Source: Eunapius fragilis
Lineage: Eukaryota; Porifera; Demospongiae; Spongillida; Spongillidae
Reading direction: 5' to 3'
Length of the DNA: 64,000 bases
NCBI GenBank assembly: GCA_963681505.1
Contig: OY811971.1
Location: 5,730,256-5,794,255 of the forward strand
Part shown: in pieces, positions 1 to 64,000 of the stretch
How the letters are laid out: every line of letters begins with the position of its first letter
Position numbering within the stretch: position 1 is the first letter of the stretch
Notes under the pieces: generated by a model
The model's input: only the letters and a program-made list of their open reading frames with translations
What the model was told of the DNA's origin: nothing
Databases searched by the model: none
Program-made: the position numbers and the translations under genes

Positions 1-1339
1 GAGGTATTTAACCCAGGGTACAGACCAACCCAACCGGTTATACTGCATCAGCTAAAGAGATTCTTAAAAGAGATTCTTCCTAATATACACCCAGGAAAAA
101 GAGCTGTGTGCGCGCGCGTGGTGTACTTGTCATGCGCAATCATGTGAAGATATAGGAACGGACCGTTAACTTACGCAGTCGTAGAAAACAGGTTGACACA
201 TGCCGAGTGCATCTTCGTAGGCCGATGAAAGAAATTTTCAAACGTTTTGAACCAGACGAGCATTTAGAAAACGACACGCTCCTCCCACTCACACACGCAC
301 CAGCACCAGCATAACTTGTTCTATAAGGGCGCACCCACCATTGGCATGTTATTAATCATCATTAGCTCTAAATAAGATTATTACGAAATTAACAAAAGTA
401 ATTAATTTTGTTGTTGATTCTTCTGCTCGCAAGATGAATGTGAAAAATAAAAGAATGCATTATTTATATATTTAAAAATAATCCTACTGCGTTCATGTTA
501 GAAAAAAATCAAATACGTTACATGCGTTTTCGATGTACAGGCGTCTATGGATGTCCGAAATTGCTGGACATGCCACATCCCTTGGAACATGACAAAGCAA
601 TCAAAAGCAAAGGTAGTAGTTTAAAAAGAAAATTAAAAGTCAGAGAGAAAGCAAACTTTTTGTAATCTTTTTTATCGTTATCAATGGTGTACATGCATGT
701 ACGTGTATCGATATGCTATTTTACCGAAATAGTTTGCCTCGTGACATTGTGTACAGCTATAGCCTGGCTCCAGTGACTATAAGGAAGGAGCGCATTCGCA
801 GCCAACACTGACTGGTGGACTTTTATACCACTGTATGGATTGATTTACATAAAGTACATGTTGCAATTGGGCGCTCCTATTCAAGCGCTATAGCGCTATA
901 CATCTCCACCCCGATACATATACAGCGGTGTTGCTTGTAAAACGATTTTCAATCAAATAACAATCCCAAAGTCACAATTTCATTTCAGTTCATATACTGT
1001 GCACTTCTGGAACATTTTGGACGAGCAAACCATCGGATGCCACTGATGTCGACCGGTCACTTGCCAGCTCGTAGATAGCATGCGGCAGACCAATGGTCCT
1101 CTCACTGAACACATCAAATGTTGTCTCAAGAGTTGTTGTAACAGTATCCTGTGTCAGAAAAGAAAAATAATAATCAGCGGACCTTTTATATTTTAAACCT
1201 CCCCCAAATTTTGGCCGTTTTCACCCACTTTACTCGCGGACGCGGTGTTAACAATGCTTTGTACGTCATTTCGAGGAAACTATCTCTTGCATGTCTGCTT
1301 GTGCACAAGATTATTTCCGCGACGAACAATCTGTGCAAT
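1..1339. other. Intergenic, no supported gene
   Basis: I see no splice-bounded coding exon, recognisable protein motif or tandem array here. The short open frames on both strands have no family resemblance. The stretch is AT-rich unique-looking sequence up to the inverted repeat arm that starts near 1,340. Confidence 0.5.
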
Positions 1340-1523
1340 TGATATGCCCACTCTACCATATGGAGCAAATGCAAATTTCTATGGCGGATCGAATCCATGA
1401 GTTATGACGCGCGCCTCTATACATGTACAGCATATAATTAAGAGAAAGTGTTATGAGAAAAATTGAAACAGCCTTTTTACATTTATCTGATAATTAATTC
1501 TGTGCTAAGGGTTTTTCAAATAG

Positions 1524-1556
<33 letters not shown>

Positions 1557-1755
1557 ATGGTGTGCATGTGCTTATGTGTGTACACGTGTATGTATGCAAT
1601 CAAGCCTCATCATTCAAACATGAATACAAAAGTACTTTGGTAATACCTAAGAGAGTACATAATCCAATACACGTAAATAGATGTCAATGCCATAATTGGT
1701 ACTGTGTTCTAAGAGATCTATTGCTAAACATAGATCATAGTAGTAAGAACTAGTA
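1340..1755 (-). pseudogene. Inverted partial copy of DDE transposase-derived gene, 3' end
   Basis: Read on the minus strand this segment matches the last exon and 3' flank of the transposase-derived gene at 6,941-8,899. Shared landmarks are the reverse complements of GTATTGGATTATGTACTCTC and of the CGCCATAGAAATTTGCA stretch near 9,160. A GT run at about 1,530-1,554 corresponds to the CA run at about 8,994-9,039 in the other copy. Only the C-terminal codons are present; the catalytic domain is absent, so it cannot encode a transposase. It is either a truncated second insertion or one arm of a local inverted duplication. Confidence 0.7.
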
Positions 1756-2813
1756 GCTCCTTCATCAGTGTACAGATTGCAAAACTAGAATCAAGATCAC
1801 TCGATTGATACTGCATGCCCTGACTGAAAACGTACGTTGGCAAAAGTAGTCAGCAAATAAAGGAAAGGATGGTGAAATAGTACATGTTTTTGGAAGTTCT
1901 AAGGGTAGAACGTACAACAAGTATATACGCGGGCAGACTGAATCACTCTAATTAGCTATAGCGAAAACATACAGACTCTTAATTGAGGAAGCGATTAAAA
2001 AGTGCATAATCTTAAATTCTGCCTCTCTTCGCTGCTATATCTTCGAACAAATCTGCATGTCATCAATTGTGTCGCCCAAGCGCAGCATTCTCTTCACTTG
2101 CAGTACTGGCGCCGTTTGGCTTGGCATTTTGCGCGTGCAGGCAGTTGCATGTTTCTATTAAAGTAGATGGACGTCCACTGTCATCGTTCATCCTCAACGA
2201 TCGAGCTGACACTAATTACGCTATCATCCATTGCTGTAGTGTGCTGCATGCATTTGATCTTGCGCTTGTTTACCCTTGTGTACTTCTACACAGCACGCAC
2301 CTTAATGTCTATTTGCATCGATGTGAACACCTGTGCACACTGTACGCACAGTATGCACTGGTGTTCACAGTTCATTTTTATAGCTCTGCATTATTTGATA
2401 CTGATGAGCAGTGTTCTGGATTTTTTTTTACACATTATGCATAAAAAGACTTGTGGATGGGTGCAATGGTAAAAATAATAATTTAATAACAGGTTATATT
2501 ATTAATCTACAAATCTTCAAAATCAGCTCGCGCGCACGCGATACATGTGTTTATGTTAGGTTACTTTTAAAACAATATACCATTCAATGAAGGTATTGGG
2601 GATCCACTTGAAACCATTCAGGATCAGATCAAGGACCCTTCTGTACCTATAGGGCAAAGAGTACGGCGCCGAAGGCGCCCTCGTTCACAAAGATGGCGGT
2701 TATTAAGGAAGAGGGGAGTTAGTTAGTTTCAATGAAGAGTGTCGGGATGGAGGGACGGGTGCAATTTGAGGGCGGATTCGGAGAGGGGGTGAAAAGTTGG
2801 GTCGGCGTAGCGC

Positions 2814-2847
<34 letters not shown>

Positions 2848-5060
2848 ACCCAAAGCCAGAAACCCAAATTATATCTCCTAACGACGCACTCTGCTCTTGT
2901 TAGAGGCTATAGTATAGAGGAGGAGCCAGGACTTTCAGGCTTAATGTTTAGCGTTGTTGAAAACTCGGCAAGCTTCCTTCTATAGGACCTTAAGAAATCT
3001 ACGCAGAATTTTCAGCAGACAGCTGGTATTACAGGAAGTGTTTCGAAGCAGGGATATAGCTATGGCTTTTTTAACGTCTTTACACGTACAGGTGTGAGCT
3101 TACAATCACAACAAGGCAGCGGTGGTACCAGCAGGCACGGACAAAGGAGGACGTGGCAAGGGATTTACAGTGAGTAACCAGTGACGATGTGCCAGACTAG
3201 TGAGAAAGGACAAGACACGCAGTTGAACAGAGCGCACACGACGTAATTTCTAATGAAGCCAGTGATGGAGAGTGCCTAGACTCAGATGAGGAGGAGGAAT
3301 TTGAAGCCAGGGCTACATGGGTGATTCAGGCTGAAGGAGATGTTAAACATGAACTAATCATCAGTAACAGTAGCCGCTGCAGGATGTGTGCATGGTAGGA
3401 TATATGATGAAGGTGTGGTCCAGTCCCCTTGTGAACATGGGAAGCCAGAAAGAAGGAAGCTTCTGAACTGTACCTGTTCCCCGTTTCAAAGCTTAGGTGT
3501 CTGATACTTCACTTGGAAGTTGTTGTACATGTGCCTGCAAATAAGAAGAGGCAGACAGCGTTGCAGAGGAGGAAGAGAAGCAACTAGTGTCGGATCTGCG
3601 GCAAATGATTAGCAAGTAGCAAAAACTAAGTGCTTTTTGGCTTATGCAATTTTGTCCTATTACATGGTGTTTCCTTACATAATGATTTACAATAATAACC
3701 ACTGATACAAAATTAATGTCAAGATAAACATTGTCAGCAATTACCAGTCATCAGTACCACACAACATAGTACAGTGTGCACAGGTGTGCACACTGTACCT
3801 AAAATGCATCAGTGCTCTGCATACACTAATCAAATTAAGATGATCCAAGATGAGGTACATAGGCCTTAATGCCCTCTATCATCACTGTGATTTACTATTT
3901 TTTATCATGTTCCCCCGATGCAAAATTCAATTTAAAGTGCCAATAAAAGTAAAGCGTGAAAGAATAAAAGCAACGCTATTGTGGTTCACTCTCATGTCTC
4001 ATCGTATAGGCCGAGAACATGTAGTTACTATCTGAAATTGCGCGGGCATGTTATAGAGGTTGCGTAGTAACCGTATGTTAGAACAGGTACCGGTGATAGA
4101 TTATATATGCAACATTTGGTAAAACAGCCGATAAAAAAAGAGGAGCTAGGAGGTAGACCAACTGTTCATCTGGCAAATGAATAGCGAGACGAATAATCAG
4201 CCCGTGATTTTTCACAGGGACACGCTAGTATTATATATAAAACATGGCCTGATCTGATCTTCCTTAGTGGTGTAACACAATGAGGAAGTTATGCAGCAAA
4301 GTGTGCATACCTGTTCACAGTTCGGATGCAAATAGACATTAAAGCACAAATGTTGTTTCTATATAGTGTGGATCATTTCTCAGCAAGTGCGCAAACATTA
4401 TGCAATAAAACATAAGTACTTAATGCACAAGTTATATGTTTAAAGTATGACTAGGACAACTGACATAAAGAAAACAATCAAGTGTTTTAGATTTTCTTGT
4501 CTATTGTACGTTGATGACTAATGTCATTGTGATCAGCCATAAGAAAAACTAGAAAAGTATTGTTGCAACTACGTGTTCTTAAATGGTTAAAACAATTGAA
4601 ACTGAGGTAACAGTTTAAAATGCTGTTTTAGCAGTATTAACAGTTATGGAAAAATAAATTAAACTGTTGTTAAAGTACAGCTATTTTAAACGATTATTTA
4701 ACTTTATACCTGTACAGTTTAACGAAACTTGTCATTTCAACTGTACAAAAATTACATCAATTTCACTAAAGTCTAGTTGAAACATGCAAATCCAATGTAC
4801 CAATAACATTGTACAATAGATACAACTAGCAACTGTAGTTTTAACCAATGATATTTATTTGTGTTTTTTGAAAATTAAAATGGTCTGCAATTGCTGCAGT
4901 GATCCGTATTGAAGTATACAGACGTTCTTAAATCAGGATTTTGCCTTTGAGGTTAAACATGAACACTACAAAAAATAGCACCAATTTAGAATACATGCAC
5001 TCAGTTCATCCTTCAGATTCGTTGTATTGAATTATCTGGAGTAAGTTACCTTAAAAAGTA
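1756..5060. other. Intergenic, with poly(C) tract and small palindrome
   Basis: No gene is supported. The stretch holds a poly(C) run of about 28 bases near 2,815-2,842 and a near-perfect 13-base palindrome (3,769-3,781 with 3,786-3,798, arm GTACAGTGTGCAC, 4-base loop). A short inverted similarity links 2,297-2,350 with 4,305-4,350, sharing TTAATGTCTATTTGCATC on opposite strands. Short frames around 2,067-2,472 and 3,100-3,480 resemble no family I know and could be decayed repeats. Confidence 0.4.
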
Positions 5061-5063
5061 CTT

Positions 5064-6347
5064 TTGGAGCAACAGATTTCCGACCAATACTTTGGTATAC
5101 GCCTCTTATTTATCCTGCCAGTGGAAGCTCCTCCACCATGTCTTTCTCAATTACACCTTCCTCCATTATACTCCCAACTTCTTCTGCCTGCTCATCGTCC
5201 AGTTCCTTCCTCTGCATCTTCTCTATTATCAGCTGTGAAGTCAATCTCCACACACAATAGACTTGTTGTCTAAGAGCCCTTAACAGCCTCCCTAGTAAAT
5301 GACTTGACATACACTCCAATACCCAACCACAACATTCCCTTCTTGCCATAGTAGGAGCTAGTTTCCACCCTGACCAAACCCCTTTGCAAGGAACTTCTGC
5401 TTGAAATAAAAAACTATTTGTAAGCTGTGCTGGAGTCCGTTTGTGCTACAGCCAGCATCATATGGTGTGCTTGCTGGGCAGCTAGCATGGCATGTGCAAT
5501 GTAATGATAGGAGCGATGCTCACACTGGTATATAGTCTGTAACACATTGGTAATCTCAGCCTGCGTGTTTGGGTCTTCACCTAGCTTGGCTAGGGCTACA
5601 GACCTAAGCTTATCGTAGACATGAAGGTGCATAGGCACTCCAATTGACCACCTGGTTTAGGATCTACAATCAGATGCTAGGTCCAGTTAAAAGACTGGAG
5701 GGTGTAGTAGCACAATCAATCATTGTCAGTTCCACCACTAATCTCATTGCCTGTGCAAATACTTGGAGCCGTGTTCATTCAGTATCCACAAATTCATCTT
5801 GTGTGGCTGACGTGTCAAACAGATCAGGTTGTGACAGCAAGTCTTCCATACAGTCTGCACCACTCAGCTTCGTGGTCCTAAGGCTGGTGAAATTGCTCAG
5901 TCATTGCTTCTGATGATGCGTCTGCTCCATTTCCTTGCATGCACTGCATACCTATAGCTCAAGAATGCGAACCACTCGGAGCGAAGGTGATGCAGATCAT
6001 TGCACAAGGTATCATCTAATATCAGACAGGGGTGCAAGTACATCAATGACTCTATCAATGATTTTAAAATTGTCTGTGGAAGTTTACCTTGATGTAATCC
6101 ACCGCAGTAAGTACCTCTTACTGGTTTCCACCACTAATGTGCCTGACAATGGTGTAGAACTATGTCTGGCCGATGGGTGACTTTCAGGCATTGCTTCCCT
6201 TTGATTCAAAAGATAGCCCAGCTGCAACATCATGCTTGAGGACCAGTAACCTCGTTGCAAAAGTGTAATCCAACCCCTTCCACCTTTGCTTCCTGTTAGG
6301 AGAGTGCTTTTTGGATTGCCAGGCAAGACGAATGATATTGTCATCAC
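5064..6347 (-). pseudogene. Decayed coding-like region, unknown family
   Basis: Several minus-strand segments read like protein rather than random sequence. One around 5,414-5,638 contains KLGEDPNTQAEITNVLQTIY and continues through a helix-rich, alanine- and histidine-rich stretch. Another at 5,110-5,349 is rich in acidic and basic residues, with EELPLAG at its end. Between about 5,700 and 5,930 the minus strand again gives coding-like text, but stops and frame changes interrupt it. I do not recognise the family. A dead transposon protein or a host gene relic is possible. There is no start codon or splice structure I trust. Confidence 0.25.
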
Positions 6348-6940
6348 TAGATAAAGCCTACAGCAAAGGTGACAAAATCCCTTCGCACATGTGATTGGAT
6401 CTGGCCATACTCCTGAATAACATAAATTTGTATTTATTTTTATAGTTCATTTTTGCTTGAGCGATGCCATATTATTTATTAATTTACAAATAATTTATTA
6501 CAACAAGTTGGAATACACAAAACAATAGCTCAGATATAGATTAAGTCAACAAACTAAACATAACTCTAAATTTTCGACACTGGTACCTTAGCAATATTTC
6601 TTCCTGTACCGTGATACTTACAAAACATGTATTAGCATACCAAAAATTATTTCATGCTTTTGTGCAAAAGTTTGGCATTTTATGTTAACTCTGTTACAAC
6701 TACGATATTGTGTATTGTGCGTAACTATGTTGAGGTTGCACTTATAGTTCTTTGATTTCTATTTCTTTAGTTCACTGTGGTAAACATTTTTGCCAGCCAG
6801 CACTCTGAAGGCATGTAATCACCACGACGATCACCACTACCATCACCGCCACCGTCCCCCCGCATCCCCATTATGTTTTATTGGTCAAATGTATAGTGTA
6901 GTTATGCTTACGTGCACTATGAACATGCTTCTTGTTTCAC

Positions 6941-8899
6941 AGGTGTCTATTAGCAGCTAATAATAATGCTGCAGCTGATCTTGTTGCAGAGGCTCTGGCT
7001 CTGTTAAATGCTGCACAGAATGATGCGGAAACCAATCACAACGTCCAATTACAGAGAAATGGGGCACCTGGACGACCAAAATATGTAATTGATTCAGTTC
7101 AGCTAGAAAACATGCTGATGCTGCACTTCAAAGTTCCTCAAATAGCGATGTTGTGTTTGGAGTGTTGGTACGCACAATTAGGAGAAGAATGAATGAGATC
7201 AGGCTCCATGTTTCTGACTTATACTCTCCAATATGTGATGATGAGTTAGATGCTGTTGTCAGTGATATTATTCAGCGCTTTCCTAATTGTGGGTACCGAT
7301 TGATGGAAGGTCATTTGAGAAGTTTAAACATTCGCGTACAGCAACAAAGAATTAATAAGGGATTCTTTCCATCGGATTGCACCTGAAAGCATTGCTGTAC
7401 GATGGAACGAAACAATTGTTCGCCGTGCCTATTGTGTTAGTTCCCCACTGGCACTGTGGCATATTGATGGAAACCATAAACTAATAAGGTATGTTTATGT
7501 ATATTGGAGTATGTGCAACTCCAGTTTTGTGAGAATTGAACCGTTAAAAACTTTTCAGACAGCATTGTTGGAACAATCCCAATTAATTTTCTGTGCTGTT
7601 GTACAATTGGTGGGTTTACTAAATTTACTTCTGAACTTATAGTTCAGGGATTTAACATCTATTCTCTTACCCAGCTCCTTCTATACATCATTGTTTAACC
7701 AATCTTACAATTTTGCATGCACATAAAGCATGTAAGTAACAAAAATGTCATTTTTATGGAATTTAAAAAAATAGGTTTATGAATAGAAATACAGCCTGAG
7801 TCACAGACTAGCACTATGCACAATTTCAACTTGACAAGCTTTAGGGATTATAAAAATTTCTTTTTACATGTGACTGAGGGATAATATTGCTTGGTTTTGG
7901 TGGTGATTTCCTTTGACACATGTATTTGACCTTTAATTAGATGGAGGTTTGTCATACATGGGGGAATTGATGGATACAGTCGGATTCCAGTATATCTTCA
8001 TTGTAGTGATAACAATGTATCTCAGACTGTACTAAGCCTTTTTTTGCAAGCGGTTCAGCAGTATGGTTTACCACTTCGCGTCAGATCTGATAAGGGTAGG
8101 GAAAATGTGAAGGTTTCGTGGTACATGCTAACCCATCCACAATGTGGGCCAAATCGAGGTTCAATGTTGGTTGGAAGAAGTGTACATAATCAGCGCATAG
8201 AGCGTCTATGGAGGGATGTCTATATTGGTGTAACCAAAATGTACCATGACCTTTTTCTCTACATGGAAGCTATCAATATTCTAGACCCTACTAGTGAAGC
8301 TCATCTCTTCTGTCTCCATTTTGTTTACCTACCACGAATCAATAATCACCTCCACCAGTGGAAAGGAGCCTGGATCCAACACCCCTTACGTACTGCTGGC
8401 AATTTAAGTCCATTGCAACTGTGGATGCATGGAAGGGACGTATCAACAAGAGTAAGAACATAATTCTCATGTTGATGAGGTAAGTTATATAATCGCTTGT
8501 TATTCATGCATTATTTACCATCTACAGTTGTTTGAATGTTCACTTATAGAAATTAACAATCTATCATAATGTTTGTTAATTTTAGTATTGTTTAATAGCC
8601 ATGTCTTATTAACAAATCTAGGTTAGGTTAATGTGAGGAAAAAATACTTTAGTACTGAATGTATGTACAGCATGATACTTACAGTGCATGGCTTTTCAAC
8701 ACAGCGTTTTTGAATTGATTATGGAGGACCCTTGCCTGAAGAAGATGACAGAGAAGATGCAATTGTGGTTCCTAGAATTAATCATGGAATATCTAGTTCT
8801 GACTACTATGATCTATGTTTAGCAATAGATCCATTACAACACAGTACCAATTATGGCATTGACATCTATTTACGTGTATTGGATTATGTACTCTCTTAG
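6941..8899 (+). pseudogene. DDE (rve-like) transposase-derived gene, decayed, intron-bearing
   Basis: This belongs to the animal family of integrase-core proteins typified by [27 protein letters not shown] and a C-terminal NYGIDIY motif. In order: an acceptor (TTTCACAG) at 6,940; a resolvase-like helix-turn-helix near 7,130-7,200; WHIDGNHK near 7,460, carrying the first catalytic Asp; an intron from about 7,490 (GTATGT) to about 7,940 (AATTAG); the second Asp in VRSDKGREN near 8,085; the Glu in RIERLWRD near 8,200; a donor (GTAAGTT) near 8,480; and a final C-terminal stretch ending with a stop at 8,899. The exon at about 7,940-8,463 is open, but the 5' exon and the 3' part need more than one frame, so several small breaks exist and no full protein is encoded. 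Retained introns show it is not a processed copy. Whether the family counts as a plain DNA transposon (for example IS3EU-like) or a domesticated gene I cannot decide. No terminal repeats are evident. Confidence 0.75.
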
Positions 8900-8990
8900 G
8901 TATTACCAAAGTACTTTTGTATTCATGTTTGAATGTAATTTTATTGAAGCTTGATGGCATTCATACATGTGTACACATAAGCAAATGCAG

Positions 8991-9024
<34 letters not shown>

Positions 9025-9187
9025 GCACACACACACACAATTAAACACTATCAGACATCTATAAAGGCTGTTGCAATTTTTCTCATAATACGCAATTAAC
9101 ATTACATGTAGAGAGCGGAACAGGCACGCGTCATACCTCATGATGCAATCCGCCATAGAAATTTGCAATTGCTCATCGTAGTAGTGG
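8778..9187 (+). repeat. Arm of inverted repeat (partner 1,340-1,755)
   Basis: This arm covers the C-terminal codons and 3' flank of the transposase-derived gene plus a CA microsatellite at about 8,994-9,039, and pairs in inverted orientation with 1,340-1,755. Similarity stops abruptly at about 9,187 on this side and 1,340 on the other, suggesting that this is an element boundary. Confidence 0.65.
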
Positions 9188-9349
9188 GTAAATCATTAAC
9201 AGGGACCTAAGGGGGCGTGGTACGTTAGATTTCATAACTGTTTGTCGCTAAGCGAGTGTTAGAAGCTCTATTACGCTAATAATAACAACCACATTCTGTT
9301 GTCTCTTCACATTATTCTAATTTGAACCCTATTTTACGGGGTGGAAGGG

Positions 9350-9351
9350 GT

Positions 9352-9382
<31 letters not shown>

Positions 9383-9460
9383 CGTAGAGTTGCGCTATAG
9401 CTCGGGGAGGGGGGGAGCCTAGGCCTTCCGGCCCCCCTCCTCCCCCCCCCCCCCCCCCCT
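9350..9460. repeat. Poly(G) and poly(C) tracts
   Basis: A run of about 30 G, interrupted once at most, is followed within 60 bases by a C-rich run. Such tracts can form G-quadruplexes and are prone to length errors in assembly, so their exact length should not be trusted. Confidence 0.8.
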
Positions 9461-9567
9461 CCCCTCCAAGGGGCCGCCTATGGCTCTATGCTCGCTTCTA
9501 GTGAGCCTCCAAATGTACGTCAAAGAGATCTAATTAAGCGGCGATAGAAATAAAAATGTACGTAAAC

Positions 9568-10213
9568 ACAATTTTTAAGTGACACAATTTTTAAGTGACA
9601 CAATTTTTAAATGACACAATTTTTAAGTGACACAACTTTTAAGTGACACAATTTTTAAGTGACACAATTTTTAAGTGACACAACTTTTAAGTGACACAAT
9701 TTTTAAGTGACACAATTTTTAAGTGACACAACTTTTAAGTGATACAATTTTAAGTGACACAATTTTTAAGTGGCACAAATTAGTGTCACGTCAAAAATGT
9801 GTCACATAAAAAAAGTGTACCATTTGAAAAAAGTGTGCTATTTCAAAAATGTGTCACATAAAAATAGTGCATCTTTTGAAAAAAGTATGCAATTTCAAAA
9901 ATGTGAATTTTGGCACGGATTCCACACCATAATTTTTAAGTGACACAATTTTTAAGTGACACAACTTTTAAGTGACACAATTTTTAAGTGACACAATTTT
10001 TAAGTGACACAACTTTTAAGTGACACAATTTTTAAGTGACACAATTTTTAAGTGGCACAAATTAGTGTCACGTCAAAAATGTGTCACATAAAAAAAGTGT
10101 ATCATTTGAAAAAAGTGTGCTATTTCAAAAATGTGTCACATAAAAATAGTGCATCTTTTGAAAAAAGTATGCAATTTCAAAAATGTGAATTTTGGCACGG
10201 ATTCCACACCATA
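9568..10213. repeat. Higher-order tandem repeat: 16-bp minisatellite plus 160-bp block, twice
   Basis: A 16-bp unit (TTTTTAAGTGACACAA with one-base variants) is repeated about a dozen times, followed by a block of about 160 bp that ends GGCACGGATTCCACACCAT near 9,930. The whole arrangement is then repeated with a shorter array, ending near 10,213. The 160-bp block contains TGTGTCAC motifs that are the reverse complement of the GTGACACA core, giving local foldback potential. Confidence 0.85.
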
Positions 10214-10543
10214 TCCCCGGGTGTGAACACAAATTTATTTGCACCGCGAACGCATGTATGGCATGTCAGTCCATCATGATGACGTATTACTTGAATCTAA
10301 ATATACGACAGTATACGCGCGTCCGCGCCGCAGAAATTGCCGGAACGCCCAGCCCCCGCCCCTGTAGAGTGCGTACGTACACAAGAATGCCCAAGCAGGC
10401 TGCGGGTTCAGCGCATTATTAAACGGATGCATGCACTCTATATCTATTATTATAGCAGCGGGACTAATGATTAAACGTTAATATACAATGTCAACTACTT
10501 TCTCAGCCCGCTCACGCGCACTTAAACTTGGAACTGGAGGGAA

Positions 10544-13500
10544 TCAGACGCGTCGCCGTTGTAAAACCACCGCATCGATTGCTTTCAGGACGCCTCTGTT
10601 CTTCACCATCTTCACGTGGTCAACACCAGGAAACACCCCGGACACAACGGATTGCCGCTGTTCATCTTTCCACTTCAAACACACCTCAGCGCTCCGTCGA
10701 TTTACGGTCCCGTCACCATCACCGTTAATCACCTTTGTGGGGGCAGAGTCAGGAAACCCCGAGCCATATATAAAGCTCTCCGGTGTATCGACCCCGGCTC
10801 CGTAAAAGCAGTATACGGGAACGTTTGGCGGAGGGAACCCAGCATTGATTTCTGCGACTCTAGAGTAGATGCTGAAGCCGTCCGGGTAGCCCATGTCGTT
10901 AAACAGCGCTTGGTAATCATTAGTCGTGTAGGTCCGTTTTGGTGTGGTTACGATGATTTTATTACCCCAGACGGACGGCTTTGGGAGTAACAGTGTCGTG
11001 CTCGGAAACGTACGGGCGGCGTTCCTAAATTTGAGAGCAATATCCGGAGGAAAATTGCATATATCGCTTAGAGTCGACAGCTCACTCAGGACCTCTCCGG
11101 ATATTTCTGATTTCAGTGCTAAACTCCCTCCGGACCACGCTCCGGCAAGGGTGACGAAGGCGTTGATGTACTTGTCTTTCCAGACCTGTGTTACGACGTC
11201 GTTGAGGAAATGTAGCGTTATAGGACCTCCCATGCTGTGGGCTACCACGGTGACCTTCCTGCCGCCTCCATCATTGTACATACGTTCCACCAGTGCCTTG
11301 ACCTGGTTGTAGTAGCCGCTTGCTTGGAGCTGACCTGCATGTGTGGTAGAGAGAGAGTCACGTGATGATGTAAACGTATGTGTTCAGCAGAGAAATATAA
11401 AAATCACATGCAGCTGGCAGGAAAAAAAAATTACGATTGCTTGTCGACTGGGTACGATGATTTAAAAATTTTATTGGATCCGTTTTCACTGCCACGATCA
11501 CATCAGTACATCTTCGAATTCCAAACGAGGGGCATCAAGTAGACTTTCTAATTTGACCATTGACATTTATTACTTGGCGAGAAAGAAAAAGACCACGCGG
11601 AGTTACCCTAGGTGTTCAAAATTCTTCATCCGTAAGCGGAGTTCGAAAATTGATACATATCTAGGGCCGAAACTAACATAGGGCACATAGAGAAGTCGCC
11701 CATATATATTGGTGGTTATCTTGGAAGCGTTGTATTTCAAATTGAATACCTTCGACAATACGGGGGGGGGGGGGGGGGGGGGGGGAATTAGTCTGGATTC
11801 AAATTTTACAATCACTAATTATAATATTAATATTAAGCCAAAAGTAAAAATACTATCACGGCTTTAACTGCAATTGTTACTTTTCGAAACCTTTTCCGAT
11901 CACGTGTCTAACCAACAGCACCTCAGCCCCTCCCAAACCGAGCGGGTGCGCATCAATTAGATGGGGATGGGTATCGAGGGTGAGTTCATAACAATTGTGT
12001 GAGTATACGCGGGAGTAGGAAGCCGGCATTAGGCGATTTTTCAAATTGGAAGGAACATACATATACTTTGTGTATGGTGCATGAGCGTTATCTTTCTCTT
12101 GAGAATAGTTATTGGGACCGTTCACAACAAAATTTCGTGACCCAAATAATATAAAAATCCGTTGCTATAACGTCCGAATTAAACGCCTATTTTCAAGACA
12201 TCATAATATACCATTTCTCAATATCACAATTCATTGTGGAGTCTTTTATTTGCTCCGTGCCAGTAATATACAACGCCCGGCACTCCACAGGGTTTGAACC
12301 TGCCATAACTTCCCGCAGGATCTAATCAAATCGCTTCAAATGCTAATTCGGTTTCTAGGTATAGAGAGGTCCCGTACCAATTGATTTGTTAATTCTGTTC
12401 GTTAATTTTTACGGAGATATAGCTGTGTAAAGTGCGTGCACGGTTTCCCGCCAGATTCGCACCAATGATTTAGGCCTCGTATGTTACATTGAGCGGTTTA
12501 ACCACTGTGGCATTTAAATCACTGGCGCGAAACGACCGGGAAAGTTTGCATAGAACACTGCATGCAAGCAGACATGAAGTTCCTTACTTGGTGACAGCCT
12601 CCAGTCGTAGGGCGCTGATCGTAAGGTCTTGCCCTTAACATATCCGAGGTCAGTGAAATGTTCGACGAAGGTGTGAAAGTATTCTCCAACTGGTAGCTGC
12701 AAGGGACAAGATGCCTCTAGAGGTGCGGACACCAGGTATTCCACTTTGCATGTGTCACCAAAGCCTGACGTTTTTATTGCAAGTCCTGGCTGGTTTTGAA
12801 AACTTTGCGTTGATGGATTATAGACAAGCCTTTAGTGCAAAAAGGTAAATGTGTAATGAAAGTAACTGAGTGCACATACCAGCATGCAGTGTCCATCCGA
12901 ATATACACCTCCCTCCTCATGCCCGCAGTACGTACAGCACTACCCCTTAAGCAACACATATAGAGATTACGTCATGCGCATTGTACCCACCTGTACACAT
13001 GCGGTTTTTAATTGAGCTAGCCATGAATGGAAACTAAATAATCTAATCTTATAGTGAGAATAAAAATGATAGACATGCAAATGGAAATAATATATGCATG
13101 GAATGTTAAAGCCAAAAATATTATGATGAATAAAGAAATTCCATCATTTAAACAACCAGATGATATAAAAGTATAATTCGCATGAAAATGTATGGCAGTT
13201 GGACTGAGGTGGATAAGCAACTTATTTAAAAAAAAAGAACGAACGCCACGCTGTATTAAACATGCACAACTAGCTGATCAATGTCATATATGTACTTACG
13301 ACAAATCTTTTATAACCGAGTTTGCATTGAAACAAAGACCCGTTCCAACCCATAGTCCTTTCCATAAACACAGGCCTGACAACGACTTGCACGGCGTTTC
13401 TTTTTTGTATAGCTGTGACCCCTGTATCCCTGGTACTATGAAATAGAAAGACATTACTGAAATTGATTAATTTTCTAACGAGACAGTTTCGTCAGATTGT

Positions 13501-14356
13501 TCTGCAGCCATTTTTAAGTGAACCCAAGGGCTCATTTTCTCGTGAACTATCCCACATGTATATATATATATATATATAGCGCATGTATCATTGATTCATG
13601 CATCCTCCTTTGATGATAGAGTTGTGCTTTTATGTTGTCAGTATATGATTGGGACCCCCCCCTCCCCCAACCCCATTGTATCCGCCCCTGCATCCTCTAA
13701 ACTATGCGTGCAACCACAATTAATGCATGTGGTTATAATGTGAAACGCGGAAATCCTGTTTATGTGTTCCTTTTTTTTTTTTTTTTTTTTTTTTGGCGAA
13801 ATGTACGAATTACTCTTACATATAACAGGGACAGTGTCAAGCAAAATCACCCTTCTGGATAGTTTTCAGGTTTTCAAATTTTTTTCATTTTCCGTGAACT
13901 CCAAAGAACTTCTCTCATGTGCATTGTCCTTACGCATCCTAAATTGGACTGTCCATCATAAAGTTATTAGGCACTGAATTTATAATTAGCCATACATTTC
14001 AATGTGAGCGTTACTTTCTTTTGCTTGTCCTGGAAATTTTATCATAAAGGTGAGTTTTCTGGAAACTGTTATATATATGTATGGTAGAGAACATAGGTGT
14101 CTCTTAGAATAATTTGAAAACTTGAAATGCGATAGGTTCCTTAACTTTTCGCTGACTCGATCTCATATAATTAGCATTTAAATAACAAACCCTGACAATA
14201 GTTTTAAAACGATCGACGCCGCAAACATACGTATACCGCTGAAGACATTAATGATGCACAATTCAGTGACGTACCAATGAGAATGGGAGAAAGGGCGCCT
14301 GCCAAAGTGAAGAGTACGATCAACACGCAGGCGGACGTGATCAACTGCCCAACCAT
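10544..14356 (-). CDS. Lysosomal phospholipase A2 / LCAT-family acyltransferase, four exons
   Basis: The product is a group XV phospholipase A2-like enzyme of the LCAT alpha/beta-hydrolase family. Such enzymes hydrolyse or transfer acyl chains of phospholipids in lysosomes or secreted particles. Exons on the minus strand: 14,356-14,275, 13,435-13,300, 12,829-12,588 and 11,334-10,544. All introns are GT-AG, phases agree and the sum is 1,251 nt (416 residues plus TGA), close to the roughly 410 of animal PLA2G15. Residues 1-21 (MVGQLITSACVLIVLFTLAG) form a signal peptide. VPGIQGSQL, the family's oxyanion-region motif, follows directly across the first splice. APYDWRL lies at the end of exon 3. 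The nucleophile is Ser187 in AHSMGG, the acid is in GDGDGTVN (about residue 361) and the base is His393 in GVDHVKM. The start is chosen because it gives the signal peptide and no upstream extension is needed. I see no convincing TATA box. AATAAA occurs on this strand about 310 bp past the stop and may be the polyadenylation signal. No damage is seen. LCAT itself is an alternative name, but length and motifs favour the PLA2G15 side. Confidence 0.93.
11400..12587. other. Intron 3 of the phospholipase gene
   Basis: This interval is most of the intron between exons 3 and 4. It contains a poly(G) run of about 25 bases near 11,761-11,785 and no recognisable gene. The short minus-strand frame at 11,877-12,125 has no family resemblance and is not supported as an exon, because flanking exons already join in phase. 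Confidence 0.6.
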
Positions 14357-17141
14357 TTTCCTACAGCCAAAATAAGATGGGGGACACGAGAATTTATACT
14401 GTAATTACATTAAACACGCCCACACTTCCGTCGCATACATTTGTTCCTAATATGGTCAATATCTGCAATGACAAGTGAGAGGGGGGGGGGGGGGGGGACA
14501 AGGTGGGGGAGGGTTCCCGCCGAGTACGCTTTGCACTTAAAGTCAAATGTAATAGCAAACTGCAATGGATAGGTATACTGTTTATTTCAAACGGGAAGGG
14601 GGCACGGGCCCGTTTGGCCCCGTTGTGCCCTCTGAATGACATATGTACCAGTACGGTGGCCTGCGAGTCGAGAGCGAACACAGCACAATTAATTGTTTCG
14701 ACATCTGTGTGGTTATAACAAGTAACAATACCAGGGTTTCGCGGGTTTACTGAAACAAATATCAAAAAGTGGTTGGCGTTTTTGGACATACCGTAACTCA
14801 ACCAATGAACCAAATCACAAATAAACGAATGTCCATATTGATTAAACATTTAACATTAACGTTTCACGTTAATTAAACACGAAAAACATAAAAATAGCCA
14901 GCTTAGTGCGGTTTCTCTTCCAATTCATTGCCAGCTTTATGCATGTCAACCTGGTACAGGCTTCTTGAAAACCGTAATAGCTTCAGGGGGGCCTTATTAT
15001 ACACTAATTTCAATATTTGTGTCGAAAACTCACTGAAATAAAATATATGAATTGCAAAATAGTTTGATTTGGCATTGCGTAATTCATTCACAATCAATGA
15101 ACAGATACTAAATATGGTAATGTCAAGCTACAAAATCAACTAGTTGAACGATCTAGCATTTATTTGTAGAAACGTTATATTGCGATACCCTGGTATTGTC
15201 ATTGTTATGATAATAATTCGGGTTGTTGCATGGGACACGCTTCGCTATATATAGGTCCTAGGTAAGGTTTTGAATTCAAGTTTTCGGCATGGCTGCATGC
15301 CGCGATGTGTATATCGCGATACGTAGAAGTCTATGATATGTACATATAGCGATATATATCCGGCAGCTCTGCTTATCGGTAATTTTCAGTAAGTACACCT
15401 CTTATTGAATATTTCTCTTCGCCTATGGATAAAAAAACTTACCGATAACTCGATAAACTGTCCTATATTGAACGGTACTGATTACCACTAAGGAAGAGGG
15501 CGTGTTCAAAGGTTATGAGTCACCCTCGTCTTTCTCACATGCACAACATTTTCAAGCTTCTTGTTGCGGCATTGAAGACAATTGTATACTAGCTGTCACA
15601 TATACATAATATCATGCAGACAATCACACAAACAATATTATATTATACATGAAATCCACAAGTTGTATTTGATCCAAAAAATACATTATAGTCATGTTCT
15701 TGCGAAGATCAGCAAATGTCAGTCCAATACCACAAGACTGGTTCAACTCTGCACTATTATAGTTAGTTTCAGTAACTCTAAGATGCCTTTATTAATCTTT
15801 ACAATATGAGGATTCAATTCTCATTTCGTTGTCACCAACCAAATGTTCACTCATATAGCTAAAAATCATATGCAGGAATGCCTAAATACTGGTCAAGTTC
15901 CTCCTTGCATGACTAGCTTGATGGGTTTAGAGGCATCCACATCATTAAAAAAATAACCTTCTGCACTAATACCAACCCTCATTTTTGTACAAAAAGAAGT
16001 CCCAACGCCCCTATACAGCAAGCGGTTCTGACACCTCAACTCGGCCAGCAACTCTACCTTGAAACAACTTGTCGCTTTTTCAACTAGTCACTTTTTTTTG
16101 ATGGAAGTTTTCTTTGATTGCAGGAATTTGAATTCATGTTTTAAAAAGAGGTTAGAGGTGTGGCTACCATGCAAATAGAGGTCGAGCATGCCGTCGTTAT
16201 GTTAGCATAGCTGCATGTCTGTTGCTTGGAATGGGTTATGTAGGGACTGTAGCTTTACCTGCTCTGATGTCACTGTGAATAGGTCTAGAAACGACTTCTA
16301 TTCAGGCGCGCGCGAAAATTCCCTGAGTGTTGATAACACTATAATTGGGTTGATTTTGAACATATGGATGTCCGCATGAATAATTATTTGCTTGGTATGC
16401 ATCGCAATTGTCAATACGAATGTATTTATCAATATCACCGAGGAAGACGTGCATGCTACGAACAGTGGGTGTTAGGAATGGGGATGCCTTTATCTAGAGC
16501 TCACACCCCTGCGGTACAGGCAGATGGCTTACCCATGCAATGATGCTGCAACACTCTTACCAATGCATCGTTAGAGCACACACACTGACCCGGGAACGAT
16601 CATCCACTCGGATTAATAGAAAACAGTAGGATATCCCGGGATATCCCACACTGATCTACAACATGCCACGGTCAACCACACTGCAGAGTTCGTAAATCAA
16701 TCCAATGGTGCGCACACCCGGAATATTGCAGCACAGCTAAAAAGAAGCCCAAAACAATGAAGGGTGTGCCCAGCCATCAACTCACCAGTTATCTGGACGA
16801 ATTCATGTGGCGGGGGGGAGAGGTATGGCTCCACGTTGTTAAGTTTATCATTAGTGTCATTTTCATTAAGAGATGGGGGGGGGGGGGGGGGGGGGGGTTG
16901 GGTCACACCCACACAGACACACACACAGATACACACACACAAACACACACACACACATACACAATAGTACGCAACAGTGCAAGTAATAGACCTACCTGGG
17001 GTCCCACCCCCGTCTCATAGGCTGACTGCAGCTTCTCCTACTGTCAGGGTCATGACCATACCCATCAAATGACTTGGCCTACAAATTGCTGATATATACG
17101 TACCGCCCCCCACACCATAATTTTGGAATGCTGTGATGTAT
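14357..17141. other. Intergenic upstream of phospholipase gene
   Basis: No gene is supported. The stretch includes a poly(G) run near 14,481-14,497, another at about 16,875-16,897 and an adjoining CA-rich microsatellite at about 16,905-16,965. The promoter of the phospholipase gene should lie in the first few hundred bases, but I cannot identify its elements. Confidence 0.4.
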
Positions 17142-18002
17142 CATAGATAGTATAGGAGAGGGATTGGAAACGGAGGCAATCAACACCAATCAACGCGTGC
17201 ACTCCGTGAAGTTTTGGTGCCCAGGCCATTCTTGATTAAAATGGCTAGCTGTTTCAACAGCTGTCTTTTTGGTTTGGCTGAGAATAACGAACTAACAAAA
17301 ACATACGGTGCTTAGAAAGCAGAATTGGCACACTGTCCCTTGAAATCTTCTTGTGCTTTGTACGACAAGTCAACTTGAACTTATGTTGACTTGCGTTGTA
17401 CATCCTGCCAAAATATGTATATAAATTAATTAGTCACTTCAGACGAGATCTGTACAGACGAACCCGTGTTTTTATTGACTAAAAAACCATCTAGTGGCAT
17501 GTATAAATGATCGGACTAAAGCGTGCACTAGTCAATTCATAGACTGTAGTAAGCGTGTAGCCACTACACCCGTAAGTATACGAGGAGGTCAAAATCAGGT
17601 TTTTTCCATTTTTCCCGTCTATTAATGAAAATATTATCTCCAAAACTATCCTGTGGCACGTATTTATGTTAGCTCTATCACATTGTACTACTGTATAGTA
17701 ATTACCTTCTTCTTCTAAACAGCTGCACCCGTAAGTCTCAATTTGCGTGTGTCGTCCGCCAATCGAAAAAACTGCGGTACGATTAGCTCTATTAACGTAA
17801 AAGTTAGCTTTTTAGAATGCACTTACCAAGATCTACCAGGTGCTGTTCTTATTTTCAACGTATATAAAACTCGAAAAGGGGGAGAGGCTCTTACAGTCCA
17901 ATTAACAACCAATTAGCAACTTTACGGAGTGCACGCTCAAGTCTCCGTACAAATGTATAGCTCACGTGCGCCGTTTCCAATCCCTCTCCTATACTATCTA
18001 TG
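17142..18002. mobile_element. Non-autonomous TIR DNA transposon, 861 bp
   Basis: The ends are inverted copies of CATAGATAGTATAGGAGAGG and continue through GGATTGGAAACGG, at least 33 bases. A second inverted match, around GTGCACTCCGT, lies further in on each side. The element is flanked on both sides by GATGTAT (17,135-17,141 and 18,003-18,009), a 7-bp apparent target duplication that could be an imperfect 8-bp one. The interior has no coding sequence I recognise. The superfamily is undecided; hAT would fit if the duplication was originally 8 bp. Confidence 0.75.
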
Positions 18003-18307
18003 GATGTATATAGCTCCTATTCTACGGCACCTTTCATGACTACTAACCAGCTGGTGCTAAATTTTAATAACACCCGGCATTACTTGGGGTCGTGGCAGCG
18101 AAAAGGGACCTAGCAAATTTTCCAGGAAGGAGCATCAAAGTTGACGCGTGCAATGAAGATGTACACGTAATTGAAAATTCAGGCCACTGTAACTCCATGA
18201 TGGACAGACTATTTTCCAGTGCGTAAGAAAGAAGTTGTAGAGGGCACAAGTGTCTCTTAGGATATGAAATAATTTGAAAACTTGGAAAAAAATGCGCTAG
18301 GTAACTG

Positions 18308-20140
18308 ATGTCCAATGCTCATGGTGTTTTATCAATTGGAGTGGCCTCAGCTCAGGCAATGTTTCAGAAGGCCATGGGCATGATCCTTCAAGGGTTACCA
18401 GGGGTGATATGTTTTATAGATGACATCCTGGTATCTGGAAGAACAGAGGAGGAGCAGTTCTTCAGACTAGAGGAAGTGCTAAAAAGACTAAAGAACTATG
18501 GGTTGAGAGTAAAGAAAAACAAGTGTGCATTTCTGAAAGAGTCAGTGGAGTATTTAGGTCATAAATTAGATGCCTCTGGACTGCACCCATTAAGCAGCAA
18601 GGTAGAAGCTATTGTTCAAGCCCCGGAACCACAGAATGTACAACAGTTGCGGTCATTCTTGGGTCTACTCAATTATTATGGCAAATTCATCAAGAACCTC
18701 GCCACCTTACTACATCCATCAAACAAGCTTGTACAACAGAATTTTATGTGGTCTTGGTCTATGGACTGTAAGATTGCTTTTAAGCGAGCAAAGCAGGAAT
18801 TGGCGTCATCGAAAGTGCTGGCCCACTATGATATCAAACTGCCTATCAAGTTGGCTGCGGATGCCTCTTCGTATGGAGTGGGAGCAGTGATATCTCATGT
18901 CTATCCCGATGGGACAGAACGACCAATTGCATTTGCCTCGAGAACATTGTCCATGGCTGAACAAAACTATGCTCAGCTTGAGAAGGAAGCTTTGGGACTA
19001 GTGTTTGGAGCAAAACGTTTTCCCTTATTTGTTCGGAAGGACTTTCACACTGGTTACGGATCAATGACCATCCTGGGACCAAAGACGGGAATACCATCAT
19101 TAGCAGCAGTTAGACTTCAGCGATGGGCTATTGTGCTGTCAGCATATCAGTACGACATTGAGTTCAAGAGGACAGCCCATGGAAATGCTGACAGCCGGAC
19201 TTTCCAGGCTACCATTGCCAGCTGCAGGTGCTGGAACAGATGAGTTGACTGTGGCTGATGTGGATGTCTTCAACATTGCGCAAATTGAAGCACTCCCGGT
19301 GACAGTGGATCAGTTAGGACAAGCTACTAGACGTGATGTGGATCTAAGCCAGGTATGGCAGTATGTGCAGTTAGGTTGGCCTGATGTGGTTCCAGAGCAT
19401 CTAAAGCCATATAGTTTTCGCAGAGATGAGCTTACTGTACAAGGGAATGTATACTAATGTGGGGTATTAGGGTTATTGTACCTAACAAGTTGCATTTATG
19501 AGTTACATAGGGAGCATCCCGGGGTAGTTCGGATGAAGAGTATTACCAGAAGTTATATTTGGTGACCTGGGCTTGATCAGGCTATTGAGCGTGTGGTTAA
19601 GGCTTGTTCTCAGTGTCAAGTTGTGAAAAATACAGCACCTGTGGCCCCCCTGCATCCATGGATTTGGCCTGCTCAGCCATGGCAGATAATCCACATAGAT
19701 TTTGTGGGTCCATTCATGGGGAAATCGTTTCTGTTGGTGGTCGATGCTCACTACAAGTGGCCTGAGGTGCGGGAGATGAAAAGTATTACCGCAGCGAAGA
19801 CAATAGAGGTGTTGAGGCAGTTGTTTGCGTCATATGGACTACCAGAGCAGGTTTATCGGACAATGGTCCTCAGTTTACAGCCAATGAGTGCACGGAGTAC
19901 ATAAAGATGAATGGCATCAAACACATTCGTAGTACACCTTACCATCCCTCTACCAATGGACTTGTGGAACGCTTTGTTCAAACATTCAAAAGAGCGATGA
20001 GGGCAAGTGAAAGTGAGGGGAAACCAATGCATCATCGATTGGCCAATTTCCTACTTACCTACAGAAGTTCGCCGCATGCAACTACCAATGTGGCACCAGG
20101 TGACCTTGTAAAAAAAAGGAATTTAACCACCAGGTTTTGA
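18308..20140 (+). mobile_element. Ty3/gypsy retrotransposon fossil, 5' truncated
   Basis: Family: Ty3/gypsy (Metaviridae-type) LTR retrotransposon. Parts present in order are the palm half of reverse transcriptase with the FIDDIL active-site region near 18,413, the connection and RNase H region to about 19,200, and an integrase region with zinc-finger and catalytic-core remnants at about 19,500-20,140. Gag, protease and the front of reverse transcriptase are absent, and no flanking LTR pair was found. It is broken by several changes and is a fossil of moderate age. A hairpin MITE begins about 140 bp beyond the integrase remnant. Confidence 0.88.
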
Positions 20141-20276
20141 CTTGTGGAGGCCAGACAGGAACAGAGAATCGAAGTCAGCTCCAAACAAACCAGGCACAAG
20201 AAGGAACATGATGTCCATAGAGTTCTACATGGGGAACCAAGTGCTAACAAAGAACTTCTTAGATGGAGACAAATGG

Positions 20277-20561
20277 ACAAGTAAAAAAAACATTCTCTAA
20301 CGAGAAAGTTTTGGGATATAGGAATTGGAGGCAATGGTGGTGTAAAAAGGAAGGGAACAAGGTTTTGAGAAAAGGGTAGTGAGACAATAATCCTATATTT
20401 AGCACTTCTTTTGGTTCTGTTACATCTACACGTGCTTAATATAGGATTTTTGTCTCATTACCCTTTTCTCAAAACCTTGTTCCCTTCCTTTCTACACCAC
20501 CATGCCTCCAATTCCTATATCCCACTAACTTTCTCGTTAGAGAATGTTTTTCTTTACTTGT
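20277..20561. mobile_element. Hairpin MITE, copy 1
   Basis: This is a foldback element of about 285 bp. It begins ACAAGTAAA and ends with the inverse TTTACTTGT, followed on each side by the CATTCTCTAACGAGAAAG block and its complement. The arms are about 130 bp with a short loop around TTCTTTTGGTTCTGTTACAT. It shares with the other copies the terminal block, the GGTGTAAAAAG box and the CCTATATTTAGCAC box, while the stretches between differ. It has no coding capacity. Confidence 0.9.
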
Positions 20562-21215
20562 TTCCTCTATTTTTTTATTATCATTTTTTATCGTACTGGC
20601 AAGTGCCCCCCCCCCCCCCCCACTTCAATTAGAGCAGACGCCCGCTTTTGTTTGGATCAATGTAAGGAACGCGGGAGAACTCTAACTCGTCGTCTCAGCT
20701 CTCCTCTTTCGTTGTTTAGCCTTTTGTTTGCACAATTCTAAATACATATATGTCGCCATGGGAACGCTTCTATTTAACACTACGCATTACGTAATGATTA
20801 CGTGTGTCAGTATTAAGCTTTATTCATACATCTGATACTTGAACATATCCTTCCAGGAGATTTTAAAGCAATTGGTATAATTGGCGCTCTTTAAAACCAT
20901 TCCTATCCGGAGTTATACTCACCCGAGAAGAATTAGAAGAAGACGACGACGACGACGACGACGGAGAAGAATTGGCATGGGGACGAGGTAAAACACGAAC
21001 TTTTTTGTTCTCTTGAAGTAAACAGTTTGGAGACTGGAATAAAACATTAAAGTGACCGTCTTTGCCTTCTGGTTCGATAGGAACAAAGAGTTAACCTATC
21101 CGTTTCTTGGTACGCGAGTTATACGCGGGTCGCGTTTTTATAATGATATTCACGATCCGGGTCAATTCCTATATAGGAACTACTACCGTAGTTCCTGATA
21201 CCCGGGGTTGTTGTG
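20562..21215 (-). repeat. Body repeat attached to hairpin MITE
   Basis: Read on the minus strand this matches 60,718-61,314 over most of its length. Shared landmarks are the palindromic end GGAACTAC...GTAGTTCC, the GACGACGAC/CGTCGTCGT run, CTTTGCCTTCTGGTTCGATA and the poly(C) tract next to the hairpin. It also resembles 49,430-49,803. It is a dispersed repeat, probably part of the same mobile unit as the hairpin. A weak shared open frame exists (see findings), but no protein family is recognised. Confidence 0.75.
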
Positions 21216-21754
21216 GAGAGAACAGGACCACTTTCTTACATTGTGCAAATTCGGACAGGAGCACAGTGGCGACGGCACGTTGATCAATTGCGAGATGGTA
21301 GTGGAGTAAAAGAAGGGAATTGGAATAAGAGTCACCAAGATACCTATATACCAAGCTCAAGTGGTGAACAATCGGAAGCTGTACAAGTGTCCGCACAACC
21401 TGGACAACCATGTACAAGTGTCAGCTCCACCGTGTAACCAATCAGAAAAAGTATCTATATTGCCATTTCAAGCACCGGAAGCGCAAGTCATGAAACAAAA
21501 CCTACCCAACCCTGGACCAATCAGAGGTGTCTCGGCCTGTACCGGATACGGCTCGTTGGTATCCTCAACAAAATCGACAACCTCCGCTTCGGTTTCAATG
21601 GGGGAGGAAGTGCAGTATATGAACATTGCTTGCGATGTAATGCGCATGCGCGGGTGACAGATAATGTACTCTTATGTTGCAATACGATAGCGTGATAAGT
21701 GTATGCAAGAACGAATCCAACCACATCTGTGAATCCATAAGTAGATACACGACA

Positions 21755-22943
21755 GATATTCATCGTAACGTTCAGTGATACAACCTTCACTAGCTTTTGA
21801 TGAACAATGGCTGTCTTAGCAACAGACTGTAGATGGTTCAGTTTGTGGGCCTGTCACGGCTGATTTTGTCCTATCCTGAAATGGTCCTAGGACCGTTTCA
21901 GGCAGCCTATTTTGGTCCAGCGGACTGAAACAGGCTCTGCCTGAAACGGTCCTAGGACCATTTTAGGTTGCTTATTTTGGTCCTACTCTGCTTATTTTAG
22001 TCCTATACCACCGGACAGCCGGAAAAAGTCCCAGGACCACAAAGGCTGCCTACACGAGCACATTGGTTCTTATTTTGGTCCGGTGGGCTAATCAGCTAGT
22101 AGTTTTTGCTTGATTTGGCCACGATCCTGTATAGTCCAAAAATGAACATGCTAGGTTTTAAATCGGAAGTTAAGATTGATAAGCTACATCTGCACACGAG
22201 TATTATACGTTGACTCAAACTGTTTTAAAAATAAATAAAATAAAACTTTGTCATGCAGGTACGCACACATACTCACACGCACACTTACATATAAGTAATA
22301 CACACATGGCTATAGTCCTTCAAATATCGTATGCACACACTCGCACGCATGCATCGCGCGCGGACCCCCCCCCCCCCCACACACACACACGCAAACGCAC
22401 GCGCGGACACCCCCCATACACACACTCACGCTCCCGCGGACAACCTCTCTCCCACTCTCACACATATCATGCACACACGTCATGCACACCACGCGGACCG
22501 GTGGATGCACTTTGTTTACGCAGCCGATACTGACTGCCATATAGCGAAGCGAGGGAAGAGAGCATGCTTGCATCTCTGGCCGGAATCCCATGAAGAACCA
22601 CGGTCTTGTATCGCACTAGCTTATAGACACATAGTTTGCCATTCTAAGTAATAATAAAAAGCATGTTCTTTTTTTTTGGTACTTTTCTTCGTATATGGGT
22701 CTTATCTGGCAGAGCTCGAGAATCCTCTGATTCCCTCATTAGGCTTGCTCCAGACGATCGTTTTCTGGCTCCGAATCGCTGGACGTAGATGGGACCAAAA
22801 AGTGACACGAGGGACCGAATCGAGCACTCAATTCGGTCCGGCCGGACCATTTCAGGCTGCGTGTTTTGGTCTGGCCGGACCAAAATCAGACGCGGACCGA
22901 AATATTCGTGACAGGCCCTCACCTGTGGTGCTAGACGGTCATT
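21755..22943 (-). pseudogene. Roc-COR GTPase exon fragment, split by a transposon
   Basis: 21,755-21,851 and 22,914-22,943 match contiguous sequence in the Roc-COR exon of the copies at about 40,785-40,890 and 55,690-55,795, including CTTCACTAGCTTTTGATGAA. The region codes for the segment just after the Roc G4 motif. Between the two halves lies a 1,062-bp non-autonomous Ginger-like element, flanked by GGCC on both sides where the intact genes have one GGCC. Only about 130 bp of host exon remains, so it is a dead fragment. Confidence 0.8.
21852..22913. mobile_element. Non-autonomous Ginger-like DNA transposon
   Basis: The element starts TGTCACGG and ends CGTGACA, with about 100 bp at each end rich in GGTCC and GGACC palindromes like those of the coding Ginger element at 23,385-27,432. 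The target duplication is GGCC (21,848-21,851 and 22,914-22,917), and the pre-insertion sequence can be read from the intact Roc-COR genes. The interior contains CA-rich microsatellite and a poly(C) run near 22,365 but no integrase. Confidence 0.85.
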
Positions 22944-23031
22944 CATTTAAAGATTATAACTATAACTTGTCAGCACTTATCAGTAGTAGCAGATTATCAT
23001 CGTCAATAAATTTAAAAAAAAAATAGAGGAA

Positions 23032-23070
23032 ACAAGTAAAGAAAACCATTCTCTAACGCAATATTGTGTT
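23032..23070. repeat. End fragment of hairpin MITE
   Basis: The sequence AACAAGTAAAGAAAACCATT, followed by CTCTAACG, matches the terminal block of the hairpin family, preceded by AAATAGAGG as in copies 1 and 5. Only one end remains; the arms and loop are missing. Confidence 0.7.
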
Positions 23071-23384
23071 TAACATCTCCTTACGCATCGTTATACATAC
23101 GTTAGGCCCCCATGGGCGACCCCTGCTTTTATAGACGGACGGGGGGGGCAGAGGTGAGGGGGAGTGGGCGCCAATTATAGGCAGGTAGGGGGCAGGGAGG
23201 GGAGGGAATTAGAAATACTGAGGGTTGAACATTATTAACATGCATTTATTAGAAGGGGGTCGGTGGTGGGGCACCAAGGCCATTCCAATAAAAATGTTCA
23301 GCGGTTTCTGGTCGAATGCCTTAATTATCGAAAGTGATGCGTGTGGGCTATTGTCATTAAAGTTGTAAACATGGGGGAGGGGAA

Positions 23385-23510
23385 TGTCACGGAAATTTCG
23401 GTCCGCTGAAAATTTTGGTCCCGGACCAATGTTTTCAGAAAATTTTGGTCCGGTCGGACCAATTTTATCTGAAAAAAATGGTCCGTGTCCAGAAAAAAAG
23501 GTCCGGAGAT
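23385..23510. repeat. Left terminal inverted repeat of Ginger1-like element
   Basis: It begins TGTCACGGAAATTTCGGTCC and contains about five GGTCC or GGACC boxes spaced by A/T-rich text. It pairs with 27,309-27,432. Confidence 0.85.
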
Positions 23511-23552
23511 TTATTTCAAGCGTCCACGTGGTTGATATTCAGTTTGCGAGTG

Positions 23553-25714
23553 ATGGCGGAGATTGATGAAACATTTGACGATGATTCTGATTGTGATGAT
23601 CTTGTCGAGGAGGCCTATGCCTATTTAGTATCGAAGAAGTATCCTGAATGTGTCAGTGAGATCAAAAAGAGGGCGATACGAAGGAAAGCTGCGAAGTTGA
23701 CAATATCTATTGAAGGAGAGCTATTGTACAAGCACAAGCAGGGAAAGGAAAAGGTAAGCAGCGTTTTATTAATGCTGCCATTATCGTTTTTGATATTTTT
23801 GGTAATGACATGTATGTATGTATGTGTCCAATAAAGTAGCCATCTTTTACATAGAAGGAAGTGCTATTGCATTACATCCAGAGTTTGGAAGAGCGCCAGA
23901 AGATCCTACTGGCATGTCACATTGATTCCACTTCTGGTCACATGGGTAAGACCAGGACACTATACAGGATCAAGGAACGATTCATGTGGCATGGCATGGT
24001 TAAAGACGTTGTTAGCTTGGTGAGCTCCTTATTTAACTGCATGGTACTCCTTTATTTTTTATATTTCAAATTCAATCCTGGTTCTGTTATATTTCTGCAG
24101 CTATATCAAAATGTGATGTGTGTCAATGCAAGAACAGAAAGCTAACTACTAGAGTGCCTGAGCTTCATCCCATTCCAGTTAAAGCACCCTGGTACATGGT
24201 TGGCATTGATTTCATTGGCCCTCTGAGCCCAGTTGCAAAGGACGGAAGTTGCTACTTCTCACTATCAGTGATTGCTTCACAAAGTGGGTTGAGGTGGTAC
24301 CTACCAGGGGCGGATCCAGAATTTTTTTGCGAGGGGGGGCAAAGGGGAGGGGCGTTAATAATCATGGTTTGGGCGTGGCTACGAAATATTGCGCGTAAGA
24401 GAGGAAGATGTACCCGGGGTCTGGGGCTTAGCCCCAGCCGCTTTTTACTGTTATCATGTTACTTCGGCGCGTTTTCGTTGTATTTGTATCATCAGGGCGA
24501 CGTAAGACACCGCCCCTTGTAGCTATAATTTCTAACTTGGCGGGGGGGGGGGGGGGGCAAAACCCAGTTTCCCCCCCCATGTATCCGCCACTGCCTACAG
24601 TCAACAAAATGGCATCTACAGTGGCAAGTTCACTGCTTAAGGTTAGCAAGTGTACAATTATTTATTTGCACATGTAGTTATTTGTACATGTAGCTGTGGT
24701 TTGACCAAGTCTTTTAGTTTAATTTTGATAATTATCATTTTGATGATAACTTTTGTGGTACAAGGCATGCTCTTACCATGCAACTGATGAGATGTTTTGG
24801 TGAGCTCCAAACATTTATGGCCATGTCCTTACTTTAACTACAGATATTTATGCGAATGGGACTGCCACATGTGTTGCTTTCAGACAATGGCAGTGAGTTC
24901 TGTAATGCACTGAATGACCAACTGTCAGAGATGCTAGGAATTAAGAGGAGGTTAACTACACCTTACCACCCTCAGGTTTGTTCCATGAATGTTATTGTGT
25001 AGTATACGTATAAAAATGTGTACACACAAACTGATGTCATCCGATCTCTCTCAACTCTGACTTGTAGGCCAATGGTCTTGATGAGCACTTCAATCAGACT
25101 GTTCAAAACATGCTGTTGAAATATGTGTCTTCAATGAAGGATATGTGGAGTCACTATCTAGACACTTGTGCCTTCACATATAACACTTCCCAACATGATA
25201 CACACCATTCATGTTAATGTTTGGTCGCCGAGCAACTCTTCCAATTGATGTTGAGCTTGAACGGCAATGTTCTGAAGATCTGTGCAAGACTTATTGGGAA
25301 CTTGAAGAACACCCCTATCCTGCTGCATTTTCAGATCATGCACGCATATTGGACGAGGCCAAAGGCAACATTATCACTGCACAGTTGAGGCAGAAAGAAT
25401 CATACGACAAAAAGCACTGCAAACCAGGCCCATTTCAGTGTGACCAGTTGGTATTGCTGAGAAACTTCTCCCGTAAAAAGGTCAAGGGTGGAAAACTGAC
25501 AGAAAGATTTCTTGGGCCATACACAATCATAAATGTGCTGCCAAATGGTGTATATGAGATACGCAATGAGGAAGGCAAGACTACTCATGCTACTGGCAGC
25601 CACTTAAAAATGTACATGTCAAGTGATGCATGTTGTATGGAAGATGAAGATCAAAGTTCTTCACAAGGAGATTGTGTAAGTAAAATTTTAGTGTGTAAAT
25701 ATCATACAATTTAG
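23553..25714 (+). pseudogene. Ginger-type integrase/transposase, multi-exon, broken
   Basis: The first exon starts at ATG 23,553 (MAEIDETFDDDSD, acidic) and ends at a GTAAGC donor after 23,753. The next exon (about 23,855-24,018) has the HH half of the H2C2 zinc finger (HIDSTSGHMGKTRT). The CC half (CDVCQCKN) follows a further intron near 24,110. The catalytic core has Asp in VGIDFIGPL, Asp in LSDNGSEFCN (about 24,890) and Glu in the ANGLDEHFNQT region (about 25,085), again on separate exons. The C-terminal part at 25,211-25,714 shows the GPY/F-type module (RFLGPYTIINVL). Family proteins join and nick DNA ends during transposition. A MITE interrupts the core, and there are further breaks. Introns distinguish it from gypsy polyproteins. 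Confidence 0.82.
24305..24593. mobile_element. MITE nested in the Ginger integrase
   Basis: This is a 289-bp element with inverted ends CAGGGGCGGATCCAG and CAGTGGCGGATACA (read inward) and CCTAC repeated on both flanks (24,300-24,304 and 24,594-24,598). It holds a poly(G) run near 24,542 and no coding sequence. Ends of the same type recur at about 45,000, 60,050 and, as a right end only, 13,675. Confidence 0.82.
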
Positions 25715-26289
25715 AGATACTTGTCAGTCTACAGCTGATAAATGTTCTCCTAAGGATGTAATAATTGATGCCATACATGTAAGTTTACGGGGGGTGTATG
25801 TAACTCTTAGCCACCATGGAGTATGCGTTGTTTATAGGTTGCTCCCTTCTGGTACTCTGGCAAGCCCTCATTCTTCTGTTGAGAATGGCAATGGGTTTGA
25901 AGATGATTCAGATTGTCACACAGGAGGCCAATCTAAAGGTTTGTCTTATATATCCTTTTTCACTTTCTTAGAGTATAAGACTTGGTACATTTTCAATACA
26001 CCCTGTAATCGTGCCCATCAAAATGACTGTGCTGAAGTCAGTGGCATTGATAGTGGTTGCACTGTACTGGAGGATTGTTCAGCTTCTGAAAAACGAGATA
26101 TCATTCCGTAAGGTGAATTACTTTGTGTACAGCAGAGTAATGTACTACCTATAGTACAAAAAATTACACACCCGGTCAAAACTTCTGTTCATTTTGATTT
26201 GGATTGCACTCTGCATTGTATGTGTAAACTGATGATTTAACTTTTATTTTCCAACAGAGAAAGTGCCCTTTCACAAGCGAAATGAAAAA

Positions 26290-26835
26290 AAAAATAGTGG
26301 GTGGGGATTGGCTGACTGATGAGCATATGTTCTATGCACAAGAGCTTCTCAGAATGCAGTTCCCCATGATTCATGGATGGCAGAGCACTCTTCTAGCTCA
26401 GAACAATGGATTTCTTCCAGCCAAGGTGGATGCCATTAAGATTCAGACTCCCACTGGGTAACGTCAGCACGTCTTGGTGGTACAGTCACTCATTTTGACT
26501 GCCTTAAGGTTGGAAGTCATATGTCTTTAACCCTAACCCATCAGTTATACCAGGTGTACAGAACATCAATATGTGAGAGTGGGGGGAATGCATTCTTAGC
26601 TGTGAATGTTGCTACCGTCCAAAAGCAGCGTGGCAGTGATGATTGCGGGGTTTTTGCAATAGCGTTTGCATTGCATGCTGCCCTGGGTTACTGCCTAGAA
26701 GAAATTGAGTTCGACCAGGCTACTATGCGAAACCACCTCCTAAAATGCTTTTCTACAAGAAACTTCTCTCCTTTTCCCACCAGAAAAGTCAGAAGAGCAT
26801 GTCATACCCGCATCATGAATATACATAGGATTTTG
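26290..26835 (+). pseudogene. Ulp1-like cysteine protease domain of the Ginger element
   Basis: The front part, GDWLTDEHMFYAQELL followed by QFPMIHGWQST (26,296-26,400), matches the N-terminal part of Ulp1/SENP-type domains found in transposons. The back part, QKQRGSDDCGVFAIAFA (about 26,620-26,670), contains the conserved Gln and catalytic Cys motif. The His/Asp region between them is poorly preserved and the two parts are not in one frame. Ulp1-type enzymes remove SUMO-like modifiers; what they do for a transposon is not known. Confidence 0.78.
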
Positions 26836-26837
26836 TA

Positions 26838-26984
26838 GATGTGTTTTGCAGCTGTCAGATGCCTGACACCTATGGGGATATGGTGCAGTGTGGTCTTTGT
26901 GAACAGTGGTTTCACATCACGTGTGTTGGCTTCCACTCTCTTCCATCAAGTGCAGAAGAATGGAATTGTTCACTCTGTACATAA
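26838..26984 (+). CDS. PHD finger, C-terminal domain of the Ginger element
   Basis: An open frame of 48 codons beginning DVFCSCQM and ending WNCSLCT, then TAA. It shows the PHD zinc-ligand order: Cys-x-Cys, then CGLC, then W-F-H-I-T-C, then Cys-x-x-Cys. PHD fingers usually read histone H3 tails and could direct insertion or chromatin binding. It overlaps the end of the Ulp1 frame in another frame, so it was probably joined by splicing or belongs to the broken tail of the same gene. Confidence 0.8.
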   Translation, partial: DVFCSCQMPDTYGDMVQCGLCEQWFHITCVGFHSLPSSAEEWNCSLCT

Positions 26985-27308
26985 ATCTTGGTGCTTTACC
27001 TTTAATGAGTATTTATATTCAATGAGTTGCACAAATGAACTACTACAACTTGGCAGGTTTTGGTTGCTCTACCACCAGAGTACATGTAGTCTTCTACAAT
27101 GAGTAAGGAGTCCCAAAGCACCCTTCTAATAGGTTCTATTACATGTCATATAATAGATCGAGACGAGAGCATCAGTGATTATGCATGTATATTCACTTAC
27201 CACTCAATCCCGTCGATGAACTCAAGAGGCGGAGCTACAAACATAACTTGTATGTACTACAGCGATTACAATGCAGATGGTGGTGAACTTCATTATAGAC
27301 TTAGAAAA

Positions 27309-27432
27309 CAATGTCCGGACCAAAAATTTCAGGGCGGACCGTATTTTTCGAAATAATCGGTCCGGGCGGACCGAAATTCAGCGAAAATTTTGGTCCGGGA
27401 CCAAATATTTCAGGACCAAAATTCCAGTGACA
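27309..27432. repeat. Right terminal inverted repeat of Ginger1-like element
   Basis: It ends TTCCAGTGACA. Read inward it runs TGTCACTGGAATTTTGGTCC, with the same GGTCC/GGACC boxes as the left end, followed by the GGAA duplication. Confidence 0.85.
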
Positions 27433-28053
27433 GGAAAGGTTGCATTTTACAAATTAAAGCGTAACTAACGACATCCTTTTACAAGCTCTTTCTAAACCCA
27501 TGCATGCGAATTGTTGCAAAAATATCAATCTGTCCAGTACCTAGCGCAAAGAAGCATTAATCTGGAGGACGTATTCAAGCGATTCTTATCATGTAATTAT
27601 ATGGACACAAGAATATGACATTATTTTCATAACACTGTAATCGTCTTGCATAATGTGTACGCGGTTGGCATATGTACTTGTATAAAATATCTAATTCGCC
27701 CATTGCTCCCCGCCCCCCCCCCCCCCCCCCCCCTTCCCCAATGCAAATGTAGATCATTACTTTTTATAGGGATATGAAGCACTCCCATGCAGGCCCGAAG
27801 CCAGGTTGTGTGTTTAATGGGGGTGCAAAGAGTGGTAAAGCGGATATTACGGCAGACCCCGAGTATATACATGATTTCGTGGGCTTCCTAACTGTACCGT
27901 AATGTGCAAAAAAACTCATTATTAAAAAGCCGAACGGTAATTAGCTTTGAAATTGTAATTGTTGGCAACATGTCCTTATATGGTGGGCTCGCCCCTCTTT
28001 TAATAATTCGCCGAAATCTGTATACCACTTTTCTGGAGGTTAGTAGTCTTTGC

Positions 28054-28199
28054 CTAGCCTCGTCCCCAGGCCGTCAATTAAAGTTTGGCGGCCTGGCAAC
28101 TCTTACTGTGCATGCGTTGGCCACCGTGATATATTTTGTTTGTAAACCTTTCCGTAAACTAACTCGTTACCGGTCTGCCTCGTTCTAAATGCCAGGCTT
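28054..28199 (+). repeat. Dispersed repeat, copy 1 of a MITE-like pair
   Basis: It runs from GCCTCGTCCCCAGGCCGTCA to GCCAGGCTTTT. The same sequence lies inverted at 36,985-37,165 with a slightly longer interior. The ends are partly complementary (GCCTCGT...ACGAGGC), so a MITE is likely. Confidence 0.7.
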
Positions 28200-29619
28200 T
28201 TACCACACTGTGCAAAAAATAGGATATACGCTATTGTATATTTTGCGTATATTTCGAGTATACGCATGAATATACGCGTGCGTATACGCGAAATATCCCA
28301 CTGGTATATTTTGCGTATAGAACCAATTTCGCACTGCGTATATTTCGAGTATCCTCAAATGTATCACGTGCGCTTATGGAGGATTCTCTAATTAATGTCT
28401 CCGGATACTACACTGTACCTACGTTGACCGTATACTGTATTGGGTACGCCACCCGATTATGTTCGTTGTATACTGGCTTGATTAGTATTAAAATTATAAT
28501 CAATATTAAATAAAGCAATACAATCAATAGACAACGTTCAAGCTCTCCAGCCATCCAGGAAGGAGATACTCCAGTAGTGGCCCTCCAACCCGCCGTTGCC
28601 ACGAGTTGCTCAGAAATCCATTGCAACCTCTTCTAACGAAACGCGCGGCAGTAGTTGAGCGTAGGCTTCAAACTGCTTCCCTGTACTGTCACCATAGTCC
28701 ATATAGCTACAGCAAAATAGAGCATCCATACGATACAAATGCAAACAGAGGCCTACACTGACGGCGGGATTGCTTGACAAGCTCAGCTGAATCTCAAGTT
28801 TCCTTGTCTAGCTGCAGGGAATATACAGGGTTAAAACAAACGAACCATTACCTTATACTCCAAAGCAATCCGCTACTTCTCTATCTCCGCTCTTCGTATA
28901 ATTTGTCAATTCTGACAACAGACACTGATAAACAGCAAGTGTGAATGAAAACGCAATCTCTTACCCGCTCTGCCTTTGCTAGTTTTTATGACGTCTCTAA
29001 ATTTGATCGAGAAAAAAAAGGTGATGATCACTGCTTACGCTTCGAGACTTCAGCTGGATTCTCCTTAGTAGGAAAAAAAAAGCCGATATAACGTTACTGT
29101 ACCTGTACAGAGAGTGATGTCCTTTTCCCTCGAGTTGGTCTTACAGCATCGCTTTGAGACAGTTTTAGATCTGTAGTTTCGCAACCTCCTGCAGTAGTGT
29201 AACGGACCGTGCAAACAGCATCGCCATGCTGCCTAGGACCTAGGGTTTGGCGCGGTCTTCTTCGTCATCATCGTACTAGTATCGATATACATGTAGGTTC
29301 TGCTGTGACGACATGACTTCATCGTTTCTCGGGGACCTGTTAGAGGAGAGACTTGGGAATTAGCCACTAGTCCCTCAATTTACTTGAAGACCCACCTAAG
29401 ATATTTCTTCTGGATGATAGGAACGTACGGTTATAGTTGCAGTAGATTTCCCGACGATGACGCCATATATGCATGCGGCTTTGAAGAGTCTACGCATGCG
29501 CGTTACATTCGTTTGACAAGAAACCTCGTACACACTGTATTTGTTCTGCTCAGAGTGGGGTTTCAAAAGCAACTTAGAAATGACTTATTTGATGTACACA
29601 AGACTGTATTACAATACCT

Positions 29620-30350
29620 GGTCTGGCCACTAACATGATTCTATTTGATGCACACCTACGAACATGACTCAATTAGATGCACACCAGGGACTGCCACTTT
29701 ATTTGATGCAAATAAGCAAACCCATATCTGGCCGCTATCCTGATTCTATTTGAAGCCCACCAGGTCTGGTCGCTACCAAGATTCTATTAGATGCACACCA
29801 GGGATTGGCCACTACTAGAATTTAATGATTCAATTTGATGCAAACTGGGTCAGTTTGCTAACATGATTCTATTTGATGCACACCAGGGTCTGATCGATAT
29901 CACAAACCTACCAGATGTACAACAGCGACTGGCCACTAGCGTGTCTTTACTTGATGCAGACGAGTTAATATGATTCCATTTGATACACACTAGGTCTGGC
30001 TGCTAACATGATTCTATATGATGCACACCAGGGACTGCTGCTCGCATTACTTGATATGCTAGTACGTGGCAATTCCTAATGTGAGGGTCATGGTAGCAGT
30101 GTGCATCAGACAGAATCATATTAGCGGCCAGACCTGGTGTGCATCAAATAAAGCTATTGGCCATTCTCTGGTGTGCAGCTGATAGAATTGTGGTATCAAC
30201 CAGATCCTAGTGAGCATCAAATAGAAACATGGTAGCGACCAGACCAATGTGCATCAAATAGAATCAGGATACCCTGATTTCATAAAAAAGATTCAATCTG
30301 ATGCACACCAGGTCTAGCCGCTATCCTGATTCCATTTGATCACATGACCG
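29620..30350. repeat. Imperfect minisatellite with an inverted middle section
   Basis: Units of about 40-60 bp contain GATTCTATTTGATGCACACC and a GGTCTGGCCGCTA box. From about 30,085 to 30,275 the same units run on the opposite strand (GTGTGCATCAAATAGAATC), then the original orientation returns. No coding sequence is seen. Confidence 0.8.
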
Positions 30351-31530
30351 TATTAGACATAGAAAAAGTGTACTGTGTCATTGCTATATAGTAATATATG
30401 GCCACACCCCTTTGTAAGACTTCTATGTATGTACATTAGCATGACATGTACATGTATGGAAACGTTCGGTTACACCCAGCTAGTCTCACAAGTGGAGATA
30501 GAATAGTACACAACATGTACATGTAAAGATGTAACAATACAACAAATGTAAGTTCACATCAGATCTTTCAGTTTCATTCAATTGATGTAAGGCTTGATCC
30601 TATCAGGGTGAAAATATATCATTTAAAGATATCACACCATGCAAACATACCATACATACAATTTGGATGAAGACTATTGAGAAGGATAGATTCTTAGTGC
30701 ACTCAGCTACTAAATGGCAGTAATACTGGTGCCACCTCCAAGCGCCAAGCCTCTAGCTAAACATTTTCATTCTGAATGCTCCAAAATCACATTCGCCTCT
30801 TTCAAACCACATTCTAAGCATCTTCACCTACTCACACAGATATAAGCACGTACAGACAATTGTAAACATATGTGGATGCACATGCACATACTGGTATAAA
30901 ATGCAGACACATGCATACACACATCTTGACAGAATTGTGCTTTCTTCTCCTAGTGACATGCAGACACAGATACACACACACATGCGTACCCTATGTATGT
31001 AGCTGCACACATGCCAATATCCTCCCAAAAGGTCCTTCAATACAACCACTACATGTAAGAATGTTCACAGAACAATAAAAGCCCTACACAGCTAGGCACC
31101 AAAACATATTGCTGCCTGAGTCTATTTGGCACTGACTAAACATCACACAGTGAACTATAAAAACTTCAGAGTGACACCAAAGCAATCAAACCAGTGCTAA
31201 CAGCCCACAGTTAGTCCACCAACCCTCCCCTTTGGCAGGAGTGCCCCAGTTATCAAGACTGTGGCTACATGCATCATGTTAGCCTCATCATGGGGTGTGG
31301 CAAAGCAGCCATCCCACCAACTGTGTGAGTGTATTACCCCTTGGCAACTTCTTCAAGTATGTGTATGTGTGTGTATGTGTGTATGTGTGTATGTGTGTAT
31401 GTGTGTGCGCATGTGTGTGCATGCAAGGTGAGTGTTAAGATCATGTGATGTGGTTTAGTAGACATTATTAGGTGATTAGGGTAAGTAGGAATGCTAGCAT
31501 TAAATACCAAACCATCTTCATCAGGCACCT
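30351..31530. other. No gene; GT/CA-rich spacer
   Basis: No exon or mobile element is supported. A GTGTATGT-type microsatellite occupies about 31,358-31,415 just before the large minisatellite. Confidence 0.45.
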
Positions 31531-31534
31531 GATG

Positions 31535-32737
31535 ACAGTATGAGGTGAACACATGACAGTATGAGGTGAGCACATGACAGTATGAGGTGAGCACATGACA
31601 GCATGAGGTTAGCACATGATAACAACATGAGGTTAGCACATGATGTCAGCATGAGGTGAGCACATGATGACAGCATGAGGTTAGCACATGATGACAGTAT
31701 GAGGTGAGCACATGACAGCATGAGGTTAGCATATGATGACAACATGAGGGTAGCACATGTCAGCATGAGGTGAGCACATGATAACAACATGAGGTGAGCA
31801 CATGACAGCATGAGGTGAGCACATGATGACAGCATGAGATGAGCACATGACAGCATGAGGTGAGCACATGATGACAGTATGAGGTGAGCACATGACAGCA
31901 TGAGGTTAGCACATAATGATAGTATGAGGTGAGCACATGACAGCATGAGGTTAGCACATGACAGCATGAGGTTAGCACATGATGACAGCATGAGGTGAGC
32001 ACATGACAGCATGAGGTTAGCACATGATGACAGTATGAGGTGAGCACATGACAGCATGAGGTGAGCACATGATGACAACATGAGGTGAGCTCATGACAGC
32101 ATGAGGTGAGCACATGATGACAGTACGAGGTGAGCACATGACGACAGCATGAGGTTAGCACATGATGACAGTATGAGGTGAGCACATGACGACAGCATGA
32201 GGTGAGCACATGATAGTATGAGGTGAGCACATGACGACAGCATGAGGTGAGCACATGACGACAGCATGAGGTGAGCACATGACAGTATGAGGTGAGCACA
32301 TGACGACAGCATGAGGTGAGCACATGACAGCATGAGGTGAGCACATGATGACAGCATGAGATTAGCACATGACAGCATGAGGTTAGCACATGATGTCAGC
32401 ATGAGGTGAGCACATGATGACAGCATGAGATTAGCACATGACAGTATGAGGTGAGCATATGATGTCAGCATGAGGTGAGCACATGATGACAGCATGAGGT
32501 GAGCACATGATGACAGCATGAGGTGAGCACATGACAGCATGAGGTGAGCACATGATGACAGCATGAGATTAGCACATGACAGCATGAGGTTAGCACATGA
32601 TGTCAGCATGAGGTGAGCACATGATGACAGCATGAGATTAGCACATGACAGCATGAGGTTAGCACATGATGTTAGCATGAGGTGAGCACATGATGTCAGC
32701 ATGAGGTGAGCACATGACAGCATGAGGTGAGCACATT
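31535..32737. repeat. Large minisatellite, 21/24-bp units
   Basis: About 1.2 kb of CATGAGGTGAGCACATGACAG (21 bp) and the same unit with an extra three bases (24 bp) alternate irregularly. Units differ by single-base variants (GTTAGC for GTGAGC, GTATGAGG for GCATGAGG). Because unit lengths are multiples of three, several minus-strand frames stay open for about 190-210 codons; these are not genes. Confidence 0.95.
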
Positions 32738-33239
32738 ATTATCAAGGAGGCCATTGTTCATGTGCATCAGACTGTCAAACGGCATACGCTTGTCTCACCA
32801 ATAACTCAGAACACACATATACATGCAATGTACCCAGAGCACCGATCCTGCATGCTTGATGCACAGATTACATCATGACCAATGTAACAGGAACATTGAA
32901 TCAGTGAATATACACACGTTGAACGTGTACACATATACATGCTCACATACACATGTATGCGCATACATGCACACAACAAACACACACGCACACACATGTA
33001 CCAAATGCACACACATATCATACATGTTACTATTACATACACATGTATACACACACACACACAACACACACACACAATCACACACATATGCAGCATGTAG
33101 CCTGACCCTGGGCGTGTATACTGAGCTGGTTGCCACAGTTACAATCAGCCCATTTCAAAAGGTGACTTTTAAAAATTGATTATAATAGTATGCATGACAA
33201 CGATAAATTATTTATATACATGGTACAACCCAGAAATAT

Positions 33240-33831
33240 TACAAAACTACATTGGCTTACCTTTCAGTGGTCACTCCATCCAACGCGACGTCTACACAAC
33301 TTGGGGCTTTTTGGCTTCACACATATCATCACTGAAACTGTATACAAGTACCGGTAGACGATTCAAATTCAAATGTGCGTAATTCATAAACTAAGCTAGT
33401 ATGTGTATACATACATTTTAGCCAGAACTCCGACCAACCAGATATACGCTTTCCTTCCGCGATTTCTTTATTTGACACTTCGGAACACGTATAACCATCT
33501 TTCTTTTTAAATTTAAATTTAATGGCCCATTATTAATGGCCAATAGCTCAATTAACAACGAATTACGCCCTCGCTATGATGCGGTATAAAATTAGCATCA
33601 CATGTATACAGTTATACACAATGTGTATAACAGTTACTTGTATAACAATGATATACAGGCGGATATACAGGCGAGTATAACAACCCTTTTTACACTGCGG
33701 TTTTTTAATTAGTACATACTACCATTATACACAGTTATACACAATTATATGCAATGTGTATAACAAATGCTGTATAACTACTTGTATAACAATGTTATAC
33801 AGGCGAGTATAACAACCCTTTTTACACAGTG
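33240..33831. repeat. Dispersed repeat pair, copy 1 (ends TTTTTACACAGTG)
   Basis: It matches 51,000-51,550 in the same orientation, from the CAGTGGTCACTC region through GCGACGTCTACACAACTTGG to the end AACAACCCTTTTTACACAGTG. The 3' half has internal TATAACAATG-type repeats. The end resembles CACTG-type transposon termini. It may be a non-autonomous element nested in the 28,206-34,641 region. Confidence 0.7.
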
Positions 33832-34737
33832 CAAGTGCCAAGACCACAAGGTGTCACTGCTATTTCACTGCTATTTCAGTGGTGATCATACTGTTGGCCT
33901 ATTTGTCAGGAACCATATCAGCTAATCTCTGCAACTCTAGGTCATTCTCACTGGGGATCTTGACCATTCTCCTGCTCCCTCACACACTTTAAAACAATGG
34001 CTGATATAAATGATGAGCTGCAAATATATGGTTGCATGGGCGGCCAATTCACCACCCTGCTGGGCTACCTGGTTACAATGATTGCTCCCGGTCAAACATG
34101 GCCTCCCATGCTTCCTACCATCCTGTAGACACATTGACCCACTGGTATACAGCATACAATTACGCATTCGTTAACTTAGCTAGTGTTGCCTAAAGTACCC
34201 ACTGGTCAACAGTGACGCATGCGATAACACATAACCCTGGCATACACACCCCCATTCCTGTCCTCCTCACTTATCTTACCCACCTGTTAAGCCATGCCAT
34301 GCATCATTAATATCTTGCATACGTACCGACGCTTATAGTTCAAGTGGTAAACGTCCATAATGCTCTACGTTCGAATTCACATAGCAGGCATACTGCGGTT
34401 CAAATTATTCATATCAAAGTTATACATGTAAGTTATTTAGATTTGAATGCGTTGCATAATTCATTGCGGTGTGCGTATACGTGATATTTCGAGAATACGC
34501 ACAATGAATAATTGTCACCTAGGGATTCTTGAAATATACCAGGTGGATATTCGAAATATACACTACCCTTGGTATATTGATGGTATACGCGAAATATACG
34601 CAAAAATATACGCTAGCGTATACTAGGTTTTTTGCACAGTGCCAGTGGCAATGAGAGTGGCTGTTGTTCTAAAATACTCTACTGACACAAGTTTGTTTTT
34701 GCATGACTTGCACATGAACCTTGACAAACCATCGTCC

Positions 34738-35108
34738 ACAGGGAAAAGTTGTAAAAGTCCAGGCTGGATTTTTAAGGCTGGTTTTTAACAAAAACCCATC
34801 CCGGAATGGAGCGAATAGCGAAAAACCATCCTGGGATTAAGCGTCCAGGGTGCATGGGAATTGTGGAAAAACCATCCAAGGATTGAGCGTCCAGGGTGGG
34901 AATAGATATAGTTCTACCCTGGTTCTGTCGAACAAAAAACCAAATGTTGAGGTAATAATTATATTCATACGTCAACATGAGTTTGTTCGACAAAACCAGG
35001 TAGAACAACACTATTCCCACCCTGGACGTTCAATCCCAGGATGGTTTTTACGCTATTAGGTTAAAACCAGCCCAAAACAATCCAGGCTGGACGTTTATAA
35101 CTTTTCCT
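34738..35108. mobile_element. Foldback element, about 370 bp
   Basis: The arms are inverse copies: CCACAGGGAAAAGTT plus GTCCAGGCTGGAT on the left and the complement on the right, with further pairing around TTCCCACCCTGGACG and a loop near 34,940-34,975. No clear target duplication was found. Confidence 0.75.
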
Positions 35109-35159
35109 GTGGTCTGGAGCCACTGGGACATCGGCAACCTTGCTGAGCCTGGTTGCAAG

Positions 35160-35281
35160 ATCTGATACCTGCCACGCACGCGATTCGGTCCGCGTCTAAT
35201 TTCGGTCCGGCCGGACCAAAAAAGGCTGCCGGAAATTGTCCGGCCGGACAATTATAGGTGCTCAATTTTGTCCCCGTGACA
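35160..35281. repeat. Solo Ginger-like terminal repeat
   Basis: The stretch is rich in GGTCCGGCCGGACC boxes and ends CCCCGTGACA, matching the right end of the element at 21,852-22,913. No partner end was found, although a Ginger integrase relic begins about 460 bp downstream. Confidence 0.65.
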
Positions 35282-35743
35282 TCTTTTGGTCCCATGTAGT
35301 TTTTTTCTTTGGAAGGTGTTGAAAATGTCGTCGGAATGAGGAACAGACGAAAAAGGTGACACTCTTGAACTGGCCTACAGTTACAAGGTCATGGAAAGTA
35401 CCCTGAAGGATGCGATGCGAACAAGAAACGATCAACCAAACGAAAGGCGGAAAAGATCTTCTTAAATTAAAGAATGGCGAAGCGTGGACTAAAAGAAAAA
35501 TGAATGGAACGACTAAGGTGCGTGCAGCATGTAACTACGTGCAAAATGATTTGTATCCAAACTGTGGTCATCGTTGATAAGCATGGTAGTAGGAGACAAA
35601 ATTATGACTATAGAATCCCTCATTACAAGGATACGAAGTGTGCGTTGTTTGCATCGAATGTAGCGTATGGTTTTAGGGTCTTAGGATAACTCGTTCGATT
35701 TCACCCGTCGTCGCTCTTTCGCATGTTTACTGAAATAGGTTGT

Positions 35744-36930
35744 GAGGCTCATTTTGGTTGCATGTGAGAAGCAGAGGATTCCACATTCCTGCCATTCTGA
35801 CCTTACGTCTGACCATCTGGGAACAAAACGTACCATCAAAAGGATTAGAGAACGTCAGTCACATGGAAAGGACCCAACAAAGAAGTTTTTCAATGGTTGC
35901 AATTAGTCATGCACATTTACTGACATGTTTTTACAGGTAGCATCATGTGAGGCTTGCCAGAACAGTTCTGATAAACTTGTTGTTACTTCTACTGAACTTC
36001 ATCCTATTCCTGTATACACCACTTGGTATCACGAAGCAATTGACTTTATTGGACCGATTTCACCAATTTCATTATCAGGATACAGGTCAGCTCATTTATT
36101 ATTATTATTATTATTATTACTATTCATGGTATGCAAGGAATACTTGCTTTCACAGGATAGATTACACTTTATTTTTTAATTGTATCTAATTTGTATGTAG
36201 GTACATTCTTACACTGAGTGATCACTTTTGAAATGGGTTGAAGCGGTTACAGTTCCAACCAAGAGGCACATCAAGTGGCAAGTGCACTATACAAGGTATA
36301 TGCCGATCATTCATTGTGTGCACTTTACCATATTTTTAATGTACATGTACAGTGTATATCTAGGTATTCATGTGCATGGAATTGCCCAGTATTTTGACAA
36401 CAGACAATGGTTCTGAATTCAGGAACAAACTGAACAATGCAATGATGAAACAGTTAGAGATATGACACTGCCTAATTACTCCTTACCAACCACAGGTACA
36501 CAAAGTGTATAATTTTAGTTTAAAGTTCCACATAAGTCTTTTTATGAGTAGTCAAATCGTCTTGAAGAACAATATAATCAAACTCTGCAAAGAATGCTCT
36601 CAAAAGCAGTGATGGGACATATGGAGATTTGGGATCAATTAATTGATTCAGCAGTATTTGCATACAACACTTCGTCCTATGGATCAACTAATTACACCCA
36701 TTTGAAGTGAAAGGCGAGGATACCTATTGATGCCGACCTGGAATCTATTTGAGACCTGTTAAGTTTTTTGCCAAAGCTTGATTTTGTTTTGTTTTGTAAT
36801 TTACATGGTACTTAATACTTTTTTAGTTCAGCAAAGGAATCAAACACAGCCAACATAATGGAACATGTGTCCATACAAAGACAAAGGATTTTGAAGAATG
36901 TGAAGTACAATATCCTTGTTGCACAGGTAT
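35744..36930 (+). pseudogene. Ginger-type integrase relic, second copy
   Basis: Remnants of the same multi-exon integrase as at 23,553-25,714. A zinc-finger remnant lies at about 35,790-35,870. The first catalytic Asp region (EAIDFIGPISP) and CEACQNS, the CC half of the zinc finger, lie on an exon that begins after an acceptor at 35,937. There is a DNGSEFRN-like region near 36,405 and a LEEQYNQTLQRML region carrying the Glu near 36,560. Introns sit where they do in the first copy. It is heavily decayed, and no protease or PHD part was found. Confidence 0.75.
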
Positions 36931-36984
36931 AAAGTATAATGTATTTTGTGCACGTGCGCTATGTGTATTTAGTAAATATTGAAA

Positions 36985-37165
36985 AAGCCTGGCAATTAGA
37001 ACGAGGCAGACCAGTAACGGGTTAGTTTACGGAAAGGTTTACAAGCAAAATATACGATTACCACTTTTTCTGGTAATGGCCAGCGCATGCGCACTAACAA
37101 AGTTGCAATGGAGACCAAGCCGTCTTTTTTCCCAAACTTTAATTGACGGCCTGGGGACGAGGCTA
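36985..37165 (-). repeat. Dispersed repeat, copy 2 of a MITE-like pair
   Basis: This is the inverse of 28,054-28,199, running from AAAGCCTGGCAATTAGAACG to GACGGCCTGGGGACGAGGC, with about 30 extra bases in the middle. Confidence 0.7.
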
Positions 37166-38236
37166 ATCTTTCCCCCAAATCCGCTTAGATTTATTAAAAT
37201 ACTCGCAATAGGATTTGGGGCTTTTGTGATAGTACATATTCAGATTTTTTGAGTGTAACATATTTTCAGTGTGATTTAATTCTTCTGCTCAAAATTTATT
37301 TTATTGCGGTGATGTATGTTTACACGACTCACTGAATTTTCAAAGGTGCATGGGGATTTGAAGTAATTGCCATGCACTGCATAATGATTTGCATTTGCAA
37401 TGCATTTTATTTACTATCAATCAAACTGGTGCAAATGTGTATGTAAATGTGACAGCATGCATAGTAAATATAAAGCTTTCATTTACTGCAGCGGAAATGT
37501 CATATGCATACACATTTACACTGCATTTAATAGGTACATTGTAGTCCAAATTACTATGCAGTGATAGAACAACAGCAGCAGCTCTTTTCCCTTCCCGTTC
37601 ACGTTGTTCACCACCTTATTGGTCAGACTCCTCCAAACAGCTGGCAGTCCCCCTTATTATGTGTGTCGATTCCTCAACAATAAATATGCATATTCAATTC
37701 ATAGCCTGCCAATCCGACGAGAATCAAGGGGGTGCATTTGCCCTCCCTGCTCCCTGGCTATGGGCCAGCTGACTCCTCTGGCATTGTCCCTCCCACATCT
37801 TGGCAACTGTTGAAGGCCATATACTCGAGTACACCAATTGCTTTACTAGTTCTGTTCAAGCTTCTCATGGGTGCATACAATATCATGCTAATATTAAAAC
37901 ATGAGAAAATATATTACATGTCAATCTGTTTTAGAACAGTTATCAGAGTTGACCAGGTCACTGGCTTAACGCCCTTACCCTGAAGCCATCTTTGGAGTAT
38001 GGCCACATTAATCCTTTCTGAATTCTTTAAATGTTCTATCTCCAAAGATTCCATTATGTTACCATTTTTGTCCCCAAGCAGAAATATACCAAACTGTATT
38101 TGCTGCCAACTTCAATAGCTACGTTGATCCTATCAGCAGAGAGAGATAATAGTTCTGGCATGGTAGGCTTTCCTGATGGGAAGAGTGATCAGTAGCTATA
38201 ATCAGTACATGTGACAGATAAAAGTATTATTAAAGT
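37166..38236. other. No supported gene
   Basis: Short frames at 37,604-37,983 have no recognisable family, no introns with matching phases and no repeat relation I can see. I list nothing here. Confidence 0.4.
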
Positions 38237-38945
38237 CCGCGACAGCATCGAGGAAGTATATTGCGATTTGGCGGTCAAATTAAGCAGCAATATCGCGGTC
38301 CACGCACTAGTAGAGAGCTTTTTTATCTGCAATGATGAAGTGAAGTTTTTCCCTGATTTTATAACTTTTTAGGGCTTCAAATTTTTAACTTACAAAAGGT
38401 TTGAATATTTAAATTCCATTTTTAGGACTCAATTTCGTACTGCGTTGATTTTTTCCCACTGGAATCGGTTTCTTGGGATACGAGACATCCAAAACAACTT
38501 TTAGTTTATCTTTTCTGCGTTGCGATCTTAAGATAAAGTTTTCCCCCTTTTTACGTGGATAGATCTGGTGTGCGGTTGCTAAACTAACTATGAATACATT
38601 AAACTCACTAATCCATGTAATAAAGTGAAACAACTTAAGATACGGTGTAGTTTAAGAACGGAACATAGAAAAATTATGGGAAAAGTTGTGTTGGATGTCT
38701 CATATCCCATAGAAACCGATTTCAGTGAAAAATATTCAACACGGTACCAAATTAAGTCCTAAATATTGAATTTAAATAATTAACCCTTTTTTAACTTGAA
38801 AAATTGAAGCCCAAAAAGTAATAAAATCAGGGAAAAACTTCAATTCAACATTGCAGATAAAAAAGCTCACTATTAATGCGTGGACCGCGATATTGCCATT
38901 TAATTCTACCGTCAAATCGCAATATACTTCCTCAATGCTGTCCCC
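38237..38945. mobile_element. Foldback element, about 710 bp
   Basis: Two arms of about 270-300 bp are inverse copies. Left landmarks are GACAGCATCGAGGAAGTATA, ATCGCGGTCCACGCA and TTTTTATCTGCAATG; the right arm has their complements. The centre is near 38,600-38,650. Arms differ at a fair number of sites, so it is not recent. Confidence 0.8.
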
Positions 38946-38959
38946 CATTTTAAATTAGT

Positions 38960-39455
38960 ACATGCACTTGTGTGGTGACATATGAGTTCATGTGTGGTGA
39001 CATATAAGTATGGTCAGTACATGTGTGGTGACATATAAGTATGGTCAGTACATGTGTGGTGACATATAAGTATGGTCAGTACATGTGGGGTGACATAAGT
39101 ATGGTCAGTACATGTGTGGTGACATAAGTATGGTCAGTACATGTGTGGTGGTGGTGACATATATGTATGGTCAGTACATGTGTGGTGGTGGTGACATATA
39201 AGTATGGTCAGTACATGTGTGGTGGTGGTGACATATAAGTATGGTCAGTACATGTGTGGTGACATAAGTATGGTCAGTACATGTGTGGTGACATATAAGT
39301 ATGGTCAGTACATGTGTGGTGACATAAGTATGGTCAGTACATGTGTGGTGACATAAGTATGGTCAGTACATGTGTGGTGACATATAAGTATGGTCAGTAC
39401 ATGTGTGGTGACATAAGTATGGTCAGTACATGTGTGGTGACATATAAGTATACTC
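38960..39455. repeat. Minisatellite, about 27-36-bp units
   Basis: About sixteen units of the type GTCAGTACATGTGTGGTGAC plus a short ATATAAGTATG tail; some have GTG triplet expansions or lack AT. It lies where the downstream paralogue has its death-domain exon. Confidence 0.92.
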
Positions 39456-39614
39456 ATCAGTACATATAAGTATGGGTGCCATTATTCAATAACCTTCCAA
39501 CTGAGAGGTTGCTTGTCCTACCAGCTCTGACAATAGCAGGGAAGAAGGGGAGGTGACCACAGAAGTAGACACTGCATGACAAAGGAGAGGTTACCCACAT
39601 GTAGCCACACCTAC

Positions 39615-41184
39615 CAATAGCCTCACCTCCAACAAGGTAGGGGAGACATGGCTCTATCTTCATCCATTCTCCAATCACCACACATTTCTGGCCACTCATG
39701 TCAAGAACAGTCCCATCCTCTCCATGAATGGCCTTCCGTAATAAGGACAGCTCTACCTTAGTGCCATCAGAGCGGTCTGAGATGGCTTCAGGAGGACAGG
39801 TGATTACCTCTAACTGCTCTACATGTGGACAGAACCCCTGATGCGCCTCCTTGATAAATGAAATAACAGAGTGTGCCCATTCTAGGTACTTGGGATGTTT
39901 CCTATCAAGGTAGGATGTGGTCATGGAGATGGACTGAAATGACTCACTCATCTCAACAATGGTGGTCACCCCTGTCTCACTAAGTCACTTCATACCTCTG
40001 CTCCACACATCACAGCGACGGTTAAGGTGGGAGTGGGTCTGTGCTTTGTGCAAAGCAAACTCAAAGGGCAGTCTACGAAGAAGGATATGAAGAAAGCGTG
40101 GGGTGAAGAACTGATAAGGAGACCTGACTAGCATGGACCAACCAAAACTGTTACTGGGAACTACAGCACTACTTGGCCTCTCAACACATACTAGTGCTGG
40201 GAAGAAGAGGTAGGGACCAAGGTCTGGGCTGGGTGAACCTTTGGGTGCCATGTTTGTATCTACTAGGGATAGGTCCATTACCTGACATAACTCAAAGTGA
40301 ATCATGAACTGAGTAATCATATCAACATTGTACTCTGGAAATGTCTTCTCAAGTACTGCTTTGGATATTATCCCAGTATTGCTAGCTATGTGGGCATATT
40401 CCTTAAGAGTCGGATATGCAAACAAAGCTCCATTGACCCTCTTCAAGATGGTCTCTTTGTGAAGGACTATCCAGCTATTGAAGTGATGTACAGCTGGAAT
40501 ATAGGAAATCAAACCTTTTTCTGATAAGGTCCATAAATGTGAGATAATGTTAGAGATATCAGAACCAATGAGGTTATCCTTATCAGCCTTAATACGTTAA
40601 TGAAGGTCAGAGAGGGTTATGGCATCCATATTAGAAGGCAGCCTCTCTTTTAGAAAGGCAAGTATCATGTGACACATCATGGAAATGGATGGACACATAC
40701 TTAAGACCTCCTTGCTTGTTTCATGCAGCAGACTCATCAACTGATCCATCTCATCCCCGTACATCTTTGTAAGGTTCAGGGATACAACCTTCACTAGCTT
40801 TTGATGAACAATGGCTGTGTTAGCAATAGACTGTAGATGGTTCAGTTTTCTGGCCCTCTCCTGAGGTGTTAGCTCGTCTCCGTGTGTGCTCACCAAAATC
40901 GCTGATGAAGGCTCTGGACACTTGTGACACACACCATCCATCATTGTAGACCAGTAGTAGAGCTCCTTGGTGATGGCCTCAGAGTCCTTCCTCAAGTCCT
41001 GCAGGAGAAGGAAGATGGCTGGACTGTTGAGGGAGATGGCCTCCAGACATGCAGAGTGGCTGGAGAAGTATTGGTGATGTCCTGCCAAGTCATAAATAAC
41101 CATATTGCTGTAGGGACTGTCAACTTGATGGGGAATGATCCCAGCAGTGAGTGGTTCTACCACATCTTGAAGTCCAAAGACGCG
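39615..41184 (-). pseudogene. Roc-COR GTPase gene, upstream copy, inactivated
   Basis: This is a large Roc-COR exon paralogous to 54,528-56,097. It begins at the same acceptor (TTTAG at 41,185) and ends at the same donor (GTAGGT). It has the Roc G3 motif DLAGH and a G4-like THGD, then the COR region. The frame is conserved over the whole length but holds two stops relative to the open copy: one after the DLH residues near 40,597 (CAT TAA), and one where the paralogue has Trp (TGA near 39,985). No death-domain exon follows; a minisatellite occupies that place. It looks like a fairly recently silenced duplicate, since identity to the other copy is high and there is no frameshift. The P-loop exon is not seen. 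Confidence 0.85.
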
Positions 41185-41692
41185 CTAAAGATGTTAAGGT
41201 TAATCTTTAGTCTATAATAATTTATTGTACAAATACAATTTTTTATTACGTTGGTTCAAGAATTAGGTTAAAGCAGATCGTTTCTGAACACCAATTCGGA
41301 CTTAGCGGTCCGAAATTATTTTCCCACGAACAATTAAAAATCTGAATTCTAGCCCAGCAGCGCCCTACACCTAGAAGGCTGTGCAAATCTAACAGAGTGA
41401 GTGAAATGCTCGCATATACTCACTGGAGCGTTATTTTCTTTGCATTATTACGTACTGCCCTAGATGCAACTTATGTGTGTTGAATTAGTGTACCCATATC
41501 TAGTACACTATACACGTAGCAAGCCACAAATGATCAATACAGAATGTCGACAGCTAAAGACATGGTAATGTAATTATGTGACATGGAAGCACAATTTTGC
41601 TTTCCGCACACCCATTCTCTTCACCCATGCATAACTTCTCTATTCCACTTGTCGTTTTCAATTAACAAAATGGCTATTGTATTTGTATTGTA

Positions 41693-43795
41693 CAAATTGG
41701 ACAGCACCCCTCAGATTTGTGTGTAATTGATCATATTAGTTTGACCTAATATGGATGTTACTTTAACCTTAATTCTCCAGGTCCAAGTCCTACACGTACT
41801 ACCAATATTTGACAATTCATTATAAATAGACATGCAGTTTTATGGCATCCATTTCTCTACTGCTGTTTGATGTGTCTATCGTGCTTTGTTAGTCTATTTT
41901 TAAAATCATACCCTTGGTTACACGACGCTAATAAACAGATGCGGTCCGGTTCTTAAAAATGCATTATGCAGATAATATAATTGTCACTCAAAAAGGGACA
42001 ACAAGTATAACTTTTCTTGAATGTTTTTTGAAGCATGATGTGTGTGCTATTATATACATTCTATGGCAGTGTTTTTACTATAATTGGTTTTGCCATTTTT
42101 ACCGACAACACACTGTACGTTTTCAAGATTTTGTCCATTCACTTGGCTATTCCTGCGACATGCGTCTGACAAATACCTATCGTTCATAAGCTTGTGGAGC
42201 TAGCAATTTCCAATTCTACAATGTACTTTTTTATATGCTTAGTGCAAAAGACCTGTCTTACTACCCCCTTCTTTTAACATGTTGCTCTGATCTTCCCAAC
42301 ATTACTTTAAGTTGCTTTCCGATTTACCGCAAATATATCTTTTAGCAATGCAGTATTGATTGTATCTGACAATCTTGGAAGATTTGCAAAGAAATAAAAA
42401 TATTTTCTGAATTAGAAACCATTTCTACAGTGGAATGAGATTTTGGTTTGTTCTTAGATCATATGAGTTTGCTAAATACTAATTTTAACTTGCGTCCTTC
42501 GCGTAGGACAATAATCCTACGTGTAAGACGACAGGAGATTGAAGGTTAACACTATGGTTTACAATATAACATCGTAATTGTTTTCTACTTTGAAGAGTCA
42601 TAACTCCCTACTCACAGAACGTGTATGGCTATTTTTGGCATCACATTGAACATTGATGCTCTCTTAGCGTACAACCCAACTGTATGGAAAAGGCGAAAGG
42701 GTTAAAGAATAAATGTTATACAGCACGGTTTTCAATATTTTGGTCACTTGCAGGGTGATACTCCAATTTTTTTGCTTAAATGGAAGCTGTTCATTATCCT
42801 TACATTAAAAAAAAAAAAAAAGTTTGAGTATCGGCTATTTCGGAAAGTACAGAAGGTTGAGTGGAAAGACGCCATTACTCGGTTGCTTTGTTCAAGTGGC
42901 AGTTTTGTTAAGCAATGTCAAACTTCAGGGATTTCTGTTGTGACCCTTTCAAAACTCATCAGCGCCGTGCCCACATACATATTAATTCTACACCCAGCGT
43001 AGGCAAACGCCATCCAACATAATTGATCATGGTTGCTGAAGGAGGAAAAATGAGCATGCTCACTGTGGAGTTGTGCGATAGCGTCCTTTATTTTCGAACA
43101 ACATGTAAGGATTTGTACTCGCGTGATTATAATTAGATTGTAAGTGTGTACTTTTATCTTTGAGTTATAACAGCAGGACTTATTGCCAACAATCCATCTC
43201 TCTCAATTCGCATTGGAGATTGAGTATGCCTGAATTGCCTAAGGAAAATACGTAAGTGCGATCCAGAAACAGTGGGCCCCATCGATAAACCACCATTTAC
43301 GTAGCATGACAAATTATTACTCTAAACAACACTTACTTCTAATTAGTGCAAAAATCAAGCATGAGGAAATAAAAAATGGCATCTTTTACTTCACCTTCTG
43401 TACTTCCCAGAACTAGCCAATACTCAAACTTAAAAAAAAAAATGTAAGGACAATGAACAGCTTTCGTTTACGCAAAAAATTGGAGTATCCCTCTGCAAGT
43501 GACCTAAATATTGAAAACCGTGCTGTATTCTTTAACCCTTTCGCCTCTCCCACAGAAACATATTATAGTCGGATTGTACACTAAGAGAGCTTCAATTTGA
43601 TGCCAACAATAACAATACACGTTCTGTGAGTAGAGAGTTATGACCTTTCAAAGTAGAAAACAATTATTCATGACAGTGTTCTATCGTAAACCATTCGCAT
43701 TATTAAAATATTTATAGCATTAAAGTAACATCCATATTAGGTCAAACAAATATGATCAATTACACACAAATCTGAGGGGTGCTGTCCAATTTGAG
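41693..43795. mobile_element. Long inverted-repeat element, about 2.1 kb
   Basis: It begins CAAATTGGACAGCACCCCTC and ends with the inverse GAGGGGTGCTGTCCAATTTG. The left arm continues to about 41,775 and resumes at about 42,545, so about 770 bp are extra on that side. The right arm runs about 43,375-43,795. Shared inner landmarks are TCACAGAACGTGTAT, GGCGAAAGGGTTAAAGAAT and AGCACGGTTTTCAATATT. It sits inside the upstream segmental-duplication block and is absent from the downstream block, so it inserted after duplication or was lost there. No transposase was seen. Confidence 0.75.
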
Positions 43796-43819
43796 GCTGA
43801 CGGGATATGGAATGACCCT

Positions 43820-44097
43820 ATAGTATGGTGGAGATGTGCATACAGTATGGGGGAGGTGTGCATACAGTATGGGGGAGGTATGGGGGAGGTGTACATACAG
43901 TATGGTGGAGGCTTGTATACAGTATGGGGGAGGTGTACTTACCGTATGGGAGAGGTGTGCATTGAGTATGGGGGAGATGTGCATACAGAATAGGGGAGGT
44001 GTGCATACAGCATGAGGGAGGTGTGCATACAGTATGGGGAGTTGTGCATTCAGTATGGGGGAGGTGTGTATGCAGTATGGGGAGGTGTGCATACCTG
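43820..44097. repeat. 22-bp minisatellite, upstream copy
   Basis: Units of the type GTATGGGGGAGGTGTGCATACA, about 12 copies. The corresponding array in the downstream duplication block is at 58,740-59,098. Confidence 0.92.
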
Positions 44098-45240
44098 ACA
44101 ATGTCTGAACCCTAAACCACTGTGCATGTGCTCTCTTTTATTCTTATCAGAGAGAAGTTTACCAGTTCAGGGATCACACGCAAAGCATGTCCATGACTAA
44201 ACTGCTCTATCAATATGTAACATTTCTGTGTACATGTACCTGTAATTATATTGCACTGATGAAACATATCACTTCCATGCATGTAATTAGTTCTCACCAT
44301 TACTAGGCGACTTGATATTGGCTTTGAAACGTTGATGATGGCCTTTGAAATTGGAAGGAACATACATGAGCATATGAACCAGCCTCACAGGCTTAATAGT
44401 CCCAGAACAGAATGTGGTATTGGATGGCCACATTAGCCCAGGAAGGAGTGTGGGTGAACACATGCCATAGGAGGGTACATGTACAATGTGGCTATGAATG
44501 CAATATTGATTGCACACATGCTTTTGTAGCTCTGGGATGAAATAGGACCCTCATATAACTACTAGCTAGTTGGATTAAACCTATCCCGGACAAAATATGT
44601 GTATCTGGTACGTTTCAGAGGACATAACTTAGAACACCTGCTTAGAATTAACTAGATGAATAAACATACATGTCGAACAGATAGTAACGGTCAATAAAAG
44701 TTAGCACTAGGTAGTCCTCTACCTTGGTAACGTAATACCTACAATGTACGTAGAAAGTTGCCTTATGTTGCGGAGTAATGTTTTACGTATTTGCGGTAGT
44801 ACCTTACGTTGCGCAAGTGGAACATAATGTTTCAACAACTAAACATATGTTTCACATTTGTTTATCGTCTTAAAGTACCCATGATTCTACGATATAATGA
44901 GCCAATCATTATTAAGCGCGCCAACAGTTCACTGAGGTGTGCCTGTCCCTTATCAAATGCGCGGTTAGTTTCGCCTATAAATAATAAACTGGCCCCAGGG
45001 GCGGATACAGAAATTCTAGAAGGGAGGTGTCGGACATGAATAATCAACAGGGGAAGGGTGTGGGAGTGGGATGTGCCCCCTCCCATGCAAAGTGCGGAAG
45101 CATTTGGGGGTCCCGCACTTGGCGAAACAGACTGTTATCGAGTCAATATTGAAGCCTAAAACTGGCGGGAAAGAAAATGGCGCCGAATAATGGGGTTTCG
45201 GCATGGGTCTCAGTGCAACTCATAAACTGTGTATCCTAAA
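44098..45240. repeat. Segmental duplication block, upstream copy, distal part
   Basis: The block is colinear with 59,100-60,281. It includes a possible minus-strand exon conserved in both copies (about 44,290-44,420 and 59,328-59,430) with MYVPSNFKGHHQRFKANIK in one and close text in the other, each ending at a GTGAGAAC donor. The family is not recognised. The block ends near 45,240, where the two copies cease to match. A CAGGGGCGGATACAG MITE end lies near 45,000 in this copy and 60,050 in the other. Confidence 0.75.
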
Positions 45241-45940
45241 TTCATGACCCATTGGATTGGAATGTAGAAACTGTCACAGAACGTATTTATTCGCATGTCA
45301 CATTTGATTGTACTAATGAAACAATAAAATGAAAATTTACAACACCATATTTACTTACACAAAATACATTTTTCTGTGTGCTTGCTTCACATACATTCAT
45401 CAATTTCAATTTTGGCAAATGCTGAGCGTATAGCTTATAATTAGCAACTTAGAATTGAATACCGGTTAGTCCTTATTGGCATAACGAGATACGCAATCGG
45501 GCGGTTGAAGTCATGACAGGTGCGTGGTTCCTGTACATGCAAATCCATTCTTTTAGCACATTACATAATTACCTTCTGCTTTCCGGCTTGGAAAAGTAAC
45601 TCAAGATACTTGCCGAATCAATGAGGTGAACACGTTTGCTTGCCATCTGGCAAATGCATTCGTTAATAGCATGTATAATTAATTTTAGGGTTCCCTCCCT
45701 GTCGTAACTGACCGCTTTGTCGCCTGTCGCCATGATAACCAGAAGTGGTTAAGATGGTGAAGATACGGCTGAACCAGGTCGATTTGCGTACTTTAATTCA
45801 CGTTAATTTATTCATGATTGGCTGGAAGGAGGGTGTCCGGTGTCATAGGATAATCGGCACCCCAAATAATTGGCAACAAGTTTGTAATCTGTTCAAAAAT
45901 GTAAGGTCCCTTTGTGCAGTAATGATTCCAAATAGTTATA
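45241..45940. other. No supported gene
   Basis: AT-rich sequence between the duplication block and a Ginger relic. Short frames have no family resemblance. Confidence 0.4.
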
Positions 45941-45944
45941 TATT

Positions 45945-47805
45945 ATAATTATTCCTGATTCAAGTTGTAAATGAAAAACAAAACGACTGGGATGATCATA
46001 TTGAGAAAATCATGTTTAGCTACAGGTATGAAGCACTCTGTATTTGTATAATAATATTCACATAAATATAATTATTTACAGGACATCCGTTCATACTTCT
46101 ACTGGCTATACTCCATTTCTTCTAATGCATTTTCGGGAGGCTAAGTTCCCAGTTCATGTGCAGGTGGAAAGTGTTGTGGGTGGTAGCTCATTGCCACAAA
46201 TTCTTACAGAACCTGAGCATCTGAAACATATTGAATCATCAGGAACAATATCGTGCCAAAGCTACACAGAATATTTTCTGTGCACAAACCAGACAGAAGC
46301 TACACTATGATAAAAAACACAACACAATTCTATATTTAAGGTGAGGGACAAGGTGTTGTTCAAAGTCCAATGTAAGGAATAGGCACAGAATGGGAGGCAA
46401 ACTAGAGAAACCATGGCATGCATGGTGTTTACATCAATCAAAAAGACCTGGACAAGGGTAGATATTGTCAGAAAACATTGGAGGGAAAACCATTCATAAA
46501 AGCAAACCATCCACTGTGCTCGCCTTAAGCATTTTCTTGATCCAGTAGTTGACGACAACTTTGCGGATGAATTAGACAACAGTGGCAGTGAGTGTGCAGG
46601 TGAAAATGATAACAACAAGGTGCGAGGATGTCAGGATGAAGAACAGCAAAGTCACAGTCCAGAGCAGCGTGATATAATGGAACCTGTATCTGTACTCATG
46701 GAGCAGTTGTATTGTCCAAACATTTTACGCCTATGGAGGTCACGAGCATGTACATCATATTATGAAGAAGATGATGAAGAGTTTGTAATGTTGTGATTCA
46801 CTCTTTTATCGTTATTTATTCTCTACAGAATGCAGAACTGGATCTGCAGCAAGAGGAATATGAATATGCATTGAGTAAAGACATAGATGTCTCTCTATGG
46901 ATTGGCTTCTGTGAGTTTTATGGTAATTTTCCATTGCAAGAAGTCCTTGGCAGAAATTTTGTTGTTGTCAATGAAAACCTGCAAGCTGAGTTTGCTGAAT
47001 TCAAAGGGAAAGTCCTATTATACATGGGAACTACACATTTTTTGGTTAAAGGAATTGAGCTGCTTAAAGTGTAGAGCAGATCCACCAAAACCCAATTGAA
47101 GCCTGTTCATGTACTTGGGAAAATTTATTTTCTGACGCGTCCTTATGATCTAGATGAATTGTGTGAGTGGGTCAGAAATAAACGTTTTTTAAATTGATAG
47201 GGATTTATCATTGATGGGTTACTAGAATATGAAGAACAGTGTAGCACCAGCAGCATATCATCTGGGGTTTTAGAGATTATCAATGAAGAGCATAATGATC
47301 ATATCAAGTTTGCAGTGAGTGGCAAAAGGAGAGGTGTGCTCTTCTAGGGTTGACATTCATCAGTGTGAATCACCCTCATTTGACACAGTCATCAATGATT
47401 GCTGTGTCACACTGCCCATTAGCAACAGCTAGGATTGCTGCAGATGGTTATTGTTTCTTTCAGTCTGTTTCTCTAGCTGTAACAGGATCACAGGAGTTTC
47501 ATGAAGACCTGCTTCTGCTGATCACAAAGTACATGATCCACAAATCAACAGATCCAATGTTATCCTCCCTTTGATCCCCAAATGGCTCTATGGAAAGCTA
47601 TATGAAGTGATCAAGGATGCAGACTCTGGACACTTGGGCTACAGAATTAGAGGTGATTGCAGCAGCAACATTGCTTAATACAGCAATTTATATGCCAAAT
47701 GTGGAGAAACATTCGAATGGCTCAAGCATTCATCACAGGAAACTAAGCTTGGCTTGCATCAAGATGAAGGCATACAAAAACGAACTTCAAAAAACATTTT
47801 GAAAC
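45945..47805 (+). pseudogene. Ginger-type relic with integrase tail and OTU protease
   Basis: The integrase tail comes first: DWDDHIEKIMFSYR, a short intron of about 50 bp (GTATGAAG to TTTACAG, 46,026-46,080), then RTSVHTSTGYTPF, which is typical text after the catalytic Glu. An acidic linker (about 46,550-46,780) and a conserved-looking frame at 46,820-47,074 follow. At 47,400-47,572 lies an OTU-type cysteine protease start: RIAADGYCFFQSVSLAVTG has the D-G-x-C catalytic motif. The rest of the OTU domain is fragmentary. The zinc finger and first two catalytic Asp regions are missing, so it is dead. Confidence 0.75.
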
Positions 47806-48668
47806 AGATGTAACATCCATATGTATTGTGTGTCACTATCTTGCAGCTGCTCATTCTTAATGTTTAATCTCCAGGAAAAAAATCCTATTTAAGGATGTGT
47901 CATTATCCTTAAATAATGATCATCTTTTACATTGCATATTTTTGCTAACCAAGTAAGATAAAATAAAGGGTATTGGTCAATTGGATACTGATTAGCCTCT
48001 ATAAATGATGTCAATATGATCAATGTCCATGTGGCAGGGATAAAGTGGCACATCCTTATTTAAGGATTGACACCATCCTTAAATAACGATCACAACAATA
48101 GACCATAAAAACCATAATGGTTTTAAAACTCTTGATTTTCTCTGATAGCCAGTTGATTCAGCAATACTCACAACCTGATTCGTTGAAGAAATAACTTGTG
48201 GTTAATATGTTATGCTTTACACCATAACCACTTCAAAATTAATGATATCAAGCATTTGTATTAACATAGATTGAAGACCTTACGGAACGGGATTGGAAAC
48301 GCAATACATTGCAATCGCATTGACACAGTTTCACGTAAATATGACGTCATGTACATTTTATGAGTATTCATTACATGGTGCCATGGTGTGAGGTAGGAGT
48401 GTCGGCACAACCGTTACTTCATTCAGTTGCTGCCACAGATGGGCCCTCCTGGCATCCTTCCAAATGTCAATCCCAATGGAGACAGTACGTTCACTGTACT
48501 GCTTTGCTCGCACTTGACTTTTCTTGATAATCGTCGATACATGTCCTAATTAAATCGTCCGATATGAAGGGCTATAAGTACGCTTCTATAAGAACAGAAA
48601 GCTTTAAACCCCCCTACGATCCTATTGGCCTATGTTGATGTTGTCAAACTAATTTTAAAGCCGCGACT
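47806..48668. other. No gene; short repeated hairpin-like motifs
   Basis: Two stretches near 47,885-47,925 and 48,050-48,090 contain CCTTAAATAATGATCA-type text and TATTTAAGGAT in both orientations, so a small foldback element is possible. There is no coding evidence. Confidence 0.35.
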
Positions 48669-49230
48669 ACATGAAACGTAAAAATCCACTTAGCGACTCA
48701 CCTGAGTTGGACACCCCATCAAAGTCACACCCCCACAACCAGTAGAACTGGCCTGGTATGGCCTACAAATATAAACCTTGTAAGACATGTATTGCCATGG
48801 ATATTCAGAAAAGTGCCTATCTCCATACAACAGTACATGAAGCGTAAAAATCCACTTAGCAGCTCACCTGAGTTGGACACGCCCATCAAAGTCACACCCC
48901 CACAACCAGTACAACTGGTCTGGTATGGCCTACAAATGGAAACCTTGTAAGACATGTATTGCCATGGATATTCTGAAAAGTGCCTATCTCCATACAACAG
49001 TACATGAAATGTAAAAATCCACTTAGCGGCTCACCTGAGTAGGACACGCCCATCAAAGTCACACCCCCACAACCAGTACAACTGGTCTGGTATGGCCTAC
49101 AAATGGAAACCTTGTAAGACATGTATTGCCATGGATATTCTGAAAAGTGCTTATCTCCATACAACAGTACATGAAACGTAAAAATCCACTTAGCAGCTCA
49201 CCTGAGTTGGACAGGCCCATCAAAGTCACA
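48669..49230. repeat. 167-bp tandem repeat, about 3.4 copies
   Basis: Units begin ACATGAAACGTAAAAATCC at 48,669, 48,835, 49,002 and 49,169 (spacing 166-167). They contain AAGTCACACCCCCACAACCA and TGTATTGCCATGGATATTC. Copies are over 90% alike. Minus-strand frames across units are open but differ between units and have no family match. A GT-rich microsatellite follows at about 49,291-49,378. Confidence 0.92.
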
Positions 49231-49429
49231 TTCCCACAACCAGCATAGGGGATGGTGGTATAAATGCCTGTCCCAAGGGGGGTTTAGCAGGTGTTTGTGT
49301 GTGTGTGTGTGTGTGTGCATGTGTTGTGTGTATTTGTGTATTTGTGTGTGTATGTGTGTAGGTGTGTGTGTGTGTGTATTTGGAAATTAGTCCAGGGGAT
49401 GGTAGGGGGTTTAGCAGGTATCGGAAGTT

Positions 49430-49803
49430 TCGTTAGAAACTTCCATATAGGATTTGACCACGACTATGAATGTCATTAAAAAACGCGACCCGTCTGTAAC
49501 AACACTCCCGACGATCGGATCGTGTAGCTTGTTTTAGCAATCGATCTAGGTGTCAAAAATGAGTAGTTTCGTTTTTGTTTCATGTCGCTGAACCGCGTGG
49601 TTGTTGAGAACAAGAGTGTACTGCCCGTCCTCGTACCCAGTCTCGGAACAAGGGGCGGGTCGTCTTCTTATTCTTCTTCTTCTTCTTCTTGGCAACGCAT
49701 AACTCAGGACAGGAACATTTCTAAGCGATGAAAATTTCACCAATAGCTTCAGAATCGGCTGGAGGACTCGCTTTTATATAATATATGAAAAAAAATTAAG
49801 AAA
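49430..49803 (+). repeat. Body repeat attached to hairpin MITE, copy 2
   Basis: It starts at the palindromic GGAAGTTTCGTTAGAAACTT and runs into the hairpin at 49,804. It matches the minus strand of 61,584-61,950 (GTTTCATGTCGCTGAACCG, ACGATCGGATCGT) and, more weakly, 60,718-61,314. A TTCTTC microsatellite lies near 49,665-49,690. Confidence 0.75.
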
Positions 49804-50089
49804 ACAAGTAAATAAAAACATTCTCTACGAGAAAGTTGGTGGGATATAGGATTTGATTATGACATTGGTGGTGTAAAAAGCAAGGAAACAAGGTCTTATC
49901 AGAAGGGAAAATGTCATAGTCCTATATTTAGCACACAAACAACACATGCCCTAGAAATGTGCTAAATATAGGACTATGACATTTTCCATTCTGATAAGAC
50001 CTTGTTTCCTTGCTTTTTACACCACCAATGTCATAATCAAATCCTATATCCCACCAACTTTCTCGTAGAGAATGTTTTTATTTACTTGT
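49804..50089. mobile_element. Hairpin MITE, copy 2
   Basis: 286 bp, starting ACAAGTAAATAAAAACATTC and ending with the inverse. The arms of about 130 bp are nearly perfect complements and include GATTATGACATTGGTGGTG. The loop lies around ACACAAACAACACATGCCCT. Confidence 0.92.
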
Positions 50090-50464
50090 AACATAGGGAG
50101 GTGTAAAGCTCGTCCAGGGGGTATTATTAAAATATGTTCTGGGGTGGTTGGGTGGGGTTACGTTTGCCCCATGCATCTGTAAGGATGTATGGTATAGCCC
50201 ATTTGGTTAATATTGATCGATCCCCACTCCTACCTGCCTCCTATGGTCCTACCTTTCGGGGGTTCTCCTGTGCCTGCCATAGTTCCTCTGACTTGCTGAT
50301 GTGTTGCAACGAGTCGAGAACTGCACGCGTCGGACCCTGATACTTCATAGGGCCTAGTACTTCAGCCGGCTGAAGTTAGAACCCCTGATATATGAACGAG
50401 TATCAAGTAGCAGCGTTAAACGTACCTCAAGATATAAGTAGATAACTCGATCGATAGTTCGGCA

Positions 50465-50703
50465 GGGGCACGGCAGCCTTGTACGTTGCAGCCAGGGCAC
50501 GGCAGCCTTGTTGGTCGTAGGGCACGGCAGCCTTGTAGGTCGTAGGGCATGGCAGCCTTGTAGGTCGTAGGGCATGGCAGCCTTGTAGGTCGTAGGGCAT
50601 GGCAGCCTTGTAGGTCGTAGGGCACGGCAGCCTTGTAGGTTGTAGGGCACGGCAGCCTTGTAGGTCGTAGGACACGGCAGCCTTGTAGGTTGTACAGCAC
50701 GGC
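50465..50703. repeat. 24-bp minisatellite
   Basis: About ten units of GGCACGGCAGCCTTGTAGGT plus CGTA. Because 24 is a multiple of three, frames stay open across the array on the minus strand; no gene is implied. Confidence 0.93.
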
Positions 50704-50999
50704 AGATTTAGGGGACTGATCTCACGATGTATAACTTTCTAAAACTGCAGCCTGCTTGACGTTATTGTTTCACGGCAGTATGCGAAGTGTATTATTAGAA
50801 AATGAATTTCATTGATTTAAAGTGTCAATCACTAGCAATGTTCACTACTGTAAAAACTATTGAGACATTCAATCAGTTTAATTGTCACTAAAAAAATAAT
50901 CGGGAGTGATATTAAGTGTCATGGAGTGAAATTTATCTTTCTGTTTTTGCTGTGAGAGATAATATATTATCTCTGGATCCACTGTATAGCAAAACTGGA

Positions 51000-51550
51000 T
51001 TGTCTTACTTTGCAGTGGTCACTCATACCACGCGACGTCTACACAACTTGGGTTGTTTTTGGCTTCATCATCAGTGACTATGGAACTGCTAGACGATTAG
51101 GTTCAAATGTGTGTAATTCATCTATATTTTCTAGTACATGTGAACGTACATTCTCTGACCAACCTGACACGCTTTCCCTCTGCGATTTCTTTGTTTGGAA
51201 CTTCGGAAGGTGTAGCCATCATTACTAGTAGTTCTTTTTATTTTATTGGCCTATTAATAGCTAGTTCAATTAACTTGTGTGCAACCAATATACGCCATCG
51301 CAATGGGTACGCGGTTGACCTACAATGTAATTACCGGTAGTAGTTATACACAATTAGATGAAATGTGTGTATATAACAATGATATACAGGGGAGTATAAC
51401 AACCCATTTTACATTGTGGTTTTGTAACAAGCATGTACTACCGTTATACACAGCTATACATAATTATACGCAATGTGTATAACAAATGCTATATAACTAC
51501 TTGTATAACAATGTTACACAGGCGAGTATAACAACCCTTTTTACACAGTG
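51000..51550. repeat. Dispersed repeat pair, copy 2 (ends TTTTTACACAGTG)
   Basis: It matches 33,240-33,831 in the same orientation and ends TTTTTACACAGTG, and has the GCGACGTCTACACAACTTGG landmark. One of the two internal tandem sections of copy 1 is shorter here. Confidence 0.7.
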
Positions 51551-51690
51551 CACTCACCCGCTGAATAGCGCACTTTGCAAAAAGAGGTAAAAATTTAATA
51601 CTATGTCGATTTTTAGGCTTTGCACTTTGCTTGAAAAAAAGAGAGAGGTAAAAATTTAATCATACTCTCTGTCGTTTACATGTTGATGGC

Positions 51691-52110
51691 AGCTGAAGAC
51701 CTCTGAGGTTTTTTTCACCAACGAGGGGTCGGAGGAGGAAGAGGATTACTACATTCATCCTCCGACTCCTCTCCCCTTCACCCCACCACCTCCTGAAGCA
51801 GCCCTGCCCCCGCCTGCGCTCCCGCCGGCACCACCAGCGCTGCCAACGCCACCACCACCACCAGTGCTGCCCCCACCACCATCACCAGTGCTGCCCCCGC
51901 CTGCGCTTCCGCCAGCACCACCAGCGCTGCCCCCACCACCATCAGCAGTACTGCATGGCCACTGTCACCCTGACCCGCCTGGCCAGAACAAGCATGGCGG
52001 GGAGGCTTGGGAGGAGGATGGCCCCGAAAAAGAAGAGGGTATGAGCGAGGACACATTATCATACATTCTACTAATTCCTATAATTTTAATAATAATTATT
52101 AGTGACATTT
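51691..52110 (+). CDS. Candidate exon, proline-rich protein
   Basis: An open frame follows a plausible acceptor (TTGATGGCAG) and starts QLKTSEVFFTNEGSEEEE. It continues through an acidic stretch, then about 70 residues of PPPALPPAPPALP-type proline-rich text with an internal near-repeat, then a charged segment (WEEDGPEKEEGMSED) and a hydrophobic tail to a TGA at about 52,110. Alternatively a donor (GGTATGAG near 52,035) ends the exon before the tail. GC content is far above the surroundings. No start codon, partner exon or family is recognised. A GC-rich simple repeat that happens to be open is the main alternative. Confidence 0.35.
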
Positions 52111-52147
52111 GATTATTGACTACGATAGGGCGATAAAAACTTATGAA

Positions 52148-52360
52148 ACAAGTAAAATAAAAACATTCTCTAACGAGAGAGTTGTTGGTATATAGGATTG
52201 ACCAATGGTGGTGTAAAAAGCACGGAAACAAGAGTGACAGAAAGTTTACTGGAAAATTGAAGTAGGTCTATATTTAGCACACTCATAATATAACAGCGCA
52301 TGCCTGAGCAATGGGCTAAATATAGGCCTATTTCAAATTTCCAGTAAAATTTCTGTCAGG
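52148..52360. mobile_element. Hairpin MITE, truncated copy
   Basis: The left arm is complete from ACAAGTAAAATAAAAACATT through CTATATTTAGCACA. The right arm returns only as far as the TTCTGTCA region, losing the outer 70 or so bases. The arm middle (GACAGAAAGTTTACTGGAAA) is found in no other copy but is matched by its own partner arm. Confidence 0.85.
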
Positions 52361-53108
52361 TGCTACATGTTTCGCTACACCTGAGCTTGCGTATAGTCCT
52401 CTGCAAGCATCTGTTTTCCTGGATTTTATGTTCTTCCAACAGAGAAAGGTAATGACTTGAGATACATTTAGCATCCTAAACAAATTGCTATTAGGCACAT
52501 ATTAATGTCACAATACAGTTGCAAATTGAAAATACAGTGTCAGCAGATATCAATAATTCTGTGACATGTGTAGTCCCATGGGTATCGAGAGGCTAGCTGG
52601 CTTGGCATTTATGCACCTACACAACGATTTGATTATTGATGAAGATAAAATCTGTCAGTTATTTATAAGCAAGCATCATAGAAGGATGTTTCAGTCATGC
52701 TTGAATATTTGAATCAGTTTAATGTGTATTTATTCTGCATGTAATTCTTAAGTTTTTACTATGATCTTTTTATGGATACTCTGATGATATACAACGGCAC
52801 ACCGTATACAACGGATACCAGCCATAATGGCATTGAATTTGTGACGATTAGCTGTACTCACTTCTCACGCACTTCAGAGTCCAATACTATATAGCTAGAG
52901 CTCAGTCTCTTACACAGAAATTAATCGAACCTATAACTACAGTCAAGGATCGCAGTAAGGAATTCGATTGTGTTTTCTCGCTAACGTTTCGGCTGTAAAC
53001 AGTAGTTCCTAGTATGCATTCCTCTTGCAACGAATCACCACGCTCTTTCATTAATTATTCATGTTGAAACCCCGTCGCTGAAATCCTGCGTCCACCACTG
53101 CACATACC
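52361..53108. other. No supported gene
   Basis: Unique-looking AT-rich sequence; no exon with matching splice signals or motif was found. Confidence 0.4.
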
Positions 53109-53109
53109 T

Positions 53110-53465
53110 ATACACCACATGCACACACCTCAACACATGTGCACACCACTTGCACACAACTCCACACTACATGCACACTTCCACACCACATACACCACAT
53201 GCACACACCTTCACAAGACTTACACACCCCACACCTTCACAACACTTACACACCACACACCTTCACAACACTTACACACCACACACCTTCACAACACTTA
53301 CACACCACACACCTTCACAACACTTACATACTACACAACACTTACATACCACACACCTTCACAAGACTTACACACCTTCACAAGACTTACACACCACACA
53401 TCTTCACAACACTTACACACCACACACCTTCACAACACTTACACACCACACACCTCCTCACCACA
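53110..53465. repeat. CA-rich minisatellite
   Basis: Units of about 25 bp of the type CACCTTCACAACACTTACAC, ten or more copies, flanked by looser CACA-rich text. All three plus-strand frames stay open here, which is an artefact. An inverted pair ACCTCCACATTGCCATTGTA and its complement follows at 53,490-53,540. Confidence 0.92.
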
Positions 53466-53949
53466 TGCACACAGTTAACAGTACACATGTGCACACCTCC
53501 ACATTGCCATTGTACACAATGGCAATGTGGAGGTGTGAGTGTATGTGGTGTGGAGGACATACTATGGAAGGTGAAATGAAGGAAATGATTATGACCTGCT
53601 CAAAGATTGATTAGGTGCATGTGTACAATGGCAGCCATGTGGTGGCTGTCACGTGATGTGCATTGTGGAAGTCATGTGACTGCAGTCATGTGATGGCAGT
53701 CAAGTGGAATGTAGAAGTTACATGTATAGTGCTGAAACAACTTGAAAGCTCCCATCTCTCACCCATGCATGTCTGGGGCAGAGCCACAGCTGCTGAGGCA
53801 TTTCAGGCAGAAGGCCAATGAGCATATGTAAAATCGTAATTCTCATTATACATGTGTGTCTGATAAAAAGATTAGATTGTCTGGCATAAGCTAACAGATA
53901 CTTCTAAACAAACACAATTTTTAAAAACAGTATGCGTACAAAGTTCAGT

Positions 53950-56097
53950 TTATGGATGAATTGATGTTCCTGTGATCCAACTGGTCAAAGTATCAGACAA
54001 TAGGACTTCACCAACACTAGCAGTCTTCAAAACACCAATGATTGTCCTCCAAGTATAAGGAGGTGACCCACATTTTCTCCATGCACCAAACACCTCACCA
54101 AATGCTCTGTGATGGTCCTCCAAGCTTTGGTGGCGTGGGCATATTGCCTGCATCTGAGCCATTGTTAGGCCAAGTTGAAGACCAACTGTAAAATACTTTT
54201 GGGGGATCACAGATGCTACTTTTTCCATGAGGTTTGGTAATGATGGTTCACTGTCGAAGGACAGAGGAACTGTACAGAGATGGGTGGAAAAGTCAGGTTT
54301 AGTTACTACACCATAACAATGTAAAGAAACCATATATAGATAAAAAGCTAAACTATAAACATGTAGAGACAATTTTAAAATTGAATATAATTCATTTGTA
54401 TGGGAAGTATTGAAAATAATACAAACCTTCCAATGCTTGTCCTACCAGATGCTGGGAAGAGGAAGTGACCACAAAAGTAGACACTGTATAAAAAAGGGAG
54501 AGATTAATCACATGTAGCTGCACCTACCAATAGCCTCACCTCCAACAAGGTTTGGGAGACATGGCTCTATCTTCATCCATTCTCCAATCACCACACAGTT
54601 CTGGCCACTTGTATCAACAACAGTCTCATTCCCTCCAAGAATGGCCTTCTCTAATAAGGACAGCTCTACCTTAGTGTCATCAGAGTAGTCTGAGCTGGCT
54701 TCAGGTGGGCAAGAGATTGCCTCTAACACCTCTACATGTGGACAGAACCCCTGATGTGCCTCCTTGATAAATGAAATAACAGACTGTGCTAATTCTAGGT
54801 ACTTGTGATGTTTCCTATTAAGGTAGGATGTAATCATCGAGATGGACTGAAGTGACTCATTCATCTCAACAACGGTGGTCACCCCTGTCTCACTAAGCCA
54901 CTTCATACCTCTGCTCCACACATCACAGCGACGGTTAAGGTGGGAGTTGGTCTGTGCTTTGTGCAAAGCAAACTCAAAGGGCAGTCTACGAAGAAGGACA
55001 TGAAGAAAGCGTGGAGTGAAGAACTGATAGGGAGACCTGACTATCATAGACCAACCAAAACTGTTATTGGGAACTACAGCATCACTTGGCCTCTCAACAC
55101 GTACTAGTGCCGGGTAGAAGTAGTAAGGACCAAGGTCTGGGCTGGGTAAGCCTTCAGGTGCCATGTTTGTATCTACTATGGATAGGTCCACTACCTGACA
55201 TAACTCAAAGTGAATCATGAACTGAGTTATCATATCAACATTGTACTCTGGAAATGTCTTCTCAAGTACTGCTCTGCATATTATCCCAGTATTGCTAGCT
55301 ATGTGGGCATATTCCTTAAGACAGGGATCTGCAAACAATGCTCCATTAACCCTCTTTAGGATGGCCTCTTTGCGAAGGACTATCCAGCTACTCAAGTGAG
55401 GTATAGCCGGAATATAGGAAATCAAACCTTTTTCTGATAAGGTCCATAAATGTGAGATAATGTTAGAGATATCAGAACCAATGAGGTTATCCTTATCAGC
55501 TGTAATACGATCATGAAGGTCAGAGAGGATTATGGCATCCATATTAGGAGGCAGCCTCTCTTTTAGAAAGGCAAGTATCATGTGACACATCATGGAAATG
55601 GATGGACACATACTTAAGACTTCTTTGTTTGTTTCATGCAGCAGGCTCATCAACTGATCCATCTCATCCCTGTACATCTTTGTGAGGTTCAGGGATACAA
55701 CCTTCACTAGCTTTTGATGAACAATGGCTGTCTTAGCAACCGACTGTAGATAGCTTAGTTTTCTGGACCTCTCCTGTGGTGTTAGAAGGTCAGCGTGTGT
55801 GCCCACTACTATGACCTGTGACGGCTGGGGACACTTGTGGCACACACCATCCATCATTGTAGACCAGTAGTAGAGCTCCTTGGTGATGGCCTCAGAGTCC
55901 TTCCTGATGTCCTGCAGGAGAAGGAAGATGGCTGGACTGTTAAGGGAGATGGCCTCCAGACATGCAGAGTGGCTGGAGAAGTATTGGTGATGTCCTGCCA
56001 GGTCATAGATAACCATATTGCTGTAGGGACTGTCAACTTGATGTGGAATGATCCCAGCAGTGAGTGGTTCTACCACATCCTGCTGTCCAAAGACGCG
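53950..56097 (-). CDS. Roc-COR GTPase with C-terminal death domain (3' exons)
   Basis: This is the 3' part of a ROCO-family signalling protein. Large exon 56,097-54,528: acceptor TTTAG, then RVFGQQDVVEPL. The Roc G3 motif DLAGH is at exon residues 32-36 and the G4 motif THAD at 100-103. The COR region follows from about residue 170 (MCHMILAFLKERLP, then WTLSEKGLISYIP) to about 400. The exon ends at donor GTAGGT one base into a codon. The next exon, 54,269-53,950, starts after acceptor TGTACAG needing two bases, so the phases fit. It encodes PLSFDSEPSLPNLMEKVA and a death-domain fold (FTVGLQLGLTMAQMQAICPR, then WRKCGSPPYTWRTII), ending at a TAA. The P-loop (G1) and N-terminal exons are upstream and not identified. 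Roc-COR-death proteins are probable nucleotide switches linked to adaptor assembly. No damage is seen in these two exons; this is the open copy of the pair. Confidence 0.85.
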
Positions 56098-57262
56098 CTA
56101 AAGATGTTAAGTTTGTATAATAATGTAGTACAAATATTTTTTTTTTTGACTCAAGAATTAGGTTAAAGCAGATCGTTTCCTAACACCAATTTGGACTTAG
56201 CGGTCCTAAATTATTTTTCCACGAACTATTAAAAATCTGAATTCTAGCCCAGCAGTGTCCTACACTTAGAAAGGCTGTGCAAACCTAACAGAGTAAGTGA
56301 AATGCTCGCATATACTGACTGGAGCGTTATTTTCTTTGCACTATTACGCACTGCCTAGATGCAACTTAGGTGTGTTAAATTACTGTACCCATATCTAATT
56401 CACTGTACACGTAGCAAGCCACAGACGATCGATACAGAATGTCAACAGCTAAAGACATGGTAGTGTTATTATGTGACATGGAAGCTCAACCGCGCTTTCC
56501 GCACACCGTTTCTCTTCACCCAAGCTTAACTTCTCTATTCCACTCATCGTTTTCACTTAAGCTAACACTGATACAGTCCCGGTTTTTGGGGAAAAAAATC
56601 ATACTAGCTTGTAGCCTGAGAGCACCTTAAAGGGCCGTATCATTTTGACAGTTATTAGATGAGCAGTAAAAATAAAACTTAATAATTGGTCTGTTGGAAA
56701 CTGCAGTGCTTAAAAATCACCATACTTGGAGGATAATCTTCGTTAGTTTGATGCACTCGTTTTGAAACTAAACAACCATCATTTTAGAGTGAATTAATTG
56801 AGCTACTCATGCTGGGCATTCCAGAACAGCTAGTTTATCGTGAATACACGTTCTTCATTACTTAATTGTCCTTTTGGTGCATCGATAACGTTACAGTCCA
56901 TTTCCACAAATTTACAGTAATTTTTTACAAAGTAATGCATCACTACATTTGTACCTTGAAATTGAAATGCAGTTTTGGGCTATTTAGAAATAAGTAAACT
57001 TATTTTGAAAATGAGGACAAGGGATTTTCCTACACGTACACTATTCTTGGTGCTTAGCTCCTATCGTAATAATATGCTCAATACTCAAATCATAAGGTCT
57101 GTTGTCCTGAATGTACAGCAAAAAAAGTTTGTGCCATTCGTCTTTCAAACCGTGCTAGTGTTTCCACACAGTACATCGAATTTATCCAAAAGCTATCATG
57201 GTGGCATATGTGGATTCTCTCAGAATTATGGTAACTTATGGGCTGGAATGGAGACTCCATAG
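56098..57262. repeat. 5' flank conserved between the Roc-COR duplicates
   Basis: 56,150-56,560 matches 41,260-41,665 closely, including TTAAAGCAGATCGTTTC and ACACGTAGCAAGCCAC. It is intron or upstream DNA of the Roc-COR gene carried in the duplication. After about 56,560 the two copies diverge because each holds different insertions. Confidence 0.65.
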
Positions 57263-58214
57263 GAGGGCTGCCAAAGGCCAGCCGGCCTGACAGGCCAGAG
57301 ACCTGGCCTGGCCTGTCAGGCAGGACTCCTGGCATGTCAGGCCGGACCCCTGGCATGTCAGGCTGGACCACGCCCGCTCATTGTGCCAATACGTGCATAC
57401 AGTATATGACTGATTTGTACATGTACAGATCAAGCTCAGTTTATTATTTATAGCACATTGAGGAATAGCATTGGCTTATTTCTTTCGAAGCATCCATGCA
57501 TTGTGCTGTAGCATAATTGATGCTCCAGCCGTTGGGGAAGTACATCGCTGTCGCTCCTTGATCAAAATGGCTCTTGAAAACACTTGACACTCTGATGGAG
57601 CCGATAACGCTGGAATAGTCAGGTACTTTTGAGCAAGCCGCTTTGCAATAGTGGGAAATTGTGTGTTGTGCATTTTACACCTTTCCAAGCGATCTAAAGA
57701 GGCCATGACATCTACTGATCTGATCTCTAAGAGTCGAAGTCAAGCATCATATTCCTCCTTTAAAGTTAACTATGTTGCTAAGACTGCTACGCACATGCAC
57801 GTTGTTGTTCATCCTAGTAATGCCGTTCAATGTGTCTAGACAAAGTGGAGTGTTACCTGGAGAACGGCCTGTGGCAGTAATCACACCACGCTTAATCTGC
57901 TAGGCCTACTCCTTTGATGTATGGACCTTGAAATAAGACCAGATAGCGGATGTGTTTGCACTACTACAGTACAATTAAACCTTCGCAATGGGGTGAATCT
58001 CAGGAGTTCCTCGGGATTGTATTCCCACAGATCCGTGTTTGAAACAGGTTTGAGCCGCTGAGCAGAAGGTATGGGAATTGTAGAAACCGACGGACACGCT
58101 TCGTTGATTGACAACGCAACAATAAAATTAATGATTGACATTTATAAACTATAATTTCTACTTATTTGGCCTGCCAGGCCAGACTGGCAGGCTAGCCGGC
58201 CTACGGCAGCCCTG
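57263..58214. mobile_element. Non-autonomous hAT-type transposon, 952 bp
   Basis: The left end is GAGGGCTGCCAAAGGCCAGC; the right end, read inward, is CAGGGCTGCCGTAGGCCGGC. The 8-bp duplication CTCCATAG flanks it (57,255-57,262 and 58,215-58,222) and fits the nTnnnnAn preference of hAT elements. Subterminal palindromes GCCTGCCAGGCC recur. No transposase was found inside. It lies in the downstream duplication block only. Confidence 0.88.
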
Positions 58215-58739
58215 CTCCATAGACTCGAACCAGAACTACCAATTGTTGCAATAATTCAGACCCCAAAACATGGCGGACTCATACTGCGCAAGTGTGGCGA
58301 ATTAAAATATGGAGAATGCAAAAATTTCATGGCACTGCGCTTGATTAAATATGTAACTTATCCAAATGCTATCATTTGGCAGATATTAAATAATAAGTTG
58401 GATCATACAAAAAAAAAATCTAAAAAAAATTTTATGGGTACAACCACCTAAACAAAATGGCTATTGTACCAAGTTGGTCATGGATCTACGGAATCCATTG
58501 TAACAGTACAATTACCTGACACTTGGCCATACATATTTTTGAGCATGCTTTTTAATAATTACTAGACTGTTTAACATTAACCTATCGTTGCAATAATGAA
58601 AATTTAACATAGTCTTTATAACCTACAATACTTATAATAATTAAATCATGCTTTTGCAAACATGCCGTTTAATGTTCAAATAATACCTCTTCTGTGCTAG
58701 CTAGGACCAGTGGTCAACAGCTGGGTACTACCATGCCAG

Positions 58740-59098
58740 CATGTGGTGTGCATACTGTATGGGGGAGGTGAGCATATAGTACGGGGGAGGTGTGCATATA
58801 GTACGGTGGAGGTGTGAATACAGTATGGGGGATGTGTGCATACTGTATGGGGGGTGTACATTCGGTATGGGGAGGTGTGCATATTGTATGGAGGAGGTGT
58901 GCATACAGTATGGGGAAGATGCACAAACAGTATGGGGGTGTGCATTGAGTATGGGGGAGGTGTGCATGCAGTATGGGGGAGGTGTGCATACAGTATGGGG
59001 GAGGTGTGCATACAGTATGGGGGAGGTGTGCATACAGTATGGGGGAGGTGTGCATACAGTATGGGAGAATTGTGCATACAGTATGGGGAGGTGTGCAT
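58740..59098. repeat. 22-bp minisatellite, downstream copy
   Basis: About 16 units of GTATGGGGGAGGTGTGCATACA with variants, longer than the array at 43,820-44,097. Open frames on both strands across it are artefacts. Confidence 0.93.
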
Positions 59099-60281
59099 CC
59101 CTGGCAATGTCTGAACCCTAAACCACTGAGCATGTGTTCTCATTTATTACTATCAGAGAGAAATTTATGCTCCATATACCATTTCAGGGATCATATATAA
59201 AGGCATGTCCATGACTGAACTGCTCTATCAATACATGAATATAACATTTCTGTGTACATTTATTAGTAATTACATTGTACTGATGACACGTATCACTTAC
59301 ATACTTGTAATTAGTTCTCACCTTTACAAAACGACTTGGTGTTGGCTTTGAAAGGTTGATGATGGCCTTTGAAATTGGAATGGACATACATGGACATATG
59401 AACTAGCCCCACAGGCTTAATTGTCCCAGAATAGAATGCAGTATTGGATGGCTACATTAGCCCAGGAGGGGGTGGGGGCGAACACATGCCATATAGGAGG
59501 GTACATGTACAATGTGGCTATGAATGCAATATTATAATACTGATTGCACACATGCTTTTGTAGCTCTAGGATGAAATAGTATAATACTGATTGCACAGAC
59601 CCTCATCTAACTACTAGCTAGTCAGATTACTAAAGTGTTAACCTATCCTGTTCACAAAATATGTGTATCTGGTACGTCTCGGAGGACATCACTTAGAACA
59701 CCTGCTTATAACTAACTAGATGAATAAATATACATGTCGAGCAGATAGTACCGGTCAATAAAAAGTTAGCACTAGGTAGTCCTCTACCTTGGTAACGTAA
59801 TACCTACGTAGAAAATTGCCTTACGTTGCGGAGTAATGTTTTGCGTATTTGCGGTAGTACCTTACGTTGCGCATGTGGAACATAATGTTTCAACAACAAA
59901 ACATATGTTTCACATTTGTTTATCGTCTTAAAGTACCCATGTTATAATGAGCCAATCATTTTTAAGCGCACCAATAGTTCACTGAGGTACGCCTGTCCCT
60001 TATCAAATGCGCGGTTAGTTTCGCCTATAAATAATAAACTGGCACCAGGGGCGGATACAGGAATTCTAGAAGGGGGGTGTCAGACATGGATAATCAATAG
60101 GGGAAGGGTGTGGGAGTGGGATGTGCCCCCTCTCATGCAAAGTGCGGAAGCATTTGGGGGTCCCACATATGGGGACAGACTACTTATCAATATTGAAGCC
60201 TAAAACTGAGGGGAAAGAAAATGATGGTTGGGGGTTCAGCATGGGTCTCAGTGCAACTCATAAACTGTGTATCCTAAATTC
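59099..60281. repeat. Segmental duplication block, downstream copy, distal part
   Basis: The block is colinear with 44,098-45,240, with small differences (for example a local duplication of TAATACTGATTGCACA near 59,535-59,600). It ends about ten bases before hairpin MITE copy 4. Confidence 0.8.
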
Positions 60282-60291
60282 ACAAGTAAAT

Positions 60292-60574
60292 AAAAACATT
60301 CTCTCTGAGAAAGTTGGTGGGATATAGGTTTTGCAGGCAAATAGTATACTGGTGTAAAAAGCAAGGAAACAAGTTTTATCAGAAGGGAAAATGTAATAGT
60401 CCTATATTGAGCACACTTTGACTAAGGCATATGCTGTTTCTGTGCTAAATACAGGACTATTACATTTTCCCTTCTGATAAAACTTGTTTCCTTGCTATTT
60501 ATACCAGAATACTATTTGCCTGCAAAACCTTTATCCCACCAACTTTCTCAGAGAGAATGTTTTTATTTACTTGT
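60292..60574. mobile_element. Hairpin MITE, copy 4
   Basis: 283 bp, starting ACAAGTAAATAAAAACATTC. The arms contain a private stretch, GCAGGCAAATAGTATAC, matched by its complement in the partner arm. The loop lies near 60,420-60,445. It sits at the edge of the duplication block. Confidence 0.92.
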
Positions 60575-60717
60575 TTCCTTAATTTTTTTTTATCACCCAA
60601 ATCACTGTTGCATTGCAGGTTTCCCCCCTTTCATTTAACCAATTTAATTCAATCCAGACGTATTGTGAAAATTTTCTAGATACTTTTGCTTAATTAGACT
60701 TGATAAGACCGTATATC

Positions 60718-61314
60718 AGGAACTACGAAGTTCCTATGACCCGGGTCGTGAATATCATTAAGAAAACGCAACCAGCGTATAACTCGCGTACCAAGAAACG
60801 GATAGTGTAGCTCTTTGTTCCTATCGAACCAGAAGGCAAAGACGGTCATTTAAATGTTTTGTTCCAGTCTTAAAACTGTTCGCTTGAAGAGAACAAAAAA
60901 GCTCGTGTTTTTCAACGTCCCCAGGCCAATTCTTCTTCGTCGTAGTCGTCGTCTAATTCTCGGGTGAGTACAACTCGGGATAGGAATGGTTTTAAAGAGC
61001 GCAAGTTATACCAATCGCTTTAGAATCTCCTTTGAAGGACATCTTCAGGTATCAGATATATGAATAAAGCATAAAACTCATTACGTAAGGCGTAGTGTTA
61101 AATTGAAGTGCGAATAGTGCAAACAAAAGAGGAGAGCTAAACAATGAGACAACGAGTTAGAATTCTCCCGCGTTCCGTACAGTGATCCCAAATAAAAGGA
61201 GCGTCTGCTCGTGACGGTAAATGAAGCGGGAGGGGGGGGGGGGGGGGGGGGGGGGGGAACTTGCCATAATCGATAAAAAAAATGATAATAAAAAAATAGA
61301 GGAAACAAGTAAAG
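60718..61314 (+). repeat. Body repeat, left arm of composite element
   Basis: It starts at palindromic GGAACTACGAAGTTCC and runs to the poly(G) tract (about 61,231-61,257) and hairpin copy 5. It is the inverse of 20,562-21,215. Confidence 0.75.
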
Positions 61315-61583
61315 AAAAACATTCTCTGACGAGAAAGTTGGTGGGATATAGAAATTGGAGGCAAAGGTGGTGTAAAAAAGAGGGGAACAAGGTTTTGAGA
61401 AAAGGGTAATGAGACAAAAATCCTATATTTAGCACGTGTAAGTGTAAAAGAAGTGGAAAATATAGGATTTTTGTCCCATTACCCTTTTCTCAAAACCTTG
61501 TTCCCCTCCTTTTTACACCACCTTTGCCTCCAATCCCTATATCCCACCAACGTTCTCATCAGAGAATGTTTTTCTTTACTTGT
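61315..61583. mobile_element. Hairpin MITE, copy 5
   Basis: 269 bp, closely related to copy 1 (shared AATTGGAGGCAA and GGGAACAAGGTTTTGAGAAA). The arms are nearly perfect complements with a loop around GTGTAAGTGTAAAAGAAGTG. Confidence 0.92.
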
Positions 61584-61950
61584 AGGTTTTTAGGCTATTG
61601 TGTATCAAAGCCTAACATCGACTAAGGCGAGTCCTCCAGCAAATTCTAAAGCTATTGGTGCAATTTTCATTGCCTAAAAGTGTTCCTGTCCCGAGTTATG
61701 AGTTCCCAAGAAGCAGCAGAAGACGATCCGCCAATTATTTTTGGAAGGGGAATGAGGACAGCAGTATTTTTCGTTCTCGACAACCACGCGGTTCTACGAC
61801 GTGAAACAAAAACGAAACTACTCAGTTTTGACTTCCAGATCGATAGCCGCAACAAGTTAGACGATCCGATCGTCGGGAGCGAAGCTACGGTAGGGTCGTG
61901 GGATTTTAATTAAATTCATAGTCGGGGTCAAAACCTACATGGAAGTCTCA
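61584..61950 (-). repeat. Body repeat, right arm of composite element
   Basis: It is the inverse of 49,430-49,803, ending around GTTTTGACCCCGACTATGAA when read inward. With 60,718-61,314 it makes a body-hairpin-body palindrome. The plus strand carries an open frame at 61,680-61,913 with VLDNHAVLRRETKTKLLSFD, partly preserved in copy 2. Confidence 0.7.
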
Positions 61951-64000
61951 CGGTTGTTTCATTCCATTGAAAAGTGGACAAACAGCCCTACGCCTCCTAA
62001 CGAAAAATTTTCCGTAGCAACGGAGCTAATTACATCCTTGGAAGCCTTTTTGGCAAAAGGTGTTTAGTCTTTTAGTCTGGGCTATTGAGTGTTTGTTACT
62101 ACTGAACTTCACGCACTGAACTACTTGAAAGAGAGGCACTACCGTTCTACTGGAAGCATGCTATTAGCTCGCTAATACGGTGGGTGTTTTTGGAGTGGGG
62201 GAGGTAAACCGTGCTCTACTAAAGTTTCCGCCCTTATAAGGTCCACTGAAAATTTTATAATATGACCGCGGTAGGTTTTCCAGTTAGTTTTTATTTAGAG
62301 CTCGTGGTGCCGCGATTTTTAACGAAATATTTTAGTCTTTGGAATATTGCTTATTATCGCTGTTCTGACGCCATTTTATTATTCAAGTCTGTTGTGACTT
62401 GCATACATTTCTGCCTCTGACAGTCGCAAAAGGTTTCAGCATCCACTCAAACCACTTTGGGCTTGGTGAGGGGCTAAAGGGGCCTTAGTAGGGTATGGTG
62501 AGAGCTGCAAGCTTCGGAAGTTGTTACAAGTTAAACAATAACATGTACTACCAAAGTCATGGCCTTGGTTGTGAACCTGCCCGCAATTCAAGCGTCCATA
62601 TCTTGATCATGAGTTTGCACAGTGATAAGATAACTGTGTTATAAGAATAGTTCTGGTGTTGAATGTGAAAATGGTGATCTGATCCCCCCCCCCCCCCCTC
62701 CCCCCCCCAAAAAAAGTGTAATTGAGATATGGTTATCCAGCAATGCCTACTGTATGAAAGAGGAGACATAATTATTATACTGGCATGTCCATAATAGTGG
62801 TCAGTATAAAAATACACATGACTGGTATAAATGGATGCACTGGCATTTTGATCGATAGTAGTGTACATAGACAGAATGGTTATGCTGGCACGTCTGTGCT
62901 TGGAATAAATAGGGAGAGTTCTTTACAGGCATGCCTAAGCGTAGTATGAAGAGTTAGAGAGATCATGCTACATGGCATGTCTGTGATAGGAATAACATAG
63001 GCAGCAAACCTGACCTGGTAAGTGGTATAAATCGGAAGAGTGCTTATAAAGGCATGCCTAAGAATGGGCAGAATAGTTTGTGTACGATTGCACGAAAGGA
63101 TGCTTATACTAGATGGCCTATATAAGGTTAGTGTTACATTGTTCAAGTATGTGCTGTGCAACATACATTTCTATTGGCTGCATGCATATTGTACATATAG
63201 CTGCAGGTTCAAGAAAATTTGGACAATGGCACAAAGAAACATCCAATGATGAAGGTACTGGTTAAACAAAGGTGGAGCTGTCCTTTTATTATGGTATGAT
63301 ATCTTGGGAGGGGAACAGTTCACACTGATTCATACCAACACCAGGTATGCATGCGCCATTTTACAACTGCCCATGGCATACAAAACTGTTGTAAGAGGAT
63401 GTCTTTAACAAGTCATCAAACGAGCAGCAGTTGTATAGAGCTTTGAATTCCTTTTTTTTTAACCCCACATATGATTCCAAAGCCTCTGAATTATGTGCGC
63501 GGAGCGAATTATTCATGATTTAGGTCGTATGTTATTTTGATTTATACCAGCGGACAGGAGACGCGGCATCACAGGATAAAGATATGGACTTACGAGCATA
63601 GGATGATACTACTTGATTCTTTTGTTTTGAAGAGGGCTTATAAGGGCGGAAAAAGAGTTACAAAGCTCCGACTGAAAGGATTATTTCGCCAATTTGGAAC
63701 CTTCATATGCGCGTAAGAAAAACAACCTAGTAGCAGATGGTACAGCATGCGTAGAACTAATGGCAAATAGAAGGATTGTTGTAGCAAATGTAGTCTCTTT
63801 TTCAAATGCATATACCATACAATGGCTGTAGAAATGGTATCGTCAAATTTTAATGAGTTTTCCAAGGGTAGCCATGTTGGATGAACCGTAAATATCATAG
63901 TGTGTTCTAATTATATACTTAATGCCCATGCGAAACAGCCGTGGTCTACAGCGATATTTCCGATACCTATTGGAGTGGAATGTCACAGAACGCATTTATA
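61951..64000. other. No supported gene
   Basis: I see no exon or transposon end that I trust. A poly(C) tract lies near 62,685-62,709, and loose repeats of GGCATGTCTGTGATAGGAAT/GGCATGCCTAAG type occur around 62,780-63,060 (units roughly 60-110 bp), possibly a decayed tandem array. Confidence 0.4.

Follow-up and report, generated by a model that had tools for sequence, protein, structure and literature searches.

The window analysed here is a stretch of 64,000 nucleotides from Eunapius fragilis (contig OY811971.1, positions 5,730,256 to 5,794,255). Between positions 23385 and 27432 it holds a complete but decayed DNA transposon, which begins with TGTCACGG and ends with CAGTGACA (TGTCA/TGACA type). 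The integrase exons were identified by alignment to L021, a copy of family B, and the features are as follows.

21852 to 22913, + strand: a 1,062-bp relative in which no gene was recognised, TGTCACGG...GTGACA, GGCC duplication, 16 boxes
23381 to 23384, no strand: left target duplication GGAA, read directly and repeated at 27433-27436
23385 to 23506, + strand: 5' terminal repeat, TGTCAC start, seven GGTCC/GGACC boxes; the same end occurs in many genomic copies
23553 to 23753, + strand: integrase exon 1 (ATG; YP...LLYK stretch), mapped on L021, GT at 23754
23855 to 24019, + strand: integrase exon 2 (first half of the H2C2 zinc finger), mapped on L021, AG before and GT after
24101 to 24641, + strand: integrase exon 3, with the remainder of H2C2 and the first catalytic D, interrupted by the insertion listed next and out of frame, 541 nt vs 246 nt in L021
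24305 to 24593, + strand: later insertion, a 289-bp repeat whose ends read CAGGGGCGGAT and CAGTGGCGGAT, with a CCTAC duplication on its two sides (24300-24304, 24594-24598)
24844 to 24975, + strand: integrase exon 4 (second catalytic D, SDNGSEF), mapped on L021
25068 to 25675, + strand: integrase exon 5, with the catalytic E and the GPY motif and lacking one base, mapped on L021
26258 to 26838, + strand: Ulp1-like protease region (SHW, D and Q......DDCG motifs visible), Pfam PF02902 on 26440-26838
26838 to 26984, + strand: PHD finger and end of the coding region, Pfam PF00628 (E 4e-9)
27313 to 27432, + strand: 3' terminal repeat, GTGACA at the end; the final 122 bases hold seven GGTCC/GGACC boxes
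27433 to 27436, no strand: right target duplication GGAA, read directly

The first-pass annotation had described TGTCA/TGACA termini flanked by GGAA, inverted ends of roughly 120 bp packed with GGTCC boxes, and a relative at 21,852 with a GGCC duplication, and all of this was borne out. GGAA lies directly outside both termini. The terminal inverted repeat is about 120 bp long and imperfect; a 70-nt core shows 77% complementarity. Seven boxes fall in the first 122 bases, seven in the last 122, and none in the middle 3,804. These 14 boxes per 244 terminal bases compare with a mean of 0.9 and a maximum of 5 in 1000 dinucleotide shuffles of both ends.

We consider it unlikely, while granting it an appreciable chance, that the boxes are filler of satellite or fold-back type instead of binding sites. 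The boxes form nested palindromes, and elements without room for a gene retain them as well. Against filler, the window copy, L009 and L021 carry boxes at both ends and none inside, whereas the short elements have 2 and 5 in their interior, and three other lineages show, by eye, boxes with a GTCC/GGAC core but different spacers at their 3' ends.

The integrase, Ulp1-like and PHD domains of the window element share one orientation, as had been claimed. Its exon 5 region showed 75% protein identity to the B family over 287-448, and the joined exons of L021 matched H2C2 (PF17921, E 7e-18) and rve (PF00665, E 1.5e-11), both above the cut-off. Introns 1-4 of L021 are GT-AG, and all five integrase exons are open in two of the four B copies; from the splice signals, at least six exons are predicted in the less decayed copies. 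A TAG stop common to all B copies was considered and rejected, as the TAG before GCC is an intron end translated in frame. The GPY motif was recognised by eye as ERFVGPYKI in L021, RFLGPYTI in the window and WVGPYLI in L094. The YPYY motif before H2C2, read by eye without a reference alignment, could be recognised only in part: YP and LLYK were found, with the third aromatic replaced by L. The window's Ulp1-like piece (26440-26838) scored E 0.0015 and 18.9 bits, just below the Pfam cut-off of 20.7, but the same profile passed it in L021 (22.7 bits) and L094 (27.7 bits). The PHD finger, matched at E 4e-9 in the window, is above its cut-off in both relatives. NCBIfam gave no matches, and a structure prediction for Ulp1 plus PHD (A1) was too poor for use (mean pLDDT 44).

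The window copy is dead, a point absent from the first-pass annotation. Exons 3 and 5 are frame-shifted, and Ulp1 and PHD are read in separate frames. The 289-bp repeat sits within integrase exon 3; it was scored at 40 places, the window place counted, out of 254 candidates in the genome.

Many other genomic copies have the same TGTCA/TGACA boundaries. The set of complete elements numbers 39 (40 less one segmental duplicate), and exact 4-bp duplications lie outside the boundaries in 26 of them. All 26 have TGTCA...TGACA ends, with TGTCAT as the start of L015. Eight less interrupted copies measured 3,699-3,768 bp. Among the exact duplications the word GNNC appeared in 21/26, compared with 87 of 1,716 four-letter words (5%) from the same flanks (p ~3e-23); G came first in 24/26, C last in 23/26, and one or the other in every case. 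The targets are thus mostly GNNC rather than CCGG or CCGT; therefore, the outer base pair (G at position 1, C at position 4) is read and the middle two positions are nearly free in this family. Short elements with similar ends but without room for a gene followed the same target rule. Five duplications departed from it, namely GTTA, AATC, GGTG, TGTC and GGAA, the last being the window's own, a one-letter outlier. The earlier statement that targets here differ from CCGT-like sites therefore holds for the family, in which CCGG, CCGT and ACGG occurred in 0/26 exact duplications, but the GGAA on which it drew is itself the exception to the GNNC rule.

Some observations count against this picture. 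An exact duplication is missing in 13 of the 39 complete elements, although 14 of their 26 sides were still GNNC, and one-ended copies showed GNNC at the surviving end in only 3 of 13 distinct cases (p 0.03). Copy L043 sits, judged by eye, in an apparent gypsy reverse transcriptase gene, and with one duplication copy removed it aligned to L087 across the junction without gaps (70%). L014 against L020 was ambiguous as an empty site, the alignment having a gap of 4 bases next to the junction. In L024 and L045 the two flanks are reverse complements of each other; this does not point to another insertion mechanism, since L024 lies within an inverted repeat, of which 60 bases were read per side, and L045 within a 20-bp palindrome of the GGTCC type.

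The near constancy of C before the element (23/26) and G after it (24/26) might also mean that the element is one base longer on each side (CTGTCAC...GTGACAG), with a duplication of the middle 2 bp and the outer G and C as a flank preference. A GNNC target yields identical letters either way, so an empty site is not decisive. We consider this longer element very improbable, because in GTTA, AATC, GGTG, TGTC and GGAA the full four letters recur on each side, in a set selected for such repeats, and because only L028 and L051 among the unmatched elements repeat the middle two without an outer letter. TGT...ACA ends with 4-bp duplications are, moreover, the rule in Ginger1, according to the part of the published account used here (PMC2836005).

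A strict Ginger1, with its CCGG/CCGT target and with decay or chance behind the odd duplications, we likewise consider very improbable, and as regards the target it is refuted. Architecture, length and end length do match Ginger1-9_HM as far as its published description was available, and in this genome CGACA-type ends adjoin CCGG, CCGT or ACGG in 11/12 cases. The published targets are, however, absent from the exact duplications, most of which are GNNC, and were found at 0/17 ends of the L094 type; decay is unable to yield the same altered word on both sides.

The sister lineages of the same genome show both target rules side by side. The 11/12 at CGACA-type ends, six of the twelve lying near an Ulp1-PHD match, stand against 0/17 at the GTGACA ends of the L094 lineage, where GNNC was present at only 7/17; therefore, as far as read, the target word tracks the lineage and its terminal bases. 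In L094 the integrase C-terminus with GPY, Ulp1 and PHD lie in a single open frame of 748 residues, and the three parts are therefore one protein in that lineage. Its integrase piece was found at five other places with 100% (rounded) identity. Ulp1 and PHD occur together in families A/B, L028, L094 and many further matches; an integrase match lies within 6 kb upstream of 38 of the 142 Ulp1-PHD matches (about 34 elements, four of the 38 being second pieces), compared with 0-1 in shifted controls. The CGACA-ended elements (L097/L098, L110/L111) share the Ulp1 and PHD module with 35-38% identity to B and, like the window family, have GTCC-cored boxes, but differ in their CGACA terminus and CCGG/CCGT/ACGG flank. 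No integrase was seen in these elements.

In certain gypsy integrases, insertion is steered by a chromodomain. Tentatively, at somewhat less than even odds, we suggest that sister Ginger1 lineages in one genome, with two target codes (CCGG/CCGT with CGACA ends; GNNC with GTGACA ends) and the same protease and histone-reader tail, represent a natural specificity switch of a gypsy-type integrase, in which terminal bases and target word may have changed together and the PHD finger may be the counterpart of the chromodomain.

A gypsy LTR retrotransposon fragment with ends arisen by chance or from inverted LTRs has a virtually negligible probability. In its favour, this genome is rich in gypsy elements, with integrases ~34-40% identical to the Ginger ones. 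The many bounded copies already refute it, however: complete 3.7 kb copies have matching ends and 4-bp duplications. In the 11 open frames and joined exons of L021, Pfam found only integrase, Ulp1 and PHD and neither reverse transcriptase nor RNase H, whereas 6/7 gypsy representatives show one or the other in the integrase frame; copy L022 lacks direct repeats of at least 60 bases, and hence LTRs; and a 12-row tree of own-genome sequences puts the Ginger integrases and seven gypsy integrases on separate sides of a branch (99/97).

The window element is best explained as a dead, full-length cut-and-paste DNA transposon of Ginger1 type, to which, together with the steps below as a whole, we give a probability of roughly 0.88. 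Less decayed copies would encode an integrase of gypsy type with H2C2 finger, DDE core and GPY motif, and behind it an Ulp1-like protease and a PHD finger. The integrase would bind the box arrays of both ends, and its multimerising parts may bring the ends together; insertion over a 4-bp stagger would leave the 4-bp duplication. Short gene-less elements are probably mobilised by the full-length ones. The PHD finger may guide integration into marked chromatin; the protease could free proteins at the insertion site of SUMO or ubiquitin.

Ginger1 was described from Hydra as highly specific for CCGG/CCGT, a property that not every element with this plan has. Gypsy-type and retroviral integrases have a common catalytic core, so matched pairs differing in the target base pair they read could show which residues recognise the target. 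That Ulp1 and PHD recur together across lineages makes an older proposal, a protease role in transposition, easier to test.

The Ginger1-like identity proposed from the first reading agrees with the published domain set in the sections of the account compared. Ginger1-9_HM from Hydra is 3,758 bp long with 120-bp ends, Ulp1 and PHD (Bao et al. 2010, PMC2836005, Table 1), and the copies here are similar in length with ends of ~122 bp; Ulp1 and PHD after the integrase, introns and a 4-bp duplication are shared, whereas at least five introns occur here compared with two there, the comparison being with the published description and not with the sequence. On the pages of the same paper used here, PHD is present in one of 12 Hydra Ginger1 families, and targets in 112 Hydra elements were CCGG (75%) and CCGT/ACGG (24%), unlike the GNNC of this family (PMC2836005). 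As far as that description extends, the Ginger1 group (OTU or Ulp1 forms) also shares the TGTNR start, long inverted ends, H2C2, DDE and GPY motif; the window's repeat falls inside its range of about 40-270 bp, and the C-terminal Ulp1 corresponds to the OTU or Ulp1 of the group. Ginger2/TDD, in the published summary consulted, is similar in its gypsy-like integrase, TGT start and 4-5 bp duplication, but is given without GPY and YPYY, whereas GPY was found here by eye, and its target is AT-rich (RTATAY), not GNNC. Gypsy LTR retrotransposons share the integrase domains, including GPY, and differ in the reverse transcriptase, RNase H (L021 frames) and LTRs (L022) not found here. The architecture of the window family is thus already published for Ginger1; what differs is the target word, which is not CCGG/CCGT and so places the family outside Ginger1 in the strict sense.

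The element under study is bounded on both sides, and the GGAA reported in the first-pass annotation was read directly outside each end. The features of this part of the window are as follows.

19766–20140: gypsy-type integrase fragment near the element, recognised by eye
20334–20503: inverted repeat of 72 bp, 94% complementary, with a loop of 26 bp and further arms outside
23385–27432: the element, starting with TGTCACGG and ending with CAGTGACA, with GGAA flanks on both sides
24305–24593: 289-bp repeat with ends CAGGGGCGGAT/CAGTGGCGGAT and a CCTAC duplication, inside the integrase gene
29585–29994: diverged tandem repeat of TGATTCTATTTGATGCACACCAGG-like units

Seven GGTCC/GGACC boxes were found in the 5′ 122 bases and seven in the 3′ 122 bases, with none in the 3,804 bases between the ends; dinucleotide-shuffled ends (n = 1000) contained 0.9 boxes on average and 5 at most. 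The ends formed imperfect inverted repeats (77% over a 70-nt core), in agreement with the earlier description of inverted ends packed with such boxes.

The window spans 5730256–5794255 of contig C1, in a genome whose introns and transposon types suggest a eukaryote. Searches of the genome (219 Mb, 24 contigs) gave at least 67 match rows for the 5′ end, some of them additional, inverted hits on a copy already listed, and at least 40 for the 3′ end. Both are lower bounds because 40 of 156 (5′) and 40 of 155 (3′) candidates were scored. Family A, that of the window element, showed five more full-length copies (L009, L010, L012, L014, and L017), 92.7–97.4% identical to the window copy. The four copies of family B (L021–L024) were 75.5–77.0% identical to it and 96.8–99.1% among themselves. 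A third group, about 570–870 bp long and without room for a gene, had ends about 75–81% like those of the window element. Two family-A copies on contig C7 (L015 and L016, at 4.26 and 4.30 Mb) had near-identical 5′ flanks and are probably a segmental duplication; L026, L053, and L054 on contig C1 similarly have 3′ flanks in common. L024 lay inside an inverted repeat: its flanks, read over 60 bases per side, were near-perfect reverse complements and contained no direct duplication. L045, a short Ginger-like element, split a GGTCCGGCGGCCGCCGGACC palindrome in the middle; this palindrome may itself be a terminus of a different Ginger. Two further Ginger elements (L043 and L096) were inserted into what, by eye, resemble gypsy genes for reverse transcriptase and integrase.

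The 4-bp duplications were tabulated over other copies, as the first-pass annotation had suggested. The set comprised 40 elements with both ends, including two from the window, reduced to 39 by one segmental duplicate. An exact duplication was present in 26 of 39, and 21 of these 26 followed GNNC (G first and C last), while all 26 had G first or C last. The words were GAAC and GTGC (4 each), GACC (3), GCTC and GGCC (2 each), and single GCAC, GTCC, GTTC, GGGC, GAGC, and GTAC; the non-GNNC words GTTA, AATC, GGTG, TGTC, and GGAA also occurred once each. Background in the same flanks 5–40 bp away was 87 of 1,716 words (5.1%), giving a binomial p of 3e-23 for the excess. The 13 elements without an exact duplication showed GNNC on 14 of 26 sides (p 4e-12), and one-ended copies in 3 of 13 distinct cases (p 0.03), counting L016 with L015 and L053/L054 with L026. 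A weak excess of G was observed two bases before the duplication (16/26). CCGG, CCGT, or ACGG occurred in none of the 26, so the early impression that the duplications are unlike CCGT-type sites held for these 26.

The integrase half, mapped on L021, consisted of five exons with GT-AG introns 1–4. A further AG acceptor precedes the Ulp1 part, and therefore at least five introns are predicted. All five integrase exons were open in two of the four B copies; L021 had one stop and L024 three, with exon 2 also shortened in the latter. Pfam analysis bore out the integrase, Ulp1, and PHD domains in L021: the joined exons gave H2C2 (E 7e-18) and rve (E 1.5e-11), and the last exon gave PHD (E 9e-7) and Peptidase_C48 (22.7 bits, cut-off 20.7). 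Ten more open L021 frames on both strands matched only H2C2, rve, a weak SH3_Tf2-1, and weakly, below cut-off, CNOT1_HEAT_N; Pfam detected no reverse transcriptase or RNase H in these ten. The residues H, D, Q, and C known from yeast Ulp1 were visible by eye in the window copy, L021, and L094 (another lineage), with H changed to Y in L009 and DGCG in L028. The PHD finger was nearest in sequence to those of DIDO1, PHF8, PHF2, TAF3, and ING proteins, among others, and several PHD fingers of these types read methylated H3K4. The window copy is dead, because exon 3 carries the 289-bp insert, exons 3 and 5 are out of frame, and the frame changes between Ulp1 and PHD. The 289-bp repeat had 254 candidate places in the genome; among the 40 scored, the others were 88–95% alike.

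An integrase tree was built from 12 rows: family A (2, stops as X), family B (2), L094 (47% of columns), and gypsy (7, the remainder of 30 fetched loci after removal of near-duplicates and frames below 200 residues). The Ginger rows fell on one side of a branch with 99/97 support in this tree, which was made up of own-genome rows. Of the comparison foreseen in the first pass, the separation from gypsy thus stood, as against seven own-genome gypsy integrases. In six of these seven, the integrase frame also encoded reverse transcriptase or RNase H; L087 had only the integrase end in frame, and its upstream part aligned with a stretch resembling reverse transcriptase by eye.

The Ulp1-PHD query gave at least 142 matches (140 of 1,113 candidates scored), many 33–38% alike over both domains in long open frames. 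L094, the match read, is a 748-residue frame, open at its start, that runs from the integrase C-terminus (GLVERFNQ, GPY) through a 20-residue tandem repeat to Ulp1 and PHD.

L094, 914–1713: 60-bp tandem repeat between integrase and Ulp1, inside the open frame, in ten overlapping register copies

Its integrase piece matched six places at 100%, L094 itself included, with frames of 608–748 residues, lengths expected in near-identical copies if the repeat number varies. At least 38 of the 142 matches, from about 34 elements because four are further pieces of an element already counted, had an integrase match 0–6 kb upstream on the same strand, from a list of 123 chosen entries; four shifted controls gave 1, 0, 0, and 0.

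The L094 lineage ends in GTGACA. Eight 3′ flanks read AGCC, GGCC, GGCC, GCCC, GGGC, GGTC, GGCG, and TACC, the last adjoining a decayed end. By pattern count, GNNC followed 7 of 17 L094-type ends (p 1e-5 vs. 5.1%), CCGG/CCGT/ACGG-type words followed 0 of 17, and 10 of 17 belonged to neither class (two of them read, AGCC and GGCG); the rule is therefore weaker here than in the group of the window element. A checked Ulp1-PHD match adjoined seven of these 17. A separate Ulp1-PHD lineage (L097/L098, five places among the matches listed) terminates in CCTACGACA, followed in 11 of 12 such ends by CCGG (7), ACGG (3), or CCGT (1), with a Ulp1-PHD match beside 6 of 12. Another lineage, L110/L111, ends in CTACGACA and then CCGG in both copies read. 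Target words of the GNNC type and of the CCGG/CCGT/ACGG type therefore occur in different lineages of this one genome. The flank words of these two lineages come from 3′ sides, not from duplications on both sides, and no integrase was found near their places among the matches listed. What places them in Ginger1 is the Ulp1-PHD part, together with a TGTCG-type end, boxes, and target word.

In the working proposed here, the boxes would be bound by the integrase, which would then join the ends, striking 4 bp apart on both strands with the outer base pair being read. The short elements may be mobilised in trans. Insertion might be steered, and SUMO or ubiquitin marks edited, by PHD and Ulp1; a protease role in transposition was already proposed by Bao et al. 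(2010; PMC2836005).

Within the literature searched, Repbase and subscription journals lying outside its scope, no report of a GNNC target was found, and Bao et al. alone combined Ginger, CCGG, and target site duplication. That paper (PMC2836005) defines Ginger1 by the same domains, TGTNR ends, 40–270 bp repeats, and 4-bp duplications, and gives the Hydra targets (n = 112 elements) as CCGG in 75% and CCGT/ACGG in 24%. Compared with this description, and leaving aside the YPYY motif, of which YP and LLYK are visible by eye with L at the third aromatic position, the present family shares every tested feature but the target word, and on that ground we call it a Ginger1-like variant. Its plan is the same as that given there for Ginger1-9_HM (3,758 bp, 120 bp, Ulp1 + PHD).
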